Shown here: positions 1-64,000 of the stretch, piece after piece
How positions within the stretch are numbered: position 1 is the first letter of the stretch
How the letters are laid out: every line of letters begins with the position of its first letter
Assembly: GCF_014268455.2 (NCBI RefSeq)
Contig: NZ_CP077085.1
Coordinates: 2,769,001-2,833,000 of the forward strand
DNA: 64,000 bases
Origin: Pseudomonas shahriarae
Lineage (GTDB): Bacteria; Pseudomonadota; Gammaproteobacteria; Pseudomonadales; Pseudomonadaceae
Direction: 5' to 3'
The notes under the pieces: model-generated
The model's database searches: none
Told to the model about the DNA's origin: nothing
What the model saw: only the letters and a program-made list of their open reading frames with translations
Position numbers and translations under genes: made by a program

Positions 1-372
1 GAAGCCGCGCTCAAGCTCAAGGAAACCTCGGCGATCCAGGCCGAAGCCTTCAGCAGCGCCGAAGTGCGCCACGGGCCGATGGCCTTGATCGACGATAACT
101 ACCCGTTGCTGGTGTTCGCCCCACGCGGCGCCGAACAGCCGGGCCTGCTGAGCCTGGCCACAGAAATGCGCCAGCGCGGGGCTCGGGTGCTGCTGGCCGC
201 GCCCGACGATATCGCCGAACGCGACCTGACCCTCAGCCGCGCCGAACACCCGGCCCTGGACCCGATCCTGGCAATCCAGAGCTTCTACGTGATGGCCGCC
301 GGCCTGGCGCAGGCCCGGGGCATGGACCCGGACCAGCCCCGCCACCTGAGCAAAGTCACTCGCACCCACTGA
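1..372 (+). CDS. SIS-domain aminosugar-phosphate isomerase/deaminase (3' part)
   Basis: The reading frame is open from the first base of the window, so the start is outside. The visible 123 residues begin with EAALKLKETS and continue through AEAFSSAEVRHGPMALI, the sugar-binding signature of GlmS-type SIS domains. It ends 21 bp before the EIIA-HPr-EI fusion gene. In Pseudomonas GlcNAc operons this position is taken by the SIS-type glucosamine-6-phosphate deaminase (often called nagB-II or a GlmS homologue), which converts GlcN6P to fructose-6-phosphate after NagA deacetylation. Family membership is seen in the sequence; the deaminase role is inferred from the neighbours. The N-terminal half is not visible, so a glutaminase domain cannot be excluded. 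Confidence 0.85.
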   Translation, partial: EAALKLKETSAIQAEAFSSAEVRHGPMALIDDNYPLLVFAPRGAEQPGLLSLATEMRQRGARVLLAAPDDIAERDLTLSRAEHPALDPILAIQSFYVMAAGLAQARGMDPDQPRHLSKVTRTH

Positions 373-393
373 GTTGATTTCTGTCGTTTCCTG

Positions 394-2922
394 ATGAGTA
401 CCGTGCCCATGCCCGACAATAATAATGACCTCACCCTCAGCGCCCCCCTCAGCGGGCCAGTGCTGACCCTGGGCAATGTGCCTGACGACGTGTTCGCCAG
501 TGGCGCCATGGGCGACGGGATTGCCATCGACCCCCTCAACGATTGCCTGCATGCGCCGTGTGCCGGGGTCGTGATCCACGTTGCCCGTACCGGCCACGCC
601 CTGACTATCCGCGCCGACAATGGCGCCGAGGTGCTGCTGCATGTGGGCATCGACACCGTCGAACTGCAAGGCGAAGGCTTTGCCTTGCTGGTCCAGCAAG
701 GCGCACGGGTCAGCAATGGGCAGCCCCTGGTGCGCTTTGACCTGGATCGCATCGCCCGCCAGTGCAAAAGCCTGGTCAGCCTGATCATCCTCACTAACGG
801 TGAGCAGTTCGAACTGCGCCCCGTGGCCGTGAACGCCGTCAAGGTCGGCGAAGCCCTGCTGCGCATCGTTGCGCGTCAGGCTGGCGTCGTGCAGCCCGTG
901 ATGGCCGACACCGCCGAGGCGCACGCCAGTGCCAGCGTGCGCATTACCCACCGTGGCGGTTTGCATGCACGGCCGGCGGCATTAGTGCGCAAGGCTGCGC
1001 AGGGTTTCAGTAGCCAGGTGCAGTTGCATTTCGGCGACAAGTCAGCGTCGTGCGACAGCCTGATCGGCTTGATGAGCCTGGGCATTGGCGAAGGTGATGA
1101 AGTCCGTGTGAACTGTGTCGGAAAGGATGCCGACGCGGCGCTGCAGGCGTTGGTCGCGGCCTTATCCGTCGTCATTAAAGAAGAACACCACGCCCCGGCC
1201 ATCGTCGCTCCACGCCGGGCAAACAGTGAAGCCGGTGTGCTGCAAGGTGTGTGTGCTGCGCCGGGACTGGTCTACGGGCCGTTGTTTCACCTGACCGGTA
1301 TCGAACTGCCGGCCGACACCGGCAACCATTCCGCCGACGAACAACTGCAACGCCTGGACGCAGCGTTGGAGCAAGTGCGCAGCGAAATCCGCACGACACT
1401 GAAGCATGCCCGCCAGCGTAAGAGCGTCCAGGAAGAGGAGATCTTCGCGGCGCATCTCGCCTTGCTGGAGGACCCAACACTGCTGGAGGCGGCTACCGGC
1501 GCCATCGAAAACGGCAGCGCCGCCACCCACGCCTGGCACGATGCAATCCAGGCGCAATGTGGGGTGTTGCTGGCCTTGGGCAAACCACTGTTCGCCGAGC
1601 GTTCAAACGATCTACGGGATCTGCAACAACGCGTATTGCGAGCTTTGCAAGGTGAAGCCTGGCACTTCGGATTGCCTGCCGGCGCGATCGTCAGCGCCCA
1701 CGAGTTGACGCCGTCTGACCTGCTGCAATTGAGTGCCCAGCAGGCTGCCGGCCTCTGTATGGCCGAAGGCGGTGCGACTTCCCATGTGGCGATTCTGGCT
1801 CGTGGCAAAGGCTTGCCGTGTGTGGTAGCGCTGGGCGCCGAAGTACTCGATGTTCCCCAAGGCCAACGGGTGGTGCTCGACGCCGTCAACGGTCGCCTGG
1901 AACTGGAACCCACCGAAGCGCGCCGCGCCGAAGTGCACCAGATTCGCGACGCACAGAAGCTGCGTCGCCAACAGCAACAGGCCCAGGCCCAACAGCCGGC
2001 GAACACCATTGATGGCACGACCATCGAAGTGGCCGCCAACGTCGCCTCCAGCGCCGAAGCCCAGGTTGCTTTTGAAAGCGGCGCCGATGGCGTGGGCCTG
2101 CTGCGCACCGAATTCCTCTTCGTCGACCGCCGCACCGCGCCAGATGAGCAGGAACAGCGCCAGGCCTACCAAGCCGTGCTGGATGCCATGGGCGACAAGT
2201 CCGTGATTATCCGCACCATCGATGTGGGCGGCGATAAGCAGCTTGATTATCTGCCGCTGCCGATTGAAACCAACCCGGTGCTGGGCTTGCGCGGTATTCG
2301 CCTGGCTCAGGTCCGCCCTGAGGTGCTCGACCAGCAATTGCGTGCTCTGCTGCAGGTAAGCCCGCTGGCGCGTTGCCGCATCCTGCTGCCGATGGTCAGC
2401 GAAGTCGACGAGCTGCTGCACATCCGCCAGCGCTTCGATGAGCTGTGCGCAGAGCTGGAACTGACCCAGCGCCCCGAACTGGGAGTGATGATCGAAGTGC
2501 CCGCCGCTGCGTTGATGGCCGAGCAACTGGCCAGGCACGCGGACTTCCTGTCCATTGGCACCAATGACCTGTCCCAGTACACCCTGGCCATGGACCGCGA
2601 CCACGCCGGCCTCGCCGCGCGGGTCGATGCGTTGCACCCGGCGCTGCTGCGCCTGATCGCCCAGACCTGCAGCGGCGCGGCTAAACACGGGCGTTGGGTC
2701 GGTGTGTGCGGTGCCCTCGCTTCCGACCCGCTGGCTACGCCGGTGCTGGTCGGTCTGGGCGTCAGCGAGCTGTCGGTGAGCCCGCCGCAGATCGGTGAAA
2801 TCAAGGACCGCGTCCGCCACCTGGACGCGGCGCAATGCCGGCAACTGAGCCAAGGCCTGCTCGACCTGAGCAGTGCCAAAGCCGTCCGCCAAGCCTGTCA
2901 ACACCACTGGCCGCTGAGCTGA
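394..2922 (+). CDS. nagF: PTS EIIA-HPr-EI fusion for N-acetylglucosamine uptake
   Basis: 842-residue multiphosphoryl transfer protein. Residues ~20-165 are an EIIA(Glc)-type domain with the phospho-histidine in LLHVGID (H83). Residues ~180-262 are HPr with GGLHARPA (H191). Residues ~280-842 are enzyme I with GGATSHVAI (H464), a PEP-binding core and the LSIGTNDLSQY motif near the C-terminus. It would carry phosphate from PEP to the EIICB permease encoded 25 bp downstream. The combination matches NagF of the Pseudomonas nag operon, beside NagE. The ATG at 394 lacks a good Shine-Dalgarno; an ATG at 409 is an alternative start and would change only the first five residues. Confidence 0.95.
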   Translation: MSTVPMPDNNNDLTLSAPLSGPVLTLGNVPDDVFASGAMGDGIAIDPLNDCLHAPCAGVVIHVARTGHALTIRADNGAEVLLHVGIDTVELQGEGFALLVQQGARVSNGQPLVRFDLDRIARQCKSLVSLIILTNGEQFELRPVAVNAVKVGEALLRIVARQAGVVQPVMADTAEAHASASVRITHRGGLHARPAALVRKAAQGFSSQVQLHFGDKSASCDSLIGLMSLGIGEGDEVRVNCVGKDADAALQALVAALSVVIKEEHHAPAIVAPRRANSEAGVLQGVCAAPGLVYGPLFHLTGIELPADTGNHSADEQLQRLDAALEQVRSEIRTTLKHARQRKSVQEEEIFAAHLALLEDPTLLEAATGAIENGSAATHAWHDAIQAQCGVLLALGKPLFAERSNDLRDLQQRVLRALQGEAWHFGLPAGAIVSAHELTPSDLLQLSAQQAAGLCMAEGGATSHVAILARGKGLPCVVALGAEVLDVPQGQRVVLDAVNGRLELEPTEARRAEVHQIRDAQKLRRQQQQAQAQQPANTIDGTTIEVAANVASSAEAQVAFESGADGVGLLRTEFLFVDRRTAPDEQEQRQAYQAVLDAMGDKSVIIRTIDVGGDKQLDYLPLPIETNPVLGLRGIRLAQVRPEVLDQQLRALLQVSPLARCRILLPMVSEVDELLHIRQRFDELCAELELTQRPELGVMIEVPAAALMAEQLARHADFLSIGTNDLSQYTLAMDRDHAGLAARVDALHPALLRLIAQTCSGAAKHGRWVGVCGALASDPLATPVLVGLGVSELSVSPPQIGEIKDRVRHLDAAQCRQLSQGLLDLSSAKAVRQACQHHWPLS

Positions 2923-2947
2923 TAACAACAACAAAAGGAGACATGCC

Positions 2948-4654
2948 ATGTATCAACATTTTATCGAAGGCCTGCAACGCCTGGGCCGGGCACTCATGCT
3001 GCCGATCGCGATCCTGCCGATCGCCGGCCTGCTGCTACGCCTGGGCGACACCGACCTGCTGAACATCGCGGTGATGCACGACGCCGGGCAGGCAATTTTC
3101 GCCAACCTCGCGCTGATCTTCGCCATCGGCATCGCCGTGGGGTTCGCCCGTGACAACAACGGCACGGCGGGTTTGGCCGGTGCGATTGGTTACCTGGTGA
3201 TGGTCTCCACGCTCAAGGGGATGGACACCTCTATCAACATGGGCATGCTTGCGGGTATCGCCAGTGGCTTGATGGCAGGCGCGCTGTATAACCGCTTCAA
3301 GGACATCAAGTTGCCGGAGTACCTGGCGTTCTTTGGCGGGCGGCGGTTTGTGCCGATTATCACGGGGTTCAGCGCGGTTGGACTGGGGGTGATCTTTGGT
3401 TTGATCTGGGCGCCGATCCAGCACGGTATCGACAGCTTCGGCGTGCTGCTGATGGAAAGCGGCAGCCTCGGCGCGTTTGTGTTTGGGGTGGTCAACCGCC
3501 TGCTGATCGTCACTGGCCTGCACCACATCCTCAACAATATGGCGTGGTTTGTGTTCGGCACCTTTACCGATCCGGTGACCGGCGCCGTGGTCACTGGCGA
3601 CCTCGCTCGCTACTTCGCGGGCGACCCCAAAGGCGGCCAATTCATGACCGGCATGTTCCCGGTGATGCTCTTCGGCCTGCCCGCTGCGTGCTTGGCGATG
3701 TATCGGAATGCGCTGCCTGAACGCCGCAAAGTGATGGGCGGGATTTTCCTGTCGATGGCGCTGACCTCGTTCTTGACCGGAGTGACTGAGCCGGTCGAAT
3801 TCGCGTTTATGTTCCTGGCGCCATTCCTGTATCTGATCCATGCGGTGCTGACTGGCCTGTCGATGGCTGTCACCAATATGCTGGATATCCACCTGGGCTT
3901 TACCTTCGCCGCAGGGGTTATCGACATGGTGCTGGGTTGGGGCAAGTCCAGCAATGGTTGGTTGGTGTTTCCTGTGGGGTTGGCTTACGCGGTGATCTAC
4001 TACAGCGTGTTCAACTACTGCATTCGTCGGTTCAACCTGAAGACCCCTGGCCGTGAAGATATCCAGGTGGTACAGGCCCAAGCAATGAGTGATAGCCAGC
4101 GGGCCAGTGCCTATATCCGCGCCCTGGGCGGCGCCGACAACCTGCTCAGCGTCGGCGCCTGCACCACCCGTCTGCGCCTGGACATGGTCGACCGCAACAA
4201 GGCGGTGGACGCGGAGCTGAAAGCACTCGGCGCGATAGCTGTTGTGCGGCCAGGGAGCGGCGGGAGTTTGCAGGTGGTGGTCGGGCCGATGGCGGATTGC
4301 ATTGCTGATGAAATTCGGTTGGCCATGCCTTCGTTTGTTGTCAGAGCACCTGTGACGGGTGCGCCCTTGGATAAGCCGATGGCGGTGGATGTGCAGGAAG
4401 CCGAGAAATGGCTGAGCGCGTTGGGTGGCAGGGGGAATGTGCGGCAGTTGGAAGCGGTGGCGATGACGCGGTTGCGTGTGGAGTTGGGGGATGAATCGGG
4501 GTTGTCCGAAGCTGATCTCACTGCGCTAGGTTGCCAAGGTCTCAGCCAGCTGGAAAGCGGTGTTTGGCACTTGTTGATTGGTGACAAGGCCACAGGCTTG
4601 GGTGAGGCGCTTGAGTGCTTGGTCGGTGCTCAACAGACCGGGGCGGGCGCTTAA
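2948..4654 (+). CDS. nagE: PTS N-acetylglucosamine EIICB permease with extra degenerate EIIB
   Basis: 568-residue membrane permease of the glucose/GlcNAc PTS family, preceded by AAAGGAG. An EIIC domain of about ten membrane spans (residues ~1-375) includes the GVTEPVEF substrate motif. It is followed by an EIIB domain with the phospho-cysteine at C405 in GACTTRLRL. A second EIIB-like domain (residues ~480-555) repeats the fold, but Ala505 replaces the cysteine (VAMTRLRV), so it cannot accept phosphate. It imports and phosphorylates GlcNAc with NagF as partner. The gene closes the nag operon; sequence after its stop changes to lower GC. Confidence 0.95.
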   Translation: MYQHFIEGLQRLGRALMLPIAILPIAGLLLRLGDTDLLNIAVMHDAGQAIFANLALIFAIGIAVGFARDNNGTAGLAGAIGYLVMVSTLKGMDTSINMGMLAGIASGLMAGALYNRFKDIKLPEYLAFFGGRRFVPIITGFSAVGLGVIFGLIWAPIQHGIDSFGVLLMESGSLGAFVFGVVNRLLIVTGLHHILNNMAWFVFGTFTDPVTGAVVTGDLARYFAGDPKGGQFMTGMFPVMLFGLPAACLAMYRNALPERRKVMGGIFLSMALTSFLTGVTEPVEFAFMFLAPFLYLIHAVLTGLSMAVTNMLDIHLGFTFAAGVIDMVLGWGKSSNGWLVFPVGLAYAVIYYSVFNYCIRRFNLKTPGREDIQVVQAQAMSDSQRASAYIRALGGADNLLSVGACTTRLRLDMVDRNKAVDAELKALGAIAVVRPGSGGSLQVVVGPMADCIADEIRLAMPSFVVRAPVTGAPLDKPMAVDVQEAEKWLSALGGRGNVRQLEAVAMTRLRVELGDESGLSEADLTALGCQGLSQLESGVWHLLIGDKATGLGEALECLVGAQQTGAGA

Positions 4655-4837
4655 AGGGGTGGTATGCCCAAACCGCCGAAATTTCCGTCGGGCCTATAAA
4701 TGCGTGTTTTGAGATCGGATGGCGTTGCAGCGTTTTTTTGACCTCAATCAACGACGGCATCAAAAACGCTGGCTACTTCAGATCTCCCCTAGGCTCCGCT
4801 TCTCTGCTTTAGCCCGCTATTCAGAGGAGTATTGAAC

Positions 4838-4858
4838 ATGACGAGAGGAGCAAAATGA
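4838..4858 (+). CDS. Possible 6-codon leader ORF overlapping chbG start
   Basis: ATG at 4838 follows GAGGAG with good spacing and reads MTRGAK before a TGA that overlaps the chbG start as ATGA. It could couple translation to chbG. Alternatively the frame, open back to 4793, is the tail of a lost upstream gene, since chbG is normally the last gene of a chb operon. Too short to prove. Confidence 0.25.
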   Translation: MTRGAK

Positions 4859-5616
4859 AAAAAATCTTAATTGTTAATGCCGATGACTTTGGCATGAGCA
4901 AAGGCCAGAACTACGGGATAGTTGAGTCCTACAATAACGGCATCGTCACGTCGACAACCGCCATGGTTACCTCTCCTTATGCGTTACACGCAGCTGAACT
5001 GAGTCAGAAAAACCCAGGTTTAGGCGTCGGGCTTCACTTTGTTTTGACCTATGGACGTCCGTTAACGGCTATGAAAAGTCTGGTTAATGAAGCCGGGGAG
5101 CTAGGTAAATGGTTGTGGGGATATGCAGAAAAGGGAATGCTGGAACCCGCAGAGATAGCAGTCGAATTAAATGCGCAATTTGAGAAGTTTATAGAGGTTT
5201 TTGGGAGGGGCCCTACACATTTGGACAGCCATCATTTTGTGCATATGCTGCCAGAAATTTATCCCGTGGTTGAGAGCTTCGCAAGCAGTAAATTATTGCC
5301 TTTGCGGATAGACCGCACTGAAGCTAAAAAATTTAATATTCAAGTAAATACTTCCCGTGCCACCAATTATTTCGATTCCAGTTTTTATGGAGAGGCCGTT
5401 TCAGAGGCGCTTATCCTGCAAATACTAGAGAATGCCGATAAGCGAGGTTGTATGAGTCTTGAGATAATGTGTCATCCCGCATTTTTAGATGATGTCATTC
5501 TAAGGAGTTCATATTGCTACCCTCGGATTAAAGAGATTGATGTTTTGACCTCCCTGGCGCTCAGGAAAGAAATAATATCCCGCGGATATAGCTTGGAAAA
5601 CTACTCTTCGATCTGA
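4855..5616 (+). CDS. chbG: Chitooligosaccharide deacetylase ChbG (YdjC family)
   Basis: 253 residues, the usual length of YdjC/ChbG carbohydrate deacetylases. The metal-binding signature is clear: NADDFG near the N-terminus, THLDSHHFVHM around residues 122-132, and MCHPAF near residue 207. ChbG removes one acetyl group from chitobiose and chitotriose, or from their 6-phosphates, in enterobacterial chitobiose catabolism. From memory the protein resembles the Escherichia coli enzyme closely (shared ILIVNADDFG, SKGQNYGI, SLE-MCHPAF). The gene is AT-rich (about 42% GC in a sampled stretch) and uses codons rare in its neighbours, which suggests transfer. It follows the GlcNAc PTS genes, so it may extend that pathway to short chitooligosaccharides. 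GAGGAG precedes the ATG. Confidence 0.92.
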   Translation: MKKILIVNADDFGMSKGQNYGIVESYNNGIVTSTTAMVTSPYALHAAELSQKNPGLGVGLHFVLTYGRPLTAMKSLVNEAGELGKWLWGYAEKGMLEPAEIAVELNAQFEKFIEVFGRGPTHLDSHHFVHMLPEIYPVVESFASSKLLPLRIDRTEAKKFNIQVNTSRATNYFDSSFYGEAVSEALILQILENADKRGCMSLEIMCHPAFLDDVILRSSYCYPRIKEIDVLTSLALRKEIISRGYSLENYSSI

Positions 5617-5652
5617 TAATTCAATTCGGTCTAAAAATATCCGGAGGATCAG

Positions 5653-7482
5653 GTGACCTTGACGAATAAACCTTATTTAACTGAGATAACATTTTATCCT
5701 GTTAAATCGACGGGTGGAATCAGCCAGTCACAAGTGTGGGTTGAGAAGCAGGGGATTGCGTTCGATCGCCGCTTTATGGTGGCGCGTGAAGATGGCGAGA
5801 TGATAACGGCCCGTGAGTTCCCGCAGTTACTTAATATAACCGCTGCGCTATTTGCGGAGGGATTATATTTAACCTATGCGCAATGCAAACGTCTCGTATT
5901 AAAGTATTCGGATTTTATGATGCTTGAGGCTGGTACCAATGTGTTCAAGGATAACTTTATTGCCTTTACTACCACCGATGAGGCGAATCAATGGTTTTCG
6001 GCTATTTTGAGTGCCCCGGTGCAACTGCTTTATACCGGTGAACAATCAAATAGAACGCGTGAGGCTATTCCATTTAACATCAGTTTCGCTGACGGTTACC
6101 CTTTGCTTATTATCAGTGAGGCCTCTCTGGCCGCGCTGAATGAGCGCAGCATCGAGAATGTCTCAATGACCCATTTTAGACCTAATCTAGTGGTCAGTGG
6201 AACGAATGCTTTCGATGAGGATAGCTGGAAGCGAATTCGTATTGGTGACGTTATCTTTGAGGGAGTTAAACCCTGCACGCGATGTGTTCTCACAACGATT
6301 GATCCGAAAAGCACAATCTTCGATGCAAAAAAAGAGCCGTTAAAAACACTGTCTGAATTCAGAAGCGATGAACAAGGAAATATTAAATTCGGGCATAATC
6401 TTGTTGCCCTCAACGAAGGAGTGATTAGAGTAGGGGATTTTATCGAGGTTTTAGAAGAGAAGCCCCGGGAGGTATTTAACGTCAGTGCCACTCAACGCCT
6501 AAGTCTGATTTGTGCTAAGCGGGAGAACGTCTCTCACGATATTTGTACTTTCTGGTTTGAATCTGGAAACGGCAATTTACTTCCCTCATACCTTCCAGGG
6601 CAACATCTTCCTATAACGCTTAAAATAGACGGTCAGTATTTCACGCGTCGCTATACGCTATCGTCAACGCCTTCGCGCGCGGGGCTATATGCAATATCGG
6701 TAAAACGAGCACCCGGTGGGCGTGTCTCGAACTGGTTACATGATCGCTTGCAGGTGGGGCACAAGTTAGCTATGGAATCACCTGCCGGTGAATTTTATCT
6801 CGATATTACTGCTGATAAGCTTCTATTGCTTGCTGCGGGCAGCGGTATCACACCAATGATTTCTATGCTGCGTTACCTCTATGATAATAAAAGGCATATT
6901 GATATTTATCTCTACTATCAATGCCGCACTCGGGAAGACATAGCTTTTAAGTCAGAGATTGATTATCTTAAGAGCGTTAACCCTAATCTGAAAGTTATTG
7001 TCGCATTAACTCGGCCTGATGAATTATGGGGCGGGCCAAAGCGACGCTTAGATACTCAGTTGCTCAAGGGGATTCCTAAGGTAAGCGAACGGCAGGTATT
7101 TGCCTGTGGTCCTGATGAGTTCATGAAATATGCTCGGTGTGAGTTATTGAAGCTCGGTGTGCCTAAGTCACATTATCATCAAGAAACCTTCAATGTTGCT
7201 ATTATCCCTCAGGCTGAGTTTAGGCCTGTTAACCTGATAGTCAATGGAGTCGCCTTCTTAGGCGATAATCAGCAGCCTTTATTGCGTCAGGCTGAGCAAG
7301 CGGGTGTGCAATTACCTTATGGATGTCGTGCAGGGTTTTGTGGTCAATGTAAAGTGAGAGTCGTTTCTGGGTGCGTTGACCAACAAAGTGCATCAGCGGT
7401 ATCTGCAGAAGAGCAAATGAGCAATCATGTCTTGACCTGCTGTGCGGTTCCATTAACAGACTTGGTAGTGGAATCTGCGTGA
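5653..7482 (+). CDS. MOSC - ferredoxin reductase - 2Fe-2S ferredoxin fusion oxidoreductase
   Basis: 609 residues from a GTG with CCGGAGGA five bases upstream. Domains in order: MOSC N-terminal beta barrel (~1-115, FYPVKSTGG); MOSC domain (~115-265) with the cysteine pair in KPCTRC expected to hold molybdenum cofactor; FAD-binding ferredoxin-reductase domain (~280-385, RRYTLSS); NAD(P)-binding domain (~388-500, AAGSGITPMISML and FACGPDEFM); plant-type 2Fe-2S ferredoxin (~520-609, cysteines 558, 563, 566 and 596/597). E. coli YcbX has only the MOSC and ferredoxin parts and reduces N-hydroxylated bases using an external flavoprotein. Here the reductase is built in, so it may be self-sufficient; that is inference. 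AT-rich like chbG, 36 bp upstream, and probably co-transferred with it. Confidence 0.9.
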   Translation: MTLTNKPYLTEITFYPVKSTGGISQSQVWVEKQGIAFDRRFMVAREDGEMITAREFPQLLNITAALFAEGLYLTYAQCKRLVLKYSDFMMLEAGTNVFKDNFIAFTTTDEANQWFSAILSAPVQLLYTGEQSNRTREAIPFNISFADGYPLLIISEASLAALNERSIENVSMTHFRPNLVVSGTNAFDEDSWKRIRIGDVIFEGVKPCTRCVLTTIDPKSTIFDAKKEPLKTLSEFRSDEQGNIKFGHNLVALNEGVIRVGDFIEVLEEKPREVFNVSATQRLSLICAKRENVSHDICTFWFESGNGNLLPSYLPGQHLPITLKIDGQYFTRRYTLSSTPSRAGLYAISVKRAPGGRVSNWLHDRLQVGHKLAMESPAGEFYLDITADKLLLLAAGSGITPMISMLRYLYDNKRHIDIYLYYQCRTREDIAFKSEIDYLKSVNPNLKVIVALTRPDELWGGPKRRLDTQLLKGIPKVSERQVFACGPDEFMKYARCELLKLGVPKSHYHQETFNVAIIPQAEFRPVNLIVNGVAFLGDNQQPLLRQAEQAGVQLPYGCRAGFCGQCKVRVVSGCVDQQSASAVSAEEQMSNHVLTCCAVPLTDLVVESA

Positions 7483-7761
7483 CTTGAGGTATAGAGGTTT
7501 CAAACTTCCAGCTTATGGAAAAAATGCTGCTCTCTGCGCACATCGAGGTTCGACTGCCGGGAAACACCCCGTGCGGCTCAGCAGAAAGGACGCTGTTTTT
7601 GCTGGGGGTGATGAATGCCCGTAGCTACACGCGAGTCGTCCTTGTCCAGTTTGATGAGCCGCTTACTGAACATTCATGTGATTGGTAAAACACGACTAGG
7701 GGCCGAGCTTTTGCGCAGTCCTATAAGTGCTACAGTCCCGCCAAACCACAGAGGGAACGAC

Positions 7762-7947
7762 ATGCGGATTTTTATAGCGGCGGTAGCGGTGGTGCTGCTG
7801 GCGGGGTGCGCTTCGAGTCACGTTGATATTCCAAAGCCCCATGAAACTCAAGAGTGCATGACCTACAGGTCAATGATGACCGCGCCTATGGCGCCGGATG
7901 CGATGCAACGACTGAAGGCAGCGTGCGAGCATTCGAGATATCAGTAG
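7762..7947 (+). CDS. Small putative lipoprotein
   Basis: 61 residues from ATG 7762, preceded by GAGGGA. MRIFIAAVAVVLLAGC is a typical lipoprotein signal with cysteine 16 as the lipidation site, followed by a short polar chain with one further cysteine. The frame is open further upstream to 7615, but that part is unlike a protein and the internal ATG has the ribosome site and signal peptide. Function unknown. Confidence 0.7.
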   Translation: MRIFIAAVAVVLLAGCASSHVDIPKPHETQECMTYRSMMTAPMAPDAMQRLKAACEHSRYQ

Positions 7948-8077
7948 CTTTCGAGTTGCTCTGTGGTAGCCAACCGCCCAACCAGCGCTGGGCTTTTTGC
8001 ATCTGGCGCTAGCGACTGTTATCGCATCAATAGGTGCCTTCATACTGAGGCAGGGCGGTTGAGGAAGCCTCTTAGCC

Positions 8078-8641
8078 TTACGTGAACTGTGCGATCACTT
8101 CGTCCGATGACATAACATCGGCATATTCATCACCAAGTATTGCCAAGGTCAGGTCGTAAACAGTTTTGGCGTCCCAGGTCTTTCCATTCGCCCCGACGAC
8201 GGGCACAGCAGTTGTGGCGTCTGAGGGAAGAATGATGCTGTATCCGAGTGCTTTGCCCGCACGGACCGTGGCATCCATGCTGTTATGAATGACGACCCCC
8301 GTTAGCACCAACTGCTTTGCTTTCATCCCTTTGAGAGTGGCGTCCAACTCGGTGCCAATGAAGGCGCAGTTTTCATGTTTGATGATGACGGCTTCTCCCT
8401 TTATCGGGGCAACGACTTCCTTGATGCCATTCCACGGGCCATGGACGTAATAACTAGATGTAGGAGTTCGTTCATCGTGCTTCACGTGCAGAACTGGCCA
8501 GTCGTTTGATCGCCATAGATCAAGAAGGCGTTGGATTACCGCCACGTACCCAGGATTATTTTTTCCGTCCCAGTTCGGGCGATCAATGGCGTCCTGAACG
8601 TCAAGGATAACTAGGGGGATAGGGCTGGGTTGATCCTTCAT
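8078..8641 (-). CDS. Isochorismatase-fold hydrolase with Ser in place of catalytic Cys
   Basis: 187 residues of the isochorismatase-like cysteine hydrolase family. The usual Asp (VILDVQDA, D14) and Lys (IIKHENCAF, K88) are present. The segment that normally holds the nucleophile reads GVVIHNSMDATVRA, putting Ser121 where family members have Cys. The LPSDAT motif after it is conserved. Some family members work without that cysteine, so a different chemistry or non-catalytic binding is possible; substrate unknown. A stand-alone gene between a lipoprotein gene and degenerate phage DNA. Confidence 0.82.
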   Translation of the reverse strand: MKDQPSPIPLVILDVQDAIDRPNWDGKNNPGYVAVIQRLLDLWRSNDWPVLHVKHDERTPTSSYYVHGPWNGIKEVVAPIKGEAVIIKHENCAFIGTELDATLKGMKAKQLVLTGVVIHNSMDATVRAGKALGYSIILPSDATTAVPVVGANGKTWDAKTVYDLTLAILGDEYADVMSSDEVIAQFT

Positions 8642-8679
8642 GTGATTTCAGTTCCTTTAGGTGGGGCGAGCGGATTGAG

Positions 8680-8930
8680 TTTGCTGTAACAATCTGCTCC
8701 CAGCAACTGGTCGAACATGAATCCAACGCGCCGCGAACGTTGTCGGCTATTTCTGTGCCGCCTTGCTGCTCAACCCAGTTCGTAAGCCCCGTGATGGTTG
8801 ATGGTTTTACCCTGCTTGACGGCCAGCCGGTTGTCCCGGATGTTCACCTGTATTCGTCAACACTCATGCCTCCCTCAATGCCTGCCTCCCGGGCGATCTC
8901 TTTCGAGGTGAATCCCTGGGCAAAAGGCCC
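8680..8930 (-). pseudogene. Degenerate phage-like coding fragments
   Basis: On the minus strand, short protein-like stretches appear in different frames: AQGFTSKEIAREAGIEGG (about 8910-8855), then VNIRDNRLAVKQGKTINHHG, then LTNWVEQQGGTEIADNV toward 8700. Each is interrupted by stops or frame changes. They look like remnants of one or two small phage genes, which fits the Q-like and holin genes to the right. No intact gene is visible between 8642 and 9134, and identity is not established. Confidence 0.35.
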
Positions 8931-9134
8931 TTACAAAATGCACGCTACAGCTCTGAATGCCCTGGTTGAGTGGGGCAGGGTGCATGAGGTCCGGTGTTCC
9001 CAGCCGAGGCTATCGGGACCGCTAATTCTGTTCAGTTGAATCTCCCTTCTTCCGCTGGGATTCGCGGGGCGCATTGCTTGCCAGGTCATTCGCACGGTTC
9101 GAGCGTTTCGCTCTCGATCAGCCACATATCAATA

Positions 9135-9266
9135 GCGCTAGGCGCTGAGGCAGTTGAGTGGTTGGAGGGACCTCATGAGGCCAAGAAGTACACGGTCGAA
9201 AAGTTAAAGGCGATGACCGCCGACTACCGAGCGAAGACTAGAGAGCTGAAGAGGGCTGTCGCATGA
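9135..9266 (+). pseudogene. C-terminal remnant of a small phage gene
   Basis: The frame ending at 9266 has a charged, helical tail (AVEWLEGPHEAKKYTVEKL...TRELKRAVA). Its TGA overlaps the next start as ATGA, as in a phage late-control operon. Upstream of about 9135 the same frame reads as unstructured sequence, so the N-terminus appears lost. Function not recognised. Confidence 0.4.
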
Positions 9267-9844
9267 AGATTAATTCAGCGCGCCAGGCATGGCATGACTG
9301 CAACGACAACCCAGCGCCTGGCCAATCCTCAGATGCCGCAGAGCTTGGAGTAGTGGTGCAGAGTACCCAGCGAGGACCTACTGCAAATCACGCGGTGCAC
9401 GGAGCGCTTGCTGGTCACATCCAGTCGGCGATAGCGCGTCTCCATTACCTGCTACGCGCCTTTGGCAATGCTATGTACGCGGCAGAGCCGACCGATGATG
9501 ATCGGGAGGATGCGGAAGAGGCAGTTTTCAACCAGGCTTGCTCCCGAGTAGAGCGCATGACTGCCAGCAAGCGTGATCGTGCTGCGTACGTCGCTAAGGG
9601 TGTATTTCGCCGCTATCGATACATGCACCAGGGCGGGCAGTCTTCGAACCCTGATCCATTCATCAAGCCAGAGATCTTTCGTGCCTGGTTGGAAGGGGAG
9701 TACGGCATCAAGCTCCCACCGGCAGCTTGGGGGAGGGACTGGGAGCCTTTTGTGCAGCTCTGCTTCGATGCCTGCTATGACATTGACGCCAAGGCATTAC
9801 GCCCAATTGGTGGGATAACTTACAAGATGAATGAGGCCGCTTGA
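9263..9844 (+). CDS. Prophage late-gene antitermination Q-like protein
   Basis: 193 residues beginning MKINSARQAWHDCNDNP and ending in a conserved block (GGQSSNPDPFIKPEIFRAWL...WGRDWEPFV). From memory this resembles proteins upstream of the lysis cassette in Pseudomonas prophages, often annotated as antitermination protein Q-like or hypothetical. It starts inside the stop of the preceding fragment (ATGA) and is followed by a terminator at 9914 and, 600 bp on, a holin fragment. It is probably full length but has no late operon left to control. Family name is moderately sure, mechanism inferred. Confidence 0.6.
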   Translation: MKINSARQAWHDCNDNPAPGQSSDAAELGVVVQSTQRGPTANHAVHGALAGHIQSAIARLHYLLRAFGNAMYAAEPTDDDREDAEEAVFNQACSRVERMTASKRDRAAYVAKGVFRRYRYMHQGGQSSNPDPFIKPEIFRAWLEGEYGIKLPPAAWGRDWEPFVQLCFDACYDIDAKALRPIGGITYKMNEAA

Positions 9845-9913
9845 ATTCCCGCACGGCTGAGAAAATTATTTCCCCATAGTTAATATTTTGCCTACGGCGA
9901 GTTTGATAGAGGC

Positions 9914-9935
9914 CCGACCACATAGTCGGTTTTTT
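9914..9935 (+). terminator. Rho-independent terminator after the Q-like gene
   Basis: Stem CCGAC/GTCGG with a six-base loop followed by six T residues, about 70 bp after the Q-like stop codon. Confidence 0.6.
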
Positions 9936-9966
9936 ATTTGCGAAATTATTTTGCGAAGCAAATTAA

Positions 9967-10308
9967 TCAGGGATGACTATTTTTGCATTGATCCGAAGCC
10001 ATGATTTTTTTTGCTCGATCAATCTGAGCAGGCATTGGCAACTCCGGATTTCCTGTTATTTCTATTCGTGCTTTTTCTGCGAGATCTTTAATTTCTTCGT
10101 AGTTCATATCTAGGCCATGGTCCTTCTGATATTGAGCAACCGCCTGCCCGGTTTTGATCCCCACTTCACCAGGGGCGCCGCCGGCCACAGTCTCTGTTGC
10201 CATAACGCAACGGACGACCTGATAAATCTGATCTTTCCTCGTGTCACACGCTGTTAAGAGAAGACAGCTCATAGCGATCAGTATTGGGTAGTGTTTTCTA
10301 AATTGCAT
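9967..10308 (-). CDS. Putative lipoprotein
   Basis: 113 residues with a lipoprotein signal (ILIAMSCLLLTAC, lipidated cysteine about residue 21). The mature part has two more cysteines (VVRCVM and DQCKN) that could pair, and a charged helical C-terminal half. It lies within the prophage-derived block, opposite in strand to the lysis remnants, as expected of a cargo gene. No family recognised. Confidence 0.6.
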   Translation of the reverse strand: MQFRKHYPILIAMSCLLLTACDTRKDQIYQVVRCVMATETVAGGAPGEVGIKTGQAVAQYQKDHGLDMNYEEIKDLAEKARIEITGNPELPMPAQIDRAKKIMASDQCKNSHP

Positions 10309-10469
10309 ATTTCGCCTCTCATTTTGCAGCTCATTAGATCGTGTACCAGGTTCCCCTGGGGGACATATCCGTTTAACGCAGCCGATCGTAACACGTGGCC
10401 ATATGCTCTTCTCCGAGCCTGAACTTTATCAGCGACTTACCTTTAATCAGCGCAGCTACGACGCCCAAC

Positions 10470-10637
10470 ATGCCAGACAAACCAGACACCTGGCTCATCG
10501 TGCTTGCATGGCTGAGTCAGCATTCGCCAACGCTTTATGCTGCCGGGCTATCTGCCTTGATGGCTGGTATCAGGATCATCTATGGCGGCGGTAATCGAGG
10601 CCGCCGCTCTTTGGAAGGGCATTCTGCACCATGGTGA
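10470..10637 (+). pseudogene. Truncated phage holin (lambda-S-like)
   Basis: From ATG 10470 the frame reads MPDKPDTWLIVLAWLSQHSP, a first membrane segment, then AGLSALMAGIRIIYGGG, typical of the N-terminal half of Pseudomonas phage holins. After SLEG the frame reads HSAPW and stops at 55 residues, about half the usual length, lacking the last membrane span. Sequence from about 10620 onward belongs to the adjoining TetR segment or is unassigned, so a deletion or insertion junction lies here. Confidence 0.6.
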
Positions 10638-10791
10638 CTAGGAGTTATATTGAGTGTTCGCTTCTGGCCGGTTCAGGTCTTTCGCGACCGGCTACAATCG
10701 ACCCTTTTCGGACGTCCGGTGCAACGTCCGATAGATTCGTGTTTGGCCCTCCGATTCACTAAACGCTCAGCTCACCGCTCTCGTCGACACT

Positions 10792-11421
10792 TTACGTGCC
10801 ACCGCGCGCGCTTCTGTCGACCATTGCGATGATCGTTTCGAAGAGTTCGCCCTGCGCCTGCTCGGGTGTGATTTCTCCGGTTGCGGCGGCATGGGATAGG
10901 GCCTCGGCCGCACCGAGCATCGCTCGAAGACTCGCGGGCGCGATAGAACCCTCTCTGGTAAATGGGGAGAGGGCCATCCGGCACTTGTTCATGAAGATCG
11001 CTTCGTATTCGCGCTTGATCTTTTCGAGCTCTGGTGAGCTGGCCAACGCCGCGATCACACCGGGTATCTCGTTGCCCTGAAGAAGCACGCAGTTGACGTA
11101 AGACGATGCGATGACCGTCGCCGTGTCCTGCAAGGTGGGTTCGCTCGTCTGAAGCGCGGCGTCCATGAGTGCGGTCTGGCGAGCATCGAACTCCTGATAG
11201 AGCGCCGCCAGCAACCCGGGCCGCGTGCTGAAATGATCGTAAACCACGGGTTTTGTCACGCCAGCTTGTTCGGCGAGCCGTCCAAGCGTCAAGGCTTCCG
11301 TGCCTTCCTCCCGGACTAGCCGCCAGGCGACGTCCAGCAACTGTCGTTGCCTTTCTTCCCTTGACATGCGCCGACGCGGCTGCGGTCTGGAACCCTGCTC
11401 TCTTGTCTCGATGCTTGACAT
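10792..11421 (-). CDS. TetR-family transcriptional regulator
   Basis: 209 residues from ATG 11421. The N-terminal DNA-binding domain is clear (LLDVAWRLVREEGTEALTLG followed by LAEQAGVTKPVVYDHFSTR). The C-terminal ligand domain ends in a low-conservation tail. It is divergent from a flavodoxin-fold oxidoreductase gene. The 90 bp between them contains AT-rich promoter-like DNA and a duplicated palindromic 9-mer, which suggests it represses itself and the oxidoreductase. A longer frame to 11493 runs through the operator and is less likely. The pair looks like a transferred stress-response cassette; the inducer is unknown. Confidence 0.88.
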   Translation of the reverse strand: MSSIETREQGSRPQPRRRMSREERQRQLLDVAWRLVREEGTEALTLGRLAEQAGVTKPVVYDHFSTRPGLLAALYQEFDARQTALMDAALQTSEPTLQDTATVIASSYVNCVLLQGNEIPGVIAALASSPELEKIKREYEAIFMNKCRMALSPFTREGSIAPASLRAMLGAAEALSHAAATGEITPEQAQGELFETIIAMVDRSARGGT

Positions 11422-11436
11422 GGCTATATACCAAAA

Positions 11437-11459
11437 GTAACTTACTGTGCGTAACTTAC
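11437..11459. promoter_or_regulatory. Candidate TetR operator: duplicated palindrome GTAACTTAC
   Basis: GTAACTTAC, itself a palindrome (GTAA-C-TTAC), occurs at 11437-11445 and 11451-11459 with a 14 bp period. It lies between the TetR start and the divergent oxidoreductase, and overlaps a TATATA element. Confidence 0.55.
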
Positions 11460-11514
11460 CAATAGTATATAGGGTTCGCCCTTTCGCCCTCAATCAGTAG
11501 CAGGAGTTTTCGAC

Positions 11515-12165
11515 ATTCACGCGCTTATCGTTGTTGCCCATCACGATCCCCAGTCCCTCACCCATAGCCTCGCTTCGCAAATCGCCGAAGGCGTATCCCT
11601 GGCAGATCCCGGCAACTCCTTCGAAATCGCGGACCTCTCGGCGCAAGCGTTCGATCCAAGGTTCACTGCGGCTGATCTCGCTGTCCATCACAGGGAGGAA
11701 CCGCCTCCCGCTGATGTTGCCGCCGAGCAGGCGCGGATCGATCGCGCCGATGCCCTTGTGCTGGTCTATCCCATCTACTGGTGGTCGATGCCGGCGCTTC
11801 TCAAGGGGTGGATCGATCGCGTGTTCGCCAATGGCTGGGCGTTTGATTACAGTTCGGATGCCAAGCTGGTGAAGAAGCTTCGTCACCTGCGCGTTCATCT
11901 TGTCGGTGTCGGCGGTGCCGATGGGGGAACCTATGAGCGGCACGGCTATGCCGACGCCATGAAGACGCAGATTGACCATGGGATCTTCGACTATTGCGGC
12001 GCATGCGTAGTGACGTCCGAACTCCTACTCGAGTCAGAAATGCAGGATCCGAAGGTTCATATGGACACTGCACGAGCTCTCGGTCGCGAACTTTTCACTG
12101 TATCTAAGCGATGCAGTAATAACGGAACCAGTCATAACGGGACAGATTTATTTTCCATGACCTGA
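11515..12165 (+). CDS. NAD(P)H-quinone oxidoreductase-like flavodoxin-fold protein without a normal start codon
   Basis: The frame reads ALIVVAHHDPQSLTHSLA, then VYPIYWWSMPALLKGWIDRVF, then GVGGADGGTYERHGY, all typical of FMN-dependent NAD(P)H dehydrogenases of the DT-diaphorase/MdaB type. These reduce quinones by two electrons or modulate drug sensitivity. The coding similarity extends upstream almost to an AGGAG at 11502. The only codon at normal distance in frame is ATT (11515); no ATG, GTG or TTG lies between it and the in-frame stop at 11470. Either ATT is used or the start is lost. The C-terminal ~20 residues look unlike the family. Probably regulated by the divergent TetR. Confidence 0.7.
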   Translation: MHALIVVAHHDPQSLTHSLASQIAEGVSLADPGNSFEIADLSAQAFDPRFTAADLAVHHREEPPPADVAAEQARIDRADALVLVYPIYWWSMPALLKGWIDRVFANGWAFDYSSDAKLVKKLRHLRVHLVGVGGADGGTYERHGYADAMKTQIDHGIFDYCGACVVTSELLLESEMQDPKVHMDTARALGRELFTVSKRCSNNGTSHNGTDLFSMT

Positions 12166-12263
12166 ATTCTCGCTTCTGGCCGAACGCGGCCATACGACAA
12201 GCACCACGAGTCGTGGGAAATTTGGTAGTTCGTGTTCGGTCGGCAGGACGCCGAGGGAGGGAT

Positions 12264-12297
12264 AATTGCGGAGCAGAGTCTAAAATTGCGGAGCAGA
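12264..12297. repeat. Direct repeat of a 14-mer near the island edge
   Basis: AATTGCGGAGCAGA occurs at 12264-12277 and 12284-12297, period 20, just outside the tRNA-Leu terminator. It could be a slipped duplication or a scar of an insertion. No coding sequence is seen in 12166-12345. Confidence 0.5.
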
Positions 12298-12303
12298 AAA
12301 GAT

Positions 12304-12337
12304 AAGGGCCTGCACGAAGTTCATCATGCAAGCCCTT
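12304..12337 (-). terminator. Terminator of the tRNA-Leu transcript
   Basis: AAGGGC...TGCA pairs with TGCA...GCCCTT around a 12-base loop just 3' of the tRNA on the minus strand, with ATCTTTTC after it. Confidence 0.55.
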
Positions 12338-12345
12338 GATATCTA

Positions 12346-12432
12346 TGGTGCCCGAACCCGGAATCGAACCGGGACGCCCTTACGAGCGGGGGATTTTAAG
12401 TCCCATGCGTCTACCAGTTTCGCCATTCGGGC
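12346..12432 (-). tRNA. tRNA-Leu (anticodon TAA)
   Basis: 87-nt class II tRNA on the minus strand. The acceptor strand begins GCCCGAA and its 3' partner ends TTCGGGC followed by an encoded CCA. The T arm contains GGTTCGATTCC. The anticodon loop is CTTAAAA, giving anticodon TAA for UUA codons. A long variable arm is present, as expected for leucine. Its 3' end faces the mosaic block to the left, the usual orientation for a tRNA used as an integration site. Confidence 0.95.
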
Positions 12433-12793
12433 GGCAGCGCGATGAAGCTGCTCAAGGGGGCGTTGTCGAACAAAGCGCTTGAGCGGTGCAGCAGGCTAGG
12501 GAATATATAGATCCAGGCACCTTGGCGCAAGTTTGCATGCGCTCTTTTTCTGCTGGAATGCGTGCGCCAGCTTTGAAAAAAAGCCCGCCATATCAGTGAT
12601 CTACATTTTCCTGGGCGGGCATGCGACTCGGCGGCACGTCACCACGGCGGGCACTCCACCGGCCTTGTAGTCGCTGTTTAACACATGGCATTGCGATCAC
12701 CTATGTTTAGAACATTCGATTCGGGAAGTGGCCTGGGCGTCATTCCGATGAGAACCAAAACGGAACTTGAATCTGCCAAGGCCGTTCAGGTAT
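12433..12793. other. Intergenic region
   Basis: 361 bp between tRNA-Leu and the TetR gene. It must contain the tRNA promoter on the minus strand near 12440-12510 (AT-rich AATATATA at about 12500) and holds a terminator-like hairpin at 12576-12620. No convincing coding sequence was seen in the rest. Confidence 0.5.
12576..12620 (-). terminator. Terminator downstream of the TetR/MFS operon
   Basis: GCCCGCC (12583-12589) pairs with GGCGGGC (12614-12620). On the minus strand the stem is followed by TTTTTTTC, so it would end transcripts coming from the MFS-TetR pair. Confidence 0.6.
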
Positions 12794-13405
12794 TTACCCC
12801 CGTAGCCGAAGAATAATCTCATCGTAACCCACCGCCCGCGACAACCGTTGCAGCGCCTCCAGACGGCGTGCGTAGGCCGGCGCATCACCGTAGGTCAGTT
12901 CTACATGCAGGCTGTCGATCATCACCAGGTAAGCCTCTGCCAACACTTGCATGGCCTGCTCGTCTACGTCCGGATAGGCCTTAAGCAGCGCCTGTTGGAA
13001 ATGGCCGCGGATCGTCGCCATATAGTCATTGAACCCGGACATGACCACGTCCCTCAGCGGCGTCGGCGGGTAGAACGCGGCCCGTAACAAGAACCGCAGG
13101 GATTGATTGGCGCTGTGGCGGCGTTGCAGGTTGTTGATATAGACCTCGCCGGGGGCCTTGATCGACCGCGAGTTCCTGGCAAATTGGCTTTGCACGTAAT
13201 CGAGCTCGGCCCGTAGGGCGAGTTCGAGTGCGACCACGTAGAGCGCGTCCTTGCTCGCAAAGTGGGCGTATAGCGAAGCCTTCTTGATGCCTGCGCGAAC
13301 GGCGATGTCATTCAGTGAGGCGGCGTCGTAACCATGCTCGGCAAATTGCTCCACGGCCAGTTGTGCGATGCGTTCGGCGGCCGAGGTCAGGATGGTGGAT
13401 GTCAT
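12794..13405 (-). CDS. TetR-family repressor of the adjacent efflux gene
   Basis: 203 residues. The helix-turn-helix is in the first 50 residues (FAEHGYDAASLNDIAVRAG, IKKASLYAHFASKDALY), followed by a helical ligand-binding domain. The gene lies 15 bp after the MFS transporter gene on the same strand, so the two are probably one operon. A 16-bp palindrome of the TetR type lies upstream of the transporter, consistent with autoregulation through the shared promoter. The ligand is not known, but drug-like compounds are usual for such pairs. Confidence 0.9.
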   Translation of the reverse strand: MTSTILTSAAERIAQLAVEQFAEHGYDAASLNDIAVRAGIKKASLYAHFASKDALYVVALELALRAELDYVQSQFARNSRSIKAPGEVYINNLQRRHSANQSLRFLLRAAFYPPTPLRDVVMSGFNDYMATIRGHFQQALLKAYPDVDEQAMQVLAEAYLVMIDSLHVELTYGDAPAYARRLEALQRLSRAVGYDEIILRLRG

Positions 13406-13420
13406 GGTGCTGCTCCTTGA

Positions 13421-14641
13421 TCAGTGCCCGGTCAGGTCATAGGTTTGCCCAGCACCCCGGGGGAGGCTGGTGGTGGTCAGCAGGCAAGTCAGCAACGCGC
13501 TGGCCAGCAGCAACGCGGCCCAAGCTACTGGTCCATAGGTCAGCGCCAAGGCCGAGATCGGCGTCGCACTGGCGGAGATCGACAGTTGAAATGCCCCCAA
13601 CAGTGCGGCGGTGGAGCCCAGCGCGCGTTTTCGCGAGGACATTACCAGCGACATTAGCGTGGACTCCGCGATGCCCAGGCCAAACAGGGCAACCGCCATG
13701 CCCGCCACTATACCGGGCAGGCTCAGGAGGGTAACGCTGGAAACCAGGGCGATTGCCGAGCCACCCGCCATGCACGACACGCCAATCAAGGAAAGACGGT
13801 TCAAGCCAAGGCGGCTGACCAGTTTCCCGGCGCTCATGGCCCCGATCAGGATGGCCACGCCCGTGACGCCGAACAGCATGCCAAACGCTTGCGGGCTCAG
13901 GCCATAGGTTTGCTGATACACCAGGGTTGCACCGCCGATGTAGGCAAACAGAAAGAAGAACACCGCGGCCACGGCGAGGGTCGGGCGCAGGAAGTGCGGG
14001 TCCCTGGCGATGGTCAGGTAAGTCCGGCACGCCGCGCCCAGGCGCAGCGGTTCCCGTTGGCTGGGGGCCAGGGTTTCCGGCAGCGACAGCCAACTGTTGC
14101 CGAGCACGGCCAGGCCAAACCCGGCGAGGACCAGCATCACCGCGCGCCATCCGTAATGGGTGTCGATAATCCCACCCAGTGCCGGGGCGAAGATGGGCGC
14201 AACCCCTTCGATGGTCATCAGCAACGCAAAGAGCTTGGTTGCGGCCACGCCTTCGCTGACATCCCGGACCATGCTCATGATCACCACCAGCGTCAGTGCG
14301 CTGCCAAGTCCCTGGACGAAACGCAGAGCGATCAATGTCTCAAGGGTCGGTGCCCACGCCGCGCCTAATGAGCACAGGGTAAACAACAGCAGGCCGGCCA
14401 GCAGGGGGCGGCGCCGGCCATAGGCATCGACGATGGGCCCGAAGATCAACTGGCCTGCACCCATGGCCAGGAGGAAGAACGTCAAGGTCAACTGCACGCT
14501 GGCGAAGCTGCTCTGATACTCGTGGGCAATCTGCGGGAGGCTCGACAAGTACATATCGACCGCCGACGGGCCGAGGGCGCCGATCAGTCCCAGACCAATA
14601 GCCAGCCTCAGGGGAACCCTGTGGGTGGGTTGCGAATTCAT
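13421..14641 (-). CDS. MFS drug-resistance transporter, Bcr/CflA type
   Basis: 406 residues with twelve predicted membrane spans. The N-terminal part has the Bcr/CflA pattern: AVDMYLSSLPQIAHEY in the first helix, FGPIVDAYGRRRPLL in loop 2-3 and ALRFVQGLG in helix 4. Members export chloramphenicol, bicyclomycin or other small molecules by proton antiport in the inner membrane. It is transcribed first, followed by its TetR repressor. The substrate cannot be read from the sequence. Confidence 0.9.
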   Translation of the reverse strand: MNSQPTHRVPLRLAIGLGLIGALGPSAVDMYLSSLPQIAHEYQSSFASVQLTLTFFLLAMGAGQLIFGPIVDAYGRRRPLLAGLLLFTLCSLGAAWAPTLETLIALRFVQGLGSALTLVVIMSMVRDVSEGVAATKLFALLMTIEGVAPIFAPALGGIIDTHYGWRAVMLVLAGFGLAVLGNSWLSLPETLAPSQREPLRLGAACRTYLTIARDPHFLRPTLAVAAVFFFLFAYIGGATLVYQQTYGLSPQAFGMLFGVTGVAILIGAMSAGKLVSRLGLNRLSLIGVSCMAGGSAIALVSSVTLLSLPGIVAGMAVALFGLGIAESTLMSLVMSSRKRALGSTAALLGAFQLSISASATPISALALTYGPVAWAALLLASALLTCLLTTTSLPRGAGQTYDLTGH

Positions 14642-14665
14642 ACAGCCTCCAACGTAAAAAAACTG

Positions 14666-14681
14666 CCTACCGGTCGGTAGG
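14666..14681. promoter_or_regulatory. TetR-type operator palindrome
   Basis: CCTACCGGTCGGTAGG: two perfect 7-bp arms around a GT centre, 25 bp upstream of the MFS start. The CTACCG/CGGTAG form is common for TetR-family sites, and no other gene is closer on this strand. Confidence 0.7.
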
Positions 14682-14893
14682 TTTTCGAATAATAACCACT
14701 GCTCCAGAAATGGTCAACGTACGGCAAACGTTCGGGGATATCAGCATCGTTACATGACACTAAATTCCACGAATGAGATGTGTTATCAATTGTATTTCTT
14801 TAACATCAAGATTGAATTAGACTCCCGCCGGCTGGGCACAAACAGCGTTCCGGGCACGAGAAAAAACAAAAAACAGGCGTAGGGGAGCAGGGC

Positions 14894-16948
14894 GTGAATT
14901 TAAAGAAAACGACAATGGCGGTGGGTTCGGCTATCTGCCTGTGCAACGGTGCGTGGGCCGCGGAACCGGCAAGCGCTCTGGAGATCGCGCCGATCACCGT
15001 CACCGGTGAAAAGATCAACCGCAGCTTGGAACAGACCCAGTCGAGCGTGGTGGTGGTGACCGACCAGCAACTGCGTGAAAAGCAGGACCGTGATCTGGTG
15101 GACGTATTTGCGCGTACGCCAGGTGTGTACAACCAGTCCGGCAATGAAAACTGGGGGATTCGCGGCGTGCCCGTATCCGGTTTCGATGATCAGGGCCCTG
15201 CCACGCTCAACGGTGCGGTGTCGGTCTTCGTCGATGGCGCCGTGCAACCGAATCGTGCCCTGACCCTCAGCCCGATGCCGCTGTGGGACGTCGACCAGGT
15301 CGAAGTGTTCCTCGGCCCGCAATCCACCACCCAGGGCCGCAACTCGCTGGCCGGCGCAGTGGTGATCCAGACCCGCAACCCAACGTTCGAGCCGAGTTTT
15401 TCCGCGCGCACCAACATGGGCACTTATGGCGAGCGCGGTGCAGCGGTGGCCGGTGGGGGCGCGTTGGTCGATGACAAGATCGCCGCGCGTATCGCCGTGG
15501 ATTACCAGGACGGCGACGGCTACATCGACAACGTTGCCCTGCATGACGACGCCAACCCGACCCGTACCGGCAATGCCCGGGGCAAGCTACTGATCCTGCC
15601 CAACGACGATCTGGATGTGTTGCTGACCTACGCCCATGGCGAAAGCCGCAAGGGCGACAACGCTGCCATGCGCCAGAACGACAAGATCCGTTATTACAAG
15701 ATCACGTCCAACACCAGGGCCTACGACAAGCTTGAGCAGGACACGCTCAGCGCCAAGGTGGACTATCGCCTGGACGACAACTGGTCGCTGACCAGCCTGA
15801 CTGCCAATACTCGCTCCGATTACGACGCACGCCTGGATTTCGACCAGTCAGCCGACGCCAACGAGGTAGTGTTGCGCACCCAGGACGGCGACCTGTTCAG
15901 CCAGGAACTGCGCCTGAACTACAGTGGCGACACGCTGAAGAGTTTTGTCGGCGCCTACTACGGCCACAACACCAACAACTTCCACGACCGCCTGTTGTTC
16001 GACAACGTCCTGTTTGGTACCGCCAAGGGCGATACCACCGTTGAAAGCAAGGCCGTGTTCGGTGAAATCAACTGGACATTCGCCCCGCAGTGGACCTTGA
16101 TCACCGGGCTGCGCTACGACCACGAAACCAACGACACCAACATCAAGCAGGACGATTTCTCCAGCCCTGGAAAAGTCAGCAAATCGTTTGATGCGCTCCT
16201 GCCGAAACTGGGCCTCGACTATGAGTTGGCTGCCAACCAATACCTTGGCGTGATGGTGCAGAAGGGCTATCGCGGTGGCGGCGTCAACGTCCGCGCCGGT
16301 GGCGGCCACGAGGGCTACGACCCGGAATACACCACCAATTACGAGCTGTCCTACCGTGGCTCGTTCTTCGACAAGACTCTGCGTACCCGCGCCAACCTGT
16401 ACTACACCGACTGGAAAGACCAGCAGGTCAGTGTGCTGGAGCGCCACACCGATTTCGTCCAGGTGTTCAACGCCGGTAGCAGCGATATCAAGGGCTTGGA
16501 AGTGTTTGTCGAGAAAGACCTCGGCCAACAACTGACCCTGACGGCAGGCGGCTCGATCACTGCGGGCAAGTACAAGGACTTCGTGACCGGCGACGGCCGC
16601 AATATGAGCGGCGAGAGCTTCCTCAACTCGCCCAAGTACAAACTGTCCTTGGGCGGTACCTACCGCTGGAATGATCGCCTGACCCTGAACACCGACCTGG
16701 TGTATCAAAGCACCGCGCCCTCGGAATACAGGTTTGATACCGCAGGCAACGTCACGGGCGAGCGCCGGAGCGACAACTACTGGCTGATGAACTTCAACAC
16801 CGAGTACAAAGTCAGCAAAAATATCGCGGTCTCCGGCTTCGTGAAAAACGCTTTTGACAAGGAATACATCACCAACAACCGCAGTGGCGATATCGTCGAT
16901 GTAGGCGCACCGCGCACGGTGGGCCTGGCGTTGCGTTACGAGATGTAG
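14894..16948 (+). CDS. TonB-dependent outer-membrane receptor
   Basis: 684 residues from a GTG preceded by AGGGGAG. A signal peptide ends at GAWA-AEP (residue ~22). The plug domain (~35-165) includes ITVTGEK, the SSVVVVTDQQL box and DQVEVFLGPQSTTQGRNSLAGAV. The 22-strand barrel follows and ends with VGLALRYEM. It imports an iron-siderophore or another large ligand using TonB energy. The substrate is not identifiable, and no convincing Fur box was found in the 250 bp upstream. The last residue is Met rather than the usual Phe or Trp. A strong hairpin terminator follows. Confidence 0.93.
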   Translation: MNLKKTTMAVGSAICLCNGAWAAEPASALEIAPITVTGEKINRSLEQTQSSVVVVTDQQLREKQDRDLVDVFARTPGVYNQSGNENWGIRGVPVSGFDDQGPATLNGAVSVFVDGAVQPNRALTLSPMPLWDVDQVEVFLGPQSTTQGRNSLAGAVVIQTRNPTFEPSFSARTNMGTYGERGAAVAGGGALVDDKIAARIAVDYQDGDGYIDNVALHDDANPTRTGNARGKLLILPNDDLDVLLTYAHGESRKGDNAAMRQNDKIRYYKITSNTRAYDKLEQDTLSAKVDYRLDDNWSLTSLTANTRSDYDARLDFDQSADANEVVLRTQDGDLFSQELRLNYSGDTLKSFVGAYYGHNTNNFHDRLLFDNVLFGTAKGDTTVESKAVFGEINWTFAPQWTLITGLRYDHETNDTNIKQDDFSSPGKVSKSFDALLPKLGLDYELAANQYLGVMVQKGYRGGGVNVRAGGGHEGYDPEYTTNYELSYRGSFFDKTLRTRANLYYTDWKDQQVSVLERHTDFVQVFNAGSSDIKGLEVFVEKDLGQQLTLTAGGSITAGKYKDFVTGDGRNMSGESFLNSPKYKLSLGGTYRWNDRLTLNTDLVYQSTAPSEYRFDTAGNVTGERRSDNYWLMNFNTEYKVSKNIAVSGFVKNAFDKEYITNNRSGDIVDVGAPRTVGLALRYEM

Positions 16949-16958
16949 GGCAATGATG

Positions 16959-17008
16959 CGCAAATCAACTGAGGGAGCAGGTAAGCCAGCGCTCTCAGTT
17001 GATTTGCG
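16959..17008 (+). terminator. Long perfect hairpin after the TonB receptor gene
   Basis: CGCAAATCAACTGAG (16959-16973) and its exact complement CTCAGTTGATTTGCG (16994-17008) form a 15-bp stem with a 20-base loop, starting 10 bp after the stop codon. No T-run follows, so it may also stabilise the mRNA 3' end. Confidence 0.6.
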
Positions 17009-17116
17009 ACGTATTCAAACCATGGAGTTTTCGTTTTCCATTTAAGACTTTTCCTAAATACGCCGGTAGGAAGCGTGACGAGAATGGCCGTACTTCCCTG
17101 TCGTCTGTGATTTGTC

Positions 17117-18331
17117 ATGTCCTTTCTACCAATTCGTGTTCTGGTCGTCGAAGAGCACCCCTTCAAGCAGCTCGTTGCCACTCAGGTCTTCAAGGACTCG
17201 GGGTGTGAGTGGGTGATGGGCGTGGCCGACGTGGCCGCGGCCCTGGAACTGCTCGACCGCACAGGGCCGGTGGATATCGTGCTGTGCACCCTTAAGGAGG
17301 AAGGACTGCAAGGGCTGACGACCCTCGAAGCACTCAGCCGCACCCGGTGGGTCAGGTCCATGATCATTTGCAGTAGCCATGCCCAGGATCTGCATGACGC
17401 CATCGAACGGATGCTCGGCCTGCTGGGGGTGAGTTTCCTGGGGTATGTCGATGCTCCGGTGCGAGCGGTGGCGATTGCGGCGCTGTTGACCCGATACCTG
17501 GAAACCACGGTCGCTGCCGGGCACCCCGTCTCTCGGCAGGCGCGCCATACCCGCGCGAGCAAAGCACGTTTGGAGCACGCTATTGCACGGGATGAGCTCA
17601 AGGCCTTTTTCCAGCCCAAGTTCAATCTGATGACCGGTAAAAGCGACAGTCTTGAAGTGCTGGCGCGCTGGGAACACCCTCAGTTTGGCGTGTTACCCCC
17701 GGCTGATTTCCTCGCCCCGGCAGGGCGTTTCGGTTTGATGGATGAACTGTTTTTCAGCCTGCTGGAACAGGCGTTGGCGTTCCAGCAGACGGCTCAGGAA
17801 CAGGGGCATGTGCTCTCTCTGGCGTTTAATCTGGAGGCCGGGCAACTGGCTTGTAAGTCCTTGCTCCCGCGTCTGTGCGCAGCGCTGGAGCGCTACGCCA
17901 TCCATCCTTCGCGCCTGACCTTCGAAATCACTGAAAGCGGATTACTGCAGGTCTCGCCCGGGGTGCTGCAAACCTTGATTCGCTTGCGGATGATGGGCGC
18001 CGGCCTGTCCATTGATGATTTTGGTATCGGCTATTCGTCGTTGGAGCGCCTGTGCCAACTGCCTTTTACCGAAATCAAACTCGATGCCCGTTTCGCCCGC
18101 GACCTTGAAACCAGCAGCCGTAACCGTGCAGTGATCAGCAGCACCCTGGCATTGGCTCAAGCGCTGGATATGGCGGTGGTGGTCGAGGGCGTCGAGCACG
18201 AAAGCCAGCGCCAGGGCTTGCTCAAGCTCGGTTGCGAGCTGGGCCAGGGCTACCTCTGCGCGCGGCCCATGAGTGCCACGCGTGCGCTGGCCTGGCTGGG
18301 CATGAAGTCGGTGTCGTGCGGTACGCTTTGA
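17117..18331 (+). CDS. EAL-domain c-di-GMP phosphodiesterase with degenerate receiver
   Basis: 404 residues. Residues ~5-130 have a receiver fold (VLVVEEHPF...VDIVLCTLKEEGLQG), but the phospho-acceptor Asp is replaced by Thr58. Residues ~150-395 are an EAL domain with key residues kept: E180 (EVL instead of EAL), N in FNLEAGQL, E in TFEITES, D300-D301 in SIDDFGIGYSS, K321 and E357 (VVEGVE). It should hydrolyse c-di-GMP to pGpG, with the N-terminal domain sensing by binding rather than by phosphorylation. It stands alone. The same arrangement is found in PvrR/RocR-like proteins, which normally keep the Asp. Confidence 0.9.
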   Translation: MSFLPIRVLVVEEHPFKQLVATQVFKDSGCEWVMGVADVAAALELLDRTGPVDIVLCTLKEEGLQGLTTLEALSRTRWVRSMIICSSHAQDLHDAIERMLGLLGVSFLGYVDAPVRAVAIAALLTRYLETTVAAGHPVSRQARHTRASKARLEHAIARDELKAFFQPKFNLMTGKSDSLEVLARWEHPQFGVLPPADFLAPAGRFGLMDELFFSLLEQALAFQQTAQEQGHVLSLAFNLEAGQLACKSLLPRLCAALERYAIHPSRLTFEITESGLLQVSPGVLQTLIRLRMMGAGLSIDDFGIGYSSLERLCQLPFTEIKLDARFARDLETSSRNRAVISSTLALAQALDMAVVVEGVEHESQRQGLLKLGCELGQGYLCARPMSATRALAWLGMKSVSCGTL

Positions 18332-18402
18332 TTGCTCGTCACTGGGCCCGCTCACGGTAGGGCTAGACTGTAGCGGTCAATGGCCTTTTTTGGAGTATCC
18401 AG

Positions 18403-18882
18403 ATGACCCACAAAAACACCATCTGCCTCTGGTTCGACGGCGCCGCCCTGGACGCTGCCAGGTTCTATGCCGCGACATTCCCGGACAGCAGCTTAGAGGC
18501 CGTACATACAGCCCCGGGTGACTATCCGGCGGGTAAGCAGGGCGATGTCCTGACCGTGGAATTCACCGTCATGGGGATCCCGTGCCTGGGCCTCAATGGC
18601 GGGGCGGGTATCCAGCACAACCAGGCGTTTTCATTCCAGGTCGCCACTGACGACCAAGCCGAGACGGATCGCCTGTGGCAGGCGATTGTCGGCAATGGTG
18701 GCGAGGAGGTTGCGTGCGGTTGGTGCCGGGACAAGTGGGGGCTTTCCTGGCAAATCACCCCGCGGGTGCTCACGGCGGCGATCACCGACCCCGATCCGGC
18801 CGCAGCCAAGCGTGCGTTCGAGGCGATGATGGGCATGGTGAAAATCGACATCGCGGCCATCGAGGCGGCGCTCAAGGGGTAA
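18403..18882 (+). CDS. VOC-superfamily protein (PhnB-like)
   Basis: 159 residues of the glyoxalase/bleomycin-resistance/PhnB-like fold: ICLWFDGAALDAARFYAATFP, the GDVLTVEFTVMGIPCLGLNGG strand pair, and CGWCRDKWGLSWQI near residue 105-118. Proteins of this subgroup were once named after 3-demethylubiquinone methyltransferase but have no methyltransferase motifs. GGAG precedes the start. Function unknown; a metal-binding small-molecule enzyme or resistance protein is possible. Confidence 0.88.
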   Translation: MTHKNTICLWFDGAALDAARFYAATFPDSSLEAVHTAPGDYPAGKQGDVLTVEFTVMGIPCLGLNGGAGIQHNQAFSFQVATDDQAETDRLWQAIVGNGGEEVACGWCRDKWGLSWQITPRVLTAAITDPDPAAAKRAFEAMMGMVKIDIAAIEAALKG

Positions 18883-18936
18883 CGAAACCCTGGTATAACC
18901 TTTGCCCTCAACACGAGCAATGGCAACGGACTGCAC

Positions 18937-19500
18937 ATGAGACTGACGACCCAGAGGCTGGTTGAGTTGGCGATGACCAACCCCATCAATGCTGAAATGA
19001 CCGCGCGCCTGCCAGCCCTTGGCCTGGATCAATGCCTGCTGACGGCCGGTTGCCTGTTCCAGGCGGTGTGGAATCATCAGGCCGGTTTGAGCGCCGATTG
19101 GGGCGTGAAGGATTACGACGTGTTCTACTTCGATCCCGATCTGTCCTGGGAAGCCGAGAATGCGGTGATTGAGCGCACCGCCGAACTTTTCCGCGACCTG
19201 CATGCGAACATTGAAGTGAAGAATCAGGCGCGTGTGCACCTCTGGTACCCGCAGCGGTTCGGCATGCCTTATCCCCAGTTGCACTCGGCCATGGATGGGG
19301 TGGATCGCTATTTGGTGGCGGGCACCTGCATCGCCTTGGCCGTAGACACGGGCGAAATTTATGCGCCTTTCGGTTTGGCCGACATCGAGCAGGGAATACT
19401 TCGGCTCAACCCCATCACCCCGCAGCCGGATCTGTTTCAGCAGAAGGCCAGAAGCTATCAGGCCCGCTGGTCGTGGCTCAGGATTGAAAACCCGCAGTAG
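18937..19500 (+). CDS. Nucleotidyltransferase-like family protein (DUF925)
   Basis: 187 residues. Conserved blocks are TAGCLFQAVWNH, the acidic WGVKDYDVFYFDPDLSWEAE and IEVKNQARVHLWYPQRFG, matching the uncharacterised family annotated as nucleotidyltransferase (DUF925). The DYD and NQARVH motifs resemble a polymerase-beta-type active site. An internal ATG at 18973 is an alternative start. It lies 54 bp after the VOC gene and may share its transcript. Substrate unknown. Confidence 0.82.
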   Translation: MRLTTQRLVELAMTNPINAEMTARLPALGLDQCLLTAGCLFQAVWNHQAGLSADWGVKDYDVFYFDPDLSWEAENAVIERTAELFRDLHANIEVKNQARVHLWYPQRFGMPYPQLHSAMDGVDRYLVAGTCIALAVDTGEIYAPFGLADIEQGILRLNPITPQPDLFQQKARSYQARWSWLRIENPQ

Positions 19501-19540
19501 CTGTCGACGCCGGGCGACGTGGCGTTGCAGCTCACAGTCA

Positions 19541-19572
19541 TATCGCCATTGCCAGCAAGCTGGCTCCTACAG
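19541..19572. repeat. Single REP-like half palindrome
   Basis: GCCAGCAAGCTGGCTCCTACAG is a variant of the REP seen elsewhere in the window, lying between the nucleotidyltransferase and cyclase genes. Confidence 0.5.
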
Positions 19573-19652
19573 AGGCGCGATGTCTTTAACATGGGCGTTT
19601 ACGCGGTACCTACAGCGGATTTCGCTGTTCTGGATACTGGCAGGGTGCCACA

Positions 19653-20819
19653 ATGCCATTTTGTCGCGGCACTACTGATCAGGCGAATCAAATGAATGGC
19701 CTTGGGCGTGAGCAGGACCAGGATTTTTTCATCGAAGCGCAGGTGCGGAGTGATTGCCTGCATCAGTTGTTTCGCCAATCCTTTTCTGCGGTTTTCGGCA
19801 GCTATCTGGCCGCCGGCATGTTGTGCTGGTTGTGTTGGGACCGCCTTGATCGCGACCTGATGATCGGCTGGCTGATCTTGTTGTCCGGCTCGTCGCTCCT
19901 GCGCTTTTTGATGTTTTTCCAGTATTTTCGCAGCCCCAGAAGTGAGCGCACGCCGCGCCGCTGGGAGCTCCATTATTGGCTTACGCTGGTGCTTTCTGCG
20001 GGGATCTGGGGCGCGGGTGCCCTTGCCATAATGCCCGCCGATGACCGCTTGACCCAGGCGCTGGTCATCCTCTTTACCGTGGGGATGTCCGTCAGTGCGG
20101 TGTCGTGTTACTCGGCCTACCGCTACATGACCATGGTGTCCATGGCCCTGGTGCTGTTGCCGTGCACCCTGTGGTTGCTGTTTCAACCTTCCAAGATGCA
20201 AATGGGCATGGCTATCGCAGTGCTGGTGTTCTCATCCTTTGTCGTAGGCGCCTCGCGGAAATTGTCCGAGGCCCTGCAGAAGGCCTTTCGCCTGACCCGC
20301 GAAATAGAGCGGGCCCACAGTATTTCCACGCGCGCTGCCGAGACCGACGAACTCACCGGGCTGATGAACCGCCGGGCGTTTTTCGAAAAGGCCCAGGTGC
20401 TGTATGACCAATGCAAACGCACTCGCCAGCCCCTGTGTGCGCTGATGCTGGACATGGATCACTTCAAGGCCATCAACGACACCTACGGCCACCAGACGGG
20501 TGACCGGGTGTTGCAGCAGATTGGCCAGGTGATCAGCGCCTCCTTTCGCCAGACGGATATCTATGGCCGCCTGGGGGGCGAGGAGTTTGCGGTGTTGTTG
20601 CCCGACACCACGCTTGAGGTAGCACGGGACATCGGCGAACAACTGATCCGCGCCATTGCCGATTTGACCATTGACCCGGTGCAGGTGTTGAGTGCGAGCC
20701 TGGGGGTGGCCTCGACGCTTGCCGTGGGCGACGACTTGCAGCACTTGATGAACACGGCCGACAAAGCCCTGTACCGCGCCAAGGCCTTGGGGCGCAACCA
20801 GGTGGTGGTCGCGTCCTAG
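19653..20819 (+). CDS. Membrane-bound diguanylate cyclase (GGDEF)
   Basis: 388 residues. Residues ~45-200 carry five to six hydrophobic segments that form an inner-membrane sensor. Residues ~225-385 are a GGDEF domain: TDELTGLMNRRAF, LMLDMDHFKAINDTYGH, and the active site GGEEF at 308-312. An inhibitory I-site R299-QT-D302 lies five residues before it, so product inhibition is expected. It makes c-di-GMP from two GTP. The start at 19653 has AGGG seven bases upstream; ATG 19692 is an alternative. It sits 1.3 kb from the EAL gene. Confidence 0.92.
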   Translation: MPFCRGTTDQANQMNGLGREQDQDFFIEAQVRSDCLHQLFRQSFSAVFGSYLAAGMLCWLCWDRLDRDLMIGWLILLSGSSLLRFLMFFQYFRSPRSERTPRRWELHYWLTLVLSAGIWGAGALAIMPADDRLTQALVILFTVGMSVSAVSCYSAYRYMTMVSMALVLLPCTLWLLFQPSKMQMGMAIAVLVFSSFVVGASRKLSEALQKAFRLTREIERAHSISTRAAETDELTGLMNRRAFFEKAQVLYDQCKRTRQPLCALMLDMDHFKAINDTYGHQTGDRVLQQIGQVISASFRQTDIYGRLGGEEFAVLLPDTTLEVARDIGEQLIRAIADLTIDPVQVLSASLGVASTLAVGDDLQHLMNTADKALYRAKALGRNQVVVAS

Positions 20820-20822
20820 GCT

Positions 20823-23009
20823 TCAGTCCTTGCCCATAGCCTTGGCCAGCACCCGTGAGACCTGGTCGGCGGAGTAGGGTTTGGCGAGAAACTCAAAGCC
20901 GTCATAACCGGACTTGGCCAGTTCCTCGCTGTAGCCGGAGGTGAGGATCACCGGCAGATCGGGCCGGCGCCGGCGCAACTCCCGGGCCAGCGCCACGCCA
21001 CCGATGCCGGGCATCACCACGTCGGAGAACACCCCATCGAATGCCCGGGCATCCGGGCCGATCATTTCCAGGGCTTCTTCGGCATGGGTGGCCCACACTG
21101 TCTGGTAGCCCAGGTCCTGCAGAATCTGGTTGGCGAAGCGGCCCACTTCGAGGTTGTCCTCCACGATCAAGATGCGCCGTCGCCCGGCGTCCGGGGCCAG
21201 TTCAAGCGGCGTCTCGACCACGTTGTCGAGGATCGTCTCCGGCTCCACTTGCGGCAGGTACAGGGTAAACACGGTGCCCTGGCCGAGCACACTGGCGACA
21301 TCGACATTGCCTCCCGACTGCTTGGCGAACCCGAATACCTGCGACAGCCCAAGCCCGGTGCCTTTGCCGACTTCCTTGGTGGTGAAGAACGGTTCGAAGA
21401 TGCGTTCAAAGGTACTCGAGGCAATCCCGCTGCCGGTGTCCGCCAGGGAGATCGCGACGAAGGGTTTGCCGGAGCCGCCATGCCCGCGAATGCATGGCAA
21501 CGGCTGGTCCCGGTCCAGGCGTAACACCAGCGTACCCTGGCCATTCATTGCATCCCGCGCGTTGAGGGCGATGTTGATCAGCGCGGTTTCAAACTGGCTG
21601 GAATCCGCGCAGACGTAACACGCCTGTTCCGGCAATTGGACGCGGACGTGAATCCGCGCACCGGTAAGCGTCTCCAGCATGTCGCCGATGTTTTGCACGC
21701 GCTGGCCCACATTGAACACTTGTGGGTTGAGCGGCTGGCGCCGGGCGAAGGCGAGCAATTGGCTGGTCAGCTTGCTGGCGCGTTCTACGGTATCGGTCAC
21801 CGCACTCATGTATCGCTCGCGGCGCTCTTCGGGCAGGTTGGGCATGCGCAGGAAGTCCACCGACGAGCGGATGATTGTCAGCAGGTTGTTGAAGTCGTGG
21901 GCAACGCCGCCGGTCAACTGGCCAATGGCTTCGAGCTTCTGCGACTGGCGCAACGCCGCTTCAGTCTGGTTGAGCAGGGTGGTGCGCTCCATGACCCGTT
22001 GCTCCAGGGTCGCATTCAAATCGGCCAGCGCCGACAGGCCCTCACGCACAATGGCATCGGCCCGCACCCGTTCGATATGGGCCCAGGAGCGCTCCGTGAC
22101 CTCACCCAGCAGCGCCAGGTCGTAGGAAGACCAGCGCCGCGGGACGCGGTCGTGAATGGCCATCAGCGCGGTCAGACGCCCGGACTTGATCAGCGGCATG
22201 CAAATCGTCGCCGTCACGCCAATGGCCTGGAAGGTCGCGGCCTCCTCGGGCGTCAGCTCCGTCAGGTTGTCATTGATGATCAACGGCTCGCCGGCCTGCA
22301 GGCGCTCGACCGCCAATTGGCCGAAGTCCGTCAGGCGATAATGCCCGACGATGCTGGGCGAGCCTTCTGCGGCCCAGTTGCCGCGGATGGTAAAACCGTC
22401 TTCGTCGGCCTCCATGTCGGCATAGGCGCAGTTGGACAGGTTCAGGTGGGTCGCCAGCACCCGCGTGGTGGCCGCCATGATCGCCGCCGGATCGGTGGCG
22501 TTGGCCACACCGAGGCTGATGGCATCCAGCACGGCCAGGCGGCGCGTCATAAACACCGTATTGGTGGTCTCGGTCACGGTGTCGAGCATCCCCACCACCT
22601 TGCCTGTGGAGTCGCGGATCGGGCTATAGCAGAACGTGAAATAAGCCTGTTCCGGCGCCGCGCCACGCTCGACGATCAGTGGGAAGTCTTCGATAAACGT
22701 TGCCTGGCCGTCGAATGCAGCATCGGCGATCGGGCGGATCTGGCTCCAGGCTTCCTGCCAGATCGTGCTGAAGGGTTGGCCCAGTGCCTCTGGTTTGTTG
22801 CCCAGCACCGGAATGAACGCGTCGTTATACAGCGTGATCAATTCGGGCCCCCACACCACCGCCTGAGGGAAACGGGAAGCAAGGCTCAGGGACACCGTGG
22901 TCTTGAGCACGTCCGGCCATTGCTCTATTGGCCCCAGGGGCGAGTTGGCCCAGTCATGGCGGCGAACCCGTTCGGCCATCTCACCGCCGCCTTGCAGCCA
23001 GTCTGTCAT
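20823..23009 (-). CDS. Hybrid sensor histidine kinase/response regulator (PAS-GAF)
   Basis: 728 residues with no membrane segment. A PAS-like domain (~25-150, WANSPLGPIEQWP) is followed by a GAF domain (~160-315), a short coiled coil (~320-355) and HisKA with H371 in GGVAHDFNNLL. The HATPase domain (~450-590) has the N box ALNARDAM, DTGSGI and GTGLGLSQVFG. The C-terminal receiver (~610-728) has the acidic pair E617-D618 and phospho-acceptor D663 in FSDVVMPG. A cytosolic phosphorelay sensor, probably binding a small ligand or light chromophore in PAS/GAF; no chromophore cysteine was identified. No separate regulator is adjacent. It ends 4 bp from the convergent cyclase gene. Confidence 0.93.
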   Translation of the reverse strand: MTDWLQGGGEMAERVRRHDWANSPLGPIEQWPDVLKTTVSLSLASRFPQAVVWGPELITLYNDAFIPVLGNKPEALGQPFSTIWQEAWSQIRPIADAAFDGQATFIEDFPLIVERGAAPEQAYFTFCYSPIRDSTGKVVGMLDTVTETTNTVFMTRRLAVLDAISLGVANATDPAAIMAATTRVLATHLNLSNCAYADMEADEDGFTIRGNWAAEGSPSIVGHYRLTDFGQLAVERLQAGEPLIINDNLTELTPEEAATFQAIGVTATICMPLIKSGRLTALMAIHDRVPRRWSSYDLALLGEVTERSWAHIERVRADAIVREGLSALADLNATLEQRVMERTTLLNQTEAALRQSQKLEAIGQLTGGVAHDFNNLLTIIRSSVDFLRMPNLPEERRERYMSAVTDTVERASKLTSQLLAFARRQPLNPQVFNVGQRVQNIGDMLETLTGARIHVRVQLPEQACYVCADSSQFETALINIALNARDAMNGQGTLVLRLDRDQPLPCIRGHGGSGKPFVAISLADTGSGIASSTFERIFEPFFTTKEVGKGTGLGLSQVFGFAKQSGGNVDVASVLGQGTVFTLYLPQVEPETILDNVVETPLELAPDAGRRRILIVEDNLEVGRFANQILQDLGYQTVWATHAEEALEMIGPDARAFDGVFSDVVMPGIGGVALARELRRRRPDLPVILTSGYSEELAKSGYDGFEFLAKPYSADQVSRVLAKAMGKD

Positions 23010-23036
23010 CGACTCAATACCTTGTTCGTTTCGACG

Positions 23037-23888
23037 CTATTGCGTGCCCAACAATGCCGTCCAGTAAATCCCCGCATCGCTTTTCGGATCCAGCCCATAG
23101 GCGGCGCCCAATTCGCGAAATTGTGGGTTCATCAGGTTGGCGCAATGCCCGGGGCTGGCGAGCCAGCCGTCAACCACCTTGCGCGGCGTGTCCAGGCCGG
23201 CCGCGATGTTCTCGCCGACCTGTTGCGCCACATAACCGGCCAGTTCCGCGCGGTCGCCCGGGGTCCGACCGTCGCGGTCCAGGTGGTCGAAGAAGTTGTG
23301 GTTGGCCATATTGCGTGCATGACTGTCGGCGGCGCTCGCCAACTGGGCGTTCCAGGCCAGCGGCGTGGTGGCCGCGAAGGCTTGCTCGCCACACTGGCGC
23401 GGTTGTTTGCGGGCGGCGTTGACCATCTCCAGCAACTGCGGGCCGGCGTCCTGGGAGCTGGCCAAGCCACGGCTCAACAGTGGGCGGGCGAGGACAATGC
23501 GCCAGTCCTGGCCACTGTTGCTGACGCCAATATCGACGAATTGCGGGTCGAGCACCACCCGGCAGAAGCTCTCGCGCACCGCTTTCATCGCCGATTGCGA
23601 GTCGCGAGGCCCGGACAGGCTGATCGCCTGCACGTTGACCATCGGGTAGGCCACCTGGGCCAGGGCCTGCTGCAAATCGCCGACATTATTGACCGGCAAC
23701 ACCAGGCGTGGGTCGACCGCCAGCGGCGGCAACTCCTGGGAGCCCTGGTCGCCACAGCGCTGCACCTGGCTGCGGTACTGGTTGATCGAGTCGATCAATT
23801 GACTCTCTTCGCTCGCCGACGCGGTGGCGCAAAACACCAGACTGGCGGCCAGCGTGGTAACACCCATCATCAATGACAGAACGCGCAT
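23037..23888 (-). CDS. Secreted CAP-domain (SCP/PR1) protein
   Basis: 283 residues. A signal peptide ends near ASASEES. Residues ~28-140 form an uncharacterised N-terminal domain. Residues ~150-280 are a CAP domain: LEMVNAARKQPRQCGEQAF, LAWNAQLASAADSHARNMA, NHNFFDHLDRDGRTPGDRA, GENIAAG and WLASPGHCANLMNP, with the typical His and Glu residues. It is exported to the periplasm or outside. Role unknown in bacteria. AAGGGA precedes the ATG. Confidence 0.9.
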   Translation of the reverse strand: MRVLSLMMGVTTLAASLVFCATASASEESQLIDSINQYRSQVQRCGDQGSQELPPLAVDPRLVLPVNNVGDLQQALAQVAYPMVNVQAISLSGPRDSQSAMKAVRESFCRVVLDPQFVDIGVSNSGQDWRIVLARPLLSRGLASSQDAGPQLLEMVNAARKQPRQCGEQAFAATTPLAWNAQLASAADSHARNMANHNFFDHLDRDGRTPGDRAELAGYVAQQVGENIAAGLDTPRKVVDGWLASPGHCANLMNPQFRELGAAYGLDPKSDAGIYWTALLGTQ

Positions 23889-23968
23889 GGACGTTTCCCT
23901 TGAGCATGAAAGTGCCCATGATGCGCGATCAAGGGGCGCAGATGCACCCCTTGGGCGATATTTTGCCC

Positions 23969-25297
23969 TTAGTTCTTGAATGCCGAGTGCTTGCGACCCT
24001 GGTCACATAGGGCAAACACCACCACCAGCACCGACGCGATGGCCAGAATGATCACCACGCCGTCTGTCGAGTGAGTGGTCGAGGCAGCCACCATCGACAA
24101 GGCCCCCAAAGGCGCCAGGCCACCGGCGATGGCCGTGCCGATTTCACGGCCGGTACCGAAACCCGAAGAACGGGTCTGGGTCGGGAACTGACGGCTGAGG
24201 AACGAGCCCTGTGGCGCGAACATCATCGGCGCGAGGATCCCGGTGCCGATCCCGATGGCCAGGTAGATCATCAGGCTTTCGCCGGTGTTCAACAGCGCCA
24301 GGAACGGGTAGGCGAACAGCAGCGACAGCACGCCGCCCAGCACCAGCACCGACTTGCTGCTCCACTTGTCACACAGCCAACCGAAGCATGGCACGGCGAC
24401 AATCGCCACCAGGCTGGCGATGGTCACCGACAGCGAAGTGACGTGCACATCAACGCCCTTGAACTGCGTCAGATAGGCCAGGGAGAAGGTCTTGAAGATG
24501 TAGCTCAGGGCGTTGTAGCCAATGGCCACGAAGAACACCACCGCCAGGCCCTTGAGGTCATTCTTGAACAGGGCCTTGAGCGGCGAGACCTTGGCCTTGG
24601 CCGGCTCCTGGCTCAGTTCTTTGAACTCGGGGGTTTCCGGGATGCTGTTACGCACCCACAGGCCCACACCCACCAGGGCGATACTGCAGATAAACGGGAT
24701 GCGCCAGCCGCCGGCCAACAGGAACTCATTGCCATTGATGGTCAGCAGGTACACGGTCAGCGACGACAGCAGCAGGCCCAGGTTCAAGCCCAGCGCCGGC
24801 CAGGCCCCCTGGCTGCCGCGCTTGCCTTCTGAAGCATGCTCGTAGGAAGTGACCGCCGCGCCCGACAGCTCGGCACCGGCGCCCAGGCCCTGGATGATGC
24901 GGATAAACACCAGAATGATCGGCGCCCAGATGCCAATCGAGGCATAGCTGGGGATCAGGCCGATCAGCGTGGTGCACACGCCCATCATGCAGAAGGTCAA
25001 CACCAGCACATGTTTGCGGCCGAACTTGTCGCCCAGGTAGCCGAACAGGATGCCGCCGAAGGGGCGGGCGATAAAGCCGATGGCAAAGGTGGAGAACGCC
25101 ATCAGGGTCGCGGTTTTCGGGTCACTGTTATCAAAGAAGATCTTCGAAAAGACAATCGCCGCCATGGTTGCGTAGAGGTAGAAGTCATACCACTCCAGCA
25201 TCGAACCGAAGATGGTGGCAGCAGCCACCTTGCGCAGGCGCTTCTTGGTTTGTGCCGGGGTTTCCACCGTGGCCGGGGTGTGGGCTTTTGCCGTCAT
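23969..25297 (-). CDS. MHS-family (MFS) proton symporter, probably for a dicarboxylate or hydroxyglutarate
   Basis: 442 residues with twelve membrane spans. MHS-family signatures are present: FGSMLEWYDFYLYATMAAIVF in the first span, RPFGGILFGYLGDKFGRKHVL in loop 2-3, FIRIIQGLGAGAE, and GWRIPFICS. Relatives carry shikimate, alpha-ketoglutarate, proline/betaine or citrate. It is transcribed on the same strand as and 172 bp after the L-2-hydroxyglutarate oxidase gene, with a REP in between. Uptake of L-2-hydroxyglutarate or a related acid is therefore plausible but inferred. GAAGGAAG precedes the start. Confidence 0.9.
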   Translation of the reverse strand: MTAKAHTPATVETPAQTKKRLRKVAAATIFGSMLEWYDFYLYATMAAIVFSKIFFDNSDPKTATLMAFSTFAIGFIARPFGGILFGYLGDKFGRKHVLVLTFCMMGVCTTLIGLIPSYASIGIWAPIILVFIRIIQGLGAGAELSGAAVTSYEHASEGKRGSQGAWPALGLNLGLLLSSLTVYLLTINGNEFLLAGGWRIPFICSIALVGVGLWVRNSIPETPEFKELSQEPAKAKVSPLKALFKNDLKGLAVVFFVAIGYNALSYIFKTFSLAYLTQFKGVDVHVTSLSVTIASLVAIVAVPCFGWLCDKWSSKSVLVLGGVLSLLFAYPFLALLNTGESLMIYLAIGIGTGILAPMMFAPQGSFLSRQFPTQTRSSGFGTGREIGTAIAGGLAPLGALSMVAASTTHSTDGVVIILAIASVLVVVFALCDQGRKHSAFKN

Positions 25298-25352
25298 GCT
25301 GTACTTCCTTCTCAGTCATTATATTTATTAGGGTGTTGCGAACGCGATCAAA

Positions 25353-25461
25353 TGTGGGAGCTGTCGAGCCTTGGCGAGGCTGCGATAGCGCCGGGTCAGG
25401 CGATACATTGGTTGCCTGCGCCGCCGTCATCGCAGCCTCGCGGGGCGAGACAGCTCCTACA
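25353..25461. repeat. REP pair (inverted) between lhgO and the MHS gene
   Basis: GTGGGAGCTGTCGAGCC...GAGGCTGCGAT is mirrored by ATCGCAGCCTCG...GACAGCTCCTAC with about 40 bp between, giving a long hairpin. It may dampen read-through from the oxidase gene to the transporter. Confidence 0.75.
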
Positions 25462-25469
25462 GGGGGTGT

Positions 25470-26663
25470 TTAGTTGGGGGTGAACATGCGGTCGGCGATC
25501 ATTTCGCCAATCGGAATCGCCGAGGTGGCCGCCGGTGACGGCGCGTTACACACGTGCAACATGCGCGGCGTCTGGGCGAACAGGAAATCGTGCACCAGGC
25601 TGCCGTCGCGCATCACCGCCTGGGCGCGGATCCCGGCTTCGTAGGGCTGCAGGTCGTCGAGTTCCAGGGATGGGCAATACTTGCGGCATTGCTCCAGGTA
25701 GCCGGACTTGAACAACGAATTCTTCATTTCCACGCTGCCGGAGCCGAGGTTCTGCCAGATGGTTTTCCAGAAGCCGGGGAAGCGCGCGTACTCGGCCACA
25801 TCCTTCCAGTTGACGGAAAACTTCTTGTAGTTCTCCCGGCCCAGGCCCAGCACCGCATTGGGGCCGACGGTGACGCTGCCATCAATCATGCGGGTCAGGT
25901 GCACCCCCAGAAACGGCAGCTCCGGATCCGGGATCGGGTAGATCAAGTGGTTGACGATGTTGTTCTTCGACGCGGGCAAGCGGAAATACTCGCCACGGAA
26001 GGGGATGATCTGGTGGTCGATATCAATCCCGGCCAGGGTCGCCAGGCGGTCCGATTGCAGGCCTGCGCACACCACCAGGTGCCGCGCTTGCCAGGCGCCG
26101 TCGTGGGTGCTGACGGTGACTTTGTCGGTGTCTTCGGCAATCGCCGTGACGGTTTTTTCCAGGCAGATCTCACCCCCGTTGCGGCGAATCACTGTAGCCA
26201 TGGTTTCGCAGACCTGGCGGTAGTCGACTATCCCGGTGGCATCGAGGAACAACCCGCCCAGGCCGACAATGTTCGGCTCGCGGGCCCGCAGTTGCTCGGC
26301 GTCCAGGCGCTCGACCTTCATCCCGTTGAGCTGCGAGCGCGCATACAGCGCTTCCATGCGCTGCACTTCCAGGGCCGTGGAGGCCACCAGCAATTTGCCG
26401 CACACCTCGAACTTGATCCCGTGCTCGCTGCAGAACTGTTTGGTGGCCTCGGCGCCACGCTTGCACAACTCGGCCTTGAGGCTGCCGGGTGCGTAGTAGA
26501 TGCCGGCATGGATCACGCCGCTGTTATGGCCGGTCTGGTGCTTGGCCAGCACTGGTTCCTTTTCCAGGATCACCAGGGACGCGTTGGGCTGGCGCTTGAG
26601 CAACTCCATCGCGGTGGCCAGGCCGACAATGCCGCCACCGATGATGCAAAAGTCATAAATCAT
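25470..26663 (-). CDS. lhgO: L-2-hydroxyglutarate oxidase
   Basis: 397 residues, FAD-dependent. The N-terminal dinucleotide fold is IIGGGIVGLATAMEL. It is followed by HQTGHNSGVIHAGIYY, the LhgO signature near the flavin, then GGLFLDATGIVDYRQVC, IIPFRGEYFRL, VGPNAVLGLGRENY and a C-terminal HVCNAPSPAATSAIPIG. It oxidises L-2-hydroxyglutarate to 2-oxoglutarate and passes electrons to the quinone pool at the inner membrane. The partner gene csiD (glutarate hydroxylase) is not next to it here. A GntR regulator gene lies directly upstream on the same strand and an operator-like site precedes lhgO. Confidence 0.95.
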   Translation of the reverse strand: MIYDFCIIGGGIVGLATAMELLKRQPNASLVILEKEPVLAKHQTGHNSGVIHAGIYYAPGSLKAELCKRGAEATKQFCSEHGIKFEVCGKLLVASTALEVQRMEALYARSQLNGMKVERLDAEQLRAREPNIVGLGGLFLDATGIVDYRQVCETMATVIRRNGGEICLEKTVTAIAEDTDKVTVSTHDGAWQARHLVVCAGLQSDRLATLAGIDIDHQIIPFRGEYFRLPASKNNIVNHLIYPIPDPELPFLGVHLTRMIDGSVTVGPNAVLGLGRENYKKFSVNWKDVAEYARFPGFWKTIWQNLGSGSVEMKNSLFKSGYLEQCRKYCPSLELDDLQPYEAGIRAQAVMRDGSLVHDFLFAQTPRMLHVCNAPSPAATSAIPIGEMIADRMFTPN

Positions 26664-26704
26664 GTGGGCTACCTAAATCAGTACATTTCAGTCTGCTTAT
26701 CAGG

Positions 26705-26715
26705 TTGTCAGACTA
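26705..26715. promoter_or_regulatory. Candidate LhgR operator upstream of lhgO
   Basis: TTGTCAGACTA within ATCAGGTTGTCAGAC. The same 15 bases occur upstream of the regulator gene, where the palindrome is perfect. It is 42 bp before the lhgO start. Confidence 0.5.
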
Positions 26716-26735
26716 ATGTTTTTGTTAAAAAAACA

Positions 26736-26753
26736 GCGTGCCCGCGGGCACGC
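26736..26753 (-). terminator. Terminator after the GntR regulator gene
   Basis: Perfect 18-bp palindrome GCGTGCCCGCGGGCACGC. On the minus strand it is followed by TGTTTTTTTAAC, so it separates the regulator transcript from lhgO. Confidence 0.8.
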
Positions 26754-26772
26754 TTTATAGGTGTTCGATGGA

Positions 26773-27483
26773 TCAATGGGTGGCCGGCAGCTCCAGTTGC
26801 AAGCGTTTGGCGGCGGCACGCAAATGCGCCTCGGCGGCGGCGGCGGCACCCTGGGGGTCGGCGTCGACGATGGCCTGGTACAGCGCCTGGTGTTCCTGGG
26901 TGGCGTCCGCCGAGCCGCTGGCAAAGCGCGACGCCGAGTTTTCCCAGGCGGTCTTGCGTGCGCTGGCCAACTGGCTGCGCAGAAAGTCGTGGAAGGCGAC
27001 GAAATACTCGTTTTTGCTGGCGTCGGCGATGGCCCGGTGAAACTCCACGTCGGCCAGTGCAGCGGCCTCAAAGTCGGCGCGCTTGTCGTGCATTTCCTGC
27101 AGGGCACGTTTCATGCGTTGCAGGTCGTCGGCGTCGCGGCGTTGGGCGGCAATGGAGGCCGCCTGGGTTTCGATCCACAGGCGCACTTCGAACATTTGCG
27201 CGAGGTCAGGGCGTCGGCCATTTTTTTCCGGAAAGCGGAACACCGTACCGGCCGGGGTCTGCGAAATAAACGAGCCCAGGCCACGGCGGGCGGTCAGCAC
27301 GCCATCGGCCTTGAGCTGGGCAATCGCCTCGCGCACCACCGAACGGCTGACATTCAACTGTTCCGCCAATTGCTGCTCGGTGGGCAGGCGCGACTCGGGC
27401 GCCAGTTGTCCGGAGTCAATCTCGGCCCGTATGGCGCTGACAACACGCACAACGAGGGAATCTGGACGCTGAAGCTCAAGCAT
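26773..27483 (-). CDS. lhgR: GntR/FadR-family regulator, probable LhgR
   Basis: 236 residues. The N-terminal winged helix is typical (IRAEIDSGQL, LPTEQQLAEQLNVSRSVVREAI, GVLTARRGLGSFI). The C-terminal FCD ligand domain keeps metal-binding candidates in DVEFHRAIADASKNE and the late HLRAAAKR. LhgR represses lhgO in Pseudomonas putida and is released by L-2-hydroxyglutarate; the gene order here supports the same job. A palindrome TTGTCAGACAA lies 21 bp upstream of its start and a near copy precedes lhgO. Family certain, name inferred from context. Confidence 0.88.
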   Translation of the reverse strand: MLELQRPDSLVVRVVSAIRAEIDSGQLAPESRLPTEQQLAEQLNVSRSVVREAIAQLKADGVLTARRGLGSFISQTPAGTVFRFPEKNGRRPDLAQMFEVRLWIETQAASIAAQRRDADDLQRMKRALQEMHDKRADFEAAALADVEFHRAIADASKNEYFVAFHDFLRSQLASARKTAWENSASRFASGSADATQEHQALYQAIVDADPQGAAAAAEAHLRAAAKRLQLELPATH

Positions 27484-27504
27484 GGCAAAGCCTAGGTGAT
27501 CAGG

Positions 27505-27515
27505 TTGTCAGACAA
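27505..27515. promoter_or_regulatory. Candidate LhgR operator upstream of lhgR
   Basis: TTGTCAGACAA, a 5-1-5 perfect palindrome of the FadR-subfamily TTGTnnnACAA type, inside the duplicated ATCAGGTTGTCAGAC. Confidence 0.6.
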
Positions 27516-27537
27516 TAGCTGTTACGATTTTCCCTTG

Positions 27538-28758
27538 TCAAGGCGCCGCTGTGGCTTGCAGCGTTTTTACCTGGCGCCCCAAGGCCAGCAGCAGCGCCAG
27601 CACAACCAGCCCTGCGGCCACCGCAAAGGTCACGCGCAAGCCTTGGCCGACTGCTGCGGGGAGGGCTGACTGGAGATCGCCAGTGCCCCAGGCAAACACC
27701 GCGCCCAGGGCCCAGGCGCCGATAATCAGGCCCAGATTGCGCGACAGGTTCAGCCAGCCCGCGATCACGCCGCGTCGGTCCGCCGACAGATTGCTCATCA
27801 CCGCTGTGTTGTTGGCCGCCTGAAAGTGCGCGTAGCCCAGGGTGAGGATCACCAGCGCGCCGATATAACCTGCAGCGCCCAAGGGCAGCAACACCAACAT
27901 CAAGCAGCCGGCGAGCATGCACAACAGGCCGCCAAGCGTCGTGGCATAGCTGCCCCAGCGGTCGGTCAGGCGCCCGGCCGGTATGCCCGCGAGCGCCGCG
28001 ACGCAAGGGCCGACAGCCATGGCCAGGCCCATTGGCGTGGGATCCAGCCCTAGGCCATGGCTCAGGTAAAACGGCCCGGCGACCAGGGTGGTCATCATCA
28101 CGGCCGCCACCAGCGTACTCATGCCAAGCCCGGCGCCCAGGGCTCGGTCATGGAGTGCCGAGAAGACACTGACGCGGCCGCCAGCGGGTGGTGGCGGATC
28201 TCTGTCGGCCTGTGTGCGCTGCACCAGCACGAACGCCAGGGCGGCCAACGGCAGCATCACCAGGAACAGCGCGCGCCAGCCCGACGCCGCAATCAGTGCG
28301 CCACCGATGGCCGGCCCCAAGCCGGTACCCACCGCCGACATCGTTCCCAGCAAACCCATGACGCGCCCGGTCTGCTCCTTGGGCACGGTGGCGGTGACCA
28401 GCGCCATGGTCATTGCCATCATGGTCGCTGCGCCGAGCCCTTGCAGCGCCCGCGCCGCGACCAAGGCACCGAGGGAGGGCGCGGCGCTGCACAGGGCGCA
28501 TGCCACGGCGAAGACCGCCACACCCGCCAGCAGCAGGCGTCGATGGCCGAACCGATCCCCCAGGCGGCCCACACCCACCAGCACGGCCGTGATCGCCAGC
28601 AGATAACTCAGCACCACCCATTGCACCGCTGCAAAGGCTGCTGTAAAGCCCTCGGCCATCTGCGGCAGGCCGACATTGGCAATGCTGGTGCCCAGTGTAG
28701 CCAGGAGCATGCACAACGATAAACCGGCGAGCGCGCCGCGTGGGGTAGGGGACGTCAT
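27538..28758 (-). CDS. MFS efflux transporter
   Basis: 406 residues from ATG 28758, which has AAGGAAAA upstream; an ATG at 28779 would add seven residues. Twelve membrane spans are visible. Signatures include ATLGTSIANVGLPQMAEGF, VQWVVLSYLLAITAVLVG, GRLGDRFGHRRLLL and LVAARALQGLGAATMMAM, typical of multidrug-type antiporters of the DHA group. A divergent LysR gene starts about 120 bp away and probably regulates it. The substrate is unknown. Confidence 0.88.
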   Translation of the reverse strand: MTSPTPRGALAGLSLCMLLATLGTSIANVGLPQMAEGFTAAFAAVQWVVLSYLLAITAVLVGVGRLGDRFGHRRLLLAGVAVFAVACALCSAAPSLGALVAARALQGLGAATMMAMTMALVTATVPKEQTGRVMGLLGTMSAVGTGLGPAIGGALIAASGWRALFLVMLPLAALAFVLVQRTQADRDPPPPAGGRVSVFSALHDRALGAGLGMSTLVAAVMMTTLVAGPFYLSHGLGLDPTPMGLAMAVGPCVAALAGIPAGRLTDRWGSYATTLGGLLCMLAGCLMLVLLPLGAAGYIGALVILTLGYAHFQAANNTAVMSNLSADRRGVIAGWLNLSRNLGLIIGAWALGAVFAWGTGDLQSALPAAVGQGLRVTFAVAAGLVVLALLLALGRQVKTLQATAAP

Positions 28759-28877
28759 GGGATTTTCCTTGTGCTGCACCTAGTCGTTGCCCGCACTCTA
28801 TGGTCTCGCCTAGCATGGCGGAAGACGCAGCAGTTGCACTCTATACCTGCGTCAAACGCCTGATGAGGATTGCCGCC

Positions 28878-29783
28878 GTGTCGCTTCCCGATTTCAATCT
28901 GCTGGTCACCCTGGACGTGCTGCTCGCCGAAGGCAGCGTCGCCCGTGCCGCCCAGCGCCTGGGCCTGAGCCCCTCGGCCATGAGCCGGGCGTTGGCGCGG
29001 CTGCGTGAAACCACCGGTGACCCGTTGCTGGTGCGCGCCGGCCGAGGCCTGGTGCCGACGCCACGCGCCCTGGAACTGCGCGAACGGGTCAGCCAACTGG
29101 TACAGGATGCAGAAGCGCTGCTGCGTCCGCTGCAGGTCCTGGATCTCAAGAGCCTGCAGCGAACCTTTGTGCTGCGCACCAGCGAAGGGTTTGTCGAGAG
29201 CTTTGGCCCGGCGCTGCTGGCCCATATCGCCGCGCAGGCGCCCGGCGTACGCCTGCACTTTGTGCATAAGCCCGGCACACCGCTGCGCGACAGCGGCGTG
29301 GACCTGGAAACCGGCGTGGTCGATAGCACGGCCAACCCCGAAGTGCTGACCCAGTTACTGTTTCGCGACCGCTTTATCGGCGTGGTCCGCGCCGGCCATC
29401 CACTGAGCCAGGGGCCCATCACCCCTGCACGCTACGCCGCCGGCCGGCATATCTACGTGTCCCGGCGCGGGCGCGAGCGCGGGCAGATCGACGATGCCCT
29501 TGAGGCCTTGCACCTCACGCGTGACGTGGCGACCATCGTCACCGGGTTCTCCACCGCCGTGGCATTGGCGCAAAGGACCGACCTGATCGCCAGCGTCCCA
29601 GAGCGTTATACCCATGGCCTGCGCGATGGCCTGTTCAGCTTTGCCCTGCCGGTCGACGTCCCGGAGTTCAGCGTGGCGATGCTCTGGCATCCACGCCTGG
29701 ATGCCGACCTCGCGCATCGTTGGCTGCGTGGCTGTTTGCGCGAGGTGTGTGGCGCAGAACGGGTACAATCCCGCCAGCCTTGA
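28878..29783 (+). CDS. LysR-family transcriptional regulator
   Basis: About 301 residues from GTG 28878, which starts the canonical SLPDFNLLVTLDVLLAEGSV helix-turn-helix and has TGAGGAT upstream. Frames with starts at 28863 and 28800 exist but add atypical residues. The winged helix is VARAAQRLGLSPSAMSRALARLRE, followed by a periplasmic-binding-like effector domain. Divergent from an MFS efflux gene, whose likely activator or repressor it is. The co-inducer is not known. Confidence 0.88.
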   Translation: MSLPDFNLLVTLDVLLAEGSVARAAQRLGLSPSAMSRALARLRETTGDPLLVRAGRGLVPTPRALELRERVSQLVQDAEALLRPLQVLDLKSLQRTFVLRTSEGFVESFGPALLAHIAAQAPGVRLHFVHKPGTPLRDSGVDLETGVVDSTANPEVLTQLLFRDRFIGVVRAGHPLSQGPITPARYAAGRHIYVSRRGRERGQIDDALEALHLTRDVATIVTGFSTAVALAQRTDLIASVPERYTHGLRDGLFSFALPVDVPEFSVAMLWHPRLDADLAHRWLRGCLREVCGAERVQSRQP

Positions 29784-29810
29784 TGCGAAATACCAGGAAA
29801 CAGGAATTCG

Positions 29811-30491
29811 ATGTTCACCCTTACCCACTACGCAAGCCCATGCCCCGAGCCGGTCAACAGCCAGATTCTGCAGATGGTGGTCGACTACCTGACCGATATC
29901 AGCATGGTCGCCATCCCGCCGAGCAACCTGCTGTACAACATCTACCAATATGCAATCGGTTACGAAGTGCACCTGTACCTGGAAGCGCTGGGCGGGGGCA
30001 AGGGCATTGCGGTTGAGCTGATTGTCGCGATGGATGAGCAGGATCCGGTCAAGGTCATTGGCTTCCTGCTGTACCTGCCGGTCAAGGACGATCCTGAGGC
30101 TTGCGGCGTGACCTATATGGCCGTGCATGCCAGCCACCGCCGCCAGGGCGTGGCGCGGGCGATGATGGACGACATGCTCGGCCGTTACCCCCATGGCGAA
30201 CTGACCTGCGCGGTGGAAAAAGTCCCGGCGTTCGAAGCCATGGGCTTTCAGGTGCGCGGCGTGCGTGGCACTCAGGTATTGATGAATACCCGTGACTACA
30301 GCACCGATGGCCTGATGGGCGTGTTGGATGTGGCGTCGATCTACAGCTCCCTGGAAGTGCGGCAGATTCACACCTATTTGCTAAACAAACACGGCAAGCG
30401 CGCGATGATCGACGCCGAGAAACAGCGGGACCGGCATTTCGATCAGATGGCGCGCAAGGCCCAGGTGTTTGTGCAAAACCGCTTGGCCTGA
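29811..30491 (+). CDS. GNAT-family N-acetyltransferase
   Basis: 226 residues. The acetyl-CoA-binding block is VTYMAVHASHRRQGVARAMM (residues ~102-121, with the RRQGVA loop), preceded by the KVIGFLLYLP strand. A C-terminal extension of ~60 residues (SSLEVRQIHTYLLNKHGKRAM...) goes beyond the fold and is charged. It follows the LysR gene by 27 bp and may be co-transcribed. The acceptor substrate is unknown. Confidence 0.85.
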   Translation: MFTLTHYASPCPEPVNSQILQMVVDYLTDISMVAIPPSNLLYNIYQYAIGYEVHLYLEALGGGKGIAVELIVAMDEQDPVKVIGFLLYLPVKDDPEACGVTYMAVHASHRRQGVARAMMDDMLGRYPHGELTCAVEKVPAFEAMGFQVRGVRGTQVLMNTRDYSTDGLMGVLDVASIYSSLEVRQIHTYLLNKHGKRAMIDAEKQRDRHFDQMARKAQVFVQNRLA

Positions 30492-30501
30492 CCGGCGGCT
30501 G

Positions 30502-30538
30502 TTGTGGCAACGGGTCTGATCAAGCCCGTTGCTCACAA
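30502..30538. terminator. Hairpin between convergent genes
   Basis: TTGTGGCAACGGG pairs with CCCGTTGCTCACAA around a 10-base loop. It lies between the GNAT stop and the convergent small ORF and can serve both strands. Confidence 0.6.
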
Positions 30539-30934
30539 CAACGGCGGGCTGTCGCGAAACAGGTCATGGGCATCCAGCAACCGATAAGCAATCTCCGGCC
30601 GTTTCTCCATCCCTTTGCGAATGGCTGCCGGAATCGACTGCCGCGTCTTGCGACACAGCCCCGGCAGGTCGTCGATGACGATCTGGATCCCGCGCATGCT
30701 TTTGACTTCGGTATGCCCCGGGGCGATATGCACGCGGATGCCCAGTTGCTGGTGCATCAGGTGTTGCATGCGTTCCAGGTCGGCCAGGCTTTGCAGGTTT
30801 TCCAGGCGTTCGAGCAGCTTTTTTTCTTCCTGGCGGGTCAGTTGCAGGATGCGCTGGTCGGCACCGGGGGCCTCGAGCAGTTGCTCGCGCTCGCAGTCAC
30901 ACACAGCCGGTGGGCAGGGTTGGCGAATTGTCAT
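30533..30934 (-). CDS. Conserved hypothetical protein with N-terminal cysteine cluster
   Basis: 133 residues from ATG 30934. The N-terminus RQPCPPAVCDCEREQLL has three closely spaced cysteines that could bind a metal. A charged helical segment (QEEKKLLERLENLQSLADLERM) and a small conserved domain with GIRVHIAPGHTEVKSMRGIQIVI follow. It lies 32 bp after aroA in the same direction. No family recognised with confidence. Confidence 0.7.
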   Translation of the reverse strand: MTIRQPCPPAVCDCEREQLLEAPGADQRILQLTRQEEKKLLERLENLQSLADLERMQHLMHQQLGIRVHIAPGHTEVKSMRGIQIVIDDLPGLCRKTRQSIPAAIRKGMEKRPEIAYRLLDAHDLFRDSPPLL

Positions 30935-30966
30935 GATCACTCCCTCCCCACGCTGGTGCTGACGGC

Positions 30967-32244
30967 TTAGTAGGTCAGTTGCACGCCCAGGCTGCCCAGG
31001 GCGTTCCAGTACTCAGGATAGGTCTTGCCCACGCAGTCCGGGTCCTGAATCTTGATGCCCGAGACTTTCAGGCCCGCCAGCGCAAAGCACATGGCGATGC
31101 GGTGGTCGGCGTGGGTGTCGATCAGTGCGGTGCACGCAGTGCCCGCCAACGCCGGATCGCTGGCCACCAGCAAGTCGTCACCGATGATGGTCGCCAGCCC
31201 CGGGCGGATCTCGTTGAGGCCGTCATGCAGGGCCTGGACGCGGTCGCATTCCTTGACCCGCAGGTTGGCCAGTTCGGTGAAACGCACCGGGGTGTTGTTG
31301 AACGCCGCCAGCACTGCGAGGGTCGGGATGGCGTCCTGCATCTGCGAGCCGACCACTGTGGCCGGCATCTGCGGGAATTGCGCGATCACGGCCTGGGCCT
31401 TGGCGTCGGGCTGGGTGAAGTCCTGGGCCGCGACGCCCAGGTCGATGCTGCCGCCCGTGAGTACTTCAGCCGCCCATAGGTAGGTGGCCGCCGAAGCGTC
31501 GGGTTCGATCAGATAATCGTTGGCGGTGTAGCCGGTGGGGGCCACGCGCCAGGTGCTGTCGTTGACCACGTCCACCTGGGCGCCGAACGCGCGCATGCAA
31601 TCCAGGGTCAGGTCGACATAGCCACGGGCGCCAATATCCTTGCCGGTCAGGGCCACCTCGATAGGGGCCTCGCCGCACGCCGCGAGCATCAACAGCGCCG
31701 ACACGTACTGACTGGACAGGCCGCCGTCGATCTCGAAGCGCTTGGCCTGCACCTTGCTGCGCCCATGCACGGTCACGGGCGGGCAGCCGGTGGGGCTTTC
31801 AACCTGGATGCCGTTCTGGTTCAGGGTCGCCAGCAGCGGGCCGATCGGGCGCTTTTGCATGTACGCGTCGCCATCCAGTACCACGCTGCCTTCCACGGTC
31901 GCCACGGCGGCCGTAAGAAAGCGCATTGCGGTGCCGGCGTTGCCCAGGAACAGGGGTTGCGCCGGCAGTTGCAGCTTGCCGTGGCCGGTGACGACAAAGG
32001 TCACGTCATCCGGCTCGTCAATGGTCACGCCCATCTGGCGCAAGGCCACGGACATATGCCGGGTGTCGTCGCTTTTCAGCGCGCCGCTCAGGCGGCTGGT
32101 GCCCTTGGCCAGGGCCGCCAGCAACAGAGCGCGGTTGGTAATGGATTTGGAGCCGGGAGGCGCTACCTTGCCGTGCAATGGAAAGTTGGGCGGTGTCACG
32201 GTCACGGTTTTCTGCGAACTCAAGGTACAAGGCTCCTGATTCAA
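30967..32244 (-). CDS. aroA: Stand-alone 5-enolpyruvylshikimate-3-phosphate synthase
   Basis: 425 residues. EPSP-synthase signatures: KVAPPGSKSITNRALLLAAL near the N-terminus, LFLGNAGTAMRFLTAAV (residues ~98-114), the sugar-phosphate loop IDGGLSSQYVSALL, EPDASAATYLW, and NLRVKECDRVQAL with HADHRIAMCFAL. It joins PEP to shikimate-3-phosphate in the aromatic amino acid pathway. In most Pseudomonas the housekeeping EPSP synthase is fused to prephenate dehydrogenase; this is a separate enzyme. It has Phe where class I enzymes have Pro in the NAGTAMRPL motif. From memory it is close to glyphosate-tolerant AroA proteins reported from soil Pseudomonas. Confidence 0.94.
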   Translation of the reverse strand: MNQEPCTLSSQKTVTVTPPNFPLHGKVAPPGSKSITNRALLLAALAKGTSRLSGALKSDDTRHMSVALRQMGVTIDEPDDVTFVVTGHGKLQLPAQPLFLGNAGTAMRFLTAAVATVEGSVVLDGDAYMQKRPIGPLLATLNQNGIQVESPTGCPPVTVHGRSKVQAKRFEIDGGLSSQYVSALLMLAACGEAPIEVALTGKDIGARGYVDLTLDCMRAFGAQVDVVNDSTWRVAPTGYTANDYLIEPDASAATYLWAAEVLTGGSIDLGVAAQDFTQPDAKAQAVIAQFPQMPATVVGSQMQDAIPTLAVLAAFNNTPVRFTELANLRVKECDRVQALHDGLNEIRPGLATIIGDDLLVASDPALAGTACTALIDTHADHRIAMCFALAGLKVSGIKIQDPDCVGKTYPEYWNALGSLGVQLTY

Positions 32245-32325
32245 GGCGCGGTGGCTGGGAGTGGCCGGCTGGCGGAGACGAATAATCGACCATCCGGCAC
32301 GGCAGGGTCAAATCGTGGCGCAGGT

Positions 32326-32883
32326 TTAACCGCGCTGGCTCAGCCAATAGGCATGCAAGGCCCTGGCGGCTGGTTCGATGCGCGCCACCTGCTGCTGATG
32401 GGCGGCGACATCCAGGTCGGCCGGCAATTCGAAGTTGTCCTGCTCGGCGCACCAGGAGATGGCTTCCAACTGTGCCGCCTGTTCGCTCGGCAGGGGCGGC
32501 CATTCGCTGATCGCGGCGCCACGGATATAGCCAAAGCACCATTCCTCGGCGAGGGTCAGCGGCTGGTCCTGGTGTTCGGTTTGTTCAAAGCGTGCCTCAA
32601 AACCCTGGGCATCGCTGGCCAACTGCAGGGCAAGGCTGTTGAGATGGCGCGTGCACAGGTCGATAAACTGCCCGAGTTCTTCCTTGCTTTCCCAGGCCGG
32701 GACCTGCCCACCCCAGATGGCCGGGAACCAGATGGCAACGTCCACCGGCGCCGGGCCGGACACCAGGGCCGTGAAGTAGCCGTCGAGCTCGGCCAGGTTC
32801 AACACCGAGTTGTCGTCGCCGTATTTGAGCAGAATGTCTTCGATGAACTCGAAATCGGCAGGGGCGAGGGCGTGGTCGTGCAT
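32326..32883 (-). CDS. UPF0149/YecA-family protein
   Basis: 185 residues from ATG 32883, which has AAAGGAT at good distance; ATG 32889 is too close to it. The family pattern is LNLAELDGYFTALVSGP early on, WFPAIWGG, and LAEEWCFGYIRGA in the middle. YgfB/YecA relatives are small helical proteins, some with a SEC-C zinc motif at the C-terminus, which is absent here. Function not established. Confidence 0.85.
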   Translation of the reverse strand: MHDHALAPADFEFIEDILLKYGDDNSVLNLAELDGYFTALVSGPAPVDVAIWFPAIWGGQVPAWESKEELGQFIDLCTRHLNSLALQLASDAQGFEARFEQTEHQDQPLTLAEEWCFGYIRGAAISEWPPLPSEQAAQLEAISWCAEQDNFELPADLDVAAHQQQVARIEPAARALHAYWLSQRG

Positions 32884-32967
32884 GAACATATCCTTTGAGC
32901 GTCAAGCGCCGCAGATAAGGCGGCGTAAAACGCGGAGGATGGCGCGAGTCAGCGTTTTAATCCAGTG

Positions 32968-33660
32968 CTAGATCACCTTTACCGCACGGCCAATCGCCTG
33001 GATCGGCCCGGTCGGCTTGCCGGTCGGCGAGCCATTGGGGCCTTCCAGGGTCAGCTCGAACAGTTGGTTGGGCGCCAGCGGCGGCAGTTTATCCAGGGGG
33101 ATCGACAGGCTTTGCCCCGGCTTGACCAACCCAAGCGAAACCGGGCCTTGCCAGTCATCACCCTTGGTCCAGAACTCCAGCGCCTTGTCTGCCGGTATCT
33201 GCACCACGCCCAGGGGGATCAGCTGGATTTGCTGATCGTTGCTGGCCTGGATCACCCAGCCCGGCGCCTGGCTCTGTGGCGCCATCAGCACCACCACGTA
33301 GGCGGTCGGGTTGACGGCGGCGGGGCGGGTCAGCAGCAGTGTGGCCAGCACCAGACTGGCCAACAAGCCTGCACCGGCCAGGCCACGCCACAGGGCGAGC
33401 AGGTTCCACCACGGCACTGACCGCGCATCGCCCAGGGTGTGATGGCCCAGGCTGCGTTCAATGCGTCGCCACAGGTAGGGCGACGGCGCCAGCGGCTCGG
33501 CCAGTTCGGTCAGGGGCAGCAGGCGCTGTTCCCAGGCATCCACCGCCGCGCGCAAGGGCGCGTCGTGTTCCAGGCGTTGCTGCACCTGCAAACGTTGATC
33601 TGCTGCCAAGGTCCCCAGCACGTATTCGCTGGCCAGTTCGTCCAATTCGTCGGGTGTCAT
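32968..33660 (-). CDS. Anti-sigma factor (RskA family)
   Basis: 230 residues. It starts at ATG 33660, which overlaps the sigma-factor stop as ATGA; an upstream GTG at 33669 is possible. The N-terminal cytoplasmic part (ELASEYVLGTLAADQRLQVQQRL) is the sigma-binding helix set. One membrane span lies at ~87-110 (LAGAGLLASLVLATLLLTRP) and a periplasmic RskA beta domain follows. It should hold the co-transcribed ECF sigma factor at the inner membrane until an outside signal releases it. Confidence 0.9.
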   Translation of the reverse strand: MTPDELDELASEYVLGTLAADQRLQVQQRLEHDAPLRAAVDAWEQRLLPLTELAEPLAPSPYLWRRIERSLGHHTLGDARSVPWWNLLALWRGLAGAGLLASLVLATLLLTRPAAVNPTAYVVVLMAPQSQAPGWVIQASNDQQIQLIPLGVVQIPADKALEFWTKGDDWQGPVSLGLVKPGQSLSIPLDKLPPLAPNQLFELTLEGPNGSPTGKPTGPIQAIGRAVKVI

Positions 33661-34223
33661 GCCATGCACTCACGCAAGGCCGCGAGGCTGCGTTTGATCC
33701 AGGCTTTGACAGTCCCCAGCGGGGTGTCCAGTTTCTGTGCGATTTCACTGTGGGACAGGCCATCGACATACGCATGCAACAGGCAACTGCGGCGCGACGG
33801 TTCCAGATGCTCCAGGCACTGATAAACCTTGCCGCTGCGGGCGCGGTACTCGAAGTGCTCGGCCGTGGGCTCAGCCACCAGTGTGCGTTCGTGCTCATCA
33901 CTGAGCGCGACCTCACGCTGACTTTTACGCATAACGTTGAGCGCCATATGCCGGGTCACGCTGTACACCCAGCCACGGGCCGAACCCCGGCGCGGGTCGA
34001 ACCCGCTGGCGCCGTTCCAGATGTTGATAAATGCCTCATGCACGATGTCCTCTGCCAGGGCCGTGTTCCGTGCGATGCGCTTGGCCACGCCGAGCAGACG
34101 GGCGCAATCGTGTTCATACAACTGACGCAAGGCTTGCTGTTCGCCACGGGCGCAGGCCAACAGGCAGGCTTCATAGTCAAAGAGAAGTTCGGGCAAGGAC
34201 TGGGGCCGCCATTTCAGGGTCAA
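33657..34223 (-). CDS. ECF sigma factor (SigK-like)
   Basis: 188 residues. Region 2 (residues ~25-95) has ALRQLYEHDCARLLGVAKRI, AEDIVHEAFINIWNGA and RGWVYSVTRHMALNVMR. Region 4 (~130-185) has LLHAYVDGLSHSEIAQKLDTPLGTVKAWIKRSL. It is translationally coupled to an RskA-type anti-sigma factor. A secreted DUF3455 protein is encoded 64 bp upstream on the same strand. SigK/RskA pairs often respond to envelope oxidative stress; the target here is unknown. Confidence 0.92.
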   Translation of the reverse strand: MTLKWRPQSLPELLFDYEACLLACARGEQQALRQLYEHDCARLLGVAKRIARNTALAEDIVHEAFINIWNGASGFDPRRGSARGWVYSVTRHMALNVMRKSQREVALSDEHERTLVAEPTAEHFEYRARSGKVYQCLEHLEPSRRSCLLHAYVDGLSHSEIAQKLDTPLGTVKAWIKRSLAALRECMA

Positions 34224-34287
34224 CCCCCGGCCCAGAGTGGCCGGGGTGCTATCGCAGCAGCTTAGACGAGTTTTCTGGCCGGGCGGA

Positions 34288-34809
34288 TCATTTGGCCGCC
34301 CAGAAGAGGTAGTCCGCCTGGTACTTCACCACTTGCTGCTGGCCCTTGGTGGCGGTGCTGCATTCGGCACTCGGCGCCACGCCACCCTTGAGCGCCACGC
34401 GCTGGATATAGCTGACGCCGGTCATGGCACCCTGGCCTTCAGCCGGATTGGCCTTGACCAACTGATAGGGCAGGTTGCCGGCGCTGGACGGCGCCACGGC
34501 CAGTTGGGTGCCGGTGACTTTCGAACCGTCCTTGGCCTGCCAGGTGGCAGGCGGGCCGAAGTAGGTACCCACTTGCTTACCGCTACGATCGTTGAGCACC
34601 GCCTTGGGGCCGACAAAGACCCACTCGGTCTGGCCGGCAGCGTTGGCCTTGTCGCGGCATTCGTAGGTGATTTCGCCGACACCGGTGGTTTCCAGGATCA
34701 GCTTGTGCCCGTCCGGCACCTTGATGCTGTCGGGCAGGCTGGTCTGGGCAAAGGCCGCCGGTGCGGCAATCAGCAGGCAGGTCAGGCAGAGCAGGGGTTT
34801 AGCGTTCAT
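34288..34809 (-). CDS. Secreted DUF3455-domain protein
   Basis: 173 residues with a signal peptide ending at AAFA-QTS. The mature domain (LILETTGVGEITYECRDKA, WVFVGPKAVL, GTYFGPPATWQAKDGSKVTG) matches DUF3455, found in bacteria and fungi. Two cysteines (C52 and one near the C-terminus) may pair. It leads the operon with the ECF sigma and anti-sigma genes, a common association for DUF3455, and may be a target or sensor of that system. Confidence 0.88.
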   Translation of the reverse strand: MNAKPLLCLTCLLIAAPAAFAQTSLPDSIKVPDGHKLILETTGVGEITYECRDKANAAGQTEWVFVGPKAVLNDRSGKQVGTYFGPPATWQAKDGSKVTGTQLAVAPSSAGNLPYQLVKANPAEGQGAMTGVSYIQRVALKGGVAPSAECSTATKGQQQVVKYQADYLFWAAK

Positions 34810-35012
34810 CGGTGTCTCTCCGTAAGGGTGAACAGCTGAGCAGCGCTGCGGCTGCTTCCTGTACTACTCACGGCGTGGCCGATTGGATGCACGGTGCGGC
34901 AAATAAATCTGCAAAACACAAAAGGAATAAAGTCAGATCGTATTGATATAAGTAGTTATAAGAAAAATCGCTATGCTGCCGCCAGAATTTTATAAGGCCG
35001 CAGGTAGCTGTA

Positions 35013-35798
35013 ATGGATGTGGGTAATTTTGGTTTTGTGGTGGCGGGCCTGATTGTTGGTTTTATCGTCGGCATGACCGGCGTCGGTGGAGGGTCGTTGA
35101 TGACCCCGATCCTGCTGTGGTTCGGCATCAACCCGGCGACCGCCGTGGGTACCGACCTGCTGTATGCCGCCATCACCAAATCCGGTGGGGTGCTGGTGCA
35201 TGGCAAGAACAAGAACATCGACTGGACCATCACCGGCTGGCTGACCCTGGGCAGTGTGCCGGCGGTGTTGCTGACGCTGTGGTTCCTCAAGAGCCTGCAT
35301 ACCGATCCCAGCGCGATGAACGAAGTGATCAAGCAAGCCCTGGGTGTGGTGCTGTTGCTCACGGCCCTGGCGATTCTGTTCAAGAAGCGATTGTTGGCTT
35401 TTGCCCAGCGCCATGCGGGCGACAACTACCATATGAGCCCGCGCAACCTGAATGGGTTGACGGTATTCACTGGGGCGATCCTCGGCACCATGGTTGCCCT
35501 GACCTCCATCGGTGCCGGCGCCCTGGGCACCGTGGCGCTGTTTATCCTGTACCCGTTTTTGGCCACCAAGCGCCTGGTGGGCACCGAAATCGCCCACGCA
35601 GTCCCCCTGACCCTGGTCGCGGGCCTTGGGCATGCGAGCATGGGTAATATGGACTGGCATTTGCTGGGGTTCTTGCTGATGGGCTCGCTGCCGGGTATCT
35701 ACTTCGGCAGCCATATGTCCGGCCGGGTGCCGGATGAGCTGCTGCGTCCGTGCCTGGCGGTGATGCTGGGGTTGATTGGTTTCAAGCTGGCGTTCTGA
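35013..35798 (+). CDS. TauE/SafE-family sulfite/sulfonate exporter
   Basis: 261 residues with seven to eight membrane spans. GMTGVGGGSLMTPILLWFG and the second half-repeat ALTSIGAGALGTVALFILYP are the paired TauE/SafE motifs. ATAVGTDLLYAAITKSGG also fits. Relatives export sulfite, sulfoacetate or other organosulfur anions. It stands alone, with an AT-rich promoter region. Alternatively it carries another anion. Confidence 0.9.
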   Translation: MDVGNFGFVVAGLIVGFIVGMTGVGGGSLMTPILLWFGINPATAVGTDLLYAAITKSGGVLVHGKNKNIDWTITGWLTLGSVPAVLLTLWFLKSLHTDPSAMNEVIKQALGVVLLLTALAILFKKRLLAFAQRHAGDNYHMSPRNLNGLTVFTGAILGTMVALTSIGAGALGTVALFILYPFLATKRLVGTEIAHAVPLTLVAGLGHASMGNMDWHLLGFLLMGSLPGIYFGSHMSGRVPDELLRPCLAVMLGLIGFKLAF

Positions 35799-35821
35799 CT
35801 GCCGGTCTTGCGCTGGGTTGC

Positions 35822-35844
35822 TGTGGCGAGGGCGGCTCGCCACA
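35822..35844. terminator. Bidirectional hairpin between tauE-like gene and pcs
   Basis: TGTGGCGAG and CTCGCCACA form a perfect 9-bp stem with a five-base loop between two convergent genes. Confidence 0.65.
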
Positions 35845-35856
35845 ACACTTCACGGG

Positions 35857-36579
35857 TTATGCCTTGCGCGATTTATCCAACCACTCCATCGCCGTACGCC
35901 AGATACAAATCCCCAGGAAATACGCCGACATCAACAACCACAAGCCCATGGTCAGCTTGTTGGTGTACGGCTGGTCGATCACCAGCAACAGGCTGCACAG
36001 CAGCCACACCGTGGTCACCGCAATATTGATCGGCATAAAGCGCTTGACCCGGAACGGGTGCAGGAACTTCATCGGCGTCACCGTCAGCAGCGCCAGGCCG
36101 ATCACCGTGGCCAAGGTTATCCAGGCGTCCGGGTCGATAATGTAGACACACAGCGCCACCACATTCCAGGCCGCGGGGAAGCCCTGGAAGTAGTTGTCCT
36201 TGCTCTTCATATTGACGTTGCAGAAGCAGAACAACGACGACACCAGGATCACCGAGACGGTGAACAGGTGGGTGAAGTCCGGCAGGTCGATATAGCGGTA
36301 GATAAACAGCGCCGGGATAAACACATACGTCAGGTAGTCAATCACCAGGTCCAGTACCGAGCCATCGAAGCTTGGCAGCACGGTCTGCACATTGACCCGC
36401 CGCGCCAGCGACCCGTCCACGCCATCCACAATCAACGCCAGGCCCAGCCACAGCAGGCAGGCCTTGGGTTGGTTCTCCAGCAGCGCCAGCGTCGCAAGGA
36501 AGGCCAGCACCACGCCGGTGGCGGTAAAGCCATGGGCGCCCCAGGCTTTGAGTCTGGCTACATGCAGGGTCGATATCAC
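35857..36579 (-). CDS. pcs: Phosphatidylcholine synthase
   Basis: 240 residues from GTG 36579, which has GGAG seven to eight bases upstream and gives the family's usual length. A longer frame to 36642 adds an unconserved 21-residue N-terminus. The CDP-alcohol phosphotransferase motif is DGVDGSLARRVNVQTVLPSF followed by DGSVLDLVIDYLTYV. Eight membrane spans are visible. Pcs condenses CDP-diacylglycerol with choline to make phosphatidylcholine in the inner membrane, which needs host or environmental choline. KFLHPFRVKRF and GFPAAWN are also typical of Pcs. Confidence 0.93.
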   Translation of the reverse strand: MISTLHVARLKAWGAHGFTATGVVLAFLATLALLENQPKACLLWLGLALIVDGVDGSLARRVNVQTVLPSFDGSVLDLVIDYLTYVFIPALFIYRYIDLPDFTHLFTVSVILVSSLFCFCNVNMKSKDNYFQGFPAAWNVVALCVYIIDPDAWITLATVIGLALLTVTPMKFLHPFRVKRFMPINIAVTTVWLLCSLLLVIDQPYTNKLTMGLWLLMSAYFLGICIWRTAMEWLDKSRKA

Positions 36580-36729
36580 AGGGGCGTTCTCCAAAAGGTG
36601 AAACGGGGCAGCCGACGGCGGTTGAGCGTCGAATCTGGCCAAGGGATGCAGGTATCGACCGGGAAGGAGGGGATAAGGTTCACCACCAAGGCCTTAGGTT
36701 GAGCGTAGCAAGCGCAGAAGGATTCGGCA

Positions 36730-37668
36730 TCAGCCCTGACGGAACACCAGGGCCTTCAGACCACTTTGCGGATCAATGTCGGGAAATTCCGGCGGGTTTG
36801 CCAGGCGCTGCTCAAAACGCAGCCCCGGCGCTTCGCGGGTGACGCCCTCGATCAGGAAGTCTTCGCCCAGCGCCGGGTCATTCATGCAGGCCAAGACCGT
36901 GCCTTGGGGTGTCAGCAGGTCGGGCAGGCGACGCAGCACGCGCTGGTAGTCCTTGGTCAGCAGGAAGCTGCCTTTCTGAAACGACGGCGGGTCGATGATC
37001 ACCAGGTCATAGGGGCCGCTGCTGGTGACTTTCGCCCAGGACTTGAACAAGTCATGCCCCAGGAAGCTCACCTTGCCCAGGTCATGGCCATTGAGCCGGT
37101 GATTGTCGCGACCCCGGCTCAGGGCGCCACGGGCCATATCCAGGTTGACCACATGCTCGGCCCCGCCCTCGATGGCGGCCACGGAAAACCCGCAGGTATA
37201 GGCAAACAGGTTCAGCACTCGCAAGCCACGGGCGTGTTCGCGCACCCAGTTGCGGCCGTAGCGCATATCCAGAAACAGCCCACTGTTCTGCTTTTTGCCC
37301 AGGTCGATGCGATAACGCAGGCCGCCTTCGGTGATGGTCAATTCCTCGACCCTCTCGCCCCACAGCCATTCGGTGGTGCTTTGCGGCAAGTAGCGATGTT
37401 GCAGGGCCAGAGTGTGGGCGCCGGCCTGTTGCCATTCGCGGCTTTCGCAGAGCTCGCGCAGTTGGTGTTGCAAGGCTTGCAGTTGCGCGGGCTCAGGCTC
37501 CTTGAACAACGAAACCAGCACCACGCCTTGCAGCCAATCCACGGTCAACTGCTCCAGTCCCGGCCAGCAACGACCCCGGCCGTGGAACAGGCGACGGGTT
37601 TCCACGGGCACGTCACGCAGGGCGGTCAGCAAGTGAGTGTGGAGCAGGGCGAGGGCGTCTGGGGTCAT
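36730..37668 (-). CDS. Class I SAM-dependent methyltransferase (RlmI/RlmK-like)
   Basis: 312 residues from ATG 37668; an ATG at 37737 would add a basic tail. The Rossmann motifs are RVLNLFAYTCGFSVAAIEGGA (motif I) and DLVIIDPPSFQKGSF (motif IV, with the PP loop). GLFLDMRYGRNWV precedes them, as in the PF10672 methyltransferase family related to 23S rRNA methyltransferases RlmI/RlmK. Likely an RNA methyltransferase; the target base is unknown. Confidence 0.85.
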   Translation of the reverse strand: MTPDALALLHTHLLTALRDVPVETRRLFHGRGRCWPGLEQLTVDWLQGVVLVSLFKEPEPAQLQALQHQLRELCESREWQQAGAHTLALQHRYLPQSTTEWLWGERVEELTITEGGLRYRIDLGKKQNSGLFLDMRYGRNWVREHARGLRVLNLFAYTCGFSVAAIEGGAEHVVNLDMARGALSRGRDNHRLNGHDLGKVSFLGHDLFKSWAKVTSSGPYDLVIIDPPSFQKGSFLLTKDYQRVLRRLPDLLTPQGTVLACMNDPALGEDFLIEGVTREAPGLRFEQRLANPPEFPDIDPQSGLKALVFRQG

Positions 37669-37860
37669 CGGGCAGCGTCGATCATTAAACGGGCGGCATT
37701 TTAAACACAATTGCGTTGACTCAGGTGAAGGAAGCACAACGTGCTTTTAATCAGCCATGTTTAAGCGTTTTGTGCTGCAAATCGCCCTTTGACCTACCCA
37801 GAACAGTCAAAAAATCCTTTTGGGCAGACATAAACTGAAAAAAACAGCTCGGAGGTGCCC

Positions 37861-40539
37861 ATGAACGGTTTCGTAAAGACAGTCAATCAAACAGCCATTG
37901 ACCAGCAGGAGCTCACCGAGTGGCGCGACGCCCTGGACTCCCTGGTACGCCATGCCGGCCCGGAGCGCGCGCGGGAGATCCTCGATATGCTGGCCGATGC
38001 CGGCAATACGCCAGCCATCGGTTGGAAACCGCGCCACGGCACGCCCTACATCAACAGCATCGCCGTAGACCAGCAGCCACACTTTCCCGGCGACCTGGCG
38101 ACCGAAGAGCGCCTGGCCTCGCTGGTGCGCTGGAACGCCCTGGCCATGGTGGTGCGTGCCAACCAGGCCTATGGCGAACTTGGCGGCCATATCGCCAGCT
38201 ATGCCAGCGCGGCGGACCTGTTCGAGGTGGGTTTCAACCATTTTTTCCGTGCCCGTCACGACAACGTCGGCGGCGACCTGGTGTTCTACCAGCCGCATTC
38301 CGCGCCCGGTATTTACGCGCGGGCCTTTCTTGAGGGGCGCCTGAGCGAGCAGGACCTGGCCCACTATCGCCAGGAGCTGGGCGCGGTCAAGGCCGGCGCC
38401 CGTGGCCTGTCGAGCTATCCGCACCCGTGGTTGATGCCGGACTTCTGGCAGTTCCCCACCGGCTCCATGGGCATAGGCCCGATCAGCTCGATTTTCCAGG
38501 CGCGCTTTATGCGTTACCTGCACCATCGCGGCTTGCAGGACACCACCGACCGGCACGTCTGGGGTGTGTTCGGCGATGGCGAGATGGACGAGCCGGAAAG
38601 CATGTCAGCCCTGACCCTGGCCGCCCGCGAAGGCCTGGACAACCTGACCTGGGTGGTCAACTGCAACCTGCAACGCCTCGATGGCCCGGTGCGCGGTAAT
38701 GGGCGGATCATCGACGAGCTGGAGGCACTGTTTGCCGGTGCCGGTTGGAACGTGATCAAGCTGGTGTGGGGGTCGGACTGGGACGCCTTGCTGGCCAAGG
38801 ATGAGGACGGCGCGTTGGTGCGCACCTTGTCCCAGACCGTGGACGGGCAGTTCCAGACCTTTGCCGCCAAGGACGGTGCCTATAACCGCGAGCACTTCTT
38901 TGGCCAAAATGAATCCCTGGCCAAGCTGGCGGCCGGCTTGAGCGATGAGCAGATCGACCGTCTCAAGCGCGGCGGCCACGACATGCTGAAAATCCATGCT
39001 GCCTATCACGCCGCGCGGCGGGTCAAGGGGCGCCCTACGGTAATCCTGGCCCAGACCAAGAAAGGCTTTGGCATGGGCGAGGCCGGGCAGGGCAAGATGA
39101 CCACCCACCAGCAGAAAAAACTCGATCGCGACGCGCTGATCGGCTTTCGCAACCGCTTCCAGTTGCCCCTGAGCGACGAGCAGACCGAATCCCTGAGCTT
39201 CTACAAACCCGCCGCCGACAGCGCCGAAATGCGCTACCTGCACCAGCGCCGCGCAGCCTTGGGCGGTTATGTGCCCAGCCGCAGCCAGAGCGCTGAACCG
39301 GTGCCTGTGCCGCCAGTGAGTGGCTACGGCGGTTTTGCGACCCAGGCCGAAGGCAAGGAAATGTCCACCACCATGGCCTTTGTGCGCATGCTCAGCAACC
39401 TGCTCAAAGACAAGGCCCTGGGCCCGCGCATCGTGCCGATTGTCGCCGACGAGGCACGCACCTTCGGCATGGCCAACCTGTTCAAGCAGATCGGCATTTA
39501 TTCCAGCGTCGGTCAGCGCTACGAGCCGGAAGATATCGGTTCGATCCTCAGCTATCGCGAAGCCACCGACGGGCAGATCCTTGAGGAAGGCATCAGTGAA
39601 GCCAGCGCTATCAGTTCCTGGGTCGCGGCGGCCACCAGCTACTCGGTGCATGGCTTGCGCATGCTGCCGTTCTACATCTACTACTCGATGTTCGGTTTCC
39701 AGCGCGTGGGCGACCTGATCTGGGCCGCCGCCGACCAGCGCGCCCGGGGCTTTTTGCTCGGCGCCACGGCGGGGCGTACCACCTTGGGCGGCGAGGGCCT
39801 GCAGCACCAGGACGGCAGCAGCCACCTGATGGCCGCGACCGTGCCCAACTGCCGTGCTTACGACCCGGCGTTTGCCGGCGAATTTGCGGTGATTCTCGAC
39901 CACGGCATGCGCCAGATGCTTGAGCACGATGTGGACGAGTTCTACTACGTGACCCTGATGAACGAAAACTACCCGCAACCGACCCTGCCCGAAGGCGTCG
40001 AGGCGGCGATTATCAAGGGCATGTACCGCCTTGAGGGCAGTGCCGGGGCCAAGGTGCGCCTGCTCGGCTCCGGCACCCTGGTGCGCGAGGCCCAGGCCGC
40101 CGCGCAGTTACTGGCGGACGATTGGCAGATCGACAGCGAGGTATTCAGCGTGACCAGCTTCAGCGAACTGGCCCGCGATGCGCGTGAGGTGGAGCGCTGG
40201 AACCGCCTGCATCCACTGCAAATCCCGCAGCGCAGCCACCTGGCGACCTGCCTGCCCGACGGCGCGCCGGTGATTGCCGTCTCGGACTACGTGCGGGCGG
40301 TGCCGCAGATGATCGGTTCCTACCTGGGGGCCCACTACACCGTGCTCGGCACCGATGGCTTCGGGCGCAGCGACACCCGTGCGGCGTTGCGCGATTTCTT
40401 CGAGGTGGACCGCCACCACATCGTGCTCGCCGCGCTGGCCGCCCTGGTGGAACAGGGCAGCCTGGAGGCGCAGGTGTGTCAGCGGGCGATTGAGCGATAC
40501 GGCCTGCACACCGAGCGTGCGGCGTCGTGGACTCACTGA
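37861..40539 (+). CDS. Homodimeric pyruvate/2-oxo acid dehydrogenase E1, MdeB-like
   Basis: 892 residues from ATG 37861, with GGAGG six bases upstream. Transketolase-like architecture: a thiamine-diphosphate domain with HVWGVFGDGEMDEPES and NLQRLDGPVRGNG, a middle pyrimidine-binding domain with EARTFGMANLFKQIG and GEGLQHQDGSSHL, and a C-terminal domain. The length matches AceE. Pseudomonas has the housekeeping aceE with aceF elsewhere. This extra copy resembles MdeB, the E1 that oxidises 2-ketobutyrate made from methionine by MdeA. No mdeA, E2 or E3 gene is adjacent, so the substrate is open. Confidence 0.88.
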   Translation: MNGFVKTVNQTAIDQQELTEWRDALDSLVRHAGPERAREILDMLADAGNTPAIGWKPRHGTPYINSIAVDQQPHFPGDLATEERLASLVRWNALAMVVRANQAYGELGGHIASYASAADLFEVGFNHFFRARHDNVGGDLVFYQPHSAPGIYARAFLEGRLSEQDLAHYRQELGAVKAGARGLSSYPHPWLMPDFWQFPTGSMGIGPISSIFQARFMRYLHHRGLQDTTDRHVWGVFGDGEMDEPESMSALTLAAREGLDNLTWVVNCNLQRLDGPVRGNGRIIDELEALFAGAGWNVIKLVWGSDWDALLAKDEDGALVRTLSQTVDGQFQTFAAKDGAYNREHFFGQNESLAKLAAGLSDEQIDRLKRGGHDMLKIHAAYHAARRVKGRPTVILAQTKKGFGMGEAGQGKMTTHQQKKLDRDALIGFRNRFQLPLSDEQTESLSFYKPAADSAEMRYLHQRRAALGGYVPSRSQSAEPVPVPPVSGYGGFATQAEGKEMSTTMAFVRMLSNLLKDKALGPRIVPIVADEARTFGMANLFKQIGIYSSVGQRYEPEDIGSILSYREATDGQILEEGISEASAISSWVAAATSYSVHGLRMLPFYIYYSMFGFQRVGDLIWAAADQRARGFLLGATAGRTTLGGEGLQHQDGSSHLMAATVPNCRAYDPAFAGEFAVILDHGMRQMLEHDVDEFYYVTLMNENYPQPTLPEGVEAAIIKGMYRLEGSAGAKVRLLGSGTLVREAQAAAQLLADDWQIDSEVFSVTSFSELARDAREVERWNRLHPLQIPQRSHLATCLPDGAPVIAVSDYVRAVPQMIGSYLGAHYTVLGTDGFGRSDTRAALRDFFEVDRHHIVLAALAALVEQGSLEAQVCQRAIERYGLHTERAASWTH

Positions 40540-40564
40540 CACCTTAAGGTAAATGAGGACCAAT

Positions 40565-40670
40565 TGTGGGAGCGGGCTTGCTCGCGAAGGCGTAGTGTCG
40601 GTTGGTGCATAGGTGACTGATCCACCGCCTTCGCGAGCAAGCCCGCTCCCACACAAGCCCGTTCCCACAG
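40565..40670. repeat. REP pair after the E1 gene
   Basis: TGTGGGAGCGGGCTTGCTCG and its complement near 40630-40653 flank about 45 bp. A third degenerate copy of the right arm (AGCCCGTTCCCACAG) follows. Confidence 0.85.
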
Positions 40671-40687
40671 GGGGGGTTGGGTGTGCT

Positions 40688-41176
40688 TTAGAGGGTAGCA
40701 ATCAACGCCGGCCCAAACGCCTCGCGCAAAAAATCCGGCGCGATGTAGCGCTGGTAATGCGCCTGCGACAACAGGAAAAACTCCCGATCAATCGCATCAC
40801 GCAAATCCGCCAGGTGCCGCTCGCGAAACTCCGGTAGCAACGCCAAGCCATACGCATCCAGCCTGGAAATCACCCGCGCGCCCCGGGCAATCAGTTGATA
40901 GGCCCAGCAATAAGGCGACTGGTGCGGCATAAAACGGATCTTGCGCTCTTCCAGTTGCTGGCGCAGGCGCGCCGGGTCAAACACCTCCAGCTTGCTGGTC
41001 ATGACCTGCACCAGCAACTGCTCAAGGCGCAGCCAGACCGCTTGTTTTTCCTCGGCGCTGTAGCCATTCCACTGAATGACTTCATGGTGATAGCGCTTGC
41101 AGCCACGGCACACCAGGTCGCCATACACGGTGGAACACAGGCCGACGCACGGCGTCTTGATGGTTTGATTGGGCAT
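40688..41176 (-). CDS. DUF1289-domain protein
   Basis: 162 residues. The N-terminal DUF1289 motif (TPCVGLCSTVYGDLVCRGCKR) supplies four cysteines in a likely zinc or iron-sulfur knuckle, followed by NGYSAEEKQAVWLRLEQL. The C-terminal ~90 residues are a conserved Pseudomonas extension. Function unknown. It is convergent with the REP-terminated E1 gene. Confidence 0.85.
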   Translation of the reverse strand: MPNQTIKTPCVGLCSTVYGDLVCRGCKRYHHEVIQWNGYSAEEKQAVWLRLEQLLVQVMTSKLEVFDPARLRQQLEERKIRFMPHQSPYCWAYQLIARGARVISRLDAYGLALLPEFRERHLADLRDAIDREFFLLSQAHYQRYIAPDFLREAFGPALIATL

Positions 41177-41212
41177 AAAAACCGCGTCTTTCCTAATCCA
41201 CTACAAAAGGGT

Positions 41213-42103
41213 TCACAGGCGCTGCAGAGCGCTGAACTGCTGGTTCAACCACTGATACAACTGGGTGACCGCCCGCGACATCTGCCCGCGATGGGGGCAG
41301 GCGAAGCTCAAGGGGTACACATCCCCGGGAATCTCCGGCAACAGCACCACCAGGCGCTGGGCCTGCACATCGGCATACACATCCAGCCAGGTCTTGTAGG
41401 CGATGCCTTCACCGGCGACGGCCCAGCGCCGCACCACATCGGCGTCGTCACTGAACAGGGGGCCGGTGACTTGCACGGTCTGTTCGCCTAGCTCCCAGCG
41501 GTCATGCAGGCGGCCGTTTTGCAGGTAGAGCAGGCACGGGTGGCGGCTCAGGTCGTCGACGGATGTCGGTGTGCCGTGGCGCGCCACGTAGTCCGGTGAT
41601 GCCACCAGCACCCGGCGGTTCCAGGGCGCCAGGGGCAGGGCGATGTAATTGGCGTCCTCGTTCCAGCCATAACGCAGGGCTACGTCCACCGGGTCGCGAA
41701 ACAGGTTGGTGACCTGGTCCGACACCAGAAAGCGCAAGCTCAACTCAGGGTGCTGGCGGCGAAACTCGGTGAGCATCGGCAGCAGGATATTGCGCCCCAG
41801 GTCCGACGGCGCGGCGATCTGCAAGGTGCCACGCAGTGGCGCGTCATCGCCGCGCAAGCGTTCGCGGCCCAGCTCCAATTGCTCCAGCACGCCACGGGCG
41901 GTGGGCAGGTACTGTTCGCCCTCGGCGCTCAGGCGCAGGCTGCGGGTGGTGCGGGTAAACAGGCGCACCTCCAGCTCCCGCTCCAGGCGCTTGATCGCCG
42001 CCGCGACCTGGCCCGGCAACAGGTTGGCCTCCACGGCCGCGGCGGTGAAACTGCCCAGGGCGGCGCTGCGCAGAAACAGCCCGAGATCATCGATGCGGAT
42101 CAT
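41213..42103 (-). CDS. LysR-family regulator of the adjacent oxidoreductase
   Basis: 296 residues from ATG 42103, preceded by GGAG. The helix-turn-helix reads LFLRSAALGSFTAAAVEANLLPGQVAAAIKRLERELEVRLF. The rest is the usual effector-binding domain. It is divergent from a zinc-type alcohol dehydrogenase-like gene 113 bp away, which it probably controls. A frame to 42190 lacks family similarity before residue 30. Effector unknown. Confidence 0.88.
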   Translation of the reverse strand: MIRIDDLGLFLRSAALGSFTAAAVEANLLPGQVAAAIKRLERELEVRLFTRTTRSLRLSAEGEQYLPTARGVLEQLELGRERLRGDDAPLRGTLQIAAPSDLGRNILLPMLTEFRRQHPELSLRFLVSDQVTNLFRDPVDVALRYGWNEDANYIALPLAPWNRRVLVASPDYVARHGTPTSVDDLSRHPCLLYLQNGRLHDRWELGEQTVQVTGPLFSDDADVVRRWAVAGEGIAYKTWLDVYADVQAQRLVVLLPEIPGDVYPLSFACPHRGQMSRAVTQLYQWLNQQFSALQRL

Positions 42104-42215
42104 TTTCACTCCAGCAATGAAAGTGTTGCTGCATTTTGTCGATTTTTCTTCTCCCTGGGAACGGTAAAGATGCAAGCCATCGAGGGCCATCGCCCCTCAT
42201 CACTCGTGAGTTCCC

Positions 42216-43226
42216 ATGAAAGCAATTACCTTTACCGAGCATGGCCTGCCCATCGACGACCCGCGCTCGCTGATTGATGTGAATATCGAAGCCCCCCAGC
42301 CGGGCCCTCGGGACCTGCTGGTGGAAGTGCAGGCCGTGGCGGTCAACCCGGTCGATACCAAGGTGCGTTCCGGCACCTTTGCCAAGGAGCCGAGAATCCT
42401 CGGCTGGGACGCGGCGGGCATCGTGCGCCAGGTGGGCGCCGACGTGACCCTGTTCAAACCGGGCGACGCGGTGTACTACGCCGGCTCCCTGATCCGCTCC
42501 GGCAGCTACAGCGAGTTCCAGGTGGTTGATGAGCGCATCGTCGGCCATCGTCCGCGCACACTGGATGCGGCGCACGCCGCCGCCTTGCCGCTGACCTCGA
42601 TCACCGCCTGGGAGCTGCTGTTCGACCGCCTGGGCGTGACCGAAGGCGGCGGCGAGGGCGATGTGCTGCTGGTGGTGGGGGCTGGCGGCGGCGTGGGTTC
42701 GATCCTGGTGCAACTGGCCCGTCAACTCACCAACATGACGGTGATCGGCACGGCTTCGCGCCCGGAAACCATTGGGTGGGTCCAGCGCATGGGGGCCCAT
42801 CATGTGATCGACCATCGCCGGCCGATGCTGGCCCAGCTCCAAGCGTTGGGCATTGACGCGGTCAGCCATGTCGCCAGCCTCACGCATACCGAGGAGTACC
42901 TGCCGCAACTGGTCGAAGTGCTTCGCCCACAAGGGCGGCTGGGGTTGATCGACGATCCCGCCAGCCTGGATGTGATGCCGCTCAAGCTCAAATCCTTGTC
43001 CTTGCACTGGGAACTGATGTTCACCCGCTCGTTGTTTGAAACGGTGGATATGATCCAGCAACACCACCTGCTCAACCGGGTTGCACAACTGATCGACCAG
43101 GGCGTGTTGCACACCACCCTGGGCGCACATTTCGGTGCGATCAACGCGGCCAATATGCGCAGCGCCCATGCCCTGGTCGAAAGCGGCAAGGCGCGGGGCA
43201 AGATTGTGCTTGAGGATTTCCAATGA
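42216..43226 (+). CDS. Zinc-binding-type alcohol dehydrogenase/quinone oxidoreductase
   Basis: 336 residues of the medium-chain dehydrogenase family. The N-terminal GroES-like domain has VQAVAVNPVDTKVRSG and ILGWDAAGIVRQVG. The NADPH-binding Rossmann motif is VVGAGGGVGSILVQLARQL. The catalytic-zinc cysteine and histidine are absent, which places it with zinc-independent NADPH:quinone or enone reductases of the ZADH/YhdH kind. Its TGA overlaps the ATG of the next gene, so the two are translated together. Probably under control of the divergent LysR protein. Confidence 0.9.
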   Translation: MKAITFTEHGLPIDDPRSLIDVNIEAPQPGPRDLLVEVQAVAVNPVDTKVRSGTFAKEPRILGWDAAGIVRQVGADVTLFKPGDAVYYAGSLIRSGSYSEFQVVDERIVGHRPRTLDAAHAAALPLTSITAWELLFDRLGVTEGGGEGDVLLVVGAGGGVGSILVQLARQLTNMTVIGTASRPETIGWVQRMGAHHVIDHRRPMLAQLQALGIDAVSHVASLTHTEEYLPQLVEVLRPQGRLGLIDDPASLDVMPLKLKSLSLHWELMFTRSLFETVDMIQQHHLLNRVAQLIDQGVLHTTLGAHFGAINAANMRSAHALVESGKARGKIVLEDFQ

Positions 43227-43609
43227 ACACCCTGATCAAAGCCATGGGCTTATCGCTGTGTATGATGCTCGCTGCATGTGCCAGCCAACCTACCAACGGA
43301 GTCGCCAGCATGACCAAACCTTTGATATCCATCGCCGTACTCAAGGCCAAGCCAGGCCAGGAACAAGCACTCAAGGCAGGCCTGCTGGCCTTGGTCGAGC
43401 CAACCCGCACCGAGCCTGGCAACCTGGATTACGTGTTGTTCGAACTGCGTGATGAGCCGGGCACGTTCTATATGCGTGAAGCGTTCAAAAACCAGGCGGC
43501 CCTCGATGCGCATTTCGCAATGCCGTACTTCCAGCGCTTTGCCGCCACGGCGGATGACTTGCTCCAGGAACCCCTGAAACTGATCTTTCTTGAGCAAGTC
43601 TCGAACTGA
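43223..43609 (+). CDS. ABM-domain (quinol monooxygenase-like) protein with lipoprotein leader
   Basis: 128 residues overlapping the oxidoreductase stop as ATGA. Residues 1-29 look like a lipoprotein signal (MGLSLCMMLAACAS, lipid cysteine C19). From Met30 onward it is a complete antibiotic-biosynthesis-monooxygenase fold (ISIAVLKAKPGQEQALKAGL, EPGNLDYVLFEL, FYMREAFKNQAALDAHF), as in YgiN quinol monooxygenase. A GGAG at 43298-43301 lies eight bases before Met30 (43310), so a cytosolic form could also be made. With the partner enzyme it may act in quinone or aldehyde detoxification. Confidence 0.82.
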   Translation: MNTLIKAMGLSLCMMLAACASQPTNGVASMTKPLISIAVLKAKPGQEQALKAGLLALVEPTRTEPGNLDYVLFELRDEPGTFYMREAFKNQAALDAHFAMPYFQRFAATADDLLQEPLKLIFLEQVSN

Positions 43610-43629
43610 TGCGTGGCGCCTGATAGATC

Positions 43630-43655
43630 GCTATCGCCGGCAAACCGGCGATAGC
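43630..43655. terminator. Bidirectional terminator between the ABM gene and nrdB
   Basis: GCTATCGCCGG-CAAA-CCGGCGATAGC, a perfect 11-bp stem with a four-base loop between two convergent genes. Confidence 0.8.
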
Positions 43656-43661
43656 ATTGGA

Positions 43662-44912
43662 TCAATCCCAGCTCAACGCCCCACCAGTCTGATACTCGAT
43701 CACGCGGGTCTCAAAGAAGTTCTTCTCTTTCTTCAAGTCCATGATCTCGCTCATCCACGGGAACGGGTTAGTGGTCCCTGGGTATTCTTCCTTCAAGCCG
43801 ATCTGCGACAGGCGACGGTTGGCGATGAACTTGAGGTAGTCCTCCATCATCGCCGCGTTCATGCCCAACACGCCGCGCGGCATGGTGTCGCGTGCGTATT
43901 CGATCTCCAGCTGGGTCCCTTGCAGGATCATCTGGGTCGCTTCTTCCTTCATGTCGGCATCCCACAGGTGTGGGTTTTCGATTTTGATCTGGTTGATCAC
44001 GTCGATGCCGAAGTTCAGGTGCATCGACTCATCGCGCAGGATGTACTGGAACTGCTCGGCCACGCCGGTCATTTTGTTGCGGCGGCCCATGGACAGGATC
44101 TGGGTGAAACCGCAGTAGAAGAAGATGCCTTCCAGCACGCAGTAGTAAGCGACCAGGTTGCGCAGCAGTTCTTTGTCGGTGTCGACGGTGCCGGTTTCGA
44201 ACTTCGGATCGGAGATCGAACGGGTGTACTTCAGGCCCCAGGCTGCCTTTTTGGCGACCGATGGGATCTCGTGGTACATGTTGAAGATCTCGCCTTCATC
44301 CATGGCCAGCGATTCGATGCAGTACTGGTAGGCGTGGGTGTGGATCGCCTCTTCGAAGGCCTGGCGCAGGATGTACTGGCGGCACTCCGGGTTGGTGATC
44401 AGGCGGTACACGGCCAGCACCAGGTTGTTCGCGACCAGGGAATCGGCGGTGGAGAAGAAGCCCAGGTTGCGCATGACGATGCGACGTTCGTCGTCGGTCA
44501 GGCCTTCGGGGTTTTTCCACAGGGCGATGTCGGCGGTCATGTTGACCTCTTGCGGCATCCAGTGGTTGGCGCAGCCGTCGAGGTATTTTTGCCAGGCCCA
44601 GTCGTACTTGAAGGGTACGAGTTGGTTGAGGTCGGCGCGGCAGTTGATCATGCGCTTTTCGTCAACGGCGACACGGGCGGAAGCGCCTTCGAGTTCGGCG
44701 AGGCCTTCGGCGACGTCGAGTTTGTCCAGGGCAGCCTTGGCGCGCACGATGGCGGCGGAGTCGTTGGCGGTGACGGCGCGGGCTTCGATGGCGGCGGCAG
44801 CGCCGGCACCGTCGAGGCGGTCCATGTTGGCTTCGGTGGCGTGGCCGGCGTTGGTGCCACGGATGACCGCTGCACCGGTGTCTTCGTTGTCGACTTCGTC
44901 CCAACTCAGCAT
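43662..44912 (-). CDS. nrdB: Class Ia ribonucleotide reductase, beta subunit
   Basis: 416 residues. Di-iron ligands are visible in [17 protein letters not shown] and [12 protein letters not shown], and the radical-tyrosine helix in between. The C-terminus ends in an acidic-hydrophobic tail ([10 protein letters not shown]) for docking to NrdA. The N-terminal ~85 residues are an Ala-rich extension usual in Pseudomonas NrdB. It supplies the tyrosyl radical for reduction of ribonucleotides. The start has AAGGAG upstream. nrdA is not adjacent here; the gene before it is on the other strand, and two NrdR-box-like palindromes lie in its own promoter region. Confidence 0.95.
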
Positions 44913-44984
44913 GAAATACTCCTTCCTGGTCTGTTCTGGCGGCGTATGAAACCGTCCAGAAAACTCGATGATTACCGGCTTCGC

Positions 44985-45030
44985 ACACTATGTAGTGGTC
45001 GGCTGCCTGGGTGGGCACACTATATGGTGT
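44985..45030 (-). promoter_or_regulatory. Paired NrdR-box-like sites upstream of nrdB
   Basis: ACACTATGTAGTGG (44985-44998) and ACACTATATGGTGT (45017-45030), with centres 32 bp apart, about three helical turns, as known for NrdR box pairs. They lie 70-120 bp before the nrdB start. Confidence 0.65.
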
Positions 45031-45136
45031 GTCGGAAAGTTGGTCAACGCACAACATGTGCGGTCTTCGGTCGCTGCCCGGCGCAAGATCGGCTATAACG
45101 CCTGGGTTTACTGGCCACACTCGGAATCTCAAGGGA

Positions 45137-45604
45137 ATGAAAAATCTACTGATCCGCCCAGCGACCCCAGAAGACGCCGAGAGCATCTTCCTGGTGCATA
45201 AAAACTCCGTCGAAAACCTGTGCAATGCCGACTACGGTCCCGAGCAGATCGCCATGTGGCTCGACGGTCGCTCACCTGAGACCTACCGCTCGGCCATCGA
45301 CGCGGGCAACCTGTGGTTGGCTTGCAACGACAGGCTCCAGGGCTTCGTGGAGATCGACGGCCATGAAGTCAGCAAGTTGTTTATTCGCGGGGAGGCAGCC
45401 GGGCAGGGGCTTGGTGCGCGTCTGCTGGCCGAAGCTTTGCAGCGCATCGCCGCAGCTGGGCATGACAGGGCCTATCTGGAGGCGACCCTGACCGCCGAAA
45501 AATTCTATGCCTCGCATGGCTTCCGCAAGATTGGCGAGGGAACATTCAGCCGGGGCAATAGCCCGGTGTCCATTGAGATCATCAAGATGGAGCGGGCTTT
45601 GTAG
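45137..45604 (+). CDS. GNAT-family N-acetyltransferase
   Basis: 155 residues from ATG 45137. IRPATPEDAESIFLVHKNSV opens the fold, KLFIRGEAAGQGLGARLLAEAL is the acetyl-CoA-binding loop (QGLGAR) and YASHGFRKIGEGTF the C-terminal strand. Upstream in-frame starts (for example 45011) run through the nrdB promoter and are unlikely. AAGGGA is very close to the ATG. Substrate unknown; ElaA/YafP-like relatives act on small amines or toxicants. Confidence 0.85.
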   Translation: MKNLLIRPATPEDAESIFLVHKNSVENLCNADYGPEQIAMWLDGRSPETYRSAIDAGNLWLACNDRLQGFVEIDGHEVSKLFIRGEAAGQGLGARLLAEALQRIAAAGHDRAYLEATLTAEKFYASHGFRKIGEGTFSRGNSPVSIEIIKMERAL

Positions 45605-45734
45605 TTCGGTGCTCTACCAGTTGCTTCTTGCTGGTCCTGCAAGACTGCCTGCGTCTGCTCTGGAAGACGGGAGTTGTGATCCAGGCAAAGGCCAGTGTGT
45701 GCAACGTTCGCTATCAGTAATGTGGGGTTCTTCA

Positions 45735-46518
45735 GGGGTGGGGTTGGGTACATATCCGTTGCTGCGGTCACGGCCACTTAGGGTTCCGCTTTTACAGCGG
45801 GTCACTTTTGGAAAAGAGCCCCAAAAGTAACCAAAAGGGCTCTTGCCCCACCACTCGGTGCCTCGCCTAGGCTCGGCATGCCCGCAGTCAGGCATTGCTC
45901 CGTGGGCCCGCCGCGATCGGCCATCCATGGCCGTGTCGCGGCTACCCCGGCATCCATGCCGGGGTGCCCACTGCGCAATACCTGCCTGCGGCCATCGTGG
46001 TTTAACGGGGCGCCTAAGATCAAAAGCCAGATCAAAAGCAGAGCAACAGCAAAGCCGGGGTGCGAAGCTGCCTTCCCCTGTGGGAGCTGGCTTGCCTGCG
46101 ATGGCGGTTCATCAGCCAATACATTTATCGACTGATACATCGCCATCGCAGGCAAGCCCGCTCCCACAGGAGTCCGCGCACGCTTCGACGATCAGGTCGG
46201 CTGTCAGGCCGCCTCGCTTTGCTTTTGATCTGAGGCGCCCCGTTAAACCACGCTGGCCGTCATCCGATATTGATTTGGGGGGTAAACCGGCAGGACGCCG
46301 GTTTAGCCGCGCTGGGCCATGGATGGCCCATCGCGGCGGCCCCCCAAATCAATGTCGGATGACGGGCACACCGAGCCTGGGCGAGGTGCCGAGTGGTGGG
46401 GCAAGAGCCCTTTTGGTTACTTTTGGGGCTCTCTTTTCCAAAAGTGACCCGCTGTAAGAGCGGAACCAATAGCCGCCGTTACCGCAGCAACGGATATGTA
46501 CCCAACCCCAACCCCACC
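45735..46518. repeat. Composite nested inverted-repeat element (~780 bp)
   Basis: Outer arms of about 145 bp (45735-45881 and 46367-46518) are nearly exact inverted copies, including ACTTTTGGAAAAGAG and CCAAAAGTAACCAAAAGG. Inside are a 30-bp inverted pair (45997-46026 / 46222-46251), a REP pair (about 46078-46169) and a further inverted pair CATCCGAT...TTGGGG (46261-46281 / 46340-46361). No gene is supported inside. 45605-45734, before it, holds nothing recognisable. Long interspersed repeats of this kind are known in P. fluorescens genomes, but the exact family cannot be named here. Confidence 0.85.
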
Positions 46519-46547
46519 CAATACCCGACCAAAACCATCAGCATTTC

Positions 46548-46561
46548 TTGATCGCCATCAA
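46548..46561 (+). promoter_or_regulatory. Dnr/Anr box and promoter of norC
   Basis: TTGATCGCCATCAA, a perfect FNR-type palindrome. TATCAT at 46585-46590 sits where a -10 hexamer should be if the box is centred at -41.5, placing the transcript start near 46596, 24 bp before norC. Confidence 0.85.
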
Positions 46562-46619
46562 GCAGCTTTTACCCCCTCACTTCCTATCATGGTCCCTGCC
46601 AAGCAATGAGGAAGCGACC

Positions 46620-47060
46620 ATGTCAGAGACCTTCACCAAGGGCATGGCCAGGAATATCTACTTCGGAGGAAGCGTGTTCTTCTTCCTGATATTCCTGGCC
46701 CTGACCTACCACACCGAACAAACCTTTCCCTCTCGCAGTAATCAGGAGCTACTCACCGAATCCGTGGTCCGCGGCAAGGGCGTCTGGGAGCGCAACAACT
46801 GCGTCGGCTGCCACACCTTGCTGGGCGAGGGCGCGTACTTTGCGCCGGAACTGGGCAATGTGTTCAACCGCCGTGGCGGCGATGAAGCGTTCAAGCCATT
46901 CCTGCACGCCTGGATGAAGATGCAACCCTTGGGCGTTCCGGGCCGGCGCGCGATGCCGCAATTCAACCTCAGCGATCAGGAGGTGGACGATATGGCCGAG
47001 TTCCTCAAATGGAGCTCGAAGATCAACACCAATGGCTGGCCGCCAAACAAGGAGGGCTGA
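46620..47060 (+). CDS. norC: Nitric oxide reductase subunit C (cytochrome c)
   Basis: 146 residues from ATG 46620, the normal NorC length. An N-terminal membrane anchor (FFFLIFLALTYH) is followed by a periplasmic cytochrome c domain with heme motif CVGCH (C61, C64, H65) and the axial methionine in MPQFNLSD. NorC passes electrons to NorB, which reduces two NO to N2O. It is followed 3 bp later by norB. The FNR-type box upstream predicts induction by Dnr under NO and low oxygen. Confidence 0.97.
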   Translation: MSETFTKGMARNIYFGGSVFFFLIFLALTYHTEQTFPSRSNQELLTESVVRGKGVWERNNCVGCHTLLGEGAYFAPELGNVFNRRGGDEAFKPFLHAWMKMQPLGVPGRRAMPQFNLSDQEVDDMAEFLKWSSKINTNGWPPNKEG

Positions 47061-48485
<1,425 letters not shown>

Positions 48486-48511
48486 CCGGTAAACGTCAAT
48501 CCCCAAGAGGG

Positions 48512-48539
48512 CGGCCCGGCAGGTTCTGCGGGCCGTTTT
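48512..48539 (+). terminator. Terminator-like hairpin between norB and norD
   Basis: CGGCCCG and CGGGCCG with a ten-base loop, followed by TTTT, 30 bp after norB. It could lower norD expression relative to norCB. Confidence 0.6.
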
Positions 48540-48557
48540 ACGTCTGGAGCACTTCAC

Positions 48558-50399
48558 ATGGCCTTTACCCTTGAGTTGGAAGAGTGGGTCGGCAGTGTCT
48601 GGCACCGCTTTATCACCCGCCGCGCCAGTGCCGACTTCCCCGAGGCGCGGGTCGATCTGGTCGACCGCCAGCGCAGCCTGGCCCTGTTGTTCCGCGCCCT
48701 GGGCGGCGCCCATGGGATAGCCGTGGAAGCCGCCAGCGAGCGCGATCTGCTGCTGCGGCGCAACCTGTTGATGCGTATCGCCGGCACCTGCCGGCAGGCG
48801 CCCCTGGCCTCGTGCGATGGTCATCGCCTGCGCCTGCCGGCAAGCCTGGCGGTGTTTCCCTCGGCCGCCCTGAACCTGGAACTGTACCGCTGGCTGGCGC
48901 TGCTGGCCGCGCACGCCGGGCCGATGACCCACTGGGCCCGGGACAATCAGCGCTGGACCTGGCTGCTGTTGCAGCGCTACCCGGCCATGCTCCCCAGTTA
49001 TCAGCGCCTGGTGGACGCCCACCTGCAATTGCGCCCCGATCCCGCCACCCTCAACCCCGCCGAAGCTGCCGTAGAAAAAGCCTTGCGCAAGGCCCTGCGC
49101 GAACCCGGCAGCATCCGCCAGTTACCCCGCAGCGAGCGCGCCGCCTGGCCGTTGCCGCTGTGGCTGTATCCACCCTTGCACCTGCACAGCCCGCAGGCCG
49201 CAGATCAGGACGAAGAGGGCGACGACCTGGCAACCCGGCCCGGCGAACAGCAGGGTGCGCCTAAACAGGCCAACCGGGTCGACGACAACAGCCGCGACGG
49301 CGGCCTGTTGGTGGTGCGCCTGGAAAACCTGTTCAGTTGGACCGAGCATGTCGATCTGGACCGCTGGGCCGACGATTCCGAGGACGAAGATGCCGCGCGG
49401 GTCGCCGAAGACCTCGACCAGTTGAGCCTGTCGCGCCAGCGCGTGCGCAAGAGCGGCGGGCTCAAGTTGCACCTGGATCTGCCCCCGGCCGACGTCGACG
49501 ATATCCCCCTGGGCGAAGGCATCAAGCTGCCCGAGTGGGACTACCGCCAACAGTGCCTGCAAGCGAATTTCGTCAACCTGCAACTGATGCAACCCCGGGA
49601 CAGTGCGCCCCAGCCGTTGCCGGCGCGCCTGTTGCCCCAGGCCGCGCGCTTGCGCCGCCAGTTCCAGCAACTGCGCACCGACCGCCAATGGCTGCGCCAA
49701 CAGCCCCAGGGCGCAGAACTGGACCTGCAGGCGTGGTTGGACTTCCATGTCGAACGCCAGCACGGAGCGTGCGCCGAACGTGGCCTGTTCAAGGAGCAGC
49801 GCCGCACCCGGCGGGACCTGGCCTGTTTGCTGCTGGCCGATTTGTCGATGTCCACCGACGCCCATTTGAACAATACGCAAAAGGTCATTGACGTGATCCG
49901 CGACAGCCTGTTGCTGTTTGGCGAAAGCCTGGCGGGCCTGGGCGATGCGTTTGCCTTGTATGGCTTCTCGTCTTTGCGTCGCCAGCAGGTGCGCCTGCAG
50001 CAGCTCAAGTCATTCCAGCAACCCTACGACGACCATACCCGTGGCTGCATTCAGGGCCTGAAACCGGGTTATTACACGCGCATGGGCGCAGCCATCCGCC
50101 ACGCCACCCAGACCCTGGGGGCCTGCAAGCAACGGCGCAAACTGCTGTTGATTGTGACCGATGGCAAGCCCAACGACCTGGACTTGTATGAGGGGCGCTA
50201 TGGCGTGGAGGACACCCGCCAGGCCGTGATGGAAGCGCGGCGCCAGGGCCTGGTGCCGTTCTGCATCACCATCGACAAACAGGCCGGGGATTACTTGCCG
50301 TACATGTTCGGCGCCCACGGCTACACCCTGATCCGTCAGCCGGAGCAACTGCCGTTACGCTTGCCGCAGCTCTACCGGCAGTTGACCGAAGATCAGTAG
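48558..50399 (+). CDS. norD: Nitric oxide reductase activation protein NorD
   Basis: 613 residues. A variable N-terminal half is followed by a von Willebrand A domain (~415-610) whose metal site DLSMS (D428, S430, S432) and later TDGKPND are intact. NorD works with the AAA+ protein NorQ/NirQ to mature NorCB by inserting the FeB iron. No norQ is present in the window. GGAG precedes the start. The last 7 bases overlap the convergent small zinc-ribbon gene. Confidence 0.93.
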   Translation: MAFTLELEEWVGSVWHRFITRRASADFPEARVDLVDRQRSLALLFRALGGAHGIAVEAASERDLLLRRNLLMRIAGTCRQAPLASCDGHRLRLPASLAVFPSAALNLELYRWLALLAAHAGPMTHWARDNQRWTWLLLQRYPAMLPSYQRLVDAHLQLRPDPATLNPAEAAVEKALRKALREPGSIRQLPRSERAAWPLPLWLYPPLHLHSPQAADQDEEGDDLATRPGEQQGAPKQANRVDDNSRDGGLLVVRLENLFSWTEHVDLDRWADDSEDEDAARVAEDLDQLSLSRQRVRKSGGLKLHLDLPPADVDDIPLGEGIKLPEWDYRQQCLQANFVNLQLMQPRDSAPQPLPARLLPQAARLRRQFQQLRTDRQWLRQQPQGAELDLQAWLDFHVERQHGACAERGLFKEQRRTRRDLACLLLADLSMSTDAHLNNTQKVIDVIRDSLLLFGESLAGLGDAFALYGFSSLRRQQVRLQQLKSFQQPYDDHTRGCIQGLKPGYYTRMGAAIRHATQTLGACKQRRKLLLIVTDGKPNDLDLYEGRYGVEDTRQAVMEARRQGLVPFCITIDKQAGDYLPYMFGAHGYTLIRQPEQLPLRLPQLYRQLTEDQ

Positions 50400-50593
50400 A
50401 AGTCCCGGGGCAGCCAGAAAAACATCACGATGCAGAACACGGCCAGCCCCAGGCAGAACCATTGGAAGCGCTTGAGCCGTCGCGCCTCAAGGTGTGCGGT
50501 GGAGGCGGGCAGGGGCATGGCGCAGCGTTCGCAGGCCGTCTGCGCCGGCGGGTTGGCATGTTGGCAATACAGGCAGACCCGCACGGCGTTCAT
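50393..50593 (-). CDS. Small zinc-ribbon membrane protein (DnrP-like)
   Basis: 66 residues: an N-terminal zinc ribbon CLYCQHANPPAQTACERC (four cysteines) and one C-terminal membrane span (FQWFCLGLAVFCIVMFFWLP). Its ATG overlaps the dnr stop as ATGA, so it is translated with dnr. Small proteins at this place in Pseudomonas denitrification clusters have been annotated DnrP; the name is from memory. Function unknown. Confidence 0.8.
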   Translation of the reverse strand: MNAVRVCLYCQHANPPAQTACERCAMPLPASTAHLEARRLKRFQWFCLGLAVFCIVMFFWLPRDFY

Positions 50594-51309
50594 TCGAATT
50601 GCTCCAGGCGCAGGCGGTCAAGAATGGCGATCTGGCGCCCGTCCTGGGTGATGATTTTTTCGTCGATCAAGCGGCGAATGATCCGCGAAAACGTCTCCGG
50701 TTGGATCGACAGGTGCCCGGCGATCAACTGCTTGGCCATGGGCAGTTCGAACGAACTGTCGACGCTGTGCAGGCGCACCAGTTGCGTCATCAGGTAACGC
50801 ACCACCCGGTGGGTGGCGTTTTTCAGCGACAGGGTCTCGATCTCGTTGACCCGTTGGTGCAGGCGCACACACAACTTGCCCAGCAGGGCGAAAGTCAGGC
50901 GGCTGTTGCTGTGGAGCAGGCGCATATAGGTGGCGTTGGACAGGCGATACAACTGCGTGGGGCACACCGCTTCGGCGCAGGCCACGTAGTTGGGCGTGTC
51001 CATCAGCATCATCGCCTCGGCGAAGGTCTGTCGTTCGCCGATCACCTCAAAGACTTTTTCCTGGCCGTCCGGGGTCAGGCGGTAGACCTTCACCGCGCCG
51101 GCAATCACGAAGTAAAACGCATCGGCCGGTTCGCCCTGGCGGAACAACGGCTCGCCCTTGTCGACACTCAGCAGTTGACTGCTGGCCATCAACTCATCCA
51201 TCTGCTCTTCGTTGAGCGGCTCGAACAGGTGATGGCTGCGCAGGATCTGATGATGCACGCGGTGCAAAACCCGGGGTGCATCCTTGGAACAGCTCAGGGA
51301 CGGGATCAT
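50590..51309 (-). CDS. dnr: Dnr, NO-responsive Crp/Fnr-type regulator
   Basis: 239 residues from ATG 51309, which overlaps the stop of the upstream 29-codon ORF. An N-terminal sensor domain (SHHLFEPLNEEQMDELMASS, FRQGEPADAFYFVIAGAVKVYRL, EKVFEVIGERQTFAEAMMLMDTPNYVA) is followed by the dimer helix and a winged helix (NATHRVVRYLMTQL, AGHLSIQPETFSRIIRRL). It closely follows P. aeruginosa Dnr. No FNR-type cysteine cluster is present, so it senses NO through heme rather than oxygen. Likely targets here are norC, nnrS and possibly pdxH and ubiU. Its promoter carries NorR-type sites and a sigma-54 element. Confidence 0.94.
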   Translation of the reverse strand: MIPSLSCSKDAPRVLHRVHHQILRSHHLFEPLNEEQMDELMASSQLLSVDKGEPLFRQGEPADAFYFVIAGAVKVYRLTPDGQEKVFEVIGERQTFAEAMMLMDTPNYVACAEAVCPTQLYRLSNATYMRLLHSNSRLTFALLGKLCVRLHQRVNEIETLSLKNATHRVVRYLMTQLVRLHSVDSSFELPMAKQLIAGHLSIQPETFSRIIRRLIDEKIITQDGRQIAILDRLRLEQFE

Positions 51310-51395
51310 ACAAGCCACAACGACAGGCCGCTGGCCGCCGCCATCATCGAACCGAGGATCACGAACCAGGCGAGGGGCTGGATGACTTTTTTCAT
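51306..51395 (-). CDS. 29-residue membrane peptide translationally coupled to dnr
   Basis: MKKVIQPLAWFVILGSMMAA and nine further residues: a short basic start and a single hydrophobic span. CGGAG lies five bases before its ATG (51395), and its TGA overlaps the dnr ATG as ATGA. It is the first ORF after the predicted sigma-54 start site. A coding role is supported by the ribosome site, the overlap and the membrane-like composition; function is unknown. It may instead act only as a leader for dnr translation. Confidence 0.6.
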   Translation of the reverse strand: MKKVIQPLAWFVILGSMMAAASGLSLWLV

Positions 51396-51435
51396 GGTGA
51401 CTCCGTGGGGGCGGTAATAAGGGATAACCGAGTAG

Positions 51436-51452
51436 AGCAAGAGCTGGGCCAA
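51436..51452 (-). promoter_or_regulatory. Sigma-54 (-24/-12) promoter of the peptide-dnr operon
   Basis: Minus strand TTGGCCCAGCTCTTGCT: GG and GC exactly ten bases apart, with TTGC at -12. It lies about 41 bp before the 29-codon ORF and 40 bp downstream of the nearest NorR-type site. Confidence 0.72.
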
Positions 51453-51491
51453 GGCACGGGCCTTGTAAAACCTGGGCTGTAGCGCCTTGAG

Positions 51492-51548
51492 GGTCAAAAT
51501 GACCTGGCCTATAAGGGTTTTTTTAACCCTCTAATGGTTATTTAAACC
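51492..51548. promoter_or_regulatory. Three NorR-type enhancer sites (GGT-N7-ACC)
   Basis: GGTCAAAATGACC (51492-51504), GGTTTTTTTAACC (51516-51528) and GGTTATTTAAACC (51536-51548), centres 24 and 20 bp apart. Three tandem sites of this form are the known arrangement for NorR enhancers in Ralstonia and E. coli. Confidence 0.78.
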
Positions 51549-51570
51549 CTCATATACAACACCGCCCCCC

Positions 51571-51658
51571 TGTGGGAGCTGGCTTGCCTGCGATGGCATC
51601 GCTGCGGTGTAACCGCCAGACCGAGGTGTTTGCATCCCAGGCAAGCCAGCTCCCACAG
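51571..51658. repeat. REP pair between the dnr promoter and nnrS
   Basis: TGTGGGAGCTGGCTTGCCTG is mirrored by CAGGCAAGCCAGCTCCCACA with about 50 bp between. It insulates the two divergent transcription units. Confidence 0.85.
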
Positions 51659-51750
51659 GGGTGGGGCGGCGCACCGGGGAATTCGGCCCGGCCCTTGCAA
51701 CACTGATTGCGCGACGGCCCCAAGGATAGTGCGCCGCCTCTGGACCCCGC

Positions 51751-51764
51751 TTGATCTGCGACAA
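51751..51764 (+). promoter_or_regulatory. Imperfect Dnr/Anr box upstream of nnrS
   Basis: TTGATCTGCGACAA: perfect left half, right half GACAA against ATCAA. Centre 65 bp before the nnrS ATG. Confidence 0.5.
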
Positions 51765-51822
51765 GGGCCAGGGGCGGGCAATCCCGGATGATCGGGCCGG
51801 CAATGACTTGAGGAGTGGTGGT

Positions 51823-53010
51823 ATGCAAGTGCTGGATCGACGCAAGGCTATGTCGATTACCCCGTTGTTTCGCCTGGCTTTCCGGCCATTTTTCCTCGGT
51901 GGCTGCCTGTTGGCGCTGCTGGCGATCCCCCTGTGGCTGCTGGCCCTGGCCGGCGATGCGGGCTGGCAGCCGGCGGGCGGTTGGCTGGCGTGGCATCGCC
52001 ATGAGCTGCTGTTCGGTTTTGCCCTGGCAATCATCGGCGGGTTCCTGCTGACGGCGGTGCAGACCTGGACCGGCCGCCCCGGCATCAGCGGCATGCCCCT
52101 GGCGGTGCTGGCCGGGGTATGGCTGGCCGCACGCCTGGCCTGGCTGTTCAACCTGCCGTGGCCGCTGCTGGCGGTGCTGGAGCTGAGCTTTCCCCTGGCG
52201 GTCGCCGGGCTGATGGGCTGGACCCTGTGGAAAGTGCGACAACAACGCAACTACCCGATTGTGCTGGTCCTGCTGTTGTTGGCCCTGGCCGATGGCCTGT
52301 CCCTGTATGGCCTGCTGCGCGCTGACGAAGGCTGGCAGCGCCAGGCGGTGTTGACCGGGTTGTGGCTGGTGGCGGCGATGATGGGCTTGATCGGCGGGCG
52401 GGTGATTCCGTTCTTCACCCAGCGAGGCCTGGGGCGCACTGAAGCAGTGAAGCCCTGGCCGTGGCTGGATTACCTGCTGTTGGCAGGCTCGGCGCTGGTG
52501 GCGCTGCTGTATGCCAGCGGCGTGGCGCTGATGCCCAGCCTTTGGGTCGGCCTGTTGTTTGCCCTGCTGGGGCTCGGTCATCTGCTGCGCCTGGTGCGCT
52601 GGCACGACCCAGGCTTGTGGCGCGTGCCGCTGCTGTGGTCGCTGCACCTGGCCTATGCCTGGCTGGCTGTGGCCTGCCTGGGTATGGCGCTGTGGCACGT
52701 GGGCGTGCCACTGAGCCCGAGCCTGGCGGTGCATGCGCTGACGGTCGGGGCAATGGGCGGGTTGATCCTGGCGATGATCGCGCGGGTCAGCCTCGGTCAT
52801 ACCGGCCGGCCTCTGACGCCGCCCAAGGGCATGACCCTGGCTTTCGCGCTGTTGAACCTGACCTGCCTGAGCCGGGTGCTGCTGGTGCTGATCTGGCCGT
52901 ATGCCGCGCTGTGGCTGGCGGGCCTGTGCTGGACCCTGGGCCTGGGCCTGTATCTATGGCGCTATGCCCCAATGCTGTGGCGTGCGCGGGTTGACGGCCA
53001 TCCGGGCTAG
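51823..53010 (+). CDS. nnrS: NnrS, heme/copper membrane protein linked to NO stress
   Basis: 395 residues from ATG 51823 (GAGGAG upstream); a longer frame from 51751 starts inside the Dnr box. About twelve membrane spans. Conserved blocks are LFRLAFRPFFLGG, WHRHELLFGFALAIIGGFLLTAVQTWTG, GRVIPFFTQRGLG, LSPSLAVHALTVGAMGGLILAMIARVSLGHTGRPL. Its histidines bind heme and copper. NnrS relieves NO/nitrosative stress, partly by lowering iron-NO complexes. It lies next to dnr and is followed 10 bp later by a second membrane protein. Confidence 0.94.
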   Translation: MQVLDRRKAMSITPLFRLAFRPFFLGGCLLALLAIPLWLLALAGDAGWQPAGGWLAWHRHELLFGFALAIIGGFLLTAVQTWTGRPGISGMPLAVLAGVWLAARLAWLFNLPWPLLAVLELSFPLAVAGLMGWTLWKVRQQRNYPIVLVLLLLALADGLSLYGLLRADEGWQRQAVLTGLWLVAAMMGLIGGRVIPFFTQRGLGRTEAVKPWPWLDYLLLAGSALVALLYASGVALMPSLWVGLLFALLGLGHLLRLVRWHDPGLWRVPLLWSLHLAYAWLAVACLGMALWHVGVPLSPSLAVHALTVGAMGGLILAMIARVSLGHTGRPLTPPKGMTLAFALLNLTCLSRVLLVLIWPYAALWLAGLCWTLGLGLYLWRYAPMLWRARVDGHPG

Positions 53011-53020
53011 GAGAACGGCA

Positions 53021-53452
53021 ATGCTCTATTCGTGGTTATTGATTGTGCATCTGCTGGCGGCCATCGCCTTTATCGGCACGCTGTTCTTCGAGGTTTTCAT
53101 CTGGCACCGCGCCCGCGAAGAGTTGGCCTGGTCGGCGCAGTTCACCAGCGAGCAAGCCATTGCCCGGCGTTCGCGGCAGGTGCTGCATGGGGTGGTGGTG
53201 CTGTTGTATGGCGCGGGCGTCGGCCTGGCCTGGCATTACCGCGGCGTGCTGGGCGCGCCCTGGGCCAGTCATTTTTCGGCGATGTTGAGCCTGAAGATCG
53301 TATTGGCGCTGAGCATCATCGGGCATTACCTGTTGCTCGCGTACTGGCTGACGCAAAAGCGCCTGAGCCCGTTGCGAGCGGTATGGATTCGCCGCAGCAT
53401 CCTTGGGCATATGGTGCTGATCGTGATCCTGGCCAAGCTGATGCTGCGCTGA
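53021..53452 (+). CDS. CopD-like integral membrane protein, nnrS partner
   Basis: 143 residues from ATG 53021 with AGGAG upstream. Four membrane spans with conserved histidines: WLLIVHLLAAIAFIGTLFFEVFIWHRARE, RQVLHGVVVLLYGAGVGLAWHYRG and SIIGHYLLLAYW. The helices resemble the CopD/PF05425-like heme-binding membrane family. It sits 10 bp after nnrS in the same operon, an arrangement seen in other denitrifier clusters. Probably works with NnrS; mechanism unknown. Confidence 0.8.
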   Translation: MLYSWLLIVHLLAAIAFIGTLFFEVFIWHRAREELAWSAQFTSEQAIARRSRQVLHGVVVLLYGAGVGLAWHYRGVLGAPWASHFSAMLSLKIVLALSIIGHYLLLAYWLTQKRLSPLRAVWIRRSILGHMVLIVILAKLMLR

Positions 53453-53457
53453 GTCCT

Positions 53458-53483
53458 GTAGGCGCGAGCAAGCTCGCTCCTAC
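53458..53483. terminator. Hairpin between nnrS operon and hemerythrin gene
   Basis: GTAGGCGCGAGC-AA-GCTCGCTCCTAC, a near-perfect inverted repeat with a very short loop between convergent genes; a REP relative. Confidence 0.55.
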
Positions 53484-53492
53484 GGAGAGGGG

Positions 53493-53969
53493 TCAGGCTG
53501 TTAGCGCACGAACAAACAACACGTCATTTTCCAGATGAATATGCTCCAGCAAGTCTGCATGAAACGCTTCCAGCCCTTGATACAGGGTGCGCCAGGTATT
53601 GCACGCGTCAGCCGGCGGCTGGATGCGATGGGTCAGCGCCAGCAACTGCTCCAGGGCCTGGCCGTGTTGTTCATGCTCATAGCGCATGACCTGGATCGGC
53701 GGCGCGGCCTGGGGGCCCATGCCCATTTGCAGCATCGGGAACAGCACCTGTTCCTCCTTGAGCATATGGCCCTCCAGTTCCTGCTCGATATCCCGCAACA
53801 AGTCGGCCAGGCCATTGGGGCAGGCCAGGTGATGGCCGTGGACCTGCTCGACGCGGCTGGCCAGGCGGATCAGTTCCGGCAGTTGTTCGCGGTGGCGGGC
53901 GTGGTAACGCTGCAGCAAATGCTCGATCAATTGCGCTTGGGGCAGGCTGTCCGGGGCGATGGCGTTCAT
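53493..53969 (-). CDS. Hemerythrin-domain iron-sulfur repair protein, RIC/DnrN-like, lacking the N-terminal domain
   Basis: 158 residues. The di-iron ligands of the RIC (YtfE/ScdA/DnrN) hemerythrin domain are present: HLLQRYHARHREQ, HHLACPNG, LEGHMLKEEQVLFPML, RYEHEQHG and FHADLLEHIHLENDVLF. RIC proteins usually have ~220 residues with an N-terminal ScdA domain (FCCGG-type cysteines); that part is missing here. It should repair or protect iron-sulfur clusters damaged by NO, or bind NO. Divergent from norR, with a sigma-54 promoter and NorR-type sites upstream. Confidence 0.85.
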   Translation of the reverse strand: MNAIAPDSLPQAQLIEHLLQRYHARHREQLPELIRLASRVEQVHGHHLACPNGLADLLRDIEQELEGHMLKEEQVLFPMLQMGMGPQAAPPIQVMRYEHEQHGQALEQLLALTHRIQPPADACNTWRTLYQGLEAFHADLLEHIHLENDVLFVRALTA

Positions 53970-54006
53970 CGGGTTTCCTCATCAAGTGAACAGATAAGCC
54001 GGTGAT

Positions 54007-54022
54007 TGCATGCCTTGTGCCA
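54007..54022 (-). promoter_or_regulatory. Sigma-54 (-24/-12) promoter of the hemerythrin gene
   Basis: Minus strand TGGCACAAGGCATGCA: TGGCAC at -24 and GC ten bases on at -12, 38 bp before the ATG. Confidence 0.72.
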
Positions 54023-54062
54023 CCGGCAAGTCATTGAAAAAACGCGATTAATTTTTTGTAGT

Positions 54063-54100
54063 GGTCAGGAACACCCTGATGCTGCACGGTAGAACCGACC
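54063..54100. promoter_or_regulatory. Two NorR-type sites between norR and the hemerythrin gene
   Basis: GGTCAGGAACACC (54063-54075) and GGTAGAACCGACC (54088-54100), both GGT-N7-ACC, centres 25 bp apart. They lie just before norR and 45-80 bp upstream of the -24 element. Confidence 0.7.
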
Positions 54101-54114
54101 ATACAAGGGTAGCA

Positions 54115-55638
54115 ATGACCATGTTGCGTGAAAGTCTGTCGGCCGATCTGATTGTCGAACTGCCCAATGCTGTGCGCCTGCAACGCCTGGTGCAGACCCT
54201 GCGTGAATATTTCCATAGCGGCGCCGTGGGCCTGTTGCGCCTGGACGGCGACGACAGCCTGCGCCCGGTGGCCACGGTGGGGCTGGTGCATGAGGCCCTT
54301 GGCCGACGCTTTGTGATTGCCCAGCACCCGCGGCTGGCGGCGATCATGGCGTCCCGCGAGCCGACCTGGTTCGAACCCGACAGCCGCCTGCCGGACCCGT
54401 ATGACGGGTTACTCGATACCCAGGTCGGCGAACCGCTGCCGGTGCATGACTGCATGGGCGTGAGCCTGTTCGTCGAAGGCCGGCCCTGGGGCGCGATCAC
54501 CCTGGACGCGCTGCATGCCGGGACCTTCGACGCCAATGCCCGCGAGCAACTCAAGCGCTGCACCTTGCAGATCGAGGCCGCGGTGCGGGTCACACGCCTG
54601 GAGCAGGAAAACCGCAGCCTGCGCCTGTCGCGCAATGAACCACTGGCGGGTTTGCCCAGCGTCGAAGATGGCGAAATCCTCGGCCAGAGCCCGGTGCTGC
54701 ATCAACTGCTCAACGAGCTGGATGTGCTCGCCGATTCGGACCTGCCGGTGCTGCTGCTCGGCGAAACCGGGGTGGGCAAGGAGTTGTTTGCGCGCCGTCT
54801 GCATCGCCTGTCGCGGCGCAGTAAAAAGCCGCTGATCCAGGTCAACTGCGCGGCGCTGCCGGAGTCGTTGGCCGAGAGCGAGTTGTTCGGGCATGTCAAA
54901 GGTGCGTTTTCCGGCGCCACCAGCGACCGTGCCGGGCGTTTTGATGCGGCCAACGGCGGCACGCTGTTCCTCGATGAAGTGGGCGAGTTGCCGTTGAGTG
55001 TGCAGGCCAAACTGCTGCGCACCTTGCAGAACGGCGAGATCCAGCGCCTGGGTGCCGACAAGCCGTTGCATGTGGATGTACGGATTATCGCCGCGACCAA
55101 CCGCCACCTGCCCGAGAGCATTCGCCAAGGATTGTTTCGCGCCGATCTGTACCACCGACTGTCGGTGTACCCGGTACCGATCCCGGCGCTGCGCGAGCGT
55201 GGCCACGATGTGCTGCTGCTGGCCGGGCATTTCCTGGAGCTCAACCGGGCGCGCCTGGGCCTGCGCGGTTTGCGTCTGTCTCCGGCGGCCGAGCAGACCC
55301 TGCTCGGTTATGCCTGGCCGGGCAATGTCCGCGAGCTGGAACACGTGATCAGCCGCGCCGCTCTGAAGCAGTTGAGCCGGGGTGGCAATCGCAACCAGAT
55401 CATGACCCTGGAAGCCGAGCTGCTGGATCTCGACAGCGCCACCTTGGCCCAGGCCCCTGTGCCTGAAGTGCCGGCGCCGGCGTTCCAGAGCTTGAGCGAT
55501 GCGGTGGACGACTGCCAGCGCCAGAAGGTGCGCCAGGCGTTGAGCCTGTCCGGCGATAACTGGGCCAGCGCTGCGCGCATGCTCGGCCTGGACTCCAGCA
55601 ACCTGCACAAACTGGCGCGGCGCCTGGGGCTCAAGTAA
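54115..55638 (+). CDS. norR: NorR, NO-sensing sigma-54-dependent activator
   Basis: 507 residues from ATG 54115 (AAGGG upstream); a GTG at 54061 lies within the NorR-site region. An N-terminal GAF domain (~1-170, non-heme iron NO sensor in NorR) precedes a AAA+ domain (~190-425) with Walker A LLLGETGVGKELFAR, GHVKGAFSGAT (Ser in place of the usual Thr of GAFTGA), NGGTLFLDEVGELPL and ALRERGHDV. The C-terminal Fis-type helix-turn-helix is ALSLSGDNWASAARMLGLDSSNLHKLARRLGL. It should activate sigma-54 promoters upstream of dnr and of the hemerythrin gene on NO binding. Confidence 0.92.
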   Translation: MTMLRESLSADLIVELPNAVRLQRLVQTLREYFHSGAVGLLRLDGDDSLRPVATVGLVHEALGRRFVIAQHPRLAAIMASREPTWFEPDSRLPDPYDGLLDTQVGEPLPVHDCMGVSLFVEGRPWGAITLDALHAGTFDANAREQLKRCTLQIEAAVRVTRLEQENRSLRLSRNEPLAGLPSVEDGEILGQSPVLHQLLNELDVLADSDLPVLLLGETGVGKELFARRLHRLSRRSKKPLIQVNCAALPESLAESELFGHVKGAFSGATSDRAGRFDAANGGTLFLDEVGELPLSVQAKLLRTLQNGEIQRLGADKPLHVDVRIIAATNRHLPESIRQGLFRADLYHRLSVYPVPIPALRERGHDVLLLAGHFLELNRARLGLRGLRLSPAAEQTLLGYAWPGNVRELEHVISRAALKQLSRGGNRNQIMTLEAELLDLDSATLAQAPVPEVPAPAFQSLSDAVDDCQRQKVRQALSLSGDNWASAARMLGLDSSNLHKLARRLGLK

Positions 55639-55668
55639 CGGCCTGCGACGCCATGCCGCGGCGCGCAG

Positions 55669-55682
55669 TTGATCGCGATCAA
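55669..55682 (+). promoter_or_regulatory. Anr/Dnr box upstream of pdxH-moaB-moeA
   Basis: TTGATCGCGATCAA, a perfect FNR-type palindrome centred 62 bp before the pdxH ATG, the same spacing as at norC. Confidence 0.8.
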
Positions 55683-55737
55683 GGTGCGCAGGGCGGCGGC
55701 TGATCAGACTGTGGCGAATTGACCGGAGGTTCGCCCC

Positions 55738-56385
55738 ATGCCCCTTTCCCTGGCGCAGATGCGCCGCAACTACACCCTGTACGGTTTGCGGGATGACCTG
55801 GTACAGGACGATCCCCTCGTATTGTTCGGCCAGTGGCTGGAGCAGGCGCGCAAGACTGAAGTGGCGCCGGTGGAGGCCAACAGCATGGCCCTGGCCACCG
55901 TCGATGCCCAGGGCCGTGCCCATTGCCGGATCCTCTTGCTCAAGGGCTTCAGCGCTGAAGGCTTCACCTTTTTCGGCCACTACCAGAGCGCCAAGGGCCA
56001 GGAGCTGGCGAGCAATCCCAGCGCGGCCATGACCTTTTTCTGGCCGGGCCTGGAACGCCAGGTGCGCATCGAAGGCACGGTCGTGCGTTTGGCGCCGCAG
56101 CTGTCCGATGAGTACTTCAACTCACGGCCCCTGGCCAGCCAGGTCGGCGCCTGGGCGTCGCCGCAAAGCCAGCCCCTGGCCCATCGCGCCGAGCTGGAAG
56201 GCCGTCTGCGCGATGCCACCCAACGCTTTGCCGGGCAACCACCGCCGCGCCCGGCGGAGTGGGGCGGTTACTGCCTGCAACCCGAGCGTGTGGAGTTCTG
56301 GCAGGGCCGCGCCGATCGCCTGCACGACCGCCTCGATTACCGCCTGCACGACGGCACCTGGCAGCGCAGCCGCCTGGCCCCCTGA
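55738..56385 (+). CDS. pdxH: Pyridoxamine/pyridoxine 5'-phosphate oxidase
   Basis: 215 residues, the normal PdxH length. Signatures: [74 protein letters not shown], and the C-terminal [15 protein letters not shown]...RSRLAP. It makes pyridoxal 5'-phosphate with FMN and oxygen. Its place after norR, before moaB, and behind a perfect Anr/Dnr box is odd for an oxygen-dependent enzyme. It may be a second paralogue rather than the housekeeping gene. Confidence 0.92.
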
Positions 56386-56390
56386 ATTCA

Positions 56391-56449
56391 CCTAGAGGTA
56401 CCTCCTCGGAGGAATAGGCCCGCCGGCCTTTGCGGTGCAGGCTGGCGCC
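56391..56449 (+). promoter_or_regulatory. Structured 5' leader before moaB, possible Moco riboswitch
   Basis: Between pdxH and moaB: hairpin CCTC-CTCG-GAGG (56401-56412) inside an outer CCTA/TAGG pair, then stem GCCGGCC (56422-56428) with GGCTGGC (56440-56446), loop TTTGCGGTGCA, closed by GGC/GCC (56417-56419/56447-56449). This recalls the Moco RNA motif found upstream of moa genes, judged from memory only. Confidence 0.45.
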
Positions 56450-56477
56450 ATTGCTCATTTATTCCGGGATTTTCACC

Positions 56478-57032
56478 ATGGCACATCTGACTCAACGCAA
56501 TTTCGTCTCACTGAATATCGCCGTACTGACCATCAGCGATACGCGCAATTTTGACAGCGACACCTCGGGGCAAACCCTGTGCGACCGCGTGCAAGCCGCT
56601 GGTCACGCGCTGATTGACCGGGCCTTGGTGGTGGACGATATCTACCAGATCCGCGCACAGATTTCGCAATGGATCGCCGACCCCCAGGTGCAAGTGATCC
56701 TCACCACCGGCGGCACCGGCTTTACCGCGCGGGACAACACCCCGCAAGCGGTATTGCCACTGCTGGACAAGCATGTCGAAGGCTTTGGCGAACTGTTCCG
56801 CCAGGTGTCCCTGCAAGAGATTGGCATGTCGACCCTGCAATCGCGCGCCCTGGCCGGCATGAGCAATGGCGTGCTGGTGTGCTGCATGCCCGGTTCGCCC
56901 GGCGCCTGCCGCACCGGTTGGGACAAGATCCTCCTGGGGCAACTGGACAGCCGCACCGGGCCCTGTAACTTCGCCCCGCACCTCAAGCCCCAGGCCGCGC
57001 AAGTGCTGGAACCTTGTGAGGCTCGGCCATGA
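56478..57032 (+). CDS. moaB: Molybdenum cofactor biosynthesis protein B
   Basis: 184 residues from ATG 56478. The MoaB/MogA fold is shown by LNIAVLTISDTRNFDSDTSG, VILTTGGTGFTARDNTPQAV, RALAGMSNGVLVCCMPGSPGAC and WDKILLGQLDSR. It adenylylates molybdopterin (MogA-like activity) before molybdenum insertion. Its TGA overlaps the moeA ATG. The frame extends to 56430, but that part is the structured leader. With moeA it serves molybdoenzymes such as nitrate reductase. Confidence 0.94.
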   Translation: MAHLTQRNFVSLNIAVLTISDTRNFDSDTSGQTLCDRVQAAGHALIDRALVVDDIYQIRAQISQWIADPQVQVILTTGGTGFTARDNTPQAVLPLLDKHVEGFGELFRQVSLQEIGMSTLQSRALAGMSNGVLVCCMPGSPGACRTGWDKILLGQLDSRTGPCNFAPHLKPQAAQVLEPCEARP

Positions 57033-58264
57033 CTACATCGGTGTGTGAAAGCGGCGAACTGATCCCGGTGGATGAGGCCATCGAACGCCTGTTGGCCCAG
57101 GCACCGCCACCGCCGTCCACGCAGCAGGTGAAAACCGCCCAGGCCCTGGGCCGGGTGTTGGCCGGCGACATCTTTTCCCCGGTAAACCTGCCGGCCTGGG
57201 ACAACAGCGCCATGGACGGCTACGCCTTGCGCGCTGCCGACCTGCCGGCCGAGGGCGGTTACCTGCGCCTGGCCGGGCGGATTGCCGCTGGCGAGGAGGC
57301 CGCGACGGCGTTGGGCAGCGGGCAGACCATGCGCATTTTTACCGGCGCACCCTTGCCGGCCGGGGCCGACACCGTGGTGCCCCAGGAGCGTTGCCGGGTC
57401 TATGGCCAACGCATCTGGTGCCCGCCGATGCGCACGGGTGAGCATGTGCGCAAGCAAGGCGAAGAAGTGACCCAGGGCGCCTTGCTGCTGCCGGCCGGCA
57501 AGCGCCTGCGCGCCCAGGAACTGGGCCTGCTGGCGGCTGCCGGGCTGGCCCAGGTCAAAGTCTATCGACCGTTGCGGGTGTGCCTGTTGAGCAGTGGTGA
57601 TGAACTGCGCGAGCCGGGCGATCACCTGGCTCCAGGGCAGATCTACAACAGCAATCGCCACTGCCTGGCGGCCTTGCTGCAAGGCTGGGGCGTGGAGGTG
57701 CATGACTATGGGGTGATGGCCGACGAATTGGCCGTCAGCCGCGATGCATTGAGCCTGGCGTCCTCGGAATGCGACCTGCTGCTGACCTCCGGCGGAGTGT
57801 CGGTGGGCGAGGAAGATCACCTCAAGCAAGCCATCAAGGAACTGGGCCACGTTGATTTCTGGCGCCTGGCGATTCAGCCGGGCAAGCCCCTGGCGTTTGG
57901 CGATGTAGCCGGCAAACCGTGGATCGGTTTGCCCGGCAACCCTTCGGCCGCACTGATTACCGCGTTGGTGGTGGTGCGTCCGTTTCTGTTGCGCGCCCAG
58001 GGTGTGACCGAGGTCACGTCGGTGCCGCTGCTGGTGCCGGCCGATTTTATCTGGGCCCAGCGCAACCGCCGTCGCCAATACCTGCGCGCACGTCTGACGC
58101 CGGGTCTCGACGGCCAGGCGCGGGTCACGCTGCACCCCCGGCAAAGCTCGGCGATGCTCAGCGCCGCATGTTGGGCCGATGGCCTGGCGATTGTGGAGCG
58201 TGATCAGCTAGTGGAGAAGGGCGGGCTGGTGCGGTTCGTGTCTTTTGCCGAACTGATGCAGTAA
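57029..58264 (+). CDS. moeA: Molybdopterin molybdenumtransferase
   Basis: 411 residues. MoeA signatures are PAWDNSAMDGYALRAADLP, GQTMRIFTGAPLPAGADTVV, the MogA-like domain III with VCLLSSGDEL, LTSGGVSVGEEDHL and GLPGNPSAAL, and domain IV at the C-terminus. It inserts molybdate into adenylyl-molybdopterin. Translated with moaB through an ATGA overlap. It lies directly before ubiUVT, the same order as the moaB1-moeA1-ubiU-ubiV-ubiT block of P. aeruginosa. Confidence 0.95.
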   Translation: MTTSVCESGELIPVDEAIERLLAQAPPPPSTQQVKTAQALGRVLAGDIFSPVNLPAWDNSAMDGYALRAADLPAEGGYLRLAGRIAAGEEAATALGSGQTMRIFTGAPLPAGADTVVPQERCRVYGQRIWCPPMRTGEHVRKQGEEVTQGALLLPAGKRLRAQELGLLAAAGLAQVKVYRPLRVCLLSSGDELREPGDHLAPGQIYNSNRHCLAALLQGWGVEVHDYGVMADELAVSRDALSLASSECDLLLTSGGVSVGEEDHLKQAIKELGHVDFWRLAIQPGKPLAFGDVAGKPWIGLPGNPSAALITALVVVRPFLLRAQGVTEVTSVPLLVPADFIWAQRNRRRQYLRARLTPGLDGQARVTLHPRQSSAMLSAACWADGLAIVERDQLVEKGGLVRFVSFAELMQ

Positions 58265-58270
58265 CCCCCT

Positions 58271-58284
58271 TTGATGGAAATCAC
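58271..58284 (+). promoter_or_regulatory. Anr/Dnr box upstream of ubiU
   Basis: TTGATGGAAATCAC matches the FNR-type consensus at nine of ten key bases, centred 51 bp before the ubiU ATG. Confidence 0.6.
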
Positions 58285-58328
58285 TGTGGGGGCGGTGTTG
58301 GTGATGAATTTTCTGATGAGGATCAACC

Positions 58329-59324
58329 ATGCAACTGGTCTGCCCGGCAGGCAATCTGCCTGCGCTCAAAGCCGCCGTGCGCCAAGGTGCCGATGCGGTG
58401 TACGTGGGGTTTCGCGATGACACCAACGCCCGGCATTTTGCCGGGCTGAATATGGACGACAAGCAGTTCGACGGTGCCGTCGCCCATATCCGCCAGCACC
58501 AGCGCAAGCTGTATGTGGCCGTCAATACCTACCCGCAACCCAAGGGCTGGGAGCGCTGGCAACGGGCGGTGGACCGCGCTGCCGACCATGGCGTGGATGC
58601 CCTGATCGCAGGTGATCCGGGGGTGCTGCAGTACGCCAGCAGCCGCCATCCGCAAATGGCCTTGCACCTTTCCGTACAGGGCTCGGCTACCCATGCGGCG
58701 GCGTTGCAGTTCTACGCCGAGCGCTACGGTATCCGTCGTGCGGTTTTGCCCCGGGTGTTGTCCTTGGCCCAGGTCAAGCATGTGGCCGCCAGCAGCTCGG
58801 TGCCGATTGAGGTGTTTGGCTTTGGCAGCCTGTGCATCATGGCCGAGGGCCGTTGCCACCTGTCTTCGTATATCACTGGCGAATCGCCGAACCTGTGTGG
58901 CGTGTGCTCACCGGCCAAGGCGGTGCGCTGGAGTGAAGACGCCGACGGCCTGAGTGCGCGCCTGAGTGAAGTGCTGATCGACCGCTACACCCCGGACGAA
59001 CCGGCAGGCTACCCGACCCTGTGCAAGGGCCGCTTCATGGTCGATGGCAAGCGCTTCCATGCCCTCGAAGAACCCACCAGCCTCGACACCCTGGACCTGA
59101 TCCCCGAGTTGCTCGCCATGGGCGTCGCAGCGGTAAAAATCGAAGGCCGCCAGCGCAGCCCGGCGTATGTCGAGCAAGTCACCGGGGTCTGGCGCGCCGC
59201 GCTGGACGCCCACCGCAGCGCGCCGGAACGCTTTGTGGTCAAGGACCAGTGGCGCAGTGTGCTGGCCGGTCTATCCGAAGGCAGCCAGACCACCCTGGGC
59301 GCCTACCATCGTTCGTGGCAATGA
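58329..59324 (+). CDS. ubiU: UbiU, U32-family protein for oxygen-independent ubiquinone synthesis
   Basis: 331 residues of the U32 peptidase-like family. The 4Fe-4S cysteines are visible in FGSLCIMAEGRCHLSS, NLCGVC and YPTLCKGRF. LVCPAGNLPALKAAVRQGADAVYVGF is the family's N-terminal signature. With UbiV it forms the complex that hydroxylates the ubiquinone ring without oxygen (donor prephenate in E. coli). ATGAGGATC precedes the start. It heads the ubiUVT operon, whose FNR-type box fits induction under low oxygen. Confidence 0.94.
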   Translation: MQLVCPAGNLPALKAAVRQGADAVYVGFRDDTNARHFAGLNMDDKQFDGAVAHIRQHQRKLYVAVNTYPQPKGWERWQRAVDRAADHGVDALIAGDPGVLQYASSRHPQMALHLSVQGSATHAAALQFYAERYGIRRAVLPRVLSLAQVKHVAASSSVPIEVFGFGSLCIMAEGRCHLSSYITGESPNLCGVCSPAKAVRWSEDADGLSARLSEVLIDRYTPDEPAGYPTLCKGRFMVDGKRFHALEEPTSLDTLDLIPELLAMGVAAVKIEGRQRSPAYVEQVTGVWRAALDAHRSAPERFVVKDQWRSVLAGLSEGSQTTLGAYHRSWQ

Positions 59325-59334
59325 GGAGCCGTAC

Positions 59335-60225
59335 ATGAAACTCAGCCTGGGACCGGTGCTGTTTTACTGGGATAAGCAACAACTGGGGCAGTTCTACTCC
59401 GAGATGGCCAGCCTGGCGCTGGATGTGATCTACCTGGGGGAAACCGTGTGCTCCAAACGCCGCGCGTTCAACCTCGATCAATGGTTGGGCCTGGGCCGCG
59501 AATTGCGCTCGGCGGGTAACGCGCAAATCGTGCTGTCGAGCCTGACTCTGATCGAGGCCGCGTCGGAGCTGTCGAGCCTGCGTCGCCTATGTGACAACGG
59601 CGAGGTGTTGGTGGAAGCCAATGACATGGGCGCCGTGCAACTGCTCGCCGAACGCAAGCTGCCCTTTGTCGGCGGCCCGGCGCTGAATCTGTATAACGGC
59701 CACGCTCTCGTGCAATTGCTGGATGCGGGGATGATGCGCTGGGTGCCGCCGGTGGAATGTTCGGCCGCACTGATTGGCGATGTGCTGGAGCAGGTGCGTG
59801 AACTGGGCCGGCCGTTGCCTGAAGTCGAAGTGTTCGCCTATGGGCATCTGCCCCTGGCCTATTCGGCGCGCTGCTTTACGGCGCGGGCGGAAAACCGGCC
59901 CAAGGATGACTGCCAGTTCTGCTGCCTCAACTACCCGGATGGCATGGCCTTGACCAGCCAGGAAGGGCAGGCGCTGTTTACGTTAAATGGCATCCAGACC
60001 ATGTCGGCGGATGTCACCAACCTGTTGGCCGACTATCCCGGGCTGGTCAGTTGCGGCGCCGACCTGCTGCGCCTGAGCCCACGGGCCCAGGGCATGGTGG
60101 GCATCGTCGAAGCCTTTGACCGGGTCCGCCAGGGGGCCACGCCGCCGTTGTTTGTCGAAGGTTGCAATGGCTACTGGCACGGCCAGGCCGGGATGTTGCG
60201 GGTCGAGGAGGTGGGGCTGTGCTGA
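59335..60225 (+). CDS. ubiV: UbiV, U32-family partner of UbiU
   Basis: 296 residues from ATG 59335, 10 bp after ubiU with GAGGAG upstream. Four cluster cysteines are seen: ETVCSKRR near residue 40, SARCFTARAENRPKDDCQFCC around residue 180-200. LGPVLFYWDKQQLGQFYSEMA opens the fold. It binds a 4Fe-4S cluster and pairs with UbiU for anaerobic ubiquinone hydroxylation. Frames starting further upstream overlap ubiU and are not needed. Confidence 0.94.
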   Translation: MKLSLGPVLFYWDKQQLGQFYSEMASLALDVIYLGETVCSKRRAFNLDQWLGLGRELRSAGNAQIVLSSLTLIEAASELSSLRRLCDNGEVLVEANDMGAVQLLAERKLPFVGGPALNLYNGHALVQLLDAGMMRWVPPVECSAALIGDVLEQVRELGRPLPEVEVFAYGHLPLAYSARCFTARAENRPKDDCQFCCLNYPDGMALTSQEGQALFTLNGIQTMSADVTNLLADYPGLVSCGADLLRLSPRAQGMVGIVEAFDRVRQGATPPLFVEGCNGYWHGQAGMLRVEEVGLC

Positions 60226-60686
60226 ATCGCAAACAATGGCTGCTCAAGGGCGCCGACCGCTTACTGCCGCTGATGCGCAAGGTGCCCTTTGTGGTGCAGC
60301 GCCTGGCGTTGCAACAGGCGCTGAATCGCTGCCTGGCCGAACCTTTGCGCGATGGCGGTTTTGAACTGCTGCGTGGGCGCTGGATGTGCCTGCGCATTCC
60401 CGACCTGGGCTTGCGCTGGTACCTGACCCTGGGCCGGGACGGACTGCGCATTGCCGAAAAGGCCGAGGCGCAGGTGACCATCAGCGGCAACTGGCGCGAG
60501 TTCCTGTTATTGGCCAGCCGTCAGGAAGATCCGGACACCTTGTTCTTTCGTCGGCGGTTGGTGATCGAAGGGGATACGGAGTTGGGGCTGGGCCTGAAGA
60601 ACCTGATCGACAGCCTCGACCCGGATGTGCTGCCGCCCTGGTTGTGGCGCAATCTGGAGCGGGCCGGTAAAGGCCTGGCGGCGTGA
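60219..60686 (+). CDS. ubiT: UbiT, SCP2-domain protein for anaerobic ubiquinone synthesis
   Basis: 155 residues from GTG 60219, which overlaps the ubiV stop and has GAGGAGG upstream. The SCP2 sterol-carrier fold is shown by LRIPDLGLRWYLTLGRDGLRI, QVTISGNWREFLLLASRQEDPDTLFFRRRLVIEGDTELGL. UbiT binds the hydrophobic ubiquinone precursor for UbiU-UbiV. The ATG at 60162 lies in the ubiV frame region and gives an unconserved N-terminus. Confidence 0.92.
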   Translation: MLNRKQWLLKGADRLLPLMRKVPFVVQRLALQQALNRCLAEPLRDGGFELLRGRWMCLRIPDLGLRWYLTLGRDGLRIAEKAEAQVTISGNWREFLLLASRQEDPDTLFFRRRLVIEGDTELGLGLKNLIDSLDPDVLPPWLWRNLERAGKGLAA

Positions 60687-60708
60687 GATAGCGCTGGCGC
60701 AGATCCCC

Positions 60709-60813
60709 TGTGGGAGCGGGCTTGCTCGCGAAAGCGGTGGGTCAGTCAACATCAATGTTGGCTGGGCCGACGTCTTCGCGGCGATGCGGCGATCCGACAA
60801 GCCCGCTCCCACA
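60709..60813. repeat. REP pair after ubiT
   Basis: TGTGGGAGCGGGCTTGCTCG and AAGCCCGCTCCCACA about 75 bp apart. A degenerate third copy (GGGCAAGCCCACTCCCACA) follows at about 60866-60884. Confidence 0.8.
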
Positions 60814-60913
60814 TTTGATCTTCACTGCTTTGAGCATTGCGTTCGCTTAACTGACCGGCTTTAGGGCAAGCCCACTCCCACATTGGGAACATGCCGGGTT
60901 CAAAAAAGCTGGG

Positions 60914-62056
60914 CTATTGCTCCATGGCCTGCAGGATCGCATGGGCCGCTTTCACCCGCTCGGCATTGGGGTAGTTCTTGTTCGCCAGGATCACTACGCC
61001 GATGCCTCTGCTCGGCACATAAGCGATATAGGCGCCAAAGCCACCGGTCGAGCCGGTTTTGTTTACCAGGGTGTTGGCGCGCAGCGGCTGGGCGGGTTTC
61101 AGCCAGGTGACCGGGTGCGGCTCCGTGGCCATGAGCGTCGAATTACCGGCGAGCAGTTCGTCAACACTCAGCGGGTAAGGGTACATCTCCCATCCCAGGC
61201 CCTGGGTGGTGTTGCCCACGGTGTAATAGCCGGTATGGGTGGCGGCGATGGCCTGTTGCAACGGTTGTTCCAACGGCGTCGGGTCCATGTTCAGCGCCAT
61301 GTAGCGGGCCAGGTCCGCCGGGCTGGTCTTCACCCCGTAGGCTTCGCTGTCCAGCGCCCCCGGGCTGACACGCAACGGCTTGCCGGCCTTGTCGTAGCCC
61401 TGGGCATACAGACCCATTTGCGCCTTGGGCACTGTGAGATAGGTGTGCTGGAGGCCGAGCTTGGGCAACAGGGTCTTTTCCATGGCCACATCGAACGGTT
61501 GCTGAAGGCTCTGCGCCGCCAGGTAGCCGAACAGGCCCAGGCTGGGGTTGGAGTACTGGCGGTGGGTGCCAGGGGGAAAAGTGGCTTTCCAGTGCTGGAA
61601 GTAGCCGATCATTTGCTGTGCATTGTCCGCCTTGCTGGGGAACTGCAACGGCAGCCCGCCAGCGGTGTAGGTGCCCAGGTTGAGCACGCTGATGTGATCG
61701 AACAGGCTGCCGCGCAAGGCTGGCAGGTAGTGGCTGGCCGGCTCCGCGAGCTGCAGCTTGCCAGTGGCCTGGGCATAGCCGGCCAGGGTGGCGGTGAAGG
61801 TCTTGCTCACCGAGCCGATCTCGAACAGGGTGTTCTCGCTGACGGGTTGCTGGTTGTCTTTGGTGGCAATACCGTAGTTAAAGTATCGGGCCTTGCCATC
61901 TTGCACGATGGCGACCGCCAGGCCGGGAATTGCCTGCTGCTGCATCAGCGGCTTGACGGTGGCGTCTACCACCTGACGCAGGTCGGCAGCGGCCATGCAG
62001 TTGCCGGCACCGAGCAATAGGCTGAGAATCGTGACGTTGCGCACATGTTGGTACAT
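60914..62056 (-). CDS. ampC: Class C beta-lactamase
   Basis: 380 residues with a signal peptide ending near NCMAA-ADL. Class C motifs: SVSK with catalytic S82 and K85, YSN at 168-170, and KTG at 333-335. Length and the C-terminal ILANKNYPNAERVKAAHAIL are typical of chromosomal Pseudomonas AmpC. It acts in the periplasm on penicillins and cephalosporins. The divergent ampR gene lies 132 bp upstream, so induction through cell-wall fragments is expected. Confidence 0.95.
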   Translation of the reverse strand: MYQHVRNVTILSLLLGAGNCMAAADLRQVVDATVKPLMQQQAIPGLAVAIVQDGKARYFNYGIATKDNQQPVSENTLFEIGSVSKTFTATLAGYAQATGKLQLAEPASHYLPALRGSLFDHISVLNLGTYTAGGLPLQFPSKADNAQQMIGYFQHWKATFPPGTHRQYSNPSLGLFGYLAAQSLQQPFDVAMEKTLLPKLGLQHTYLTVPKAQMGLYAQGYDKAGKPLRVSPGALDSEAYGVKTSPADLARYMALNMDPTPLEQPLQQAIAATHTGYYTVGNTTQGLGWEMYPYPLSVDELLAGNSTLMATEPHPVTWLKPAQPLRANTLVNKTGSTGGFGAYIAYVPSRGIGVVILANKNYPNAERVKAAHAILQAMEQ

Positions 62057-62188
62057 GATGTGGTCGCTTCCTTGAGGAGGGTCGGGTTAATCACTGCCTG
62101 CGCAGGCGCCGCCAAGATAGGCAGTTTGCCGGCCCCGGACAACCGATGATATCTCGCCCCAGTCATTAGAAAAATTTGGCCTTAGACC

Positions 62189-63067
62189 ATGCTGCGTTCC
62201 CATTTACCCCTTAATGCATTGCGTGCTTTCGAAGCCTCCGCCCGGCATTTGAGCTTTACCCGGGCGGCCATCGAGCTGTGCGTGACCCAGGCGGCGGTCA
62301 GCCATCAGGTCAAGAGCCTGGAGGTACAACTCAACGTCATCCTGTTCAAGCGCCTGCCCCGTGGCCTGATGCTCACCCGCGAGGGCGAGACGCTGCTGCC
62401 GGTGCTGCGCGAGTCCTTTGACCGTATCGCCCAGACCCTCGGCCAGTTCCAGGCCGGGCATTACCGTGAGGTGCTCACGGTGGGGGCGGTGGGCACGTTT
62501 GCGGTGGGCTGGCTGCTACCGCGCCTGGCGGATTTCCAGGCGCGCTGCCCGTTTATCGATCTGCGGTTGTCGACCCATAACAACCGCGTGGACGTGGCGG
62601 CCGAGGGCCTGGATTACGCGATCCGCTTCGGCGCTGGCGCCTGGCATGGCACCCATGCCTGTGAGTTGCTGGAGGCGCCGCTGACGGTGTTGTGCGTGCC
62701 GGCGATTGCCCGCCAGTTGCAAGGCCCGGACGATGTGTTGAAGCACACATTGCTGCGCTCTTACCGGGCGGATGAATGGAACCTCTGGTTCCAGGCCGCA
62801 GGCTTGCCCGCCGACACCCTGGTGCCGCGCAGTATCGTGTTCGATTCGTCCCTGGCGATGATGGAAGCGGCGTTGCAGGGCAGTGGCGTGGCGCTGGCGC
62901 CGGCGATGATGTTCTCGCGGCAATTGGCCCAGGACGTGATCCGCCAGCCCTTCGATGTAGGCATCAGCACCGGCAGCTACTGGCTGACGCGCCTGCAGTC
63001 ACGCGCCGAAACCCCGGCGATGCTGGCATTCAAGCAATGGCTGTTGGAGCAGGTGAAGGGCCTGTAG
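62189..63067 (+). CDS. ampR: AmpR, LysR-type regulator of ampC
   Basis: 292 residues. The helix-turn-helix is LNALRAFEASARHLSFTRAAIELCVTQAAVSHQVKSLE, near identical in pattern to AmpR. The effector domain contains VGAVGTFAVGWLLPRLADF, GLDYAIRFGAGAWHGT and SLAMMEAALQGSGVALAP. It represses or activates ampC depending on bound UDP-MurNAc-pentapeptide or anhydro-muropeptide. Divergent from ampC with a shared 132-bp control region. Confidence 0.95.
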   Translation: MLRSHLPLNALRAFEASARHLSFTRAAIELCVTQAAVSHQVKSLEVQLNVILFKRLPRGLMLTREGETLLPVLRESFDRIAQTLGQFQAGHYREVLTVGAVGTFAVGWLLPRLADFQARCPFIDLRLSTHNNRVDVAAEGLDYAIRFGAGAWHGTHACELLEAPLTVLCVPAIARQLQGPDDVLKHTLLRSYRADEWNLWFQAAGLPADTLVPRSIVFDSSLAMMEAALQGSGVALAPAMMFSRQLAQDVIRQPFDVGISTGSYWLTRLQSRAETPAMLAFKQWLLEQVKGL

Positions 63068-63102
63068 GCGCCTGGCTTGCTGGTGTCGGTGGCTTCTCGG
63101 AC

Positions 63103-63337
63103 GCCATCGCAGGCAAGCCAGCTCCCACATTTGAATTGTGATGCGGCGCAAATGTGTGTCCGGCAAAAGTCCCCTGTGGGAGCGGGCTTGCCCGCGATGG
63201 CGATGGTTCAGGCGCTATTTTTGGTGGCTGGTATACCGCCATCGCAGGCAAGCCAGCTCCCACATTTGAATTGTGATGCGGCGCAAATGTGTGCCCGGCA
63301 AAGATCCCTTGTGGGAGCGGGCTTGCCCGCGATGGCG
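63103..63337. repeat. Tandem duplication of a 100-bp REP unit
   Basis: Two near-identical 100-bp copies (63103-63202 and 63238-63337, period 135). Each has GCCATCGCAGGCAAGCCAGC on the left, ATTTGAATTGTGATGCGG in the middle and GGGCTTGCCCGCGATGGCG on the right. The 63068-63358 gap holds nothing else. Confidence 0.85.
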
Positions 63338-63358
63338 TCCGAGAAACCACCGCCGCAA

Positions 63359-64000
63359 TTACACGAGGTATTTACGGAACCAGCCCAAGGTACGCTCCCA
63401 GGCCAGGTTCGCCGCAGCATCGTCGTAGCGCGGGGTCGAGTCGTTGTGGAAACCGTGGTTGGCACCTTTGTAGATATACGCTTCATAGGTCGTGCCAGCG
63501 GCCTTCAACGCCGCCTCATAGGCCGGCCAGCCTTCGTTGATCCGCGTGTCCAACTCGCCGAAATGCAACATGATCGGTGCCTTGATCTTCGGTACATCCT
63601 TGGCCTCGGGTTGGCGTCCATAGAACGACACCGCCGCGCCCAGTTCCGGGTAGGCCACGGCCGCCGCATTGGTCACGCCTCCGCCATAGCAGAAGCCGGT
63701 GATGCCCACCTTGCCGGTGCTGGCGTCATGGTTCATCAGCCACTCAATGGCGGCAAAGAAGTCATTCATCAGCTTGGTCGGATCGACGGTCTGTTGCAGT
63801 GCCACGCCTTTTTCATCATTGCCGGGATAGCCGCCCACCGAGGTCAGGCCATCGGGTGCCAGGGCGATAAACCCGGCCTTGCCCAGGCGCCGTGCGACAT
63901 CTTCGATATAGGGGTTGAGCCCACGGTTTTCGTGGACCACCACCACCGCCGGGAGCTTGCCGCTGGCCTTTGCCGGACGCACCAGGTAACCACGCACCTG
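63359..64000 (-). CDS. Dienelactone-hydrolase-family protein (5' end outside window)
   Basis: About 213 residues visible; the N-terminus lies beyond the window. An alpha/beta hydrolase of the DLH family: [22 protein letters not shown], nucleophile elbow [10 protein letters not shown] (Cys), [10 protein letters not shown] (Asp) and GANHGFHND (His), a complete Cys-Asp-His triad. The longer family members of this type often carry a twin-arginine signal at the start, not visible here. Substrate unknown; the general role is hydrolysis of lactones or esters. Confidence 0.88.

Follow-up and report, generated by a model that had tools for sequence, protein, structure and literature searches.

The dnr gene of the window, by which we mean the whole 64,000-nucleotide stretch of Pseudomonas shahriarae DNA analysed here, is preceded by three tandem NorR-type sites and a sigma-54 type promoter, and the best explanation of the data as a whole, which we regard as very probable, is that nitric oxide (NO) acts at two successive steps, through NorR and then through Dnr. 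Control of dnr by NorR and sigma-54 had been put forward in an initial annotation of this DNA, and as a prediction it is supported by the promoter geometry, the co-variation of the sites with NorR, the different sites of the paralogue FhpR and the induction of dnr in P. donghuensis. The directly observed evidence comprises the DNA anatomy, the protein domains and the conservation, together with the NorR co-variation and the distinct FhpR sites.

The dnr upstream region and its predicted transcription unit

The triplet of GGT-N7-ACC sites ahead of dnr was confirmed base for base and in position, and the GG-N10-GC promoter with TTGC at -12 is present in the place first proposed for it (Table 1). 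Centre-to-centre distances within the triplet are 20 and 24 bp, the promoter element starts 53 nt past the start of site 3 and its predicted +1 falls at 51425. Both hallmarks of NorR-regulated promoters, three tandem GT-N7-AC sites and a -24/-12 element downstream of them, are found here, whereas the AGT-N7-ACT form of site seen before hmp is not, all dnr sites in the window carrying G..C outside the core. Single GGT-N7-ACC sites number 32 in the window against a mean of 13.5 by chance, and as this enrichment is only mild (~2.4-fold) lone sites carry little meaning. The spaced triplet occurs in two copies in the whole 6.05-Mb genome, both in the norR/dnr locus, and a reversed-pattern control triplet in none. 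When the regions ahead of dnr were shuffled 3340 times at the mononucleotide level, dinucleotides not being kept, the GT-N7-AC core triplet arose in 2 cases, and the core triplet with GG-N10-GC at the right distance in 0.

Table 1. Positions of the genes, predicted sites and promoters discussed in the text, numbered along the window.
Feature	Position	Strand	Sequence or basis
Perfect FNR/Dnr box before norC	46548..46561	+	TTGATCGCCATCAA
66-codon zinc-ribbon-like ORF with a membrane segment and two CxxC pairs	50393..50593	-	
dnr, Crp/Fnr-type regulator	50590..51309	-	Pfam cNMP_binding and HTH_Crp_2
29-codon ORF, probable truncated dnrO with the membrane segment alone	51306..51395	-	ORF comparison
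Sigma-54 type -24/-12 promoter before the dnr unit	51436..51451	-	TGGCCCAGCTCTTGCT, TGGCCC-N5-TTGCT
NorR-type site 3	51492..51504	-	GGTCATTTTGACC, GGT-N7-ACC
NorR-type site 2	51516..51528	-	GGTTAAAAAAACC, GGT-N7-ACC
NorR-type site 1, outermost from the promoter	51536..51548	-	GGTTTAAATAACC, GGT-N7-ACC
Degenerate FNR/Dnr-type box	51751..51764	+	TTGATCTGCGACAA, 72 bp ahead of nnrS
nnrS, divergent from the dnr unit	51823..53010	+	Pfam NnrS
ytfE/dnrN-like hemerythrin gene, predicted second NorR target	53493..53969	-	Pfam Hemerythrin above cut-off
Sigma-54 type promoter of ytfE	54007..54022	-	TGGCACAAGGCATGCA
Second GGT-N7-ACC triplet, between ytfE and norR	54063..54120	-	54108-54120, 54088-54100, 54063-54075
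norR	54121..55635	+	NCBIfam NorR (686 bits; cut-off 476); Pfam GAF, sigma-54 activator and lid; HTH

The second triplet lies 2.6 kb from that of dnr, and its centres, 20 and 25 apart, are spaced almost identically. The best NCBIfam family of the ytfE product is YtfE, at 225.6 against a cut-off of 254, and its score is also under the cut-off of NCBIfam DnrN. The genome encodes a NorR with GAF, AAA+ and HTH domains, in which counterparts of the iron ligands R71, D92, D95, C111 and D129 were found by hand count; one spacing is two residues longer than in E. coli, and a pattern with the exact spacing did not match. The sigma-54 contact motif reads GAFSGA in NorR and GAFTGA in the FhpR of the same genome.

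The order small ORF, dnr and zinc-ribbon ORF with ATGA overlaps, as first described, holds in the window (51309-51306 between small ORF and dnr, 50593-50590 between dnr and the 66-codon ORF), but the overlap of small ORF and dnr is not general, the small ORF of P. marginalis-type loci stopping ~40 nt ahead of an in-frame ATG. The 66-codon ORF matched nothing in Pfam or NCBIfam. Pfam finds a cNMP-binding domain and a Crp-type HTH in the dnr product, which reaches the cut-off of no NCBIfam family; the name dnr follows from the neighbouring genes and from the way P. donghuensis is annotated. The small ORF is similar to the N-terminal part of an ORF of 178 aa that occupies the same place in relatives; of ten homologues of that longer ORF, two carry the source name DnrO. 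When 64 copies chosen for their similarity were compared with that of the window, third codon positions had changed most often (781 vs 497 and 182 at the other two), and the stop codon is the same in 62. This comparison makes a truncated dnrO the likeliest identity of the 29-codon ORF, and given its likeness to DnrO the window unit has the appearance of the O-D portion of a dnrN-O-D order, provided with a putative NorR promoter of its own. Work by Vollack and Zumft from 2001 is said to have found dnrN and dnrO, upstream of dnrD, to be induced by NO. A contiguous dnrN-dnrO-dnr operon behind one NorR promoter is not what the window holds, nnrS and another gene standing between. ORFs recognised by eye form a row of ytfE-like ORF, small ORF and dnr behind the triplet in five surveyed genomes (G240, G258, G550, G605 and G587) and of ytfE-like ORF and dnr in G427; in G224, G380, G180 and others the triplet precedes a longer version of the small ORF.

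The statement that no FNR-type box lies upstream of dnr proved right for the strict motif, allowing at most one mismatch, and wrong for the degenerate box at 51751-51764, which as seen from the dnr side lies ~200 bp past the NorR sites; a TTGAT-N4-ATCAA box near the dnr start is absent, and the only candidate is this degenerate one on the nnrS side. Oxygen might on that account be the main input to dnr, with Anr (or Dnr) acting via the 51751-51764 box or through a sigma-70 promoter that escaped recognition, and with only a minor part left to the NorR module. Besides the existence of the box, such a scheme would agree with the control of dnr by Anr in P. aeruginosa, as given in one abstract, and with a TTGTC-N4-ATCAA box, at a varying distance that is mostly 76-86 nt ahead of the small ORF, which precedes dnr in 13/13 loci of a P. 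marginalis-type clade lacking the module (among the best 80 of 164 relatives). The window box, however, lies at a distance of 72 bp from nnrS and of ~360 bp from the small ORF, with no strict FNR box in between, and strict TTGACCCTGGTCAA-type matches at most 450 bp from dnr were seen in 3/80 named loci (best 80 of 164) and discounted, all of them overlapping NorR half-sites. We consider oxygen improbable as the main input.

Co-occurrence of the triplet with NorR

The same sites were sought upstream of dnr in related genomes and were found there with conserved geometry. The named loci used for this purpose are the best 80 of 164 relatives, a set leaning to close kin, which together with the window give 81 dnr loci; a triplet was called at a minimum of 16 of 18 consensus bases, and NorR was termed full-length when one match covered more than 450 of its 505 residues (that of L108 stops at a contig edge, at 468). 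A triplet precedes dnr in 65/65 loci with full-length NorR and in 0/16 without it (window plus best 80 of 164), the latter including two scored as having none by hand (L065 and L077, where a triplet at -745 precedes ytfE, which abuts dnr) and two that keep eroded cores. A whole-genome search for NorR, covering 28 of the best 80 of 164, found a full NorR elsewhere for 11 loci that have no NorR nearby, and none for 16. On a tree of Dnr, NorB and NorD the triplet and NorR each change 4 times, together in 4/4 independent pairs, and four events are too few for significance (sign test, p 0.125).

Consensus bases are matched 18/18 in 54 of the 64 named module loci (best 80 of 164), with 17 matched in 8 and 16 in 2; across these loci the sites are spaced by 18-20 and 23-25, and the -24/-12 element lies 53-55 nt past the start of site 3 in 61/64. 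L122, L131 and L133 have ~160 bp extra between the NorR sites and the promoter, and in L122 and L131 (in L133 judging by spacing) this stretch up to the sigma-54 element contains a long inverted repeat. The ytfE triplet is 18/18 in 56/57 loci holding ytfE (best 80 of 164), L128 being the exception.

The survey was widened to 398 genomes of the genus; Dnr was detected in 87 (E<=1e-60) and a NorR-like match in 82 (E<=1e-170). The triplet pattern as such occurs in 92/398 of them, compared with 2/398 for the reversed control, and some of these 92 hold plain coding repeats unrelated to NorR, such as a row of GGTGGCCCTGACC in several genomes. Within 1.2 kb upstream of dnr in 87 genomes (86 plus the window, a set overlapping the named one), a triplet of at least 16/18 bases was found in 72/87, and a GG-N10-GC element lies 53-56 nt past the start of site 3 in 70 of those 72. 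Wherever NorR reaches at least 77% identity, the triplet is found within 1.2 kb of dnr (71/71 genomes). In G015 norR lies 1 Mb away from dnr and the triplet is kept at both. Without such a NorR, 15/16 have no dnr triplet, and in the exception, G303, a ytfE triplet lies just upstream; four of the 16 (G013, G054, G248 and G316) encode NorR-like proteins of 62-67% identity. Partial NorR matches in the genus set cover residues 1-444 in G052 and 1-468 in G273. Triplets of GGT-N7-ACC sites away from dnr and ytfE occur at G208:C4 (L274), G015:C1:180043 (L273) and G087:C26 (L275), and may be either NorR targets or chance.

At the level of the family, Dnr was matched in 98 genomes, 87 of them outside the genus, and 43 of these plus 3 more from the genus were examined. 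Triplets were found in G613, of this genus, and in G550, G605, G587 and G427, which belong to other genera and each carry the triplet ahead of a ytfE-like ORF that itself precedes dnr; G567 has the core only. The other 40 have no triplet within 1.2 kb of dnr, and an FNR box lies at most 500 bp from dnr in 5 of these 40. Within this genus group, then, dnr is often under putative NorR control, but the arrangement is not general.

Several lineages have lost parts of NorR. In P. grimontii, P. rhodesiae, one P. marginalis strain and P. veronii (L116, L064, L065 and L077) NorR lacks GAF and retains AAA+ and HTH, the open frame of L077 being 367 aa; all four loci keep the 18/18 ytfE triplet, dnr has no triplet of its own and in two of the four dnr follows ytfE directly. 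The GAF-less NorR is perhaps constitutive or differently controlled. In P. chlororaphis PCL1601 (L129) the GAF domain is joined straight to the HTH, AAA+ being absent, and the dnr promoter keeps its -24/-12 element, with outer core bases A..C, A..C and G..T; those of Pseudomonas sp. Irchel s3h17, which has FhpR only, are G..A, G..A and A..C. Loss of the module at L126 and L129 was considered and set aside, as both, with no intact NorR, keep the GT-N7-AC cores and the promoter before dnr with altered outer bases, i.e. erosion. In L128 and L074 the dnr sites are partly eroded despite a full NorR, and as L128 belongs to the P. chlororaphis lineage a take-over by FhpR in that lineage stays a mere suggestion.

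FhpR, 53% identical to NorR and encoded in the same genome divergently from hmp, might drive dnr alone or jointly with NorR. Its three AGT-N7-ACT sites upstream of hmp, a promoter in which no GG-N10-GC match was found, share the GT-N7-AC core and have a similar spacing (19 and 26), and in L126 and L129, with FhpR and no intact NorR, the core is kept and the outer bases have drifted, partly to A or T. The outer bases nonetheless differ, 32/36 sites at 12 FhpR loci being A..T (4 have one outer G and none is G..C) as against 178/195 G..C before dnr. An FhpR-like protein (at least 66% identity) is present in 78/80 genomes searched of the 87 from the genus, the two without it (G240 and G273) being fragmented assemblies, and in 16/16 genomes lacking a NorR of at least 77%, yet 15/16 of these have no dnr triplet; FhpR being present with or without the triplet, the triplet tracks NorR and not FhpR. 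A role of FhpR at dnr is therefore unlikely in our estimation, to the same degree as the oxygen scheme above.

A predicted NO relay and its outputs

In P. donghuensis P482, RNA-seq passages of one study (PMC10256816) give log2 changes of +3.23 for dnr, +6.36 for ytfE, +4.44 for norC, +4.18 for norB and +4.99 for nnrS, with norCBD and hmp also up, norR down and nir genes not up, in M9-glucose with tomato exudate at early stationary phase; in the same passages NO is inferred by the authors, not measured, and no regulator is named for dnr. The dnr module is known from P. donghuensis HYS, where it is 18/18, and the RNA-seq from P482. The rise of dnr in P. donghuensis (PMC10256816) also speaks against the module being a functionless relic, as do its geometry, fixed over many species while inner bases vary, and the shuffles, none of which yielded the full module. 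Relics do occur, for in G032 (L266 and L276) the NorR module and the small ORF stand next to a fragment of norB, as a deletion would leave them, and dnr was not found in that genome; for the window we give this explanation almost no credence.

Under the preferred NorR-Dnr relay, NO would bind the iron centre of the NorR GAF domain, and NorR on its three GGT-N7-ACC enhancer sites would activate sigma-54 RNA polymerase at 51451-51436, so that the short dnrO would be transcribed together with dnr and the zinc-ribbon ORF as one message; ytfE may also be driven by this NorR. Dnr would then activate norCB via the box at 46548 and probably nnrS via that at 51751. We infer the binding, the activation, the transcript, NO as the inducer and the action of Dnr on its own boxes. 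The box before norC is present in 76/76 named loci holding norC and that on the nnrS side in 68/72 loci with a readable nnrS (both among the best 80 of 164 relatives), and in the window norC has no NorR triplet. Three genes of the cytochrome d1 type lie ~0.6 Mb from the locus in the same genome, which can therefore probably make NO from nitrite.

Beyond norR, a perfect TTGATCGCGATCAA box (55669-55682) precedes a pyridoxamine-phosphate-oxidase-like gene (55738-56385). A peptidase-U32-family gene (Pfam; 58329-59324) follows moaB/moeA-like ORFs, and we take it with its adjoining ORF (58329-60225) to be a ubiU/ubiV pair; the ORF at 60914-62056 has a Pfam Beta-lactamase match (serine hydrolase family).

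The usual Pseudomonas scheme places an oxygen sensor above Dnr. Judged from the sequences compared here, Dnr in this strain and in many relatives is probably switched on by NO as well as by lack of oxygen. Tentatively, and with appreciably less confidence, we suggest that in most dnr-bearing species of the genus group the denitrification master switch may be gated by NO via NorR and not by oxygen via Anr, a two-step feed-forward able to run in air, and that on loss of the NorR sensor or ATPase the gate may be lost or, in the P. chlororaphis lineage, the sites may drift FhpR-wards as if the paralogue were taking over. If NorR does stand above Dnr, the onset of denitrification and the escape of NO and N2O from soil and rhizosphere strains would depend on their past exposure to NO, and denitrification could start in aerated cells meeting plant-made NO. 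The distinct outer site bases of the two paralogues and the natural NorR domain losses make the relay testable without heavy engineering.

Comparison with known systems

The mechanism of NorR and its requirement for three sites are described in parts of PMC4601167, and the NO-responsiveness of Dnr in other pseudomonads in parts of Rodionov et al. (2005; PMC1274295). The latter predicted NorR sites before hmp and dnrN of P. stutzeri, so that half of the relay was visible already and the present reading is partly foreshadowed; in its main text dnr is not among the NorR targets and P. fluorescens is not mentioned. A review has P. stutzeri ric controlled by DnrD. Sections of a paper on P. fluorescens F113 mention only NorR2 and DnrS, strain MFAF76a is without NorR, and the portions available of Stutzerimonas and Methylophaga papers hold nothing on NorR above dnr. 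NorR control of dnr is unstated in the titles and abstract openings searched, a scope outside which most subscription journals fall, and within the literature searched we met no mention of a dnr module standing apart, of how widely it occurs, of its tie to an intact NorR or of the site code of the two paralogues.

The closest known systems share some features with the window and differ in others. The E. coli norR-norVW system likewise has a NorR with GAF, AAA+ and HTH domains, three tandem enhancers and a sigma-54 promoter (parts of PMC4601167 and PMC1274295), but the target there is an NO reductase, whereas here a second NO-responsive regulator is the predicted target. P. stutzeri dnrN is alike in its NorR sites and sigma-54 promoter, and the P. 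stutzeri hmp sites at -192, -173 and -148 are 19 and 25 apart, as here (predictions in PMC1274295); unlike the dnrN-dnrO-dnrD arrangement of that species, dnr here has a NorR module of its own, dnrN (ytfE) is separate and dnrO is cut to 29 codons. Ralstonia norA/norB also combines NorR with a target of the YtfE/NorA type (parts of PMC9268430 and PMC1274295), yet there the NO reductase is itself directly under NorR, whilst norC here has a Dnr-type box and no triplet. In P. aeruginosa, as far as its abstract-level description goes, Dnr similarly stands above norCB, but above Dnr is an oxygen sensor (Anr) instead of an NO sensor.
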